Positions 1-43,156 of a DNA stretch of 43,156 nucleotides are shown here, piece by piece. Under the pieces are notes generated by a model. The model was not told the origin of the DNA, did no database searches, and saw only the letters and a list, made by a program, of their open reading frames with translations. The translations under genes and the position numbers were made by a program. Each line of letters begins with the position of its first letter. Position 1 is the stretch's first letter. The DNA is taken from contig JAQTQJ010000014.1 of the NCBI GenBank assembly GCA_028712255.1, positions 1 through 43,156 on the forward strand, written 5' to 3'. This stretch comes from Candidatus Omnitrophota bacterium. GTDB lineage: Bacteria > Omnitrophota > Gorgyraeia > Gygaellales > Profunditerraquicolaceae.

Positions 1-547
1 GCGCAAGATCAATCAGGTGTACTCCCTGGTCGATCAATTCCCCTCCACCGGAGATCTTAAAATTAGCCCTCCATTCTTTTTCGTAGCCTAATCTGCCTCC
101 GTGGCCGTAACGGCCGCGCATAAACATGAGTTCACCTATCTTACCAGAATCTATGATTTCCCTGGCTTTTTTCACCGCCGGATGATAGCGTAGGTTAAAA
201 CCCACTTTAACCATAACTTTCTTCTTCTTAGCGGCTTTTATGACGCTTTCTACCTCTTTAAAATTTCTAGCTGCCGGCTTCTCAACCAATATATGCTTAC
301 CGGCCTCTGCTGCCATAAGGGCTATCGGAGAGAGCATATCATTAGTTGTAGAAATGATAATAATATCAATGCGGGGGTCCGTTATTGCATCATGAAAATC
401 AGTAGAAACCTGCACTTGGCTTTTTAAAGCCGCCAGGGTTTCTGCGCGCTTAATATCAGAATCAACGGCCAGCAAAAGTTTATGCTGGCCAAGACCAAGC
501 GCCCGTTTCTTACCAATCACACCGCAACCGATAATTCCAACGTTCAT
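1..547 (-). CDS. Gfo/Idh/MocA-family oxidoreductase, N-terminal part (cut by window edge)
   Basis: This NAD(P)-dependent oxidoreductase probably acts on a nucleotide-activated sugar or sugar acid. Translating from the ATG at 547 gives a start MNVGIIGCGVIGKKRA, whose GxGxxG is the Rossmann dinucleotide-binding loop. A HILVEKPAARNF segment follows, where EKP is the family hallmark. A GGGELIDQGVHLIDL stretch at the left edge is typical of the second domain. About 182 residues are visible of a family that usually has 320-360. Its ATG overlaps the TGA of the upstream short-chain dehydrogenase (ATGA), so the two are probably translationally coupled. The substrate cannot be told. The family is confident because three hallmark motifs occur in the right order. 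Confidence 0.9.
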   Translation of the reverse strand, partial: MNVGIIGCGVIGKKRALGLGQHKLLLAVDSDIKRAETLAALKSQVQVSTDFHDAITDPRIDIIIISTTNDMLSPIALMAAEAGKHILVEKPAARNFKEVESVIKAAKKKKVMVKVGFNLRYHPAVKKAREIIDSGKIGELMFMRGRYGHGGRLGYEKEWRANFKISGGGELIDQGVHLIDLA

Positions 548-1413
548 AGTGATTTCCATTCTTTCCCGCGGTCTCCGGGGACAATACGACGTAGCGTATA
601 AATATCACTTTTTGTTAATTCCTTCCGCCGGTTGGGTAAAGACTCCCAGGGGTCCCATTTCGCGCTGATAAGACGCCCGCTAATCCCATCGCTCTCAGAA
701 GAAGCCAGAAAAACAGCCAGCTTGACCCCCACTTCTAAAGGAACTCCTCCGCTTATCTTCTGTCTTTGGGCCTTTTCGTAAAAATCCTTTCCCACAACCT
801 TAGGGCCGGCAGATAATACCTCGTCAAGTAATCTGGTATTAAGCGCACCGGGAGCCATAGAATTTACATCGATCTTAAAACCGGTACATTCAACCGCCAA
901 GGTTTCAGTAAACCTGACCACCCCGGCTTTGGATGCCGCGTAAGCACTGACAAAAGGAAGCGGGGATGTTGCGCCTCCCCCGGAAAGATTTATTATCTTT
1001 CCGTAATTATTTTTTTTCATATGGCCAATAATGTGTTTGCAGCAATAAAATACCCCGAATAAATTAATTTCAACAGCCTTAACCCAATCTCCGGGCTTAA
1101 CTTCTTCAATCGGGCCCAGCGGACCATAAATTCCGGCATTATTTACAAGAATGCCTACATGATTAAATTCAACTATGGCTGCATTGATTAATCTCTTGAC
1201 CTGGGCTTCTTTGGAGACATCTGCTACCACAGCAAAAACCTTCTGGCCCTTGACGGCAACATGTTTTAACTTCTCCTTAACCATTAATAAACTTTCTTTT
1301 TCGCGAGCACAAATAAAAACGTCCGCGCCCTGCCTGACAAATTCCATGGCAATGGCTTTTCCCAATCCTTGGCTGGCTCCGGTAATTATAGCGGTGCGGC
1401 CTTTTAGCTTCAA
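544..1413 (-). CDS. Short-chain dehydrogenase/reductase (classical SDR)
   Basis: This 289-residue classical SDR is a cytosolic NAD(P)-dependent oxidoreductase, here probably acting on a sugar intermediate. From the chosen start it has TGASQGLG (about 11-18) for cofactor binding, NNAG (91-94), and the catalytic pair in SAYAASK (Y158 and K162). I chose the TTG at 1413 as the start: a GGAAGGGAG ribosome site lies 6 bases upstream, and the TTG overlaps the TGA of the preceding dehydrogenase gene (TTGA). A longer reading from 1449 would add residues without SDR similarity. The C-terminal tail of about 40 residues after the fold (containing WDPWE) is hydrophilic. Fatty-acid or secondary-metabolite ketoreductases have the same fold, so the sugar role is inferred from the neighbours. 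Confidence 0.88.
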   Translation of the reverse strand: MKLKGRTAIITGASQGLGKAIAMEFVRQGADVFICAREKESLLMVKEKLKHVAVKGQKVFAVVADVSKEAQVKRLINAAIVEFNHVGILVNNAGIYGPLGPIEEVKPGDWVKAVEINLFGVFYCCKHIIGHMKKNNYGKIINLSGGGATSPLPFVSAYAASKAGVVRFTETLAVECTGFKIDVNSMAPGALNTRLLDEVLSAGPKVVGKDFYEKAQRQKISGGVPLEVGVKLAVFLASSESDGISGRLISAKWDPWESLPNRRKELTKSDIYTLRRIVPGDRGKEWKSL

Positions 1414-2717
1414 ACTCTGCTCCCTTCCTTGTAATTTCTTCCGACACAAATATAGTTAAACTTCTTAAATCCGGATAGGTTCGCAATAAAACCGTTTGGA
1501 TCGATAATAAACTTCTTCTTTATTAAATTCATTATTTCTGAATCGAAATGCAGGAATTCCGGGCAATCAGCGGCAATTACAACTACTTCGGCATCAATTA
1601 CGGCTTCTTTAACGCTCTTCTTTAACCCTATCACCTTAGAGATATCTCGCGGAACGCTTTTTATTATAGGATCAAATCCCTTCACCGTTGCCCCTTTGGC
1701 ATGAAGTGATTTAGCCAACTCCAGAGCAGGAGACCTACGTAAAGTATCAATCCCGGGCTTATAAGCCAACCCAAGGATAGCTACATTCTTTTTTCTGAAG
1801 TTTTTCAAAACCTGATGGCATTTTTTCTCGGTCCATTTTTTATGAAAAGAATTACTGCTATTGACAGCCTTGATAAGGTAAGAAGGTAACTTAAATTTAT
1901 TACTCAATCTTATCAAAAAGTTTATATCACGGGCAAGGGTACCTCAGGAAAAAGCCGTAACGGGACAAAGGTATGCTTTCGTGCCGATGCCTGATTCGGT
2001 CTTAAGGCCCCTCTCGACCTCTTTTGCGTCTGCGCCGGCCTGTTCGCAAATAGAGGCAATCTCATTAGCGAAAGAAACTGAAACCGCCAAAAATGAATTT
2101 ATGGCATGCTTGACCATTTCAGCGGATTCAATCTTCATCCACTCCAGTCTCGTAGAAATTGAGGAGAATAAAAAGCTGAAGGCATCCTTCGATTCTTGAT
2201 TCCTGACTCCGATTACAATTCGATCCGGATTTAAAAAGGCATCCATGGCTTTCCCCAATTTTAGATTCTCCGGAGAACAGGCAAAATAACAGTTTTTCTT
2301 GGGATAGCGTTTTGTAAAAATCTCTTCAATCCGGTTAACGAATCCTACCGGCGCCTGGGAAGAAACGACTATCCTAAGTCCAGTTTTAAAATAAGGCATA
2401 ATCTTTTTAATATTATCCTCAAGAAATGATATATCGGCCACATCTTTATCGTCTATCGGAGTATCGAAAGCTATCCAGAGGACCTCTGCTTTTTTCAAGA
2501 CTTCCCTGGCGTTGCACGTAAATGATAACTTTCCTGACCGGATTCCTTCTAGTATTGCTTTGTCCAATCCCGGCTCAAACAAAGGCGCCTTGGCCTTTTG
2601 CAGGCTGTTGATTATCTCTTTATTAAAATCGAGCCCGGAGACTCTATGTCCTAATTTTACCAGGCAAGCGCTGGTCACCGAACCCAGATGCCACAGGCCA
2701 AACACACAAATTTTCAT
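1410..2717 (-). pseudogene. UDP-glucose/GDP-mannose dehydrogenase family, interrupted by one in-frame TGA
   Basis: Family members oxidise the C6 hydroxyl of a UDP- or GDP-sugar to a uronate using NAD. The N-terminal part (257 residues) starts MKICVFGLWHLGS, a Rossmann loop, and contains SPENLKLGKA and KHAINSFLAVSVSFANE of the middle domain. The frame meets a TGA at 1944-1946 (codon 258) and then continues open, in the same frame, for 177 residues with GTLARDINFL, VAILGLAYKPGIDTLRRSP and a normal C-terminal domain. Reading through gives about 435 residues, a normal family length. The TGA stands where I expect a glycine in a ...GGTLARD motif. This variant has Thr where canonical enzymes have the catalytic Cys (GGxCFPKD). 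The ATG at 2717 overlaps the upstream TGA. It may be a recent pseudogene, a sequence error or a read-through codon. Confidence 0.85.
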
Positions 2718-3670
2718 CCTCTTTTCTCCAATATCCATTTATTACTCTTAAGATATTCTAAGGTCCTGATGATAGCTTCTTTAATAGTAAGCTTTGGTTT
2801 CCAGCCGGCATTATTAATTTTTGCCGTATCGAGGAATATGAAAGGATTATCACCAACCCATCCCCTATCGCCTCCCGTATATCTAAGTTTAGGGTGTAAT
2901 CCAAGATGAGCGGTAATCCAACCGATAGAATCATTAACCTGGCAATATTCATTCGTCCCTAGATTAAGGATGTTCACATTACCTTTGAATGTATTAATAG
3001 CAAAAAGTATGGCATCCAAACAATCCTGCACATAAAGATAGGACTTTTTCTGGCCGCCGTTACCGAGAACAGTTAGTTCAGCAGGATTCTCTAAAAGCTT
3101 CTTATAAAAGTCAAGGACATGACCATGAGTATAACGCTCTCCCAGGATAGAAACAAACCTGAATATCCAGGCCTGGAAGCCAAAACCTTCACAATAGGCC
3201 TCTATTAATCCTTCACCGGCTAATTTGGTTGCGCCATATAGAGATGTCTGCGCCGGAAACGGCTCACTTTCAGGGGTCGGGATGATTTTAGCTTCTCCAT
3301 AAATCGATCCTGTTGAAGGAAAAACGATCTTTTTAATGCCATTTGAGCGCATTGCCTCAAGCACATTAAAAGTAGCGATAATATTTTGTTGAAGGTCTTT
3401 TTCCGGATGCTTGAGGCCAAAACGCACATCGGCATTGGCAGCCAAGTGGAATACGAAATCACATTCCTTAGCGGCTTTTATGACTTTTACTGGTTCAAGC
3501 GTATCTCCTTCTACCAGTGTAAATCTTGGAGATTTATTGGCGTTAATTAAAAATTCTTTAAAACCGGTAGAAAAATTATCATATCCAATAACCTCGTGAC
3601 CGTTTTCTAATAAACGATCCACTAAATTACTTCCTATAAATCCCGCCGCTCCAGTAACAAAAAAACGCAT
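2714..3670 (-). CDS. NAD-dependent epimerase/dehydratase (extended SDR, UDP-glucose 4-epimerase-like)
   Basis: This 318-residue extended SDR is likely to epimerise or dehydrate a nucleotide-activated sugar in the cytosol. It shows GAAGFIGS (7-14) for NAD binding, FHLAANADV (74-82), STGSIYGE (119-126) with the catalytic Ser/Thr region, and YGATK (Y145 and K149). The start is the ATG at 3670, because a GGAG lies 5 bases upstream; a GTG at 3685 is in frame but lacks a ribosome site. The stop overlaps the start of the sugar dehydrogenase, so an epimerase-dehydrogenase couple (for example toward a uronic acid) is plausible. The exact substrate cannot be deduced. Confidence 0.88.
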   Translation of the reverse strand: MRFFVTGAAGFIGSNLVDRLLENGHEVIGYDNFSTGFKEFLINANKSPRFTLVEGDTLEPVKVIKAAKECDFVFHLAANADVRFGLKHPEKDLQQNIIATFNVLEAMRSNGIKKIVFPSTGSIYGEAKIIPTPESEPFPAQTSLYGATKLAGEGLIEAYCEGFGFQAWIFRFVSILGERYTHGHVLDFYKKLLENPAELTVLGNGGQKKSYLYVQDCLDAILFAINTFKGNVNILNLGTNEYCQVNDSIGWITAHLGLHPKLRYTGGDRGWVGDNPFIFLDTAKINNAGWKPKLTIKEAIIRTLEYLKSNKWILEKRG

Positions 3671-3692
3671 TTTTACTCCGTTCACCTATAAA

Positions 3693-5228
3693 TTAATGCC
3701 GGCAGAAGCCGCGATATTGTTCAGGTAAATAAAACATACTGGCATTATTATTCCAAAAATAAGTTTTTACTTTTTTAAATAATTTCCCTCCGGAAGGCAC
3801 AACTCCTGCGGAAACTCCGGCTTTAATAAGCAATTGCGGTGCATCGGTAAAAGGGAAAAAAGCATCGGCGGCGAAGACGGCCGATTTTAAACTTTTTCCA
3901 AGATATTCCGCCTTATGGATAGCTAATTGGACTGCCTCTAGAGTTGATGGACCGCCAGCGCAACTAATAAGGCTCCTTTTTGAGGCCAATGATACCTCAT
4001 TACCTCCGTGATTAGAACTATAAGCAACTGACCAAGCCACTATAAGAGAATCTTTTTCTTGTTCTGACAATTTTTTACCTATAAATTCAGTATTCCTTAA
4101 ATCCAAAACGTAATTGGCTGGAGGTTGACGCAAGAAACCTCCCCGCACAAAACGATAAACATATTTTTCTATAGAGATAGACGGATTGGCTAAATGCGGA
4201 TTTTCAAAAAGTTTGCGCTGATTTCTTTTACCGAGTGTTTTTATCGCTTCGGGAGAAAATCCTGTAGCCATAATCACATCTAACATCCAAAAAGGACTAC
4301 CCAATAACTTCTTACGCTCAGAACTTTCAAATAATAATTTAGCTATTTTTCCAGTTACCCTAAAATTTATCACTAATTCTCCTCCCCAAATAGCCCGGGG
4401 ATTAGCAAACAAAGCTCTTCTAATGGTTTCTCCCGGATCATCCCAGCTTACAGCCAGGCCGCAAGGATTTCCGTGTTTAGCCGCCACGCAAATATAAGGG
4501 ATCCGGTTACGGTTTAATTTAAACGCTTGAGAACAAAATACAATAGTCTGGATTAATGAGTCGCAATCAGCAAGATTGGTAAAACAAACAGACTCGCCGG
4601 ATATATGCCTAAAATTCGGTAAAGCCAGTTGATCCTGGCTTTCGGTTTTAAACATATCAGCAGGAACCTGATAAGGATTCTCTCCGTTTACTAAACTCCT
4701 GACGACCTGGCCAAATATAGCGTCATATTGATCTTTCTGTTTAACCAGGGAAATATAGTGTTTAGAAATTAAAGCATTGGTTTTATCCAAAAGTTTCCGC
4801 CTCATGCAATCGGAGACTTCACCATTTTGCTTAATTTGCTTGACGACCTCAGCCATATCAACTAAAGACATAACTGGAAGACGCCCCCCCTTAGCTGCTA
4901 AAGCTAAAATCGTCCTACCGCCTACATCATTACCCAGAGATAAAGGATAATTGATAATATAAACTAAGTCTATCTTCTGATTCGGGTCATTTCCAGTAAG
5001 GCAATGTTCGATTCTGGGATGTAGGGTCGGGGGGAATCCATAGTCCTCTTTTACGCCGGTAAAATCAGCTATGTCCGTAACTGGTAAACCGCAAGAACTA
5101 AGAACAGCAATTGTTTCTTTAGAAGCAAGGATTTCCCAGCCGGCTTTTATTAAATCCCTTGCGAACTCTTCAACCCCATGCGTGTCATAAACAGAAAATA
5201 AAGCGCGTTTAGATCGTGTTCTACGCAA
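3693..5228 (-). CDS. Divergent PurH-like protein (AICAR transformylase/IMP cyclohydrolase homologue)
   Basis: Canonical PurH performs the last two steps of purine synthesis: formyl transfer from 10-formyl-THF to AICAR, then ring closure to IMP. This 511-residue protein has the usual length and both domains. The N-terminal MGS-like domain (about 7-190) carries RALFSVYDTHGVEEFA, TLHPRIEH (68-75) and DVGGRTILALAAKGG (101-115). The transformylase domain has NGENPYQ (181-187), KHGNPCG (251-257, the K-H pair being catalytic in PurH), SNHGG (405-409) and DAFFPFTD (455-462). The cyclohydrolase side is altered: the usual STGGT is SKET, and the usual KTLHP is PTLHP. The start is TTG at 5228 with AAAGG 9 bases upstream; no in-frame ATG occurs before residue 120. 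It lies 5 bases after a TIGR04076-type gene. A sugar N-formyltransferase or a nucleoside-like precursor role is speculation. Confidence 0.82.
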   Translation of the reverse strand: MRRTRSKRALFSVYDTHGVEEFARDLIKAGWEILASKETIAVLSSCGLPVTDIADFTGVKEDYGFPPTLHPRIEHCLTGNDPNQKIDLVYIINYPLSLGNDVGGRTILALAAKGGRLPVMSLVDMAEVVKQIKQNGEVSDCMRRKLLDKTNALISKHYISLVKQKDQYDAIFGQVVRSLVNGENPYQVPADMFKTESQDQLALPNFRHISGESVCFTNLADCDSLIQTIVFCSQAFKLNRNRIPYICVAAKHGNPCGLAVSWDDPGETIRRALFANPRAIWGGELVINFRVTGKIAKLLFESSERKKLLGSPFWMLDVIMATGFSPEAIKTLGKRNQRKLFENPHLANPSISIEKYVYRFVRGGFLRQPPANYVLDLRNTEFIGKKLSEQEKDSLIVAWSVAYSSNHGGNEVSLASKRSLISCAGGPSTLEAVQLAIHKAEYLGKSLKSAVFAADAFFPFTDAPQLLIKAGVSAGVVPSGGKLFKKVKTYFWNNNASMFYLPEQYRGFCRH

Positions 5229-5233
5229 TTCTT

Positions 5234-5827
5234 TTAACCTTTCTCAGCTATCTCAAAAGTGATAGATGTATAGTCAGCCGGACATTGCAACAATAATCCA
5301 TCCTGCTTGTTATTTGAGATTAAAAACGGATACAGCGTATAAAAAACCGCGGGGCAGAAATATCTCCTTCCCCATAGATGTGAATACTGATTAAATGAAA
5401 ACTTAACCTTACCGCTGTAGCCTGCCGGGCATATTCCTTCAACCCTAAGTAATTCGATTTCCACGCAACTATCAAACAAATCTTTAGGTCGGCCAATAAA
5501 TCTGAATAATCCATCAGCAAGGTTAACCAAGGGCCAAAAGAATAGCTTCCTCGCCTTAATCACCCAAAAAGTTTTACCTTTTGTGCCTGGACAACTAAGG
5601 ACCAACTGGCCTTTGGTCTTGGATTTTCCGCCGTAAAGCAAACTCAGATACTGCGGATATATTCCAAAAAATAAGTCCGGGCAAACACCTTCGGGCACCA
5701 TATTTATAATATTGAATTCTTCTTGGCATTTACGGTAAAAAAAACAGGGGTTACGGAAATTCTTAACCCTGACCTTTAGCGTATCAACCCGTTGATTCAA
5801 AACTGAACAGCAAATATTTTGACCCAT
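5234..5827 (-). CDS. Protein with two TIGR04076-like repeats
   Basis: This 197-residue cytosolic protein of unknown function appears to be built from two copies of a roughly 75-residue unit that resembles TIGR04076. Copy 1 (about 16-90) contains MVPEGVCPDLFFGIYP, then YGG and VLSCPGTKGKTFWV. Copy 2 (about 121-194) contains GICPAGYSGKVKFSF, FCPAVFYTLYPFL and LLQCPADYTSITFEI. The order CP-x-G-x-K, then CP-x-x-F-x-x-x-Y-P, then CP near a final strand is what I recall for the family, which is normally single-copy. The Cys pattern could bind metal. It starts at ATG 5827, with AAGG 7 bases upstream, 17 bases after the neighbouring double-repeat gene. The linker (91-120) is hydrophobic and aromatic. 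Confidence 0.75.
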   Translation of the reverse strand: MGQNICCSVLNQRVDTLKVRVKNFRNPCFFYRKCQEEFNIINMVPEGVCPDLFFGIYPQYLSLLYGGKSKTKGQLVLSCPGTKGKTFWVIKARKLFFWPLVNLADGLFRFIGRPKDLFDSCVEIELLRVEGICPAGYSGKVKFSFNQYSHLWGRRYFCPAVFYTLYPFLISNNKQDGLLLQCPADYTSITFEIAEKG

Positions 5828-5844
5828 AAATAGCCTTATTGCGC

Positions 5845-6336
5845 TTAACGTTTAAAAACAAGGAGCCTGCTTTCGGATAAACAGCAGTTAATCATTATTT
5901 TACCGTCTGATATATTTTGAATCTCATCCAACTTACTCCATAATGATGGAAAAATTGCCGGACAAAATTTATCATGCTCGATTTTAAAAATCTGCCCTAA
6001 GCGGTGTTTATTTGGACAGGCATCGTTCCCGATCCCCACAACTTCGGCCTCAATTCCGGTTTTCCGGGATTTTCCTATGATTCTAACTAAAAATACTATT
6101 CCTTCGGTCCGGGGACATTGACAAAACACATCGCTTTTTTTGTTTCTCCATCTAAACCAAGCCCCTTCTTTAAACGAAACCCAGTAAGGTATTATTGAAT
6201 AGTAAGCGAACGGACATAGCCCTGATGGTACAATATCACTAAGAGAATAACTCCCTTCACCGCTATATTCCCTACAACAGCTAGAGCATTTTCCTTTTAA
6301 GGAAAAAACTATTTCAGGAGCCTTACAGATTATCAT
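5845..6336 (-). CDS. Protein with two TIGR04076-like repeats (paralogue of the next gene downstream)
   Basis: This 163-residue protein of unknown function is also a tandem of two TIGR04076-like units. Unit 1 (about 7-86) shows CSSCC, YSLSDIVPSGLCPFAYYSI, IPYW, and FCQCPRTEGIVFLVR. Unit 2 (about 94-162) shows GNDACPNKHRLGQIFKI, FCPAIFPSLWSKL and a final CCLSESRLLVF. It pairs with the 197-residue protein at 5234-5827, and both precede the PurH homologue. The 31-base gap upstream is almost pure A+T with no clear ribosome site before the ATG at 6336, so either initiation is weak or the gap carries a promoter that I cannot confirm. Family assignment is from memory of the motif; no function is known. 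Confidence 0.72.
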   Translation of the reverse strand: MIICKAPEIVFSLKGKCSSCCREYSGEGSYSLSDIVPSGLCPFAYYSIIPYWVSFKEGAWFRWRNKKSDVFCQCPRTEGIVFLVRIIGKSRKTGIEAEVVGIGNDACPNKHRLGQIFKIEHDKFCPAIFPSLWSKLDEIQNISDGKIMINCCLSESRLLVFKR

Positions 6337-6367
6337 ATAATTTTTATATAATTATTACAAGATTTCT

Positions 6368-7351
6368 TTAATAGTTAGCTATCAGCCATTCTACAGCTTC
6401 CTTTAATGTCGTATCCGGATCGGTATAGGAAATTCCTAATTCTTTAATCTTGTCCCCTTTGAATACCGGATTCAAAGACGCAAATTCTACTGAAGCCCTG
6501 GTTACGGGTAATTTTAAATCCGGCTTAATATTTTGTATACATTCAAAAAATCCACCTAACATATAAGCCAATGGCAAAGGTATTTCCAGAATAGGTTTTC
6601 GCGTATGGGCAATGCCTTGAATTTTTCTAATAAATGTTCTCAAGGGCCAATTCGCTGAGCAAAGAACATATCTTTCCGCAGCCTTATTAACTTCTAATAC
6701 TTTCAATATGGCCATAGATACATCGCGCACATCCACAAAACTATAATTACTCTTCACCGTAAACGACACTGGCGATTTAAGAAAACCTAAGATGAATTCC
6801 CCGTTGGGCGAAGGGCCTACATCTTCCGGGCCGATAATTGGAGTAGGATTAATTACGGTAAGCGGCAAACCATTTTTGCGGCTAAACTCAAAACAAACCT
6901 TTTCTGAAAAAAACTTGCTATAACCATATGGCGTGTCATGCTCCCGAAAATCATATTGGCTATCTTCGTTAAAGACTCCACCGGATTCACTATTAATTAA
7001 CGCTCGCATTGAAGATACCATAATGAACTTTTCCGGTGCATCTAAACACTCCAAAAGCTTCTTTGTTCCATCAATGTTAAACTTAAGGATATCTTCTTTG
7101 TTATGTAATGTCCTTGCCGGATGAATTGCTGCACAATGAATTACCGCATCAGCCCCTTTAACTGCCCGACGCAGGGATTCATTTTTATTCCACTCAACTT
7201 CAATAATTTTAAGATTATCACTCTTGCAAAAATCAACCCGGCTACAATAGCGAGTCAAACACCTTACCATATACCCTTTTTTGAGAAGGTCTTTAACCAA
7301 TCGGTGACCCAGGAATCCCGTACCTCCACTAACAGCAATTGTTTTTATCAT
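6368..7351 (-). CDS. NAD(P)-dependent epimerase/reductase (extended SDR)
   Basis: This 327-residue extended SDR resembles the dihydroflavonol reductase/3-beta-hydroxysteroid dehydrogenase branch as well as sugar epimerases. It shows GGTGFLG (9-15), AVIHCAA (69-75), VSSMRA (112-117) and the catalytic PYGYSK (Y142 and K146). FVDVRDVSMAI is a conserved segment near the C-terminal substrate lobe. It would reduce a carbonyl or epimerise a sugar-like substrate. It starts 2 bases after the stop of the radical SAM gene, and its ribosome site is weak, so it probably depends on upstream translation. The substrate is unknown. Confidence 0.85.
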   Translation of the reverse strand: MIKTIAVSGGTGFLGHRLVKDLLKKGYMVRCLTRYCSRVDFCKSDNLKIIEVEWNKNESLRRAVKGADAVIHCAAIHPARTLHNKEDILKFNIDGTKKLLECLDAPEKFIMVSSMRALINSESGGVFNEDSQYDFREHDTPYGYSKFFSEKVCFEFSRKNGLPLTVINPTPIIGPEDVGPSPNGEFILGFLKSPVSFTVKSNYSFVDVRDVSMAILKVLEVNKAAERYVLCSANWPLRTFIRKIQGIAHTRKPILEIPLPLAYMLGGFFECIQNIKPDLKLPVTRASVEFASLNPVFKGDKIKELGISYTDPDTTLKEAVEWLIANY

Positions 7352-7353
7352 AG

Positions 7354-8418
7354 CTAATACTTCATCCAGGTCTTTATATTATCAGTATCCAAGTTAAAAC
7401 TGTAGCTTAAATCTCCCATCTGCCCGCACATATAACACTTTTTAAGCGCGGTCAGTTTTAAAAAAGCTTCCTTTACAGTTTGGTTTCCTATCCTGACATA
7501 ATATTCCGGGCGATCATAAGCCCTGGGACAGATATATAAACAATCATCAACATTGAAGAAACAAGCCAGGTATCCCCAGAGACAGCGAGGTATCTTTAAA
7601 GCTTTCATCTGTTTTTTTTCTTCAGTTGTCATTTCATTTTCAATTAAAACATCCTGGGGAGGATATGGCCAATTTAAGAGCTGATGAATAGCGCCCCCCT
7701 TGGAAGTAATAGGCCCTCCTTTTTCTTTTATTCCCTTTATGTAGCTGACAATATTCTTTATTCGTTCAGAAAAAAAAGATGTCTCATTACCGTGTCCTTT
7801 TTTAACCCCCGTATCTAAGGCATAAACGAAATTTACGTTAGTCCTATATTTTTTAGCCAAATCTACCAAATGGTTAATATCCTTAATGGTTGTCCGATAA
7901 GTTAAAACTCCGTGGAGCCTAACATTAACCCTCCTGATTGACATAACTTCTAAAGCTTCTCTCGCAATTTCGTAAGCGCCTTGACCACGATGCATGTTAG
8001 TAGTCTCGGGTAAACCGTCAAGGCTAACACAAACCGAATAACATTTCTTAAGAGTCTCCAGATGCTTTTTAGCCTGGAATCCGTTAGTAGCCATTGAACA
8101 TTGGCAACCCCTCCCTACGATTCTAGAAACAATAACATCTAAATCTGGATGCAGAGTCGGCTCACCACCTTGTAAATCAATTTGTTGTGTACCCAGTGCA
8201 ATGAATTGATCAATATAACTAAGAAGTTTATCGGTAGGCATATCTTTCTGGCTACGGTTGTCTAAATTAACAAAACAATATTCGCACCTTAAGTTACACC
8301 TGTTAGTGATTCCAAACGTAACCAATATCGGCACGGATTTCTTAAAAAGTTTATATAATATCACCTTGGGATATATTCCGGTAGCCAGCCTAATTTTTGA
8401 CAATAGCTTGTTACCCAT
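7354..8418 (-). CDS. Radical SAM protein with SPASM-like C-terminus
   Basis: This 354-residue radical SAM enzyme binds a 4Fe-4S cluster that cleaves S-adenosylmethionine. The cluster motif is CNLRCEYC (C41, C45, C48), preceded by the strand LVTFGITNR. LQGGEPTLHPD follows, the GGE SAM-binding motif. The C-terminal region has further cysteines (RCLWGYLACFF, CLYICPRAYDRP and a final CYMCG), typical of SPASM/twitch auxiliary clusters. A GGTAGG sits just before the ATG at 8418. It lies between a methyltransferase and an SDR in the glycan operon, so a role in modifying a sugar or a glycan precursor is inferred. Peptide-modifying maturases have the same architecture, but no precursor peptide is seen nearby. 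Confidence 0.88.
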   Translation of the reverse strand: MGNKLLSKIRLATGIYPKVILYKLFKKSVPILVTFGITNRCNLRCEYCFVNLDNRSQKDMPTDKLLSYIDQFIALGTQQIDLQGGEPTLHPDLDVIVSRIVGRGCQCSMATNGFQAKKHLETLKKCYSVCVSLDGLPETTNMHRGQGAYEIAREALEVMSIRRVNVRLHGVLTYRTTIKDINHLVDLAKKYRTNVNFVYALDTGVKKGHGNETSFFSERIKNIVSYIKGIKEKGGPITSKGGAIHQLLNWPYPPQDVLIENEMTTEEKKQMKALKIPRCLWGYLACFFNVDDCLYICPRAYDRPEYYVRIGNQTVKEAFLKLTALKKCYMCGQMGDLSYSFNLDTDNIKTWMKY

Positions 8419-8430
8419 CCTACCCTTGCC

Positions 8431-9318
8431 TCACTTTCTATAACCCATCTTTTGAGCGACTACGTAACCTCTAATACCAAAAGGGTATTTTATTATTTTT
8501 CCTAAAAAATGCTCGATGCCAAACAATTTTTCCATTAATATAAACCGCGAAGTTGCGCGAATCTGTTTGAAAACAACCTGTTTATTTTCATAATCAATAG
8601 ACCGGGGGAATTTCCAACTATTGATTCGCTTTACTAGATAAAATCCCGGATAAACAAATGTTCCGAAATGGTTATGTTTTAGAATACTAAAACCGGCAGA
8701 TTGAACTTTATCTATAAGTTCGTTAGCTTCATACCTGCGTATATGGTAATGCACCTGATCGTATATATCATAGAGACTGCGCCCCATCGGAACAGTCACT
8801 ACTAATTTTCCTCCGGGCTTTACAATCCTGAACAATTGTTTTAAAGCTGCCTCGTCATCCTTAATGTGTTCTAATACATTAAGGCAAGTTACCGCATCAA
8901 ACAAATTATCCGAAAACTTGCAATCTACCAAATCCATCTGGAACAGCGGAATATCCGGCAGGCGCTGGTGACAATACATCAGGCCTTCAGAAAAATAATC
9001 CGTGCCTACAGCATGTACATTTGGAAAGTCTTTTAGTATAATTTCCAGCATATGGCCGGAAGAACAACCGACATCCAGATAACAGCAATTTTCATTAGCC
9101 AGTTTGTCTTTAATTCCGTCTATGGCAAGCTTGCGGTTATAGCAATCAATGGGATGCTCCTTCGTAAAATCCTTTAATTGCCGGGTCAACTGATCTGACC
9201 AGCCATTTCCGGAATCGGGCTGACAAAAACTGAAAAACGGATAGCTCCTTCCGTCAATTTTAAAACTTCCTTCATAGACTGCTCCGGGCAGGATTTTTTC
9301 GACCATTTCTTTCATCAT
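8431..9318 (-). CDS. Class I SAM-dependent methyltransferase
   Basis: This soluble methyltransferase has the class I signature CYLDVGCSSGHMLE (about residue 80-92), an acidic residue after the second strand (HAVGTDYF) and LFDAVTCLNVLEHIKDDE, the Methyltransf_11-type post-motif II segment. KPGGKLVVTVP is the classical late strand. It probably methylates a sugar hydroxyl in the glycan. The start is uncertain: a TTG at 9354 would overlap the upstream glycosyltransferase by 23 bases, while two ATGs at 9318 and 9315 lack strong ribosome sites. I use 9318 (295 residues). The basic C-terminus (YPFGIRGYVVAQKMGYRK) could touch the membrane, but this is a guess. Confidence 0.85.
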   Translation of the reverse strand: MMKEMVEKILPGAVYEGSFKIDGRSYPFFSFCQPDSGNGWSDQLTRQLKDFTKEHPIDCYNRKLAIDGIKDKLANENCCYLDVGCSSGHMLEIILKDFPNVHAVGTDYFSEGLMYCHQRLPDIPLFQMDLVDCKFSDNLFDAVTCLNVLEHIKDDEAALKQLFRIVKPGGKLVVTVPMGRSLYDIYDQVHYHIRRYEANELIDKVQSAGFSILKHNHFGTFVYPGFYLVKRINSWKFPRSIDYENKQVVFKQIRATSRFILMEKLFGIEHFLGKIIKYPFGIRGYVVAQKMGYRK

Positions 9319-9331
9319 TCCGATATCGATA

Positions 9332-10282
9332 TTATTTAATACCCTCGAAGCCAACAGCTTTATCTATTATATAAGCCGGCCTCTTTTGCATCTCATCGTA
9401 TATACGCGCAAAATACTCACCCATTATCCCTAGGCTCAACAGTTGGAGCCCGCTTAAAAAAGAAATCAAGATAACCAGGGTAGGATTACCCCATTTAATA
9501 TCAAAATTTAATAGTTTTAGTAACAAATATGTCATCCCAAACAAGAAGCTAAACAGAGAAATAATTACACCTAAGATAGATATCAAGTGCAAAGGATATT
9601 TAGAGAAACCGAAGACGCCATTTAATCCTATACGTATGGAGCCAAAAAGCCTATTATAGTTGCCCTTGCCTGCAAACCGCTTATCACGATGATAGGGTAT
9701 GCCGATTTGGCTAAAACCTATGTACGCCACTAATCCGCGTAAGAACCCATCATGCTCTTTCAGTTCTTTCAAATGCCCGACCACTTCTTTGCTCATTAAG
9801 CGGAAATCCCCGGTATTAGCGGGAATTTTGACGTCTGCCATCTTATTAATTAAACGGTACCCTAGATAAGAAACTACCCTTTTTATGAGAGTCTCTCCCC
9901 TGCGGCTTACCCTTTGAGCATAAACTACGTGGTAGCCTTCCTTCCATTTTTTTACCATCTCTCCGATGACTTCCGGGGGGTCTTGAAGATCAACATCAAT
10001 TACTACACAAGCATCGCCGGTGGCATAATGTATGCCTGCTATAGTGCAAGCCGGCTGTCCGAACCTGCGAGACATCTTCAAAAGCTTGACTGCGGGATAA
10101 TTTCTACGCAAATTCATGATAATGTCTTCGGTGTTATCCGTGCACGGATCCGATACAAAGATAATTTCATAATCACACCGGAGATCATGAATAACCGTTA
10201 ATATCCTCTCCATAAATGGCTTTATATTATTCTCTTCATTATAAACCGGTGCTATTATAGAAAGCTTATAATTAGAATTCAT
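9332..10282 (-). CDS. Polyprenyl-phosphate glycosyltransferase, GT2 (DPM1/GtrB/ArnC-like)
   Basis: This 316-residue membrane-anchored GT2 probably transfers a sugar from a nucleotide donor to undecaprenyl phosphate. It begins with the IIAPVYNEENN strand, has VIDVDLQDPPEVI (about 94-106) holding the metal-binding Asp residues, and SRRFGQPACTIAGI. Two hydrophobic segments follow near the C-terminus (about 226-265 and 270-300), as in GtrB and ArnC. A strong GGGAGGAAGG precedes the ATG at 10282. It lies 17 bases after a GT-C membrane transferase, which could use the lipid-linked sugar it makes on the periplasmic side. This pairing is a common arrangement in glycan-decorating operons. Confidence 0.9.
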   Translation of the reverse strand: MNSNYKLSIIAPVYNEENNIKPFMERILTVIHDLRCDYEIIFVSDPCTDNTEDIIMNLRRNYPAVKLLKMSRRFGQPACTIAGIHYATGDACVVIDVDLQDPPEVIGEMVKKWKEGYHVVYAQRVSRRGETLIKRVVSYLGYRLINKMADVKIPANTGDFRLMSKEVVGHLKELKEHDGFLRGLVAYIGFSQIGIPYHRDKRFAGKGNYNRLFGSIRIGLNGVFGFSKYPLHLISILGVIISLFSFLFGMTYLLLKLLNFDIKWGNPTLVILISFLSGLQLLSLGIMGEYFARIYDEMQKRPAYIIDKAVGFEGIK

Positions 10283-10299
10283 CTTGACCTTCCTCCCTA

Positions 10300-11367
10300 T
10301 TATTTACGCTTAGCAATATAAGAAAAGAATCCATCCCAGGCCCACCCTAAAAAAAATGCAAATAACGGCATCGTCCAGGCAAATTGCCTCTGCAAAAACC
10401 AATATTTCCCGGCCAAATCAAAAAGAAAAATGCAAACAATGGGGATGACAACAGTAATAAAAAGGAACAATAATTGTTTGTATCTGCCTGCATAAGAGAA
10501 AACGACCGGTATAAATACGCCTATAAGTAAAAAATATAATGGCTTAAAACCGATAAGGTTACAAATTATGCCTTTTAAAAAACCCACGGCATTAAGGAAA
10601 GGGTTGGGAATATATTTAAAAGGATCCAGATTATTCTGGGCAACCACATAATGCGGCCCAAATACGGAATATATCCAAAGAGGCATAGAAAAACATAAAA
10701 CGATAGCCGCAAAAGCAAGAGCACTTCTTAAATAAGTTTTAAAATCCTTCTCATCATATTTAGTTAAAAGAGTGAACAAAAGGCAGCTGGAGAACATTAT
10801 GATCCCATAAACATGGAACCAGATCACCAGGATAGAAAATATAATCGCTCCGATTCTTTTTGGTATGCTTAGTTTAAAATTTAGATCGTTTATCCTTTGG
10901 AACAAATATAACATAGCCAAGGCAAGCGTAGGCAATATAGCGTAGGCCCTTATTTCAGTGGCATGTGTAATTAAGGTTGCATTAAAACAAACAATACTAA
11001 AAGTAATAAGATATGCCCAAATTGACTTAAAATACCGATTACAGATACGATATAATATATAAAAACCTATAATGCTGGCAATTATGCAAGGTATTGCTAG
11101 ACCCCATTTATTATACGAAAAAATTTTGAAAAACGGAAAAAAGAGATAGGCATCACCAAATAAATATGAACAATAGCCGAATTTTGGTAACGCATTTAAA
11201 AGTTCTAAAAATGTCCCTTTCATATAACTTAACTCATACAATTCATCAGCCCATAACGTATGGTGATATAAAACCATAATTCTCAGGTATAGCGCATATA
11301 TACAAACAATACTTACAAAAAGAGGAGTAAAATTTTTATGAATATATCTACTAATATTTTTCAACAT
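10300..11367 (-). CDS. GT-C-fold membrane glycosyltransferase (PMT/ArnT-like)
   Basis: This 355-residue polytopic membrane protein has many hydrophobic segments and the early exoplasmic motif HTLWADELYEL (D41, E42), which resembles the acidic catalytic loop of GT-C enzymes of the PMT/ArnT type. Such enzymes take the sugar from a polyprenyl-phosphate donor and add it to a glycan, lipid or protein on the outer face. At 355 residues it is shorter than typical ArnT (about 550), so it may lack the periplasmic C-terminal domain. It is the first gene after a 215-base gap and may begin a separate transcript. The downstream GtrB-like gene could supply its donor. Confidence 0.78.
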   Translation of the reverse strand: MLKNISRYIHKNFTPLFVSIVCIYALYLRIMVLYHHTLWADELYELSYMKGTFLELLNALPKFGYCSYLFGDAYLFFPFFKIFSYNKWGLAIPCIIASIIGFYILYRICNRYFKSIWAYLITFSIVCFNATLITHATEIRAYAILPTLALAMLYLFQRINDLNFKLSIPKRIGAIIFSILVIWFHVYGIIMFSSCLLFTLLTKYDEKDFKTYLRSALAFAAIVLCFSMPLWIYSVFGPHYVVAQNNLDPFKYIPNPFLNAVGFLKGIICNLIGFKPLYFLLIGVFIPVVFSYAGRYKQLLFLFITVVIPIVCIFLFDLAGKYWFLQRQFAWTMPLFAFFLGWAWDGFFSYIAKRK

Positions 11368-11582
11368 CTCTACGAATCCTTTTTGTTAGTCAGTATACTA
11401 AACATTCTGCCTTAAGGCCTCTTTTTACTATGCTATAATCGATTCTCTTGACATATTATACCCTGAATGCTGATATAATTAGTGAATTAAGCGAGCGGAA
11501 TCTTCAGCAATTTCCTAATCTCACTTAAAGCGATACCCAACTCTTGCTGTGTCATACCATAATAGTAAACTGGACAGTTTTT
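11368..11582. other. Intergenic region, 215 bases, largest gap in the window
   Basis: The part nearest the upstream stop (11487-11582) is an open continuation of the preceding reading frame, listed separately. The rest (11368-11486) holds a minus-strand TATAAT at 11455-11460 that could be a promoter -10, but no good -35 lies 16-18 bases upstream. It also has a 10-base perfect palindrome, GCCTTAAGGC, at 11409-11418. No terminator hairpin with a T-run is convincing. This is the most likely place for an internal promoter for the genes at 11367 and below. Confidence 0.3.
11487..11582 (-). other. In-frame open tail after the TGA of the GT2-radical SAM gene
   Basis: Directly after the TGA at 11583-11585, the same frame stays open for 31 codons up to a TAA at 11487-11489. 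It begins KNCPVYYYG and ends EIRKLLKIPLA, with an internal ATG at 11555. The predicted tail is helix-like and protein-like in composition. A 31-codon open run is not rare by chance, and no ribosome site precedes the internal ATG. It could be the lost C-terminus of the fusion protein, a read-through extension or noise. Confidence 0.3.
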
Positions 11583-13634
11583 TCATAAACGCCCTGTAAC
11601 CATCAAACTATAACTCAACCAGCAAAAATGCGTACAATAACACTCCCCGCGCTTGATACTACGTAGAATCCTCTTCCATTCCTCATAAGCTAAAAGATGA
11701 TTAATATTATAATCCAGTTGACGTATATTGATTCCCGAATACGGAAGAATCTCACAGGAAGAAATGTTGCCGCAATAATCAATTGCTATAAATTCATTGC
11801 CTGCGCGACAAGGAACCGGCTGGCTTTGGTTTTGAAGCGCTTTAAGACTGTATTCAAATAGTGTGCTCAATATATTTCTTCTTGAAGGCGGATGCTGAAT
11901 TAATAATTTACCGAGGCTTTCCTTTAATAATCGCCATTCGTCGAAAGAAAGAGCCTCGTTTTCATTTGGATCAGAAGAACCCCGAACAGGTTCAAGGAAC
12001 CATTTAGCCTTTGGCATAAAGTCATGAATGAATGCTGCAAGTTTTCCGAGCTGGTCTATATTTTTTTTAGTCACACAGGTATTTACCTGTATCTGAAGTA
12101 CTTCGGGATAAAAAAAACAAAGTTTCTCAAGTTCTTCATAACTTTGGTGTACTTTTTTAAACAACCCCTCGACCCCCCGATTCTGATCATGATATTCTTC
12201 CATCCCGTCTAAAGAAAGGCTAATTATTAAATCCCGGCTGCCGTAAGCAAGAATACCTTTAACTTTTTCATAGATACGTCTGGGGTCATATCCGTTTGTG
12301 GGGATCGTAATACAGACATCTGACCTATTATCGATAAAACACCGGCAGATTTTATCTATATCCTCCCTGAGAAAAGGTTCACCGCCTCCTAAAACAACAT
12401 TATTTACATCACTTAATGATACCGTAAATAGACGAATCTCTTCTAAAGTGAGAAATTTTGCGGGTTTGTTAAGTTCTTGCCGTAGAAAACACATCTTGCA
12501 GGTAGCATTGCATTTATTGGTAATCTGAAAAACTAAACTTTTCACCGGTAAAGAAAGTGCTAATCTATCTTCCATTTCTTTATTGAGCTCGAGTAGGTAT
12601 CGACGTGGCCTTTTCCTAAAACAATCTACCCTCCATCGCTTAAACATAATCCTCGGGAAGTTAAAGAATATGGAAGCCGACATTCTAAAAAATACGAAAA
12701 TCTTCCAACTCTTAGAGTTTACCTCTTTCCGGACTCTTTCATCAAAAACTATCGGACGTTTCTGAAAGAATTTCTTCGCCCTCAACCAGAACTCTGATCT
12801 AAAGAAATAGAAATTCTGCCATCGGAAAATTTTGTTTAAAATATGGCTCAGGGGATAATGCTCTAATAAGACAAAAAAATTATTACGAAAGTATAAGTAC
12901 CGCTTCTCCCGGGCCCTCTTACTCATCGCCTGGCTCTCCAAGTGATACGTAATCATATCAGGTAAATAAACTACATCATAACCGGTTAAATGCACCCGAA
13001 TACTTAAATCTAAGTCCTCACTAATGTAATAATATTTTGCATCAAAGCCACCGATCAACTCAAAGATATTCCTCCGGATAACAGTGCCCGCAGAACAAGC
13101 GCCCAAAACTTTACCGGAAATTTTATGATTATTCAAGACAAGATCTTGATGCTTTTTATAGAACGCTCCTGCGAATGTAGGGCCTTCCCCTTTAATTCCG
13201 CAATCCAGTATAATATCCGAGTCGAAACCACTCACAACCATAGTCGCAATTTGCCCGATTTTAGGATCACCCTGCAGATAAGCAATACCCTTTTTAATCC
13301 AATCCTGATCCTTAAGAATAACATCGTCATCTAAAAAGACAAGATATGCACTGTTACCCATACGCGCCGCAATATTCCTGTTATACGCCGGTCCGCGATT
13401 GCGAGACTGCTCTATAACTTTAACCCCCGGGAATCTATCACGGATAACCCTGACTGTCCGGTCGATAGAATGGTCGTCAATTATAATGTAATTGAAATTC
13501 TGAAAAGATTGTTTTGCGAGCGAATCTAAAAGTTGCAAGATATGCTTCTCGCCGTTATAGGTCGTAATAATAACATCTACGCGCTCGTCTTTAGTAATTC
13601 CGCTGCCCGGCTTCTCATCAGTGTAGGAACTCAC
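11583..13634 (-). CDS. Fusion of GT2 glycosyltransferase and radical SAM/SPASM enzyme
   Basis: This 683-residue protein joins two enzymes. Residues about 18-270 are a GT2 domain with VIITTYNGEK, IIIDDHSIDRT (51-60), the metal-binding FLDDDV (100-105) and SEDLDLSIRV (205-213). After a basic linker (about 280-355) comes a radical SAM domain with CNATCKMC (C375, C379, C382), VLGGGEPFLRED, and a C-terminal SPASM-like region (CRAGNEFIAIDYCGNISSCEILP and CYCTHFC). The GT2 part could transfer a sugar, and the radical SAM part could modify the same glycan or an acceptor. The start is GTG at 13634 with GGAG 7 bases upstream. No frame change occurs in the linker, so the fusion looks real. The frame remains open for 31 codons after the TGA. 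Confidence 0.88.
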   Translation of the reverse strand: MSSYTDEKPGSGITKDERVDVIITTYNGEKHILQLLDSLAKQSFQNFNYIIIDDHSIDRTVRVIRDRFPGVKVIEQSRNRGPAYNRNIAARMGNSAYLVFLDDDVILKDQDWIKKGIAYLQGDPKIGQIATMVVSGFDSDIILDCGIKGEGPTFAGAFYKKHQDLVLNNHKISGKVLGACSAGTVIRRNIFELIGGFDAKYYYISEDLDLSIRVHLTGYDVVYLPDMITYHLESQAMSKRAREKRYLYFRNNFFVLLEHYPLSHILNKIFRWQNFYFFRSEFWLRAKKFFQKRPIVFDERVRKEVNSKSWKIFVFFRMSASIFFNFPRIMFKRWRVDCFRKRPRRYLLELNKEMEDRLALSLPVKSLVFQITNKCNATCKMCFLRQELNKPAKFLTLEEIRLFTVSLSDVNNVVLGGGEPFLREDIDKICRCFIDNRSDVCITIPTNGYDPRRIYEKVKGILAYGSRDLIISLSLDGMEEYHDQNRGVEGLFKKVHQSYEELEKLCFFYPEVLQIQVNTCVTKKNIDQLGKLAAFIHDFMPKAKWFLEPVRGSSDPNENEALSFDEWRLLKESLGKLLIQHPPSRRNILSTLFEYSLKALQNQSQPVPCRAGNEFIAIDYCGNISSCEILPYSGINIRQLDYNINHLLAYEEWKRILRSIKRGECYCTHFCWLSYSLMVTGRL

Positions 13635-13660
13635 TATTTATCTCCTATTTTTAAAATCAC

Positions 13661-14572
13661 TTAACGGCCATAAATTATATTGATTATTTTTTTATAGAGT
13701 CTCGGAGAACTATACTGATATTTTTCAATCAATCTGTCCGCTATCATATCTCGAAATATATAAGGTGGATGCAACAAAGGAAATTCAACATGTTTTTTTT
13801 CCAGGTTAGCCACTATACTCTTGGCCATAGTATGCGTACCGCTACTCCCAAAACCAATGTTTGACACTAAATTCACATCCGGAACAATAGCGATACCGTT
13901 CTGCAACCAGCAGGCAAACAACCATTGGTAATCCCATGTATCGATCTTCCTCTGATATACTTTTTCAAAAATATTACTCCAGTAGGAAACCTCTTTTCTA
14001 TCTTCAAGGATATTAAGAAGTAATCGTTTCTCGCTGACTTCAGGCCATAATTTCATATCCACATCATAATATTTCCATGCCCTTCTCCAGGATGCCCAAC
14101 CCCATATAATGGTATATCTTGAAAAATAATAGCTGTATTCCGTAAACTTCCTGCCAAATTGGAAATTACTTCCGCTTATCATCGTAATCCGTTTATCATT
14201 TCTGTAATACTCTAAAAGTTCTTTGCAAAATCTAAAAAAAGTAAAGTCCGGCAAGCAATCATCCTCAAGAATAATTCCTTCTTCAACATTTTCAAAGAAC
14301 CAGTTAACGGCACTACTAAGAGCAGTCCTGCAACCTGAATTCCTTTCCCTGAAAAAGGTCTTCGTCTCGCAATCCCAGTCAATTTGTTCAATAATTTTTC
14401 GAGCTTGGTCACACTTCTCTTTATCTTTTGCTACTCCTTCTCTAGGCCCATCTGCGGAAATGAAAAGCTTAGAAGGCTTACATTTTTTGATCTGTTCAAA
14501 AACCTTAAATGTCGTATCAGGCCTATTAAAAATTAATAGCAACACGGGAATATCAAATTTATCCTTATTCAC
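13661..14572 (-). CDS. Glycosyltransferase-like protein (HlpA-like, GT-A fold)
   Basis: This 303-residue protein starts IPVLLLIFNRPDTTFKVFEQ, has the acidic metal site IILEDDCLPD (EDD about 103-105), and IIWGWASWRRAW (about 156-167). I recall these from proteins annotated as hemolytic protein HlpA-like or nucleotide-diphospho-sugar transferases, which have a GT-A fold. It likely adds one sugar of the repeat unit. The start is GTG at 14572 with AGG 8 bases upstream. The 115-base gap upstream may contain a weak promoter. The annotated name of the relatives should not be taken as evidence for hemolysis. Confidence 0.75.
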   Translation of the reverse strand: MNKDKFDIPVLLLIFNRPDTTFKVFEQIKKCKPSKLFISADGPREGVAKDKEKCDQARKIIEQIDWDCETKTFFRERNSGCRTALSSAVNWFFENVEEGIILEDDCLPDFTFFRFCKELLEYYRNDKRITMISGSNFQFGRKFTEYSYYFSRYTIIWGWASWRRAWKYYDVDMKLWPEVSEKRLLLNILEDRKEVSYWSNIFEKVYQRKIDTWDYQWLFACWLQNGIAIVPDVNLVSNIGFGSSGTHTMAKSIVANLEKKHVEFPLLHPPYIFRDMIADRLIEKYQYSSPRLYKKIINIIYGR

Positions 14573-14687
14573 TTTATAACCTTTCTATTTTTTCTAAGAG
14601 AACATCGTAATCAAACCGTGATTGACACATTCACAATAAATTCGGTTTAGTAAGAGTTCAACTATGCTACAAGGCAATTTTCCCTAA
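14573..14687. other. Intergenic region, 115 bases
   Basis: This is the second-largest gap in the window, between the methyltransferase stop and the GTG of the HlpA-like gene. A small inverted repeat (AATCA and TGATT around a CGGTT loop) lies near 14609-14623 and resembles an operator more than a terminator. No T-run hairpin, RNA gene or coding frame is seen. Confidence 0.25.
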
Positions 14688-15545
14688 TTAAAGAAAAGAG
14701 TCTTTTTTGATACCAAGCCCAATCAGTATATTTATAATCATACTTTTTATAGTGCTTAAGTCACACTTCAAAAATGCCGCTATCCTGCTGTTAGGCCTTG
14801 AACAAGTTAGTAATCTTTTAGAATAGCCACTTTTTGTAAGAAAAAGTACGCCCCATGTTTTTCCGGATATTTCCCCAAACCAAGCGTTTTCCAGATAATC
14901 GCTATTCTCAAGGATATTCAGCCCCGAAGGAATAACTACACGCTCATTTAATCTACGGATATCCTCGTATTTCCCTCCATGGGCAAAAGGGCCGTAATCA
15001 AATGTAAGAGCCATAATCCCTCCCGGCTTAAGCACCCGGGACATCTCTTTAATCGCTTTATCCTGTTCTTTATACGACAAGTGCTCAAGGACGCATACGC
15101 TAAAAACTCTGTCAAAAAAATTATTTTCATAAGGCATCTGAGTCATATTCCCCTTTAGATTATGCATTCCCAGCCCCATCGTTTGAGATACAAAATCAGC
15201 ATTTTCTACTATTCCTTGTTTGCGCCAATCAATGTCTATTGTGTATACGTGGCACCCTTTTGACGCCAGGTAAAAGCTAAAGATCGTACTGGCTCCTCCG
15301 CAATCTAAAACTTTCATATCTCTTAGCGGAGCACTGTTTACTACTATGGTAGAAATTTCCCAGAGCTTGCGCTTAAACCAGATATCATCTTTTCCCCATC
15401 CGGAATCAAATTCAGCCTGATAAGTCGTAAACTTAAGCCCCTTACTTTCAAAAATGTGTATTAACCCCATAATCTCTCCTATGATCCTAGATTGAGGGTC
15501 CAACTTCAATTCTTCAAGGTTCAGGGTTTTATTAATTATTTTCAT
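14688..15545 (-). CDS. Class I SAM-dependent methyltransferase
   Basis: This 285-residue soluble methyltransferase has the SAM motif MKVLDCGGASTIFSFYLA (about 77-94), an acidic YTIDIDW at the end of the second strand, FDRVFSVCVLEHLSYKEQ, and KPGGIMALTFDYGP. An N-terminal extension of about 70 residues precedes the core. It probably methylates a sugar or glycan terminus. The start is uncertain: ATG at 15545 or TTG at 15560, which overlaps the upstream TGA; neither has a good ribosome site. It follows a SPASM radical SAM gene directly. Confidence 0.85.
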   Translation of the reverse strand: MKIINKTLNLEELKLDPQSRIIGEIMGLIHIFESKGLKFTTYQAEFDSGWGKDDIWFKRKLWEISTIVVNSAPLRDMKVLDCGGASTIFSFYLASKGCHVYTIDIDWRKQGIVENADFVSQTMGLGMHNLKGNMTQMPYENNFFDRVFSVCVLEHLSYKEQDKAIKEMSRVLKPGGIMALTFDYGPFAHGGKYEDIRRLNERVVIPSGLNILENSDYLENAWFGEISGKTWGVLFLTKSGYSKRLLTCSRPNSRIAAFLKCDLSTIKSMIINILIGLGIKKDSFL

Positions 15546-15556
15546 CGCATAAAATA

Positions 15557-16609
15557 TCAAATAAAGTTCAGTTGACCTATATCGTCGATGACTAATTTTT
15601 GCATAAGTTCATTATAGTAATGGAAACGACAGTCGTATTTATTACAATCCTCTTTTTTGATATTTCTTATCTTTGACCAGTGCTTATGGGAATACCAGAT
15701 ATCCCTTAAAGGAGTTTTGAGCATATTCCCCAAACAGTGCTCTTTGGCGCGGTGGCGATAGTAACAGCATATATAAACATTACCAAATGGATCTACAACC
15801 AGCTGAAGAGGCGAAAGCCAGCAATTGATTTTGAGCGCCGTTTTATCAAAATCAGGTATGATCGTCACCCTTGGATATTTAGACCTTAAGCTCTCAATCT
15901 TATTCAGCAGCGCGGATAAAATTCTTTTATTTTTAAGTTCAGAGGGCATGTTTCTTACCAGTTTAAACTGCAGGGAATCAACCTTTATCTTGCCTGCAAG
16001 AGCCACGGCACTAACCACATCCTTGTAATTATTGGAATCAATACTATACTTCATGGATATCTGTAGCTTGCTTTCCTTTTTATGTTCGTCTCTAAGTTTT
16101 ATAAGGTTTTCTAAATTTGCAATTACTTTTTTAAAACCAACTTTTTCATTAACGGGGCGCTTATAGGCATTAAAAACTTTTTCCGAAGCTGACTCAAGGC
16201 TTACTCTACAATAGGAACCGTATTTCACCAGCTTTTCCCGAAGTTCAGGTGTAAGATTGGTACCATTGGTCAAGATGCCGAAAGAGACATTAGAGCTGAT
16301 AAGCCTATCTAATACCTTTGGAAGTGAAGAATTAAGCGTCGGTTCACCTCCTCCGCAAAATTCAATACCTTTAATACCAATATCAATAAGTTGATCAATA
16401 ACGCTCATAAATTCTGTTTCTCCAAGGGAATGTTTAGTCTCATTTAATTCTGTGTAATCGCAACCGATACATCGGTGATTGCAAAGATAGGTTGGGTAAA
16501 GAATCGCCATGCGCGGAGGGGGCATCTTGCCTTTTTTAAGCATCTCCGCTTCATGATGATAGGATAATACCCTGAGTTTCAGATAATCTAGCACACTTAT
16601 ACGTTTCAT
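15557..16609 (-). CDS. Radical SAM/SPASM protein
   Basis: This 350-residue radical SAM enzyme has CNHRCIGC (C43, C47, C50), IEFCGGGEPTLN as the GGE motif, and a C-terminal SPASM-like region with INCWLSPLQLVVDPFGNVY and ICCYYR. The last cysteines lie in DCNKYDCRFHYY. The start is ATG at 16609: a GGGGGAAG precedes it, and it overlaps the TGA of the B12-binding gene upstream (ATGA). Together with the two B12-binding radical SAM proteins upstream it forms a run of three radical SAM genes. Its substrate is unknown, but the operon suggests a glycan precursor. Confidence 0.9.
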   Translation of the reverse strand: MKRISVLDYLKLRVLSYHHEAEMLKKGKMPPPRMAILYPTYLCNHRCIGCDYTELNETKHSLGETEFMSVIDQLIDIGIKGIEFCGGGEPTLNSSLPKVLDRLISSNVSFGILTNGTNLTPELREKLVKYGSYCRVSLESASEKVFNAYKRPVNEKVGFKKVIANLENLIKLRDEHKKESKLQISMKYSIDSNNYKDVVSAVALAGKIKVDSLQFKLVRNMPSELKNKRILSALLNKIESLRSKYPRVTIIPDFDKTALKINCWLSPLQLVVDPFGNVYICCYYRHRAKEHCLGNMLKTPLRDIWYSHKHWSKIRNIKKEDCNKYDCRFHYYNELMQKLVIDDIGQLNFI

Positions 16610-17892
16610 TTGGCTTCCCCCCATCCTGAGAAGTAGCCTTGTGACTTATAGAATTTATTTAAATCCCTACGAAGCGTTTCCATTCTTTTATTTCCGATAT
16701 AGTCGTATTCCACAGCAAAATCTGGAGTATCAAAATACCAGTGTTCGCTGAAATTCTCCTTAATCCTAACTCTGTATTTTTGCGGATGCTTCCAGACATC
16801 CGATCCAGGAACAGGTATGAATTGACTCAGGCGGCTTTTATCCGGCTTAGCCTTAAGCAGAAAATCCTTGGTCTCCCTGACAGTTTCCTCATCTTCCCCT
16901 GGAAAACCAAACATCATATACGCACAGCTAAGGATCCCTGCTTGCTGACACATTTTAATCGCCCGTATATTATCATCCACAGAAATCTTCTTCTGCATCA
17001 GATCCAGTAACTTCTGGGAACCGGTCTCAAAACCAAAAAATATCTCTCTGCACCCGGCAGCTTTCATTCTTTTCAGCATCTCCGGATCTAAGACATCTGC
17101 CCTTGAAAGCATTGTCCAATTTATTCCAGAGGACGTTATTTTATCACAAAAATCAAAAAACCACTTTCTATTCAAGTTTAAACAGTCGTCTGGGAAACGA
17201 AACCAACGAATCCCATATTCTCTTTTGATCAATTCGATCTCCTCAACCATATTTTCTGGACTCCTGCTTCGCCATTGCCTACGCCAAAGTTCTGTATCGC
17301 AAAAACCACAGTTAAACAAACACCCACGTGTACCGAAAATGGTAGTTGCCGGCTGATCACTATGATGAACCTTGCCCTCATGCCTGATCATTTCTTTGGG
17401 TAGGAGATGTCGCGACGGAAACTTAATCGTATCCAGATTATCTATCAACGGTTCAAGTTCATTGCGGATAATTTCAGTACCTTTCTTAAAAGCGATACCT
17501 TTTACTTTTGAAAAATCCTGCTCTCTACATAAATTAGCAAACACCCGTTCTCCTTCACCAATTACTACAACATCAGCTTCAGTATTGTTTAAAGTATACT
17601 CTGCCATGCTCGTAGGGAATGCACCACCTACAACTATTAACGCAGACTTATTATCAATGCGAATGCGCCGCATAATCTCTCTAGCGGAACCATAACTTGC
17701 ACTACTGTGGATTGAGACACCAAAAATGTCAAAACCATTTTCTAAAAGCTCATTTTCAGAGAGCATATTTTTTATTCGGATATCCTGAAACTTCCCTATA
17801 TTGGAAGCAAGATATAAAAGTCCTAAAGGAGGATACGCTAATTTATCCTTGAGCCCATATGCTGGAGGGCTAATAAGTTGTATCTTTTTCAT
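16606..17892 (-). CDS. Cobalamin-binding radical SAM protein
   Basis: This 428-residue protein has an N-terminal B12-binding-type Rossmann domain (about 1-140; PPLGLLYLASNIG, DIFGVSIHSSA, IVVGGAFPTS, VVIGEGE) and then a radical SAM core with CLFNCGFC (C191, C195, C198). The later FRFPDDCLNLNRKWF, ILSCAYMMFGFPGEDEETV and FIPVPGSD segments are typical of this class. Known members methylate unactivated carbons (GenK, Fom3) or do oxidations and ring chemistry. A C-methylation of a glycan sugar is a possible role. The cobalamin domain lacks a DxHxxG motif, which is usual in this class. AAGGATAGAG precedes the ATG. Confidence 0.88.
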   Translation of the reverse strand: MKKIQLISPPAYGLKDKLAYPPLGLLYLASNIGKFQDIRIKNMLSENELLENGFDIFGVSIHSSASYGSAREIMRRIRIDNKSALIVVGGAFPTSMAEYTLNNTEADVVVIGEGERVFANLCREQDFSKVKGIAFKKGTEIIRNELEPLIDNLDTIKFPSRHLLPKEMIRHEGKVHHSDQPATTIFGTRGCLFNCGFCDTELWRRQWRSRSPENMVEEIELIKREYGIRWFRFPDDCLNLNRKWFFDFCDKITSSGINWTMLSRADVLDPEMLKRMKAAGCREIFFGFETGSQKLLDLMQKKISVDDNIRAIKMCQQAGILSCAYMMFGFPGEDEETVRETKDFLLKAKPDKSRLSQFIPVPGSDVWKHPQKYRVRIKENFSEHWYFDTPDFAVEYDYIGNKRMETLRRDLNKFYKSQGYFSGWGEAK

Positions 17893-17917
17893 AACTCTAT
17901 CCTTTTACAATGTACTT

Positions 17918-19174
17918 TTACGAAAACATAGAAGATACAATCCGTTCTAAATGTAATCCAATATTCCCGCCATCATATTCTTGCCAACGCACCTTCTGGA
18001 TATCTCTACATTTCCTGAGCATCTCTGTATAATAAGGAGTCCCGGGAAAAGGAATACAGGGAGGATTTTGATGCTTAAAACCCAATTCTCTTATCTTATG
18101 AGCCTGCTCCCTCCTGTCCTCTTTCGTCTCTCCCGGCATATAATGCATAAAACACAAGTATACACTAACATCTAAACTCTTAAGATAATTCAATACATCC
18201 ATTACTTGAGTTACTTTTAATTTCTTATTCGTTTTATCCAAAAGTGGTTGAGAAAGACTTTCTACTCCTAAACGGATTCCCACACATCCTCTGTCCACGA
18301 GATATTTAAAAAGTTCTTTATCACAAGTATCCATACGGCCCAAAATAGACCACGGGAGCCCAATCTTCTGCAACCCATTAGCGAGTTTTATCACACGATC
18401 ATCACCGCCTAAATTCCAACAGTCGTCATCAAACATAAGATATTTGAAATCAAACCGCGCCACGCTATCTTCAACTTCGGTAATAATCTTATCCGGATCA
18501 CGTAAAAGCAATTTTTTGTTGTACATCGTATGTACCCATAAGCAAAAGTTACACTGATATGCACATCCCCGGCTTCCATAAACCCACATCTGAGGATAGG
18601 CTATTTTTTTTCTACAACAAGGCTCATTATATAGCCCTACAATATGCGCATCTCGATACGGATATGGTAAATCATCAAGATTTAGTACCCTCTGCGTCTC
18701 GTATATTCCTTTCCTTCTCGTAGCAATCATTTCATATGATGAATATTCATACTCTCCCTTGAGAATATAGGAAATGAAAGGCATTTTTATCAATTCATCA
18801 GCAAAAAAAGACGCATGCGGGCCTGTTAAACAAACCTCATATTTTTTACCAAGCTCTTCTGCGATACGGATATCAGTCTCAAAGCTCGGTGTCGCAGTTT
18901 CTTGAATTACGATCTCGGGCCGGTAATAATCTATCCTTTTATAAAAATCCTTGTATTGGTGGTGCTCAGCGACAGCATCGTAAAAGATAGCTTCAACTCC
19001 TTTAGACCTTAGATAGCTTACGGTGTATCCCATAAACATTGGATAAGGAACATAATTGTACTTACGATTCATACCGGAACCGGGCCAGCGTGACCCCGCT
19101 CTAACACCATAGCGTTTTCGGAATAAATTATCCCTGTAAATCCAGGGAGGATTTGTTACCACAATTTTTATCAT
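17918..19174 (-). CDS. Cobalamin-binding radical SAM protein
   Basis: This 418-residue protein also has a B12-binding-type N-terminal domain (about 1-150; YPMFMGYTVSYLRSKG, PEIVIQETATPSF, VCLTGPHAS, YILKGEYEY) and a radical SAM core with CAYQCNFC (C204, C208, C211). FKYLMFDDDCWNLGGDDR and VGIRLGVESLSQ are class features, and the C-terminus has PCIPFPGTPYY. It is distinct in sequence from the neighbouring B12-type protein (16606-17892), so it is not a recent duplicate. Role in glycan modification is inferred from context only. Confidence 0.87.
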   Translation of the reverse strand: MIKIVVTNPPWIYRDNLFRKRYGVRAGSRWPGSGMNRKYNYVPYPMFMGYTVSYLRSKGVEAIFYDAVAEHHQYKDFYKRIDYYRPEIVIQETATPSFETDIRIAEELGKKYEVCLTGPHASFFADELIKMPFISYILKGEYEYSSYEMIATRRKGIYETQRVLNLDDLPYPYRDAHIVGLYNEPCCRKKIAYPQMWVYGSRGCAYQCNFCLWVHTMYNKKLLLRDPDKIITEVEDSVARFDFKYLMFDDDCWNLGGDDRVIKLANGLQKIGLPWSILGRMDTCDKELFKYLVDRGCVGIRLGVESLSQPLLDKTNKKLKVTQVMDVLNYLKSLDVSVYLCFMHYMPGETKEDRREQAHKIRELGFKHQNPPCIPFPGTPYYTEMLRKCRDIQKVRWQEYDGGNIGLHLERIVSSMFS

Positions 19175-19189
19175 ATAGTTTTCCCATAA

Positions 19190-20155
19190 TCAGTAACTTG
19201 TACATAGGAGTTCTTTGAAATAAATAAGCATATCTTTAACCCTGAAAGCGTAGGATTCGGATTTAAGAATAAGGTCTCGGCCTTTCTGAGCCCTTTCTAG
19301 CCTTTCGTCTTCATGTTTCAAATAATACTTAATTTTATTGACTAAATCTCTTCCTCCTTGTGAAAACTCAATAATATCGCCAAACTTATTTTTAGCCGAT
19401 GGGATTGGATCGGAAATTAAAAAACCGTTACATGCCATTACATCATAAATACGGCCTATTACCGTATCCCAGTCCGCATGTTGCTGAATAGAACAGTTTA
19501 AAATAATCTTAGCTGAGGAATAAAGAATCAGCAGCTCATCCATACTTATCTGACCCAAAGAATGCGGTCTAAAAATCATCCTGGGTAATGGCCAGCCTTT
19601 AAAAGTTTTTAATCCCCAATTACCAAATAAGCCGAAGTTAAAATTAAAAGCTGGATAGATATACTTAATTGTTCGTTCTGGACCCTTAATATTATTCCCA
19701 ACATAAGCAACTTCAAATTTGTATTTATCCTGCGATAATACAGGTTTAAAAAAATCTGGATCCGTAGCAAACGGGAGGTAAATACCTTCATAACCCAACT
19801 GTTGATGATAATCCAACAACTTTTTTGATGCAAACATATATCCATCGAAATTATAACTTTGGAATTCTTTTAAGGCGTTGTCATTACCTTCGGGGTATGC
19901 ATTTTGAAAGAAGACAACGTGTTTCTTTGCTTTTTTGAGATCCGGTTTTTCTTTATTAAGATATACAAGAATATCTAATTTAACCTCCGGATATTTATTA
20001 AAAAGTTCACAATACTCAACCTCCGCGAATTTTAATAGTTCCTTACGAATAAATAAGGCCATATATTCATCGCCAATAAAATTCCTTCCCTGCCCAGGGT
20101 TTAATGATCCCAGCCCCCAGCTTTCACTATCAAGCAATTTAAAGCCAACTTTCAT
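19190..20155 (-). CDS. CgeB-like glycosyltransferase
   Basis: This 321-residue cytosolic protein resembles the CgeB/spore-maturation group of GT-B-like transferases. Visible segments are KHVVFFQNAYPEGN, GYMFASKKLLDYHQQLG, FATDPDFFKPV, VAYVGNN, and a C-terminal donor-site-like region RIYDVMACNGFLISD (glutamate-rich families show a similar RxFE or RIYD motif) followed by EFSQGGRDLV. It probably adds one sugar of the repeat unit. No ribosome site is visible before the ATG at 20155, which follows the flippase stop by 18 bases. Confidence 0.75.
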   Translation of the reverse strand: MKVGFKLLDSESWGLGSLNPGQGRNFIGDEYMALFIRKELLKFAEVEYCELFNKYPEVKLDILVYLNKEKPDLKKAKKHVVFFQNAYPEGNDNALKEFQSYNFDGYMFASKKLLDYHQQLGYEGIYLPFATDPDFFKPVLSQDKYKFEVAYVGNNIKGPERTIKYIYPAFNFNFGLFGNWGLKTFKGWPLPRMIFRPHSLGQISMDELLILYSSAKIILNCSIQQHADWDTVIGRIYDVMACNGFLISDPIPSAKNKFGDIIEFSQGGRDLVNKIKYYLKHEDERLERAQKGRDLILKSESYAFRVKDMLIYFKELLCTSY

Positions 20156-20173
20156 AATTTTGGGAATACAGTT

Positions 20174-21505
20174 TTATTTTCTAACATACTTAAGAAGGTT
20201 AAACAAGGAAAGTTGCATCCTTACTTGCTGCCTTGTTTTTTTAAAAAATGCAAGGCAAACTACTGACATTCCATAAGATATAGCCGCTGATAGAGCAGCT
20301 CCCTTTACTCCATAAAGCGGGATTAATACTAAATTCAATAGAATATTACTTGTCCCTGCAAAAATTGCTCTATATAGAATATACCTTTGTAGATTTTCCG
20401 CCATCAACCAAATATCGCTGGCTGAACCTAAACAAACAAATAAAGCACACCATATATGAATAGATAAAACGGTAGCTGCCCCCAGATATTGCTTCCCATA
20501 TAAAAAATTGATAATAGCCCTAGACAAAATAATGTTAAAAATTACTATAGTTACTCCAGACAAAGCCGCACGATTATAATATTTTTGTATTTTCCGTAGA
20601 TACGACTCTTCATCCACTTGTTTGTATTTAATAATATACGGGAAAATTGAACTTTTGATTGCTAAAGGAAAAAAATAAAACATTTCGGAAACCCTCACCG
20701 TAGCCGCATAGATACCGACTGCCTTATTATCAAGTATTTGACCAATCATTATTTGATCGATGCGGGTAAGAATCAAAGTAAAAATAGAAACGATGAATAA
20801 ATACCAGCCATCATTTATTAAATTCCTAAGTATCTCAATTCTAAACAACCATGATATCAAAGATAATCTTTTCCATTGGTACATAATGACAATGACAATA
20901 CTGCCTAAAATAATTTCTATTAAACTCGCCCAAGCAAATGCAATCAAAGGAGCGCATCGCATAATTAAAAATACTCTTACGAGACTAATAACTATGAGCG
21001 CAAAGCCTCTAGCCCAAACGGAATATTTTGATTGAATCTCAGCCTGAAAGTATAAATTTATTACATCAAAGGCCTGAAAAACCATCGCTGCTGCAGTAAT
21101 ACCAACTAGCCAACGGCTGAGTTGGTCATTTGGTTTAAACCAAAAAATAAAAACTATCGTCAGGCATAAAGCAAAAAACCCTCCAAATAACTTTAATAAA
21201 AATGCAGTACCCAAGATTTTATTTTTATCTAAAGGTTTTACCGTAATGTTGCGAACAATAATGGGATCAAGGCCAAACGTAGCGAAAGTACTGAATAGGG
21301 TGGCAAAAGCTACAGCAAAACTTAACATCCCAAACTGTTCAGGGCCTAAATACCGCGCAATCCATGAACCAATAAAAATTCCTAATCCTATACGTAATGC
21401 ATTTTCGCTAAGAAGCCATCCAGTATTTTTAACTATTTTCTGAGAATCAGGGGATTGCTTTAATCCAGCTATCCTTAAAATTCCGGCTATTAAGTTATCG
21501 AACAT
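20174..21505 (-). CDS. Wzx-type oligosaccharide flippase (flippase 2)
   Basis: This 443-residue integral membrane protein of the polysaccharide-biosynthesis/MOP exporter family would move the lipid-linked repeat unit across the inner membrane. It has about 12 hydrophobic segments; the N-terminal WLLSENALRIGLGIFIGSWI and YLGPEQFGMLSFAVAFA are typical of Wzx. Later RIDQIMIGQILDNKAVGIYA is the conserved middle segment. The ATG at 21505 lies 1 base after the stop of the GT4-GT4 gene. It sits beside the polymerase and GT genes, making this the core flippase. A second flippase occurs at 30266. Confidence 0.9.
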   Translation of the reverse strand: MFDNLIAGILRIAGLKQSPDSQKIVKNTGWLLSENALRIGLGIFIGSWIARYLGPEQFGMLSFAVAFATLFSTFATFGLDPIIVRNITVKPLDKNKILGTAFLLKLFGGFFALCLTIVFIFWFKPNDQLSRWLVGITAAAMVFQAFDVINLYFQAEIQSKYSVWARGFALIVISLVRVFLIMRCAPLIAFAWASLIEIILGSIVIVIMYQWKRLSLISWLFRIEILRNLINDGWYLFIVSIFTLILTRIDQIMIGQILDNKAVGIYAATVRVSEMFYFFPLAIKSSIFPYIIKYKQVDEESYLRKIQKYYNRAALSGVTIVIFNIILSRAIINFLYGKQYLGAATVLSIHIWCALFVCLGSASDIWLMAENLQRYILYRAIFAGTSNILLNLVLIPLYGVKGAALSAAISYGMSVVCLAFFKKTRQQVRMQLSLFNLLKYVRK

Positions 21506-21506
21506 A

Positions 21507-23777
21507 CTATTTTTTAAACTGTGTAAATCCGTTTATAATCTTTTCAACTACCTTATTCCAATTATGGCGTTCAAGTAATTGTTCAGCCCAAAGCTGTATT
21601 TGAGTTGTCGATGCATTTAAAGCGTCATCCATAGCTTGAGCAAATGATTCATATGAATCATTTGAAAATGAAAAACCCCCTCCGCTCATTATTTCCCGAG
21701 TAGCAGGAAGATCTGAAAAAACTGGACATGCTCCGGCAATCATTGCTTCAACCGGCGGCATTCCAAAACCTTCATATTTCGAAAAGAATAACAATATTTT
21801 TGCTTTTGCTAAAAAATGCCTATACGCTGATTCAGATAGCCTTTGATGGTGCCGCCAACTCTCAAAATGAGGTAAATGTAAACCAGCCGGGATACTTCCT
21901 ACTAGTTCTATGTTCCCTGAAAAACCACTCTCTTTTTGCCAGCGTTCGATAAATCCTACAGCTTGCTTGGTAAGCTTATGCGGCCAAGCGCTGGTCAACA
22001 ATAACAAAGAATTACGTTCCGTAGAAAATGCGTCTTTTGAGCGGGTAAATCCGATACCAGCAACTATTACCGGTGGTAATTCTAATCTAAAATCGTAAGC
22101 TAGGCGTTTCAATTCACCTTTAGAAAAATCACTATTAGTGAAAATTAAATCGGAATTTTTAAGCGTCGCTTTTATACATTTAATAAAATAGATAATCTCG
22201 AACCAAGACATAGCCCCCGGATAGTTATTTCGGTAAAAATCATGCATTGCATCATGTATATAAACAGCTAGCTTAAAGCCGCGCGGTTTTAGCAAAGATG
22301 AAAATCCTTTAGGCAAAAAAAGCCATTGGCTGCCATTATTCCTTACCGCTCCATACGCTCCCCATTGATCCCAGATAATTCTTCCAATCTTGTTACCAAT
22401 AGCTTTATTATAGTGCTGAGCAGATGCCTGGCCAGACAATTGCAACGTATCATCCAAAGTTGAATTAGTTAAAACGTCCAACCGGGTAAAACAAGAACGT
22501 AACGCTAGATTCTCTAAAAGCTGCCTGGATACGTTAAAAACTCCTAGTGATTTAGCTTGTCTAAAATTTTGGTCAGCAAGCGAGTAGGTTAAGGTTAAAG
22601 AATTTAATTTATTCTTATTTATTTCTATCGTTCTTCTATAAATAACCTCTAGGTCCCGATAGTTATTTTCCTTATTAAACTTCTCTCGGTAAATTAGATT
22701 TGCGTTTTCCCCCATTTGTATCCGTTCTTCATTATGGGAAAACAGATAAGAAATCTTTGCGGCTAAATCTTCTGCGTTTCCAGGCTCAAATAAAACACCG
22801 TTCACCCCATCGATAACAAACTCTTTAATAGATCCTAATTTACTCGCTAAAACCGGCTTAGAAGAAGCAAAACTTTCTAATATTACCATCGGCATATTTT
22901 CGTAACATTCCGAAGGGAAAATTATAAAAGATGAGTTGTTTATTACTTTAAAAACAGAATCCCTGTTTAATTGCCCCAAACATTCAACATTATCGTATGT
23001 AGCGGCACAATCACGTACTTCATTATTCAACGGACCGTCACCAATAATTTTTAAATTAAAAGTAGGATTGATCTTAAAAGCCTTCATTAGTGTCCCAATC
23101 CCCTTATAATCAACAATCCTACCGATGAAAACAGCATAATTACGGTCTTGCTTGATACCAGTAGGCTCGGTCGTTAAGAAATTTGTTTTTAAATACATTC
23201 TTTGCCCATCTAGTCCTAATTCAACGAATTTATCTCTGCTAAATTTACTCAACACTATGTATGAATCTATATTTTTAAAAAAAGAACCCCATTTATCAAG
23301 AAGTCTTGCCGAAAAAAAAGAGAGGAAAAAAGAATTCCTCCAGCATTTCCTCACTACTCCGTTAAAGAAATTCCTGTTTTTACATCTTTCACAGATCACC
23401 CCGTTGTTGAAGAAGGTGCCTTTAGAGCAGAAAAATCTATAATTATGGAGGGTTTGAACGATCGGGATACCTTCTTCTTTTAAGGCAGCATATACCGAAG
23501 TAGTAATACAAATAAAAATATTATGTACGTGCGCAATATCGGGTTTTTCCTTTTTTACAATTTCTTTTATTTCTTCATAAACAGTCTTGGAAAAACTTGG
23601 TTCCGTAAAAGCAAAAATAAACTTTTTAAGGAATGGAAGGCTTTTGATATACTCATTCGTTTTTTCATAAAGAATTACCTTGTGGCCGTGTTCTTCTAAT
23701 AATTTTACTTCCGCATTGAATACCTCGTCTTCTCCGCCCTTTTCCAGATAATGATTGTGAATAACTAGGATTTTCAT
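21507..23777 (-). CDS. Tandem GT4-GT4 glycosyltransferase fusion
   Basis: This 756-residue protein contains two GT-B fold GT4 domains. Domain 1 (about 1-385) shows HNHYLEKGGEDEVF, YAVFIGRIVDYKGIGTL (214-230) and SECYENMPMVILESFA (289-304), the donor-binding E-x7-E region. It also has a Cys cluster (C117, C129, C132, C145) that may bind zinc. Domain 2 (about 395-756) shows FTNSDFSKGE, YEGFGMPPVEAMIAG and DLPATREIMSGGG. Two transfer steps by one polypeptide are expected. ATG 23777 overlaps the polymerase stop (ATGA). No break is visible in the junction around residue 390. Confidence 0.9.
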   Translation of the reverse strand: MKILVIHNHYLEKGGEDEVFNAEVKLLEEHGHKVILYEKTNEYIKSLPFLKKFIFAFTEPSFSKTVYEEIKEIVKKEKPDIAHVHNIFICITTSVYAALKEEGIPIVQTLHNYRFFCSKGTFFNNGVICERCKNRNFFNGVVRKCWRNSFFLSFFSARLLDKWGSFFKNIDSYIVLSKFSRDKFVELGLDGQRMYLKTNFLTTEPTGIKQDRNYAVFIGRIVDYKGIGTLMKAFKINPTFNLKIIGDGPLNNEVRDCAATYDNVECLGQLNRDSVFKVINNSSFIIFPSECYENMPMVILESFASSKPVLASKLGSIKEFVIDGVNGVLFEPGNAEDLAAKISYLFSHNEERIQMGENANLIYREKFNKENNYRDLEVIYRRTIEINKNKLNSLTLTYSLADQNFRQAKSLGVFNVSRQLLENLALRSCFTRLDVLTNSTLDDTLQLSGQASAQHYNKAIGNKIGRIIWDQWGAYGAVRNNGSQWLFLPKGFSSLLKPRGFKLAVYIHDAMHDFYRNNYPGAMSWFEIIYFIKCIKATLKNSDLIFTNSDFSKGELKRLAYDFRLELPPVIVAGIGFTRSKDAFSTERNSLLLLTSAWPHKLTKQAVGFIERWQKESGFSGNIELVGSIPAGLHLPHFESWRHHQRLSESAYRHFLAKAKILLFFSKYEGFGMPPVEAMIAGACPVFSDLPATREIMSGGGFSFSNDSYESFAQAMDDALNASTTQIQLWAEQLLERHNWNKVVEKIINGFTQFKK

Positions 23778-25369
23778 TGGTTTTTATTCTTTAATAAATA
23801 AGCTGAAGTTAACCCGAATAGACTCCATAGGGGGATCGCGCTATACGGCATTTCTAAAATCTCCAGAAAGTTGGCCGCAAAAAACCAATTTATTACTATG
23901 CCGATTAACAATACTCCGTTTACAGAATGCCTCTGGAAAGAAATCTTAACCAGAAAAAAGGCGAAAACCAGGAGACAGGTAATCATTAATATCCCCGGGA
24001 TCCCGCCGCGATAGAGAATGTCGATATATGAATTATGCAGGCAGACCCATCCGTCCCTGCTCCATTCTCCCTGCCCCCAACCTAAAATTTCCAACGTCCG
24101 AGACCTAAAAGGTTTACCAAAATCAAATCCCCATACAGGCAACTTACTCCTTAATTCCTTCAAAGCCTCCTCCCAAATAAAGATTCTAAATAAGCTATTT
24201 TCATAAGGAGTATCGATGCTTCTTACCGGTGTAACCGGCTTTTCTGGCCTTATAACGGTAAGTTTATCTTGAAACTTTACAGAGCTCTTGGCACTTCCAA
24301 CCCGGATGTCAGCTTTATCTATTTTTTTAGGACTGGTTTCTGGCAGCACAGTTGGAACATTTCCTTTATCAGGTATAATAATTAAAGGAGATGGACTTTT
24401 ACTGGGAATCTTAGCTATAGGAGCAGTATTTTTTTCTTTAAAATAACTGGTTAAGGCTTTAATCCATTGTCTAATTTTGTTCTGGTCAATTTTTTTAAAT
24501 TCATCGCTTTCTTCATTATATAACTTTATGTTAAATCTTGGCTCGATAAAGACAGGTTCTTTAATGCGTAAGAGTTCCATTGAATTGTTATATTTTTTAA
24601 TAAGGACTTTATACTTTACCAAAGATCCTAACTCATTGGGATTAGAACTTCTTGTTACAGCATAAAAAATAAAGAAAATAAAAAACAAATAAAAAACAAT
24701 TTTTTTCAGGTTATTTATCTTCGAAATATACAATAAACCGAAACCTATATACATAATCGCCAATAGATTACTAGTTATAAATGTACGCGAGGTATTAAAT
24801 AATAGTTCATAAGGAAATACAGCCAAGAGTAAAATATACAAAATATATTTAAATTTTCCTTGCGGGCAAGAATTTATCAAAACCAGCGTTATTACCAGGC
24901 AGGTCAGAGAAAAATATGGATGGAATACCGAAAATTTAAAGATTAAAATAAATAGAAAAATCAAAAATAGTCTTCTCCTTGTTCCAAAGAAATCTTTTCT
25001 ATAAAAACTGTAGCAAAAAACCGCGAAAAGTGGATAAAAGAATAAAACAGAATGTCTTAAGGCTAGCGAGCCCCAGAAAGAATAGCCCAGGAATGTTTTT
25101 ACGCCAACGAAAATACAATATAGTAAAAGCAGGATGGAAAACATGCTTATCCTTTTACGGCTTAACAACCATTTCAGAACAAACAAAGAAAAGCAAATTG
25201 TAAAAATTATATCCCCTATAAAAAATGGCGCACCTATAATAGATAAATTAATATGTAATTTGGCAAAATTCCTATAATACAGCAGGTATCCTAACGAAAG
25301 AAAACCAACAAAAAACAGCCCGGCATAATCAATGATCTTACTTTTACCTTTTGCTTCCATTATATCCAT
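23774..25369 (-). CDS. Wzy polymerase/O-antigen ligase (Wzy_C family) with long periplasmic loop
   Basis: This 531-residue membrane protein polymerises repeat units or ligates the glycan to its acceptor in the periplasm. It has about nine hydrophobic segments before residue 240, then a long hydrophilic stretch (about 241-455), then three more. The conserved HNSYID (445-450) with upstream WGFDFGKPF is the Wzy_C/WaaL signature. The loop holds a proline/lysine-rich linker (about 315-385; PSKSPSPLIIIPDKG, PEKPVTPVRS), longer than usual. It may be polymerase or ligase; the motif does not decide. It starts 2 bases after a GT2 gene. An alternative ATG at 25360 is possible. Confidence 0.85.
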   Translation of the reverse strand: MDIMEAKGKSKIIDYAGLFFVGFLSLGYLLYYRNFAKLHINLSIIGAPFFIGDIIFTICFSLFVLKWLLSRKRISMFSILLLLYCIFVGVKTFLGYSFWGSLALRHSVLFFYPLFAVFCYSFYRKDFFGTRRRLFLIFLFILIFKFSVFHPYFSLTCLVITLVLINSCPQGKFKYILYILLLAVFPYELLFNTSRTFITSNLLAIMYIGFGLLYISKINNLKKIVFYLFFIFFIFYAVTRSSNPNELGSLVKYKVLIKKYNNSMELLRIKEPVFIEPRFNIKLYNEESDEFKKIDQNKIRQWIKALTSYFKEKNTAPIAKIPSKSPSPLIIIPDKGNVPTVLPETSPKKIDKADIRVGSAKSSVKFQDKLTVIRPEKPVTPVRSIDTPYENSLFRIFIWEEALKELRSKLPVWGFDFGKPFRSRTLEILGWGQGEWSRDGWVCLHNSYIDILYRGGIPGILMITCLLVFAFFLVKISFQRHSVNGVLLIGIVINWFFAANFLEILEMPYSAIPLWSLFGLTSAYLLKNKNQ

Positions 25370-25371
25370 CC

Positions 25372-26439
25372 CTAAGCCTCATTTTCCAGTTCTCTAACAT
25401 ACCTAAAAATAGAAGGAGCGATCTTGCTTCTCCGCAAACAGAGCGATCTTTTCGTTAAAGAAACCTTACGGATTACCTTCATAAGAATATCGAAATTAAA
25501 AGTCTTGGGCAGACAATTACCAATTTTTGCTATTACCGAAAAAAAACTACCCATTATATTTAAATGGCAATTGTTGCGCAGAACCCCAGATATTTTATAG
25601 ACATCCTCAAAATTCCTGCATGAAATAGACTTATACCCGACATAATACAGCGATTTTTTAAGCCGTTTTGTTAACATTTGGACAGCCTGGCTACGGACCT
25701 CCGGAGAGAGATGCCTATTACCCTCCAGATTGCGAACCATCTTAAGCCAGCCCGGCCAGATAAAAGAAAAATCCCCCCGGCGGCTGGTTGACGAAGCATG
25801 GAATAAAAAAACAGCTCCCGGTTTTAATGAAACAACAAAGGGAAAATGAGCGGCTGCCCGTAGCATAAAATCCAGGTCTATAGCTGCGCCTACCTCCGTA
25901 TCCAACATGCCGATTCGTTCAATAATCCTTTTGCAGAAAACAATCCCTGTCCAGGCAGGAGGGCCATTTTTCAATATTGCCAGTAATCCCTCCGGAGGTT
26001 GATATAATCCTGAAATCCATTTGAGTCCAAAAGAATCCCATATATTGCATTTATTATCCCTGAATAAAGTAGCTGTGACCAAGAAAGCTGCCCCAGGGTG
26101 GCTTTGAAAGCTCTCCACTGCAGTTTGGTAAAACTCCGGCAAAAGAATATCATCATCAGAAAGAAACGAAAAAAAAGGAGTTTCGACATGTTCCATTCCG
26201 TAATTGAAGTTTGGCAAAACTCCAATATTTTCGGGGTGACAATAATATTTTACCCGGTGATCATTCTTTGCTATTTCAGCAACTATCTCTTGAGTCTGAT
26301 CCCCGGAAGCATTATCATAAACGTAAACCTGAAAATGCGGATAAGTTTGATTTAGCGCGCTCTTTATCGCGCGCCGTAATAATGTTGGCCTGCGGAAGGT
26401 AGGAATAATTGTTGTAATCAAAGGTGTTATTTTATTCAT
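25372..26439 (-). CDS. GT2 family glycosyltransferase
   Basis: This 355-residue cytosolic GT2 has TTIIPTFRRPTLLRRA at the N-terminus, YDNASGDQTQE, and the metal-binding FFSFLSDDDILLPEF. A hydrophobic-basic C-terminal region of about 130 residues may associate with the membrane. It likely transfers one sugar onto the lipid-linked repeat unit. The ATG at 26439 has a purine run directly before it, which leaves no normal spacing, so the start is moderately certain. It adjoins the polymerase. Confidence 0.88.
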   Translation of the reverse strand: MNKITPLITTIIPTFRRPTLLRRAIKSALNQTYPHFQVYVYDNASGDQTQEIVAEIAKNDHRVKYYCHPENIGVLPNFNYGMEHVETPFFSFLSDDDILLPEFYQTAVESFQSHPGAAFLVTATLFRDNKCNIWDSFGLKWISGLYQPPEGLLAILKNGPPAWTGIVFCKRIIERIGMLDTEVGAAIDLDFMLRAAAHFPFVVSLKPGAVFLFHASSTSRRGDFSFIWPGWLKMVRNLEGNRHLSPEVRSQAVQMLTKRLKKSLYYVGYKSISCRNFEDVYKISGVLRNNCHLNIMGSFFSVIAKIGNCLPKTFNFDILMKVIRKVSLTKRSLCLRRSKIAPSIFRYVRELENEA

Positions 26440-26447
26440 CCTTTTTG

Positions 26448-27605
26448 TTAATGCAATAAATTAACGTTTATATTATTGTTATGCAACAGCATCTTTACTT
26501 CAGAATAGTAATTCGGATTCATTAATACAACATCGGTAATCCCCCGCTCAGGCAAATTCCGATAAGAAATGATAGGGTGACCGGTCCCGGGGATAAATTT
26601 ACCTTGCTTACGGGAGTTAAGATCGACAACTGAATCAATTAATTTTCGTTCAAAATCGACAAGGTTTATGAAAGTTACGCCTTTAGAACCACCCCCCCAA
26701 ATTGCCACTTTCCCTTTTTCCGATAATTGCTTTAGGGAATTCTTCCATTTCTTGATTAGAATATCTTCGGCGGGCGTAAATTGCTCAGCTAATTGAGGAA
26801 TATTACCGGGAGATCTCTTACTAGGTTTTTTCCCTTGCCCCAAATGCGCCTCTAACCATAGATATTGTCCGTTAAAAACATGCTCTATATCAATCACCTC
26901 AAACCCTGAAACGTCAAACAGCGTGGTTAGCGAATGAATAGTAAATAAAGAACAATGTTCATAAAAAAAATCCCAAATTACTTTATTCCGTAATATCCAT
27001 TCCGCACATGGAGTCTCAAAGAAAACCCTAGCCTGAGGTGAATTCTTTAAAGCCGACTTTATCCGGCTAAGCAGCATTAAAGGATCGGTAATATGTTCGA
27101 CAACATGCCTGCAAATTACGGCATCCGCCTTAACCTCAACGCAATCCGTTCCGTACAGTCGCTTTTCAAACCTTAACCTGCCGTCAAACAGGGTCGTTTC
27201 CCCTACATAGCTCGGATCAAATCCATAGCCGACATTCCCGTTTGATTCTTCGACAGTCAGTAATTTCAAAAACTCTCCTTTTCCGCATCCGACCTCCACA
27301 ATTACACTATCACGCAGCACCTTTTCTGAAATTAAATAATTTGCGCGCTCTTTTAAATATTCTTGAAAAAATCCCGAATAGGTCTGCGCATTATCATAAT
27401 TTTCCCCGTATTTTAACTTTGAAACATCAAAGGCAGCATTAAAAATAAAACCGCATTCGCGGCAGCATGATAGGTTCAGGTCGCCGCGCTCTACTTCAAG
27501 AGCCGACTCCTGGTCAAGGCTCACCAAGTTCTGGTGGACTGGAACCTGTTTACGCGATAAAAACACAAAAGTCTGGTTAGATCTACAAATAGGACAAGAA
27601 ATCAT
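26448..27605 (-). CDS. Methyltransferase with zinc-ribbon N-terminus, sugar C-methyltransferase-like
   Basis: This 385-residue protein begins with a Cys pair (SCPIC, C4 and C7) matched by CCREC (C47-C51), a zinc-binding fold found in the TylC3-type sugar C-methyltransferases. The SAM site is VEVGCGKGEF (103-112). ICRHVVEHITDP follows, and the C-terminal domain has VAIWGGGSKGVTFINLV, like the GxGxKG loop of that group. It may methylate a sugar carbon or oxygen. It lacks the YHEHFSYFS motif present in the paralogue at 29034-30260; it has FYEHCSLFT instead, so its activity could differ. It lies 1 base after an SDR stop. Confidence 0.82.
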   Translation of the reverse strand: MISCPICRSNQTFVFLSRKQVPVHQNLVSLDQESALEVERGDLNLSCCRECGFIFNAAFDVSKLKYGENYDNAQTYSGFFQEYLKERANYLISEKVLRDSVIVEVGCGKGEFLKLLTVEESNGNVGYGFDPSYVGETTLFDGRLRFEKRLYGTDCVEVKADAVICRHVVEHITDPLMLLSRIKSALKNSPQARVFFETPCAEWILRNKVIWDFFYEHCSLFTIHSLTTLFDVSGFEVIDIEHVFNGQYLWLEAHLGQGKKPSKRSPGNIPQLAEQFTPAEDILIKKWKNSLKQLSEKGKVAIWGGGSKGVTFINLVDFERKLIDSVVDLNSRKQGKFIPGTGHPIISYRNLPERGITDVVLMNPNYYSEVKMLLHNNNINVNLLH

Positions 27606-27606
27606 A

Positions 27607-28503
27607 TTATTTTTGGTTAATCAATTGATCCAATCCTGAAAAGATATCATACTTCGGTTTCCACCTCACTTCTTTAGTCAAACGGGCAATGTCCGCTAAA
27701 ATCAATGGCGCTTCTTCAATCAAGCCGGGCTTAGTGCCAAAGCTGATTAAATCCCGACAACCCATCTTTTCCGCAATTATGGAAACAACTTCCTTTACCG
27801 TAATAGGCTGTCCTGAAGCGATATTTATAGGGCCGCAGATATCGCTGTTTAAAAGTTTAACAAATACCTCTGCCGCGTCTCCAACATAAAGAAAATCGCG
27901 GATTTGATTACCATGACTGCACCGCATAATCTCTTTTTTTCGTAAAGTGTGAATAACCGAAGGAACCAACCGTCTAGGGTTTTCGTAGGGTCCGTATAAA
28001 TAAAACAACCTGCCCCAGGCATAGCTCAAACCTAACTGCGAAGAAAATTTCCTTAAGATATTTTCCAGGCTATTTTTGCATGCCCCGTAAAGGGTAGCCG
28101 GTTTTAAGGGAGTAACTTTTTCAGAACAATAGCCGTAATTCCAATCATATTCAGCGCAAGTACCGGCAAATACCGCCCTCCTCCCTCCATTCTTCACAAA
28201 ATTCAGTAAAAGATCTAAACTTGCCTGCACCCAGCGGATATTTTCCAAAGAAACCCAATATTTTTCCGGCTCGGTATACCAGGCGAAATGAAGCAGGTAG
28301 CTCGCCTTTATTCTAGCGCACAATTTTCTTTGCGCAGCAAAATCTAGAAGATCGCATTTATGCCAGAAGAGTCTCGGATGCCCTTTAAATTTCGTTTTCC
28401 ATTTACAAAAAACAGCATGCACTTCATAATTGCTTTTTATCAGGAACGGGATAGCTTGTCTTCCTATGAAACCACTTGCCCCGGTTAAAATAACCTTTTT
28501 CAT
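27607..28503 (-). CDS. NAD(P)-dependent 4-keto-sugar reductase/epimerase (extended SDR)
   Basis: This 298-residue extended SDR shows GASGFIGR (8-15), the LHFAWYTEPEKYW segment that I recall from dTDP/CDP-4-keto-6-deoxysugar reductases, AGTCAEYDW, and catalytic LYGACK (Y137 and K141). NQIRDFLYVGDAAEVF is the typical C-terminal substrate segment. The gene lies between RmlC and a C-methyltransferase-like gene, so it probably reduces the C4 ketone of a C-methylated deoxysugar. AAAGG lies 7 bases before the ATG. Confidence 0.85.
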   Translation of the reverse strand: MKKVILTGASGFIGRQAIPFLIKSNYEVHAVFCKWKTKFKGHPRLFWHKCDLLDFAAQRKLCARIKASYLLHFAWYTEPEKYWVSLENIRWVQASLDLLLNFVKNGGRRAVFAGTCAEYDWNYGYCSEKVTPLKPATLYGACKNSLENILRKFSSQLGLSYAWGRLFYLYGPYENPRRLVPSVIHTLRKKEIMRCSHGNQIRDFLYVGDAAEVFVKLLNSDICGPINIASGQPITVKEVVSIIAEKMGCRDLISFGTKPGLIEEAPLILADIARLTKEVRWKPKYDIFSGLDQLINQK

Positions 28504-28506
28504 AAT

Positions 28507-29037
28507 TTAACCTTTAAAATCCGGATAACCTGAATCTTTTTTTGATAAAATACAGGGCGATATGGGCCAGCTGATCTTGAACTCCGGGTCATCCCATCTT
28601 AATCCCCGCGCTGATTCCGGATGATAGAATTCCGACATCTGATACAACACAACCGTATCATCAGTCAAAGATTGAAAACCGTGCGCAAAGCCTCCCGGAA
28701 TATAAACCGATGCGTAATCCCGGTCAACCAACTTGATCGCCAGCCATTTACAATATGTCCGGGAACCCGGACGTAAATCAATTACTACATCATATATTGC
28801 TCCCCGGATACAACTTACCAGCTTTCTCTCTTTATGCGGAGCGATCTGATAATGCATACCGCGTAAGGTCCCTCTTTTTTTGTTATACGAAATATTGGAT
28901 TGCCTAACCCGAAATTTCAAATTACGCTCCCCAAACTCCTTCTCGCAAAATGAGCGCGCAAAAAAACCTCTTGCGTCCTTTTTAAATTCCGGATTGATGA
29001 CATAGAGTCTTTTTAGTTTTGTCTTTTTGAATTTCAT
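28507..29037 (-). CDS. rfbC: dTDP-4-dehydrorhamnose 3,5-epimerase (RmlC family)
   Basis: This 176-residue cupin epimerises dTDP-4-keto-6-deoxyhexose at C3 and/or C5. It shows RGMHYQ (catalytic H62), VVIDLRPGSRTY, VYIPGGFAHGFQSL and the Y132/Y138 region (VVLYQMSEFYHP), all in the standard order and at normal family length. Single-position C3 or C5 epimerases of the same family exist, so the exact product is uncertain. No RmlA, RmlB or RmlD gene lies in the window; they would need to be elsewhere in the genome. The ATG overlaps the upstream TGA (ATGA) of the C-methyltransferase. Confidence 0.93.
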   Translation of the reverse strand: MKFKKTKLKRLYVINPEFKKDARGFFARSFCEKEFGERNLKFRVRQSNISYNKKRGTLRGMHYQIAPHKERKLVSCIRGAIYDVVIDLRPGSRTYCKWLAIKLVDRDYASVYIPGGFAHGFQSLTDDTVVLYQMSEFYHPESARGLRWDDPEFKISWPISPCILSKKDSGYPDFKG

Positions 29038-30260
29038 TTTAAAATCCTCACTTCAGGGATTAACGTTACGAATTTACCTCCCCATCCCCTTACGGAACTG
29101 TTTTGAGCTATAATCTCTTCTTTAAGATTCCAGGGAAGAATTAATAAATAATCGGGTTTGGTTTTCAGTATTTTTTTGGGTGATTCAATGAGAATATGGC
29201 TTCCCGGCAGATATTTACTTTGTTTATGCGGGTTCTTGTCTACCGTATACTCTATAAAATTCGTCCCGATACCGCAATAATTAAGCAAAGTATTGCCTTT
29301 GGCAGGAGCGCCATAACCAACAATGGTTTTACCTTCTTTCTTTGCCTGATTAAAGAATTTCAGTATATCATTTTTCAGGGATCTGATTTTTTCTTCAAAA
29401 GTTAAATAAAAACGGATATCTGTATACCGGGCTTCCGTTTCCTTCTCTATCAATCCGGTAACCCGGTTCGAAATACTCCTGGAATTGTCCTCCCGGTGTT
29501 TGGCGTAGATACGTAAAGAACCCCCATGCGTAGGCAGCGTCTCCACATCAAAAATAGTAAATCCATGACCTGTAAATATTTTTTCAGCAGTTATAAGCGA
29601 AAAATAAGAAAAGTGTTCATGGTAAATCGTATCGAATTGCTTTTCCTCAATTAAATTCATAAGGTGAGGGAATTCCAGGGTAATTGTTCCCTGGGGCTTT
29701 AAAAGGATCTTTAAGCCCTTTACGAAATCGTTAAGATCGGGAACATGGGCTAAAACGTTATTCCCTACAATAAGGTCCGCAGATTTGCCTTGAGCGGCCA
29801 ATTGCTTTGCCAGTTCAACCCCAAAGAACGCTACCTCCGTAGGAATACCTTTTTGTCTGGCGATATCCGCCACATTCTGGGCAGGCTCGACTCCCAATAC
29901 GGGTATACCTTTTTTAACGAAATACTGCAGTAAATAACCGTCATTACTGGCAATCTCTACCACGAAAGAATTTTTACTAATTTTTAAAAAAGGGATAATC
30001 TTTTCAACATAATCCTCGGCATGTTTAAGCCAGGTCTCTGAATAGGAAGAAAAATATAAATAATTATCAAAAATATTTTCTGGGCTCTCAAACTCAGGCA
30101 CCTGAACCAGGAAACAATTCTCGCATACATAGGCCTTCAGCGGATATACGGCCTCTGCTCTGCCTAACTGCCCCTCTGATAACAAGGCATTTGACAAAGG
30201 GGTTGAGCCGAGGCTTATAAATTCATGCTTCAGGAACGATGAGCAAAATCTACAATTCAT
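29034..30260 (-). CDS. TylC3/NovU-type sugar C-methyltransferase
   Basis: This 408-residue enzyme matches the family that adds a methyl group to C3 of a dTDP-4-keto-deoxysugar. It has the N-terminal zinc site (CRFC and CENC, C3/C6 and C46/C49), the SAM motif VEIASNDGYLLQ (101-112), IVGNNVLAHVPD, and YHEHFSYFS (213-221), the conserved catalytic His/Tyr segment. A C-terminal IVGYGAPAKGNTLLNY loop is also conserved. With RmlC and the downstream SDR it points to a branched-chain deoxysugar. A GGAG lies 11 bases upstream of the ATG. Confidence 0.9.
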   Translation of the reverse strand: MNCRFCSSFLKHEFISLGSTPLSNALLSEGQLGRAEAVYPLKAYVCENCFLVQVPEFESPENIFDNYLYFSSYSETWLKHAEDYVEKIIPFLKISKNSFVVEIASNDGYLLQYFVKKGIPVLGVEPAQNVADIARQKGIPTEVAFFGVELAKQLAAQGKSADLIVGNNVLAHVPDLNDFVKGLKILLKPQGTITLEFPHLMNLIEEKQFDTIYHEHFSYFSLITAEKIFTGHGFTIFDVETLPTHGGSLRIYAKHREDNSRSISNRVTGLIEKETEARYTDIRFYLTFEEKIRSLKNDILKFFNQAKKEGKTIVGYGAPAKGNTLLNYCGIGTNFIEYTVDKNPHKQSKYLPGSHILIESPKKILKTKPDYLLILPWNLKEEIIAQNSSVRGWGGKFVTLIPEVRILK

Positions 30261-30265
30261 ATTCG

Positions 30266-31822
30266 CTATTGCTCCAGTAAAATTTCATTTCTTTTAATAA
30301 ATTTCCCGTATAAATTATTCAGCAGCTCCCGGTGCTCTTTGGAAAAAAGACAATACAACAATATCGAAAAAAACGAAATTATACAAATTGTCGAAGCGGA
30401 AATAAAAAAATTAAAATTGCCTTTTTCGACAGGCAGGAATCTGAATATTTTCGAAGCGGAATAAAATAAGAAAACGCTGGGGATAATTGCCGGGAGCATA
30501 ATCTTCTTCAGGAAACAAAGAGTTGTCATTTTTAAGAAGTTCTTTGAAAAAATGAAAAATATTACCCCCAAGATGCTAAAGGTAACAAATTTGAACAGGG
30601 AAAATGCTGCAATACCCAAGTGTGAAATAGTTAATATTATCCCTGTCCAATAAATAAGGGGAAGAATTGCGTTGACTATATACAGCATTCGTATTTTCTC
30701 TTGCGCAAGCATCAGGATTGAAGCCGGATAGGATAAAAATCCATAAATGAAGCAGGCAACCAGGAACTGTGAAACTACAACCGAAGGGCTATAGCCATTG
30801 CCAACCCAGGAATAAACAAATGGCTTCATTAAGGCAAGAATGGTAAGAATAGGAAAAATAACAATCGGGGCAATCAATATAATTGTGCTTTTATAAATCT
30901 TGCGCAGCCCAGGCTCATCTTTGAGACCAACAAAATGATTGAACCTTGCCAGAAAAGGACCATAGAGCATGCCAAACAGGGCCCTAAAGTAAGAAAGTAA
31001 GGTTAATCCAATAGCGTACAAAGCTACCTGTTCCGCGCCCAAAATCCTGGCTATGACAAAAGGGTCGATCTCATAGTATAAGATCGCCGTGGCTGTAATA
31101 AATAAAGAACCGAATGCAATATTTTTCGTTTTTAAGAAAATTTCCTTGGAGAATCGAAAAGACCTTAATAATAAATTAAAATCGTATTTATATCTTTTTA
31201 TCGCAAAAGAGGCGGAAACAATACCCGCTACTACAGTCATTAACTGGCAAAAGAAAAAATATCCGACTATATCATATTTTGTATTGTTGAAGAAATAAAT
31301 AACCGACGCTATCTTGGCCAGGTTAAAGATGATCAGAACCTTCTGAAAAAGAAAATCTTCCAATCTTATCCCATAAACAATCTGCATGAATCTATTCAAC
31401 AGTATGGCCGGCGAGCTCAAGGCTAAAATAAACAAAAGACGGGAAGCGATCTTTAGTTCTTCCTGGCCAATAAGCTTTTTTATTAAAAATTGAGGATGGA
31501 ATGAAAAAAATAACATTACAATACTGTAAAAAACTACAAAGACAAACAGGATAAAACCTACAAATCCGACTATCCTGATCTCTTCATCGAGGTCTTCTCT
31601 GGCGAAACTCTCACTGGCGAATTTGTACCCCGCATTGATAAATCCAAAATCCGCATAAATTAAGAAAATAGATACGGCGATACATAAGGAATAGATACCG
31701 TAAATTGAAGGAGTATGGCTAAGGCGTGGAATAACAATAAACATTGAAAGTAAATTTAACGCAATTGCCAGAATTTGCCAGAAATAAATCCTGATATAGT
31801 TGGAAAAATATACTTTTCTCAT
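30266..31822 (-). CDS. Oligosaccharide flippase family protein (flippase 1)
   Basis: This 518-residue polytopic membrane protein belongs to the MOP/Wzx group. It has about 13-14 hydrophobic segments; the N-terminal QILAIALNLLSMFIVIPRL and the middle YYEIDPFVIARILGAEQVAL are typical. It would flip a lipid-linked oligosaccharide. It is separated by about 9 kb from a second flippase, so the locus may be a composite or may build two glycans. It abuts the C-methyltransferase downstream and the LIC12162-type gene upstream. Confidence 0.88.
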   Translation of the reverse strand: MRKVYFSNYIRIYFWQILAIALNLLSMFIVIPRLSHTPSIYGIYSLCIAVSIFLIYADFGFINAGYKFASESFAREDLDEEIRIVGFVGFILFVFVVFYSIVMLFFSFHPQFLIKKLIGQEELKIASRLLFILALSSPAILLNRFMQIVYGIRLEDFLFQKVLIIFNLAKIASVIYFFNNTKYDIVGYFFFCQLMTVVAGIVSASFAIKRYKYDFNLLLRSFRFSKEIFLKTKNIAFGSLFITATAILYYEIDPFVIARILGAEQVALYAIGLTLLSYFRALFGMLYGPFLARFNHFVGLKDEPGLRKIYKSTIILIAPIVIFPILTILALMKPFVYSWVGNGYSPSVVVSQFLVACFIYGFLSYPASILMLAQEKIRMLYIVNAILPLIYWTGIILTISHLGIAAFSLFKFVTFSILGVIFFIFSKNFLKMTTLCFLKKIMLPAIIPSVFLFYSASKIFRFLPVEKGNFNFFISASTICIISFFSILLYCLFSKEHRELLNNLYGKFIKRNEILLEQ

Positions 31823-31824
31823 CC

Positions 31825-33624
31825 CTAAACTATGGCCCGCTTATTCTGGGTTACTATACAATTTGACATTTCTCGGGACCAATCCCTTAACCAGTTGGAA
31901 GAAGATTTTCCGAACCTATTCAAAAAATTACTTACGGCTTTTTGGCGCTTTGGTTCATTCCACCAGATTTCTATAGAACCATATACCGAATTCAACTGGT
32001 TAGCAGCTTTTACTGGGTCATCAAAAATTACAGAATTATTCTTCAGCTCAGCAATAAGTTCCCTGGCCTCATCCCTTATCATATTAGCTGCAAAACCAGG
32101 ATTATAAAATATAACTGTAGGCTTCTTACAACTTAAGGCCTCCATAAAAGTGGTGCCCTGCAGTGGATGATCGGATATATATATAGAGCACTCATTCAAA
32201 CTCCTGGAGAAAGGAATACCCCAGTCTTCAATTTTCACTTGGGGGAACTGATCCCTTATCCTCTCGCGAACATCCCAGCCCAAATCTTCCCTGTGAGGCC
32301 TAACCCTTAGTTGACGCTGCACTGTACCCGCGAGGCTTGATATAAATAGCCCTTGATTCAAAAAATAATCCTCCCAAAAACTTACTGACCAGGGAAATTG
32401 GACCAAATATCTGGGGTAACTGCCGGTAACATATAATAGCTTAAGGCTGTTTGACCTTAATTTTCTTTTTTTCTTTTCTATCAACTTAGGGGCAGGCATC
32501 GGCAGAACTTCCGCATAAGCATCATAACGCTCCCAACCCCAGGAATAAAATTTATCAACTAGCCCTAATTCGAAATCTTCGCCTAATAAATTTTTTGCAA
32601 TACCATAATTACCGCCATGCTGGACTCCTAACAACAATGTCCCCTTTTCCGCAGATCCAGCGGCCCATAACTGAAAGGCGTTATCAAACCACCAGGAAAT
32701 TGCGCTCATTATAGCTTTAGGCGCAGGTACGAATCTCTCTTCTGATTTTTCTTTCAGAATACTAAATCCCTCGACCATGTATTGAGGCATATCATAAGAG
32801 ATAAGTGCAGCAAGCATCTTTTCAAATTTATTATCTCCGAAATCACAACTACCCAAGATCTTTCTTTTTGCATGATCAACAGGGAAAACAGGCAGAGGCT
32901 GATAACCCTGATTAACCGGCCAGGCAGAAGCTTTTGTATTAAATGACAATTTGAATAATGATAAATAAGGAAAATAAGTATTGCTTAAAAGGACTTGATT
33001 CTTATTTTGAAATATTTTACAGTTTTTTTCATAAGTACATCTCAAAGCCTTCTTAATCCATCCTCTCTTTCCCCCAAAATAGACAGCGACATCGGGCGTT
33101 GAAACCTTGAATTCTTTCGTGGGTAATTTATAACCCATCCAGGCCAAAATATTACTGTAAATCTGGAGGTTGTAATCGTCATTTTTAATATGGTTTATAA
33201 AATGGACTGTATCTTTAGGAATAATAAAACATCTTCTTTCCAGGCCGATGCTAGTGAAATCAGGATAAAGTTTGATAAAATGCTCGAGGTTGCTAAATCT
33301 GTCGAACATGACATGGATATAGAAAATAAGCCAGGACCCGAGAATTATGCGCCAGTAGCGCACGCTAAAATCCGTTCCGTGTATGCGGTTCATCTGCTTA
33401 TGCAGAATTAAAAGAATACGCTCATAAACAATGTTCAAATAGCAGTATATCTGACCTGCTTCTTTTTCTTCAAAATAAACCGGTAGCGTTTCTGATACAA
33501 TATTCCTCCAAAAGTTTCTCCGGCTGTATCTTTTACAGCCAAGACTTAAGAAAACAATCCGGTGAGAAGTATCCCAGAACTCTTCAATTGCGGTTGTCGC
33601 TAAAAAAGGTATATTTGTCTTCAT
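31825..33624 (-). CDS. LIC12162-family putative transferase
   Basis: This 599-residue protein resembles the TIGR04331 (LIC12162) putative transferase family, first named in Leptospira and often located in nonulosonate/LPS loci. The opening FLATTAIEEFWDTSHRIVFLS and its length agree with the family. The C-terminal part (LYVTGSYPRYLVQF, VRPHREDLGWDVRERI, YISDHPLQGTTFMEALSCK and KPTVIFYNPGF) looks like a GT-B donor domain of the sialyltransferase/CMP-sugar type. A role in transferring a nonulosonic acid is inferred from its neighbours (NeuB-like and SpsF-like genes). It starts 1 base after the upstream stop. Confidence 0.78.
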   Translation of the reverse strand: MKTNIPFLATTAIEEFWDTSHRIVFLSLGCKRYSRRNFWRNIVSETLPVYFEEKEAGQIYCYLNIVYERILLILHKQMNRIHGTDFSVRYWRIILGSWLIFYIHVMFDRFSNLEHFIKLYPDFTSIGLERRCFIIPKDTVHFINHIKNDDYNLQIYSNILAWMGYKLPTKEFKVSTPDVAVYFGGKRGWIKKALRCTYEKNCKIFQNKNQVLLSNTYFPYLSLFKLSFNTKASAWPVNQGYQPLPVFPVDHAKRKILGSCDFGDNKFEKMLAALISYDMPQYMVEGFSILKEKSEERFVPAPKAIMSAISWWFDNAFQLWAAGSAEKGTLLLGVQHGGNYGIAKNLLGEDFELGLVDKFYSWGWERYDAYAEVLPMPAPKLIEKKKRKLRSNSLKLLYVTGSYPRYLVQFPWSVSFWEDYFLNQGLFISSLAGTVQRQLRVRPHREDLGWDVRERIRDQFPQVKIEDWGIPFSRSLNECSIYISDHPLQGTTFMEALSCKKPTVIFYNPGFAANMIRDEARELIAELKNNSVIFDDPVKAANQLNSVYGSIEIWWNEPKRQKAVSNFLNRFGKSSSNWLRDWSREMSNCIVTQNKRAIV

Positions 33625-33625
33625 T

Positions 33626-35224
33626 TTAACGGATAAATTCCAGTTTATTTTTAAAAAGTAGAATTCTCCAGAAGAAATCTCCCATTAGATATATAAACCT
33701 GTAGGAAAAAGCTTTATTTTTAAGGAATCCTCTTATATTAAAAGCTGGAAAAACTTTCAAGTTGGCCTTGATTTCAACTCCTTTTTGCTTTTTCGGAAGT
33801 TTCCAATTGTGGTTCTTCAGCCAGTTAATCCGACATTGTAAATTGATTTTTTCCTTCCAGAGCTTCACTTTTGCTAAGGGCTCCTGCGAAACATTAATAT
33901 ACTGGCTGAATTCTGTGGCATTTGTATCTGCAACCTTCAGAAGATAATCCTCCTGGCCCTCTAAGGTACTCACCAGAAAACCTTCCCGGAGCAGAAACTC
34001 ATACGCAGGAGTCCCCGGGAGAGCCTGAAGATAATTAATACTTAAATCGGGCATATACGGCAAATCGCCGGTAGCCTCTTTTATAAAATCAATAGTCTCT
34101 TCTATTGTCTGGTCATTCTCTCCGGGCATACCAAGAACCAGCTGAATTACCGTATAAACACCGGCTTCAGCGCAAATCCTAGCTGCTTCTAAATTTTCCT
34201 TGCGAGTTGTATTTTTATCCATCATTTTCAGGATCCTATCGCTTCCGCTTTCCATTCCAAAATATATCGCCGTAAGCCCCGCGTTCTTGAGACGATGGAT
34301 TATTGATGGGTCTTTCTTGATAATCGATACCCTTGCTCCTCCGATTTGGAATAATACATCTAAAGGTTTTAGCAATCTTATATATTCCTCTAACCATTCT
34401 TTGTTTTCCCCAAAGCATTCGTCGCTAATACAAAAGAAGCCGACGTTATATTTTTCCATTAGCTCCTTAATAGTGTTGATCACTTTTTGGACCGGCATGA
34501 CTCGGTATCCTTTTATCCAGCGATGGCAAAATGTGCACCTGTTTATACATCCTTTCTCCGTAAAAATTGTGGCCATCTTCTTCCCTGACCTCTTAGCTTC
34601 ATAAGAACGACTGTCATATATAAAATCACACCGGGACATAGGATCTATTATGTATTTCCCGATAAGGGAAAACTGTCTGATGACCCCATAATCCGGCTGT
34701 TCTATCTCTTCGGCATCCAACAGGATTTCAGGCTCAGTGACCTTACATTTATTGTCAGGCCCTAAAAAAGCAATACCTTTTATTTGATAGAGGTCGGCAT
34801 TAGGCAAGAAATCTTTATACTTTTCCCAGTGTTTAACGAGTTGTAGAATAACCTTTTCACCTTCTCCCATTGCGCAAATGTCAACTTTGCATTTCTTCAG
34901 GATCACTTCGTAGGCTGCCGCCAAATTCCCTCCGAGGATGATTTTAGTATGCGGAGAAACAGCCTTGATTATCTTAACCAGTTCTTTAGAGTATTTATAC
35001 CCGGTTGAGACAACCGCGCTTATACCTACAATATTGAACTGACCATCCTTAAAGAACTGCCATATTTTTGCTCTATCCGGTCTTTGAGCGTCAATATCAT
35101 AAAACAAGGGGCTATATCCGGCTTTCTTTAAGATATTGAATAAGCTTGTGCAGGCTACCGGAGGAAAGGGATCAGGAGTGGCTCTCAGCGCTATATTACA
35201 AAGCACGATTTTTGCTTCGCTCAT
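33626..35224 (-). CDS. Cobalamin-binding radical SAM protein
   Basis: This 532-residue protein has an N-terminal B12-binding domain (about 1-150; LFNILKKAGYSPLFYDID, FNIVGISAVVSTG, KIILGGNLAA, CAMGEGEK) and a radical SAM core with CINRCTFC (C226, C230, C233). AIYFGMESGSDRILKMM and VIQLVLGMPGENDQTIEE are class signatures. A C-terminal tail of about 100 residues after the core carries no motif I recognise. It sits between a DUF4910 protein and the LIC12162 transferase, and its ATG overlaps the upstream TGA (ATGA). Methylation or rearrangement of the nonulosonate-like sugar is one possibility. Confidence 0.88.
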   Translation of the reverse strand: MSEAKIVLCNIALRATPDPFPPVACTSLFNILKKAGYSPLFYDIDAQRPDRAKIWQFFKDGQFNIVGISAVVSTGYKYSKELVKIIKAVSPHTKIILGGNLAAAYEVILKKCKVDICAMGEGEKVILQLVKHWEKYKDFLPNADLYQIKGIAFLGPDNKCKVTEPEILLDAEEIEQPDYGVIRQFSLIGKYIIDPMSRCDFIYDSRSYEAKRSGKKMATIFTEKGCINRCTFCHRWIKGYRVMPVQKVINTIKELMEKYNVGFFCISDECFGENKEWLEEYIRLLKPLDVLFQIGGARVSIIKKDPSIIHRLKNAGLTAIYFGMESGSDRILKMMDKNTTRKENLEAARICAEAGVYTVIQLVLGMPGENDQTIEETIDFIKEATGDLPYMPDLSINYLQALPGTPAYEFLLREGFLVSTLEGQEDYLLKVADTNATEFSQYINVSQEPLAKVKLWKEKINLQCRINWLKNHNWKLPKKQKGVEIKANLKVFPAFNIRGFLKNKAFSYRFIYLMGDFFWRILLFKNKLEFIR

Positions 35225-36507
35225 TTCTTGACTTCCTCAACAAGTCTATACTCTTTTAATTTCTTAATGATAGGGGAAAGTTCCCAAATAGGCAGATTGA
35301 TTTCTTCAGCCACCTCTAAGAGGGATTTCTTTCCGTCTGTATAGGCTAACAAATCCATCATGGCGTTTACCTGTTTTTCGCTGCCTTTCCTGCTTAAGGT
35401 CGCATACAACCGTCTCCTGCCTAATTGAGGCTCGCATAAAACCGTTGTTCTAAAGATGTCATCATTTTCCAGGCACTCCAGGCATTTCTTAAGCGATCCG
35501 TAGCCGCCTGATAAACCTACGGGAGTTACCAACTCAAGATTATCCAAAGAAGTATGGTACTGTGGATACTCACCGTATTTTGTCCGCATCAGAGAACAAA
35601 CAGGCAGATCAATACTCGGGCTACAATATTGCCTTTCATCAGAACCCCTATCCAGGTAGCTATACGAAATGTAATCACGATGCATATGCTTGAGAACATG
35701 CAAAGCGATCCGGTCTGCCTTAGTATTCCCTTTCCTGGATGGTAGATAAGAATATGAATTATCATCCCCTACGCAAGTAATATTAAAGCCGGCAATAACA
35801 TTCCTCTTCATGATTTTCATGTTACGGCTGAGGTACACAATCGATCCGATTGTCTCGGGAATGAAAATAATCCTGTATGTATATTCCCGCTGGCTTAAAC
35901 TCATTAGCCACTTTGCCAGAAACGTGGTAACGACAAAACCGGATAAGTTATCATTAGCCAGAGAAGGATGGCAAATATACGTAGAAAGGAGGACTTCTTT
36001 TTTGCTGCGTCCCGGCAGAATCAACTCTCCGTAGGTAAGATTACCTTTTTTTAAATCTGAATCAATATATGCCTGGTATATCCCGGGCTTAAGTAGTAAT
36101 CTTTGCTCTTGAGATATACAAAAACCCCATCTCTCTTCATAATAGGAAGTCACATAGGGAACTGCGGTCGGCTGAGTTGGAAGGGAATAGAGGTGATCAT
36201 TTAATTCCGCCAAAGATATCTTTTTATTGACCGGCATAGAATAACCCGAGACGCAAAGGTTGGATTTCTGAAAATCCAGGATCTTATTGCCATCAGGATC
36301 AATAAGATAGGCATCCCGGATATTCCATTCCTTAGGGACAATCCAATCAAAGCATTTCTTCCCGCTAGGAACCTCAAATATTTTAATCCCAGGAAGATGC
36401 TTTTGGATTATAGCTAAAGTCAGGCGCACGCCATTGCCTGTAATGCTCCTGCAGATAGGGAACAACTTAACGCATAAAGCATGCATTTCCTGGCCTAAAC
36501 TTATCAT
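35221..36507 (-). CDS. DUF4910 (aminopeptidase-like, M28-type) protein with winged-helix C-terminus
   Basis: This 428-residue cytosolic protein has zinc-peptidase-like motifs: YICHPSLANDNLSG (H180, D186), FIPETIGSI (E218) and YHTSLDN (H318). This is the pattern of DUF4910/M28-like proteins found in glycan loci, where a deacylase or amide hydrolase role has been suggested. The last 45 residues (LLEVAEEINLPIWELSPIIK) look like a winged helix. No signal peptide is seen, so it acts in the cytoplasm. It is coupled by ATGA overlaps to the acyltransferase gene upstream and the B12 radical SAM gene downstream. Acting on an N-acyl sugar intermediate is an inference. Confidence 0.8.
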   Translation of the reverse strand: MISLGQEMHALCVKLFPICRSITGNGVRLTLAIIQKHLPGIKIFEVPSGKKCFDWIVPKEWNIRDAYLIDPDGNKILDFQKSNLCVSGYSMPVNKKISLAELNDHLYSLPTQPTAVPYVTSYYEERWGFCISQEQRLLLKPGIYQAYIDSDLKKGNLTYGELILPGRSKKEVLLSTYICHPSLANDNLSGFVVTTFLAKWLMSLSQREYTYRIIFIPETIGSIVYLSRNMKIMKRNVIAGFNITCVGDDNSYSYLPSRKGNTKADRIALHVLKHMHRDYISYSYLDRGSDERQYCSPSIDLPVCSLMRTKYGEYPQYHTSLDNLELVTPVGLSGGYGSLKKCLECLENDDIFRTTVLCEPQLGRRRLYATLSRKGSEKQVNAMMDLLAYTDGKKSLLEVAEEINLPIWELSPIIKKLKEYRLVEEVKK

Positions 36508-37298
36508 TCTGAAGCTTCCCCTTCTAGGATATAAAGCAGGCCCCTGGCCTTATTCGAGTCAATAGCCTTAGAAACAAAATCATAAACTGAGTTTGCCGAA
36601 ACTACCCTTAAGCCCGGGCCTTGATTCGGTCGACAACCAGTATACAAACCCTGTTGCCATAATAATTCGCCCATTGGGTTAACATGGGTGAGTACGCCTT
36701 TCTTAAGATCCCTGACAAACAGGCCGTAAGTTCTGAATTCCTTCAGGCCATCAATGTCTATATACCCTCCCGAGAATGTTTTATGATAGCGGTAAGAGAC
36801 ATTGCGCATTTCTTCAATATAATGATAAAAAGTCATACTGAGCTGCTCGGATAAATCTAAAACTGCTATTTTGCCTCCCAACTCATGGAGAATAGCAAAG
36901 GGGGAGTCTTTACCGTAACCACTAAAGTTATTTACATTCTTGAACCTATCGGAATCTTTACCAATTGCCGCAAAAGAATAAATTGGATGACCGGTCCTAA
37001 CCGCTGCCAGATGCCTCCTCCCGGCTTCTGTCAATGCCCCCATTTGAGATACGGTATTCCGGATATCAAAAGTAATACCATTAGCAAAATTGAAATTAAA
37101 AAGCGGCAATAACAAAGTACCGCCGGAGCCTACGGTATCCAAAAAAGATTCAAGAATAATCTGTGGCGATATAACCTGCGATTTAAGCAGATACCGCCTA
37201 AGGGTCCTTTTGGTATCACTGTGAATTAATACAATATCCCCTTCTTTAATACCGCAATCGAACCATTCTTTTGCTAATTGCTGCCTTACACTAAGCAT
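36504..37298 (-). CDS. AAC(3)-family N-acyltransferase
   Basis: This 264-residue protein resembles the aminoglycoside 3-N-acetyltransferase family, which uses acyl-CoA to acylate an amino sugar. It shows DIVLIHSD, LDTVGSGGTLLLPLFNF (54-70), RTGHPIYSFAAIG (101-113), DSPFAILHELGGKIAVLDL and TFYHYIEE with the likely catalytic His159. In this setting it probably acylates a 4-, 5- or 7-amino sugar made by the nearby DegT aminotransferase, rather than conferring resistance. The ATG at 37298 has AAGG directly before it, which leaves unusually short spacing, so the start is not certain. Confidence 0.85.
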   Translation of the reverse strand: MLSVRQQLAKEWFDCGIKEGDIVLIHSDTKRTLRRYLLKSQVISPQIILESFLDTVGSGGTLLLPLFNFNFANGITFDIRNTVSQMGALTEAGRRHLAAVRTGHPIYSFAAIGKDSDRFKNVNNFSGYGKDSPFAILHELGGKIAVLDLSEQLSMTFYHYIEEMRNVSYRYHKTFSGGYIDIDGLKEFRTYGLFVRDLKKGVLTHVNPMGELLWQQGLYTGCRPNQGPGLRVVSANSVYDFVSKAIDSNKARGLLYILEGEASE

Positions 37299-37357
37299 AC
37301 CTTATCCATATTTACAGGTACCTTGTACCAATTGATTTAATTCAAAGACATACTAAA

Positions 37358-38560
37358 CTATTTAAAATAGGCAATGGTCTTGGCTAATGCTTGAGCCTTG
37401 CGTCGCGCTACACCCTTATCTAGGTAATTAGTTTTAAACTGAAATAGTTTAGGCTGTACTGCCTCGGCATTCGGACAAAGGCCTGATTGGTATTCTTGAA
37501 CCTTACCTTTGTAATATGGACAGGTAAGCGGACAACCTTTTTGGTAAAATACTTTTTTCTGGAAAACAGGCTCAAGGTAAGTTAACTTCCAGGCAGAATA
37601 TATACCATCGCCGCCCAATTCAATATATTTCTTGCGAAAATCATACCAGTTCACGCCGGCATCCTCACTGAGCTTTAAGACATACGTCCAGTATGAATGT
37701 TTGTAACCTGCGGGGACTTTCTGCGGCTTGAGCCAAGCGCAATCCTTAACAGCTTCGGAATAAAAATAAGCTGACTCAATGCGTTTTTCGACCATATCTT
37801 CAAGGCGTTCAACCTGCGCTAAGACAACAGCTGAACAAAGCTCCGAGAGCCGGTAATTAAATCCTACTTCCATATGCCTATCGTAAAGCGGATCCTGTAT
37901 ATCGTCCCTCGTGATCTTCCCTTTAGTCGCACTGACACCAGCGTAACCCAAGCTATTAAATCTCCTTACCTTATCTGCCAATTTTTCGCTGTTTGTAACA
38001 ACCATTCCACCTTCCCCGCTGGTAATATGTTTTGAACTTTGGAAGCTAAAGCTTGAAAGGTGGCCTAAGCTCCCCACAATCCTGGCTTTGTAATACCCAA
38101 GCAAACATTGTGCATCATCTTCAACAACAGTCAAATTATGTTCCGCTGCAATTTTCATTATCTCATCCATATCCGGAGATAATCCATAAAGCGCAACCGG
38201 TATAATAGCTTTCGTCCTTTCGGTAATCTTCTTCCTGATGTTTTCGGGGGAGATAGTAAAAGTGTCCGGGTCGATATCGGCGAAGACGGGGATCGCGTTA
38301 GCATGAATAACGCCAAAAGCAGTGCTCGCCATAGTTAAGGGCGGAACGATAACTTCATCACCCGGACCAATACCTGCCGCCACAAGGGCTGCATGTAATG
38401 TTGCCGTTCCGTTGACGAAAGCGATTGCGTGCTTCATCCCGATTTTTTTAGCAAAAGCTTCCTCAAGGAGCTTGGTCATTTGGTTGCCTGAAGAGGACCT
38501 GAACTGATTATCCAAGACTTTCAGGACATATTTACGTTCTAAACTACCTATTCTCTTCAT
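37358..38560 (-). CDS. DegT/DnrJ/EryC1/StrS-family aminotransferase
   Basis: This 400-residue PLP enzyme transfers an amino group to a keto-sugar nucleotide. It has NGTATLHAALVA (50-61), GDEVIVPPLTMASTA, VVEDDAQC (145-152) with the PLP-ring Asp, and SSFSFQSSKHITSGEGG (169-185) with K177 as the Schiff-base lysine. The C-terminal part has a Cys-rich insertion (GCPLTCPYYKG and LCPNAEAVQ). The start is the ATG at 38560, 7 bases after GGAGGAG and inside the end of the SpsF gene (17-base overlap); an earlier in-frame ATG exists at 38617 but is less likely. It most likely makes the amino group of the nonulosonate-like sugar. Confidence 0.92.
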   Translation of the reverse strand: MKRIGSLERKYVLKVLDNQFRSSSGNQMTKLLEEAFAKKIGMKHAIAFVNGTATLHAALVAAGIGPGDEVIVPPLTMASTAFGVIHANAIPVFADIDPDTFTISPENIRKKITERTKAIIPVALYGLSPDMDEIMKIAAEHNLTVVEDDAQCLLGYYKARIVGSLGHLSSFSFQSSKHITSGEGGMVVTNSEKLADKVRRFNSLGYAGVSATKGKITRDDIQDPLYDRHMEVGFNYRLSELCSAVVLAQVERLEDMVEKRIESAYFYSEAVKDCAWLKPQKVPAGYKHSYWTYVLKLSEDAGVNWYDFRKKYIELGGDGIYSAWKLTYLEPVFQKKVFYQKGCPLTCPYYKGKVQEYQSGLCPNAEAVQPKLFQFKTNYLDKGVARRKAQALAKTIAYFK

Positions 38561-39314
38561 TAATTTTCTCCTCCGATACGGATTTTTTGTACCCGAGATT
38601 TCTTTCGATCCCTTCATTTATCTGTTTAAGTTGAGGTTCTCTTTCAAGAAGGCGTAGTATGTCTACGATTAAAAAAATACGACCCGGGGTATATAATCGC
38701 GAATATACTTCACGCGCAAACTCTAAATCTTTCTCCGTATCAAGCGTCCACCTAAGACCTGAAAGGTCTTCCTCGCATTCAAAATTCAGAATCGAGAACA
38801 AATTTGGGTGGTTCCATATATATGGAGTTACATGCTCCCTATCCGCCGAACCTTTCGCTTCTTTCCATGCCTTCTCCAAAGCAGAAAAAGTGAATGCTTC
38901 TATGTCAACGCCTTCGGGATACGTCGGTTTAATAAAATTACTGACGTAATCGAGGTTTTTATTAGAAATAAGTATTCCTACAGCCTTATCAATTACTGCG
39001 GGCTCTTTAAATGGGTCATCCGCCGTTATGCGGACAATAATATCTGCGGAGAATAATTTAGCACATTTATAAAACCTATCCAGAACGTCTAATTCATTTC
39101 CCCGGAAAACATCAATACCGATTGATTCACAATACCCGGCTATCGCATCATCTTCTTTTCTTTTTGTTGTGGCTACTACAATCTTATCAGTAAGCTTGCT
39201 ATGTCGCGCCCTATCTACGACATGGAATAAAAGCGGCTTTCCGCCTACTTCCATTAAGGCCTTACCGGGCAACCGGGTTGATAACATTCTTGCCTGAATA
39301 ATACCCAGAATCAT
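38544..39314 (-). CDS. SpsF/NeuA-type cytidylyltransferase
   Basis: This 256-residue enzyme is expected to activate an acid sugar as its CMP derivative. It starts MILGIIQARMLSTRLPGKAL, the nucleotide-binding loop of the SpsF/NeuA/KdsB superfamily, followed by KIVVATTKRKEDDAI, VRITADDPFKEP and DYVSNFIKPTYPEGVDIE. The ATG at 39314 overlaps the TGA of the radical SAM gene (ATGA). A reading from an earlier start (39383) would add residues lacking similarity. Glycerol-phosphate or spore-coat relatives exist, so CMP-nonulosonate is inferred from the NeuB-like neighbour. Confidence 0.88.
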   Translation of the reverse strand: MILGIIQARMLSTRLPGKALMEVGGKPLLFHVVDRARHSKLTDKIVVATTKRKEDDAIAGYCESIGIDVFRGNELDVLDRFYKCAKLFSADIIVRITADDPFKEPAVIDKAVGILISNKNLDYVSNFIKPTYPEGVDIEAFTFSALEKAWKEAKGSADREHVTPYIWNHPNLFSILNFECEEDLSGLRWTLDTEKDLEFAREVYSRLYTPGRIFLIVDILRLLEREPQLKQINEGIERNLGYKKSVSEEKINEENR

Positions 39315-40318
39315 GAAGTATAAGATTCCTTCCTTTGAGTAAACCACTGTGTGAGGTCGGCTCCGCCTGCCCAGACTATACATTCTTTACAGACTTTGGC
39401 AGGCTTTTCTTCACCGGAAACTTCGGCGCGCCTTAATCTCTTAATCTCAGCACCATTCCATATATCATGCAGCGTACTCTTAGAAACATCCCCGACAACG
39501 GCTGAAAGATCCCAATCAACGTTACAAGCAGAAACCTTTCCGCTCCAATTAACGGCGAGCATATACCATAACAAAACACACGGATATCTTTGTGGTTTTA
39601 CCTCATCTGTGACTTTCACCTCTTTAATAGCACCGCTCCAATGATGGATACCGGTGACCTGGACGTTATCGGCTAAACCCTGCCACTTATCCATAAATTC
39701 GTTTATTTCGCTGCTTGTAACATCGGCAAACTCCATTATCTTCACCCTTATAAAAGGCCTACTCAATCCTTTTTCCTTCTTATAGCTTAATAAACCCCGT
39801 ATATTTGACTCGATCTTAGCCAGAAGATCGGCTCCCTTCAATTTTTTAAAGGTACCCGCCCTGGCAGCATCTATACTTATCGTAACATCATCAATGCCTG
39901 AATTTAAAAAAACCCCCCAATGTTTCTGGTCCAGTAAAAGGCCATTTGTATTCATATGAAGCGTTTCTGCGATGCCGCTCTCATCTGCATATTTAATCAT
40001 ATCGTATATTTTTGGATGAAGAAGCGGCTCACCATCTTTGTGAAAATTTATCATCTTTAGCTTTTTATATTCTTTACACTCTTCGGCTAACTTTTTAAAA
40101 AGTTTAAAATCCATGTAGCCGACTTTTCTGATATCCTTGCTTCTGGGACAGTAATAACAACTAAGATTACAATTATTGGTAGGTTCTATGTTAAGCACAA
40201 GCGGGAAATCATTATTCACATGTTTCTTTATATAATCAGCTGTCAGACAAGTCAGTGTCCCTTTAACATAGCCGTCCATCATCTCTTTATGATATTCTGC
40301 GGTTGGCCCCCGGCCCAT
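39311..40318 (-). CDS. Radical SAM/SPASM protein in nonulosonate-like block
   Basis: This 335-residue radical SAM enzyme has CNLSCYYC (C50, C54, C57) after VLNIEPTNN, MINFHKDGEPLLHP (a DGE in place of GGE), and a C-terminal SPASM-like region with RYPCVLLWYMLAVNW, KVSACNVDWDLS and VCKECIVWAGG. It is 2 bases after the NeuB-like stop and overlaps the SpsF start, so it is tightly coupled to both. Radical SAM enzymes that deoxygenate, epimerise or oxidise sugars are known (AprD4, NeoN, BtrN, DesII), so a radical step on a nonulosonate precursor is plausible. It could instead act on another substrate. AAGG lies 6 bases before the ATG. Confidence 0.9.
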   Translation of the reverse strand: MGRGPTAEYHKEMMDGYVKGTLTCLTADYIKKHVNNDFPLVLNIEPTNNCNLSCYYCPRSKDIRKVGYMDFKLFKKLAEECKEYKKLKMINFHKDGEPLLHPKIYDMIKYADESGIAETLHMNTNGLLLDQKHWGVFLNSGIDDVTISIDAARAGTFKKLKGADLLAKIESNIRGLLSYKKEKGLSRPFIRVKIMEFADVTSSEINEFMDKWQGLADNVQVTGIHHWSGAIKEVKVTDEVKPQRYPCVLLWYMLAVNWSGKVSACNVDWDLSAVVGDVSKSTLHDIWNGAEIKRLRRAEVSGEEKPAKVCKECIVWAGGADLTQWFTQRKESYTS

Positions 40319-40320
40319 AG

Positions 40321-41034
40321 TTATCCTTTCGCGGAGATTATCTCTTCTGCTAATTTTGAAAAATACGCTATTTTCTTTAATTCATCAGGATCCATGCTGC
40401 AGCGATGGTCCGGACCGTGCATATTTTTATCGAGAGTAAAATGTTTTTCGATAATCCGGGCTCCTCTTGCCATGGCAACCATACTGGCTTCTATGCCGAT
40501 AGTATGATCACTGAACCCCGCGTATTTTAAAAAATCTACCTTTGAAAATTTTAAGTCCTTAAGAGGCGTGGGGTATTTTGCTATACAATATAGAAAATCA
40601 ACTTTTCCTTTAGTATCTATTTTGGGGAATTTTTTGCCTTTATACATACCGAGTGAAATTATCATATCTTTGCCGCTTCGCGCTGCGGCAGCCATAAGGC
40701 CTTTATTATAAATTGACCTGCTGGCGATTTTAATTTTTTCTATCCCCAGTTCTAAAATCCAGTTAAGCCTTGTGGTGTCAAAAATCGAAGCTAAAAACTC
40801 AATGCCAACCCTGTCGCATTCTTGCTTCAGTTCTATAACCTGTTGATGATCAAGTTGTGCTTGTTTTGCTTCTTTATACCACTCAAAATCCTTGTTAAAT
40901 ATCAAATCAACATCGTAAAGCTGGAACTTAGCCACATCCGCTCCGCATTCTTTAGTTACAGAAATCATTCGTTTAGCCAAGCCCATATCGCCATTATGAT
41001 TCTGCCCTATCTCCGCAATAATAGTAGTATGCAT
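40321..41034 (-). CDS. NeuB-family sugar acid synthase, short form lacking SAF domain
   Basis: NeuB-type enzymes condense phosphoenolpyruvate with an amino hexose to a nine-carbon acid. This 237-residue protein covers the TIM-barrel: IAEIGQNHNGD (6-16), EFLASIFDTTRL, KIASRSI, YPTPLKD (154-160), GFSDHTIG (173-180) and EKHFTLDKNMHGPDHRCSMDP (196-216, the catalytic and metal region). It stops about 100 residues short of normal NeuB (about 335-350) and has no C-terminal SAF (antifreeze-like) domain, which in NeuB completes the active site of the dimer partner. A TAA ends it cleanly, followed by the next gene 2 bases later. GGGAG lies 7 bases before the ATG. Confidence 0.9.
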   Translation of the reverse strand: MHTTIIAEIGQNHNGDMGLAKRMISVTKECGADVAKFQLYDVDLIFNKDFEWYKEAKQAQLDHQQVIELKQECDRVGIEFLASIFDTTRLNWILELGIEKIKIASRSIYNKGLMAAAARSGKDMIISLGMYKGKKFPKIDTKGKVDFLYCIAKYPTPLKDLKFSKVDFLKYAGFSDHTIGIEASMVAMARGARIIEKHFTLDKNMHGPDHRCSMDPDELKKIAYFSKLAEEIISAKG

Positions 41035-41045
41035 TGTAATACTCC

Positions 41046-41693
41046 CTATGCCCTATGCTTATCTTTTAATTTTTTCATATGTTTGCTGCTATTGGCCCTG
41101 TCACAAGACAGGCTATACGGATGCTGCCTGTATCTATAAAGCGGAAAGCTTATGTGGGAAATTTTACAATCCTTGCAAAATCTGATCTGTAGGTCCTTTT
41201 CTTCATGCATCCTGAATTTTTCATCGTACATTCCTACCTTGATCAGCTTATTCCTTCTAAACATTATTCCGCAGGCAATCGGCAATTTTTTGCATGAATT
41301 TCTTCCAATGATTCTTTCCTTGTCATCAATTAAATAATAATCGCAGGCAACAGCCGCATATTGACGGTTAAAATCCAAAAACTCCGTCATAATAAAAATA
41401 GCTTCTCTGTTTAGATAATCATCCGCATCTAAAAAAATTATATACTTCCCCCTAGCTTTCTTAATCCCGGCATTCCTGGCTACGGCTAAACCTGAATTTT
41501 TTCTTAAATATATTTTTTTAATTAGTGTCCCGTAAGACTCTATTATTTCCCTAGACCAATCCGTGCTCCAATCATCTACTACAATTATTTCATATTTCTC
41601 ATGTGGATAATTTTGAACAAAAGCGCTTCGCAATGAGCGGTTAAGATACCTAGAATAATTGTAGCTCGTTATTATTATGCTTACCTTGATCAT
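41046..41693 (-). CDS. GT2 family glycosyltransferase
   Basis: This 215-residue cytosolic GT2 has VSIIITSYNYSRYLNRSLRS, IVVDDWSTDWSRE, GLAVARNAGIKKA and the metal-binding IIFLDADDYLNRE. It is on the short side for a GT2, ending after HMKKLKDKHRA without a membrane segment. It likely transfers a sugar of the repeat unit. The start is ATG 41693 after AGGAG with short spacing. It lies 11 bases upstream of the NeuB-like gene. Confidence 0.87.
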   Translation of the reverse strand: MIKVSIIITSYNYSRYLNRSLRSAFVQNYPHEKYEIIVVDDWSTDWSREIIESYGTLIKKIYLRKNSGLAVARNAGIKKARGKYIIFLDADDYLNREAIFIMTEFLDFNRQYAAVACDYYLIDDKERIIGRNSCKKLPIACGIMFRRNKLIKVGMYDEKFRMHEEKDLQIRFCKDCKISHISFPLYRYRQHPYSLSCDRANSSKHMKKLKDKHRA

Positions 41694-41762
41694 CTTCTCC
41701 TGCCTTTCAAAAATTACAGGTTTTAAATGGCGAACCGCTAATAGCAATATCTGCAAATTCCA

Positions 41763-43156
<1,394 letters not shown>

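Follow-up and report, generated by a model that had tools for sequence, protein, structure and literature searches.

A diverged second PurH that accompanies Cys-rich TIGR04076-like proteins and a radical SAM enzyme, probably in an undescribed pathway that formylates a non-purine

What does an altered second copy of the purine enzyme PurH do beside two Cys-rich proteins in a bacterial polysaccharide locus? This question is raised by a stretch of 43,156 nucleotides from Candidatus Omnitrophota (contig JAQTQJ010000014.1 of assembly GCA_028712255.1; referred to as the window), which belongs to a genome (G000) of 1.7 Mb that is 96% complete and distributed over 37 contigs. We report that the diverged PurH, here referred to as PurH-L, forms a separate clade, that it co-occurs with one of the Cys-rich proteins (protein A), and that a radical SAM gene is found nearby at nearly every locus with enough flanking sequence. 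Together these genes probably represent an undescribed pathway in which a compound other than a purine is formylated.

The PurH-L locus and its Cys-rich proteins

A first-pass annotation described three adjacent genes separated by 17 and 5 bases, and the coordinates confirm this arrangement, with 17 bp between B and A and 5 bp between A and PurH-L (Table 1). Transcription is from the minus strand in the order radical SAM gene, epimerase-like gene, B, A and PurH-L, followed by nucleotide-sugar genes and the SDR gene. The epimerase-like gene is not a recurrent neighbour at other PurH-L loci and its membership of the module is uncertain. Taken as a whole, the window is a polysaccharide locus, in which genes for glycosyltransferases, a flippase-type protein, C-methyltransferases and dTDP-sugars are joined by six or more radical SAM genes; Pfam assigns a B12-binding domain to two of these. 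In addition, a single gene at 11583-13634 encodes a family 2 glycosyltransferase fused to a radical SAM domain.

Table 1. Positions of the PurH-L locus features in the window.
Feature	Position	Strand	Description
SDR dehydrogenase	544..1449	-	PurH-L loci often have an SDR or Fe-dependent alcohol dehydrogenase (Fe-ADH) gene nearby
PurH-L	3693..5228	-	511 aa, TTG start; MGS-like N-domain and AICARFT-like C-domain; diverged PurH paralogue
KHGNPCG motif of PurH-L	4458..4478	-	Residues 251-257; contains the Lys-His pair that is catalytic in AICAR transformylase; invariant in PurH-L
FPPTLHP motif of PurH-L	5016..5036	-	Residues 65-71; RVKTLHP in canonical PurH; catalytic Lys66 lost
Protein A	5234..5827	-	197 aa; two TIGR04076-like domains with three conserved Cys each (alignment)
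Protein B	5845..6336	-	163 aa; one complete and one degenerate TIGR04076-like domain; homologue of A
NAD-dependent sugar epimerase/dehydratase-like gene	6368..7351	-	PF01370; HpnA-like below cut-off; between B and the radical SAM gene
Radical SAM enzyme	7354..8418	-	PF04055; recurs beside A/B and PurH-L

Both Cys-rich proteins had been described as carrying two Cys-containing repeats. This holds for A, with six conserved Cys across its two domains, but not for B, where the three conserved Cys are in the first domain and the second is degenerate. The two proteins are homologous (hhalign E=5.4e-18). Window B reaches 32.5 bits against TIGR04076, just under the 33-bit cut-off; window A has no NCBIfam match, yet TIGR04076 is matched by nine of the ten members of the A alignment (best E 9e-15), and the A profile matches, with E=1.7e-12, a double TIGR04076 protein of the ordinary kind encoded on contig 4 of G000. 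Compared with the TIGR04076 family, with which their domains share the three-Cys pattern, A and B differ in being arranged in tandem, often fused, and in being tied to radical SAM and PurH-L genes; they are encoded by separate genes or by a single fused gene, with the orders A-B and B-A both seen and one SDR-A-B fusion (L045). A Foldseek search of the PDB with the A model (pLDDT 71) found nothing usable (best E 0.37), and the open-access literature offers only a guess, redox or iron-cluster, for the role of TIGR04076.

Double TIGR04076 proteins are present in about 20% of our phylum sample. The one at 7061-7648 in L050 (G000:C4:102000-116000) has, as judged by eye, two ketosynthase-like genes, a B12-type radical SAM gene, a cyclase-family-like gene and an SRPBCC-like gene as neighbours, and the same gene set is present in L073, perhaps reflecting a conserved polyketide-like pathway of Omnitrophota.

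PurH-L as a separate PurH clade

The PurH homologue is full length, as first noted. It matches PF01808 (105.2 bits, cut-off 25); the match to the MGS domain PF02142 is weak (22.6 bits, cut-off 24.1). Against the purH equivalog models TIGR00355 and NF002049 it scores 153.9 and 176.2 bits, below the cut-offs of 528 and 402, respectively, and all 21 PurH-L members match these models as diverged relatives. The AlphaFold (AF2) model has a pLDDT of 90.7, and its best Foldseek matches are all PurH/ATIC along the whole length, with TM-scores near 0.55 and a large rmsd; a different predicted angle between the two domains is the probable reason.

The window copy is not the only purH in its genome. A canonical purH (518 aa, KTLHP intact) is present on another contig (G000:C3:110017-111489), and in an IQ-TREE phylogeny of 20 PurH-L and 13 housekeeping PurH sequences a single branch (support 100/100), with long stems, divides PurH-L from housekeeping PurH, so that two of the checks proposed with the first-pass annotation, for a second canonical purH and for a separate clade, gave a positive answer. 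PurH-L members from different phyla are 43-53% identical to the window protein and canonical PurH about 30%.

A single-sequence scan of the genome contigs gave no PurH-L relatives; a three-sequence profile identified 22 loci among 84,980 species genomes. After merging duplicates, and with some loci added through whole-genome searches, the total is 24, comprising the window and a subset of L027-L051. The hosts are Omnitrophota, Nitrospinota, Desulfobacterota-type bacteria, Pseudomonadota, SAR324, Lentisphaerae and other MAGs. In one host phylum (that of G402) only one of 395 genomes has PurH-L, and such a rare and patchy distribution is as expected for a horizontally spread accessory pathway. 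Three candidate loci (L006-L008) were rejected as canonical purH, a viral origin was rejected since IMG/VR has no relatives, and searching a plasmid collection returned only ordinary purH-type matches of about 25-27% identity. One PurH-L member (L043/L051; L051:7174-8265) lacks the N-terminal cyclohydrolase-like domain, which suggests that the formyltransferase half is the indispensable one.

Residues were mapped on an alignment of 21 PurH-L and 13 canonical PurH sequences. PurH-L shares with PurH/ATIC (TIGR00355, PF01808+PF02142) the domain order and fold, and the two have GENP, Lys251-His252, Asn410, Asp462 and the C-terminal Arg506, Phe508 and His511 in common. Specifically, Lys251/His252 (Lys266/His267), Asn410 (human Asn431), Asp462 (human Asp546) and the C-terminal Arg/Phe/His are invariant in 21/21 PurH-L sequences; human Asp546 is a pterin contact (PMC10186366), and the human AICAR contacts and the role of Lys66 in IMP cyclohydrolase are as described (PMC3261824). 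The transformylase motifs first read in the window protein, KHGNPCG, GENPYQ and DAFFPFTD, are all present. For human Asn431 and His592 we follow the general understanding of the enzyme.

In contrast to canonical PurH, the Arg and Tyr of RYGENPHQ, both AICAR contacts, are lost in PurH-L, and the corresponding positions (Arg208/Tyr209 in the numbering of PMC3261824) have a variable residue and mostly Asn. The cyclohydrolase domain lacks Lys13, the TGGT loop and the Arg and Lys (human Lys66) of RVKTLHP, and its phosphate loops are lost; Tyr94, Asp101 and Lys113 (human Tyr104, Asp125 and Lys137) are retained at 90-95%. Of the two altered cyclohydrolase motifs pointed out earlier, both present in the window, PTLHP lies in a stretch (FPPTLHP) that is largely conserved in the family, whereas SKET is unconserved and was rejected as a defining motif. 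PurH-L also has invariant residues of its own: Cys215, Thr217, Trp314-Met315, Gly408-Gly409 preceding Asn410-Glu411 (GGNE) and the GGP at 425-427. As judged from the sequences, this pattern fits an active formyltransferase with an altered acceptor site.

Co-occurrence with protein A and radical SAM genes

In a sample of 384 genomes from the phylum, PurH-L is present in five (G000, G051, G073, G118 and G181), and exactly those five score 122-247 bits with profile A; the next scores are 80-88 bits (G165, G187 and G332), and the remaining genomes are below 60 bits, which corresponds to ordinary double TIGR04076 proteins. Likewise, PurH-L and A are present in the same two of 77 genomes from the phylum of G403 (a Nitrospina MAG) and in the same two of 200 from the family of G410 (a Zoogloea MAG), and across the three samples strong A matches (at least 97 bits) occur exactly in the PurH-L genomes. 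The hypergeometric probabilities of these exact overlaps are 1.5e-11 (384 genomes), 3.4e-4 (77) and 5e-5 (200), values that are softened by phylogeny, by the choice of G403 and G410 as PurH-L carriers and by the construction of profile A; the A3 profile was built from A proteins adjoining PurH-L, which makes the co-occurrence partly circular, with A of G118 and G402-G405 left out of it. Moreover, G463 has three PurH-L and three A copies on the same three contigs. A lies within the PurH-L locus at 16 of the 24 loci; among the other eight, A is encoded elsewhere in five genomes (G118 and G402-G405) and was not detected in three (G406-G408), where PurH-L is at a contig edge in two and one PurH-L is truncated. 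Across phyla, PurH-L has TIGR04076-like genes beside it or elsewhere in the same genome, and the first-pass idea survives this check as well. The pairing of PurH-L with A is real, and on these co-occurrence tests the arrangement in the window is far beyond chance.

While TIGR04076-like partners had been recognised from the window alone, a recurrent radical SAM enzyme and dehydrogenase had been overlooked. In nearly every case where the flanks of A/B are long enough to judge, a radical SAM gene is within three genes of them, often overlapping A, and an SDR or Fe-ADH gene is often near PurH-L/A/B. The recurrent operon order is radical SAM, A(B) and PurH-L with short overlaps, in two arrangements: radical SAM, A and PurH-L with Fe-ADH and/or FkbM (L035, L037, L047 and L048), and radical SAM, A, B and PurH-L with SDR and several further radical SAM genes (e.g. 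L028-L031, L042, L044 and L045). In L073-L077 PurH-L is distant from A, which is still with radical SAM; in L074 radical SAM, A and FkbM are together with PurH-L elsewhere.

A/B are also found with radical SAM or SDR genes and no PurH-L in G165, G187 and probably G332. Specifically, L079 (G165:C26, 5802-8567) and L080 (G187) have A and B together with SDR and radical SAM genes, and the best match to the PurH-L profile in these two genomes (70-156 bits) resembles housekeeping PurH. A/B and the radical SAM enzyme are therefore the broader core, to which PurH-L is a specific addition that is not essential to every such system.

Two further features of these neighbourhoods were noted. In L073 (G118:C3:142000-160000, 9108-15382) a B-A fusion and a radical SAM gene are followed by genes that by eye encode a phosphorylase, an MtnA-like isomerase, a class II aldolase and an aldehyde dehydrogenase; this run resembles 5'-deoxyadenosine salvage (DHAP shunt) and would be fitting beside a radical SAM system. 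Split transketolase subunits are encoded near PurH-L in two Omnitrophota genomes (L031, 7485-7997; L049, 16073-17381).

A possible formylation pathway and its alternatives

The family, clade, co-occurrence, gene order, retained and lost residues and predicted fold of PurH-L are directly established, and on this basis we propose, with a probability of about 0.5, that PurH-L is a neofunctionalised PurH that would act as a 10-formyl-THF formyltransferase on an amine other than AICAR, tied to a radical SAM step with A/B as helpers and an SDR or Fe-ADH. In the order of steps we envisage, the neighbouring radical SAM enzyme would make or modify the amine acceptor; A and B, with three Cys per complete domain, would be obligate helpers of this step, probably as metal/Fe-S or substrate-binding partners. 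The transformylase half of PurH-L would move a formyl group from 10-formyl-tetrahydrofolate, the use of which is suggested by its residues, to this amine. The cyclohydrolase half has lost Lys66 and its hold on the ribose-5'-phosphate; with the equivalents of Tyr104, Asp125 and Lys137 kept, it may bind or close another product. An SDR or Fe-ADH would carry out a linked oxidation or reduction that finishes the product, most likely a decoration of a surface polysaccharide or a related metabolite. A folate-dependent module acting on a sugar- or nucleoside-derived precursor had been suggested for the window; the retained residues support its formyltransferase chemistry, while the substrate is conjecture. 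A bolder and rather doubtful extension is that the horizontally scattered module of radical SAM enzyme, tandem TIGR04076 protein pair and retargeted PurH builds, on a surface glycan or its precursor, a purine-like group that is formylated or ring-closed, which would be a second use of PurH chemistry, outside purine synthesis.

Alternatively, A/B might themselves be the substrates, with a radical SAM/SPASM-like enzyme modifying their Cys-rich domains and PurH-L formylating a side chain to give a protein-bound cofactor. Radical SAM/SPASM enzymes often modify proteins, and the near-constant adjacency of radical SAM genes to A/B, the invariant Cys of A/B and the exact copy-number match in G463 would all be in keeping with this. 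We nevertheless consider it unlikely, given that PurH acts on a small nucleotide, that A/B show neither a leader nor a variable core region and that TIGR04076 proteins are common without the radical SAM/PurH-L set.

Similarly improbable is that PurH-L contributes to the synthesis of a natural product resembling a nucleoside, by analogy with ForH, a PurH-type protein of the formycin pathway. ForH (formycin A cluster, PDB 6nko) is a cyclohydrolase-type PurH-family domain from a natural-product cluster that matches the PurH-L N-domain in sequence and fold, and PurH-L has retained the Tyr/Asp/Lys of this domain. The match is, however, no better than that to housekeeping PurH, and ForH consists of the N-domain only whereas PurH-L has both domains and other partners. 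The phosphate-binding loops are lost in PurH-L, the loci are mostly glycan or radical-SAM clusters, and no C-nucleoside synthase or phosphoribosyl gene was recognisable in the inspected loci.

The full domain organisation, the catalytic Lys-His and the C-terminal Arg, an AICAR contact, might indicate that PurH-L is a divergent or moonlighting purine enzyme, i.e., an extra AICAR formyltransferase or AICAR sink with incidental neighbours; the canonical purH in the same genome, the deep separate clade, the absence of Lys66, of the Arg/Tyr pair that contacts AICAR and of the phosphate loops, and the near-exact co-occurrence with A make this very unlikely. Least likely is that PurH-L, with several canonical substrate contacts lost, is a non-enzymatic structural or ligand-binding subunit of a radical SAM complex, since the examined transformylase catalytic positions are all invariant in 21 sequences from many phyla, which is improbable without catalytic selection.

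Returning to PurH-L as a retargeted formyltransferase, sugar N-formyltransferases of the ArnA/FMT fold, encoded in surface-glycan loci, formylate amines with 10-formyl-THF as the donor. The chemistry is the same as that proposed for PurH-L, but the fold is unrelated, and no ArnA/FMT-fold formyltransferase gene belongs to the PurH-L module. PurH-L also differs from PurH/ATIC in its setting, i.e., radical SAM/glycan loci of a genome that also holds a housekeeping purH. Our literature search covered open-access papers, in which we found no description of a module of TIGR04076, a PurH-like paralogue and purH-radical SAM genes, and as far as could be checked the module is undescribed.

PurH is usually treated as a single-purpose housekeeping enzyme and PurH-L copies are likely annotated as purH; a purH match alone is unsafe ground for scoring the purine pathway as complete. 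If our model is correct, PurH-L would be a new member of the formyl-transfer enzymes that act outside purine synthesis, and the uncharacterised TIGR04076 family would have its first testable pathway. Finally, it would hint at unknown chemistry in the surface polysaccharides made by Omnitrophota and by other bacteria that are seldom cultured.
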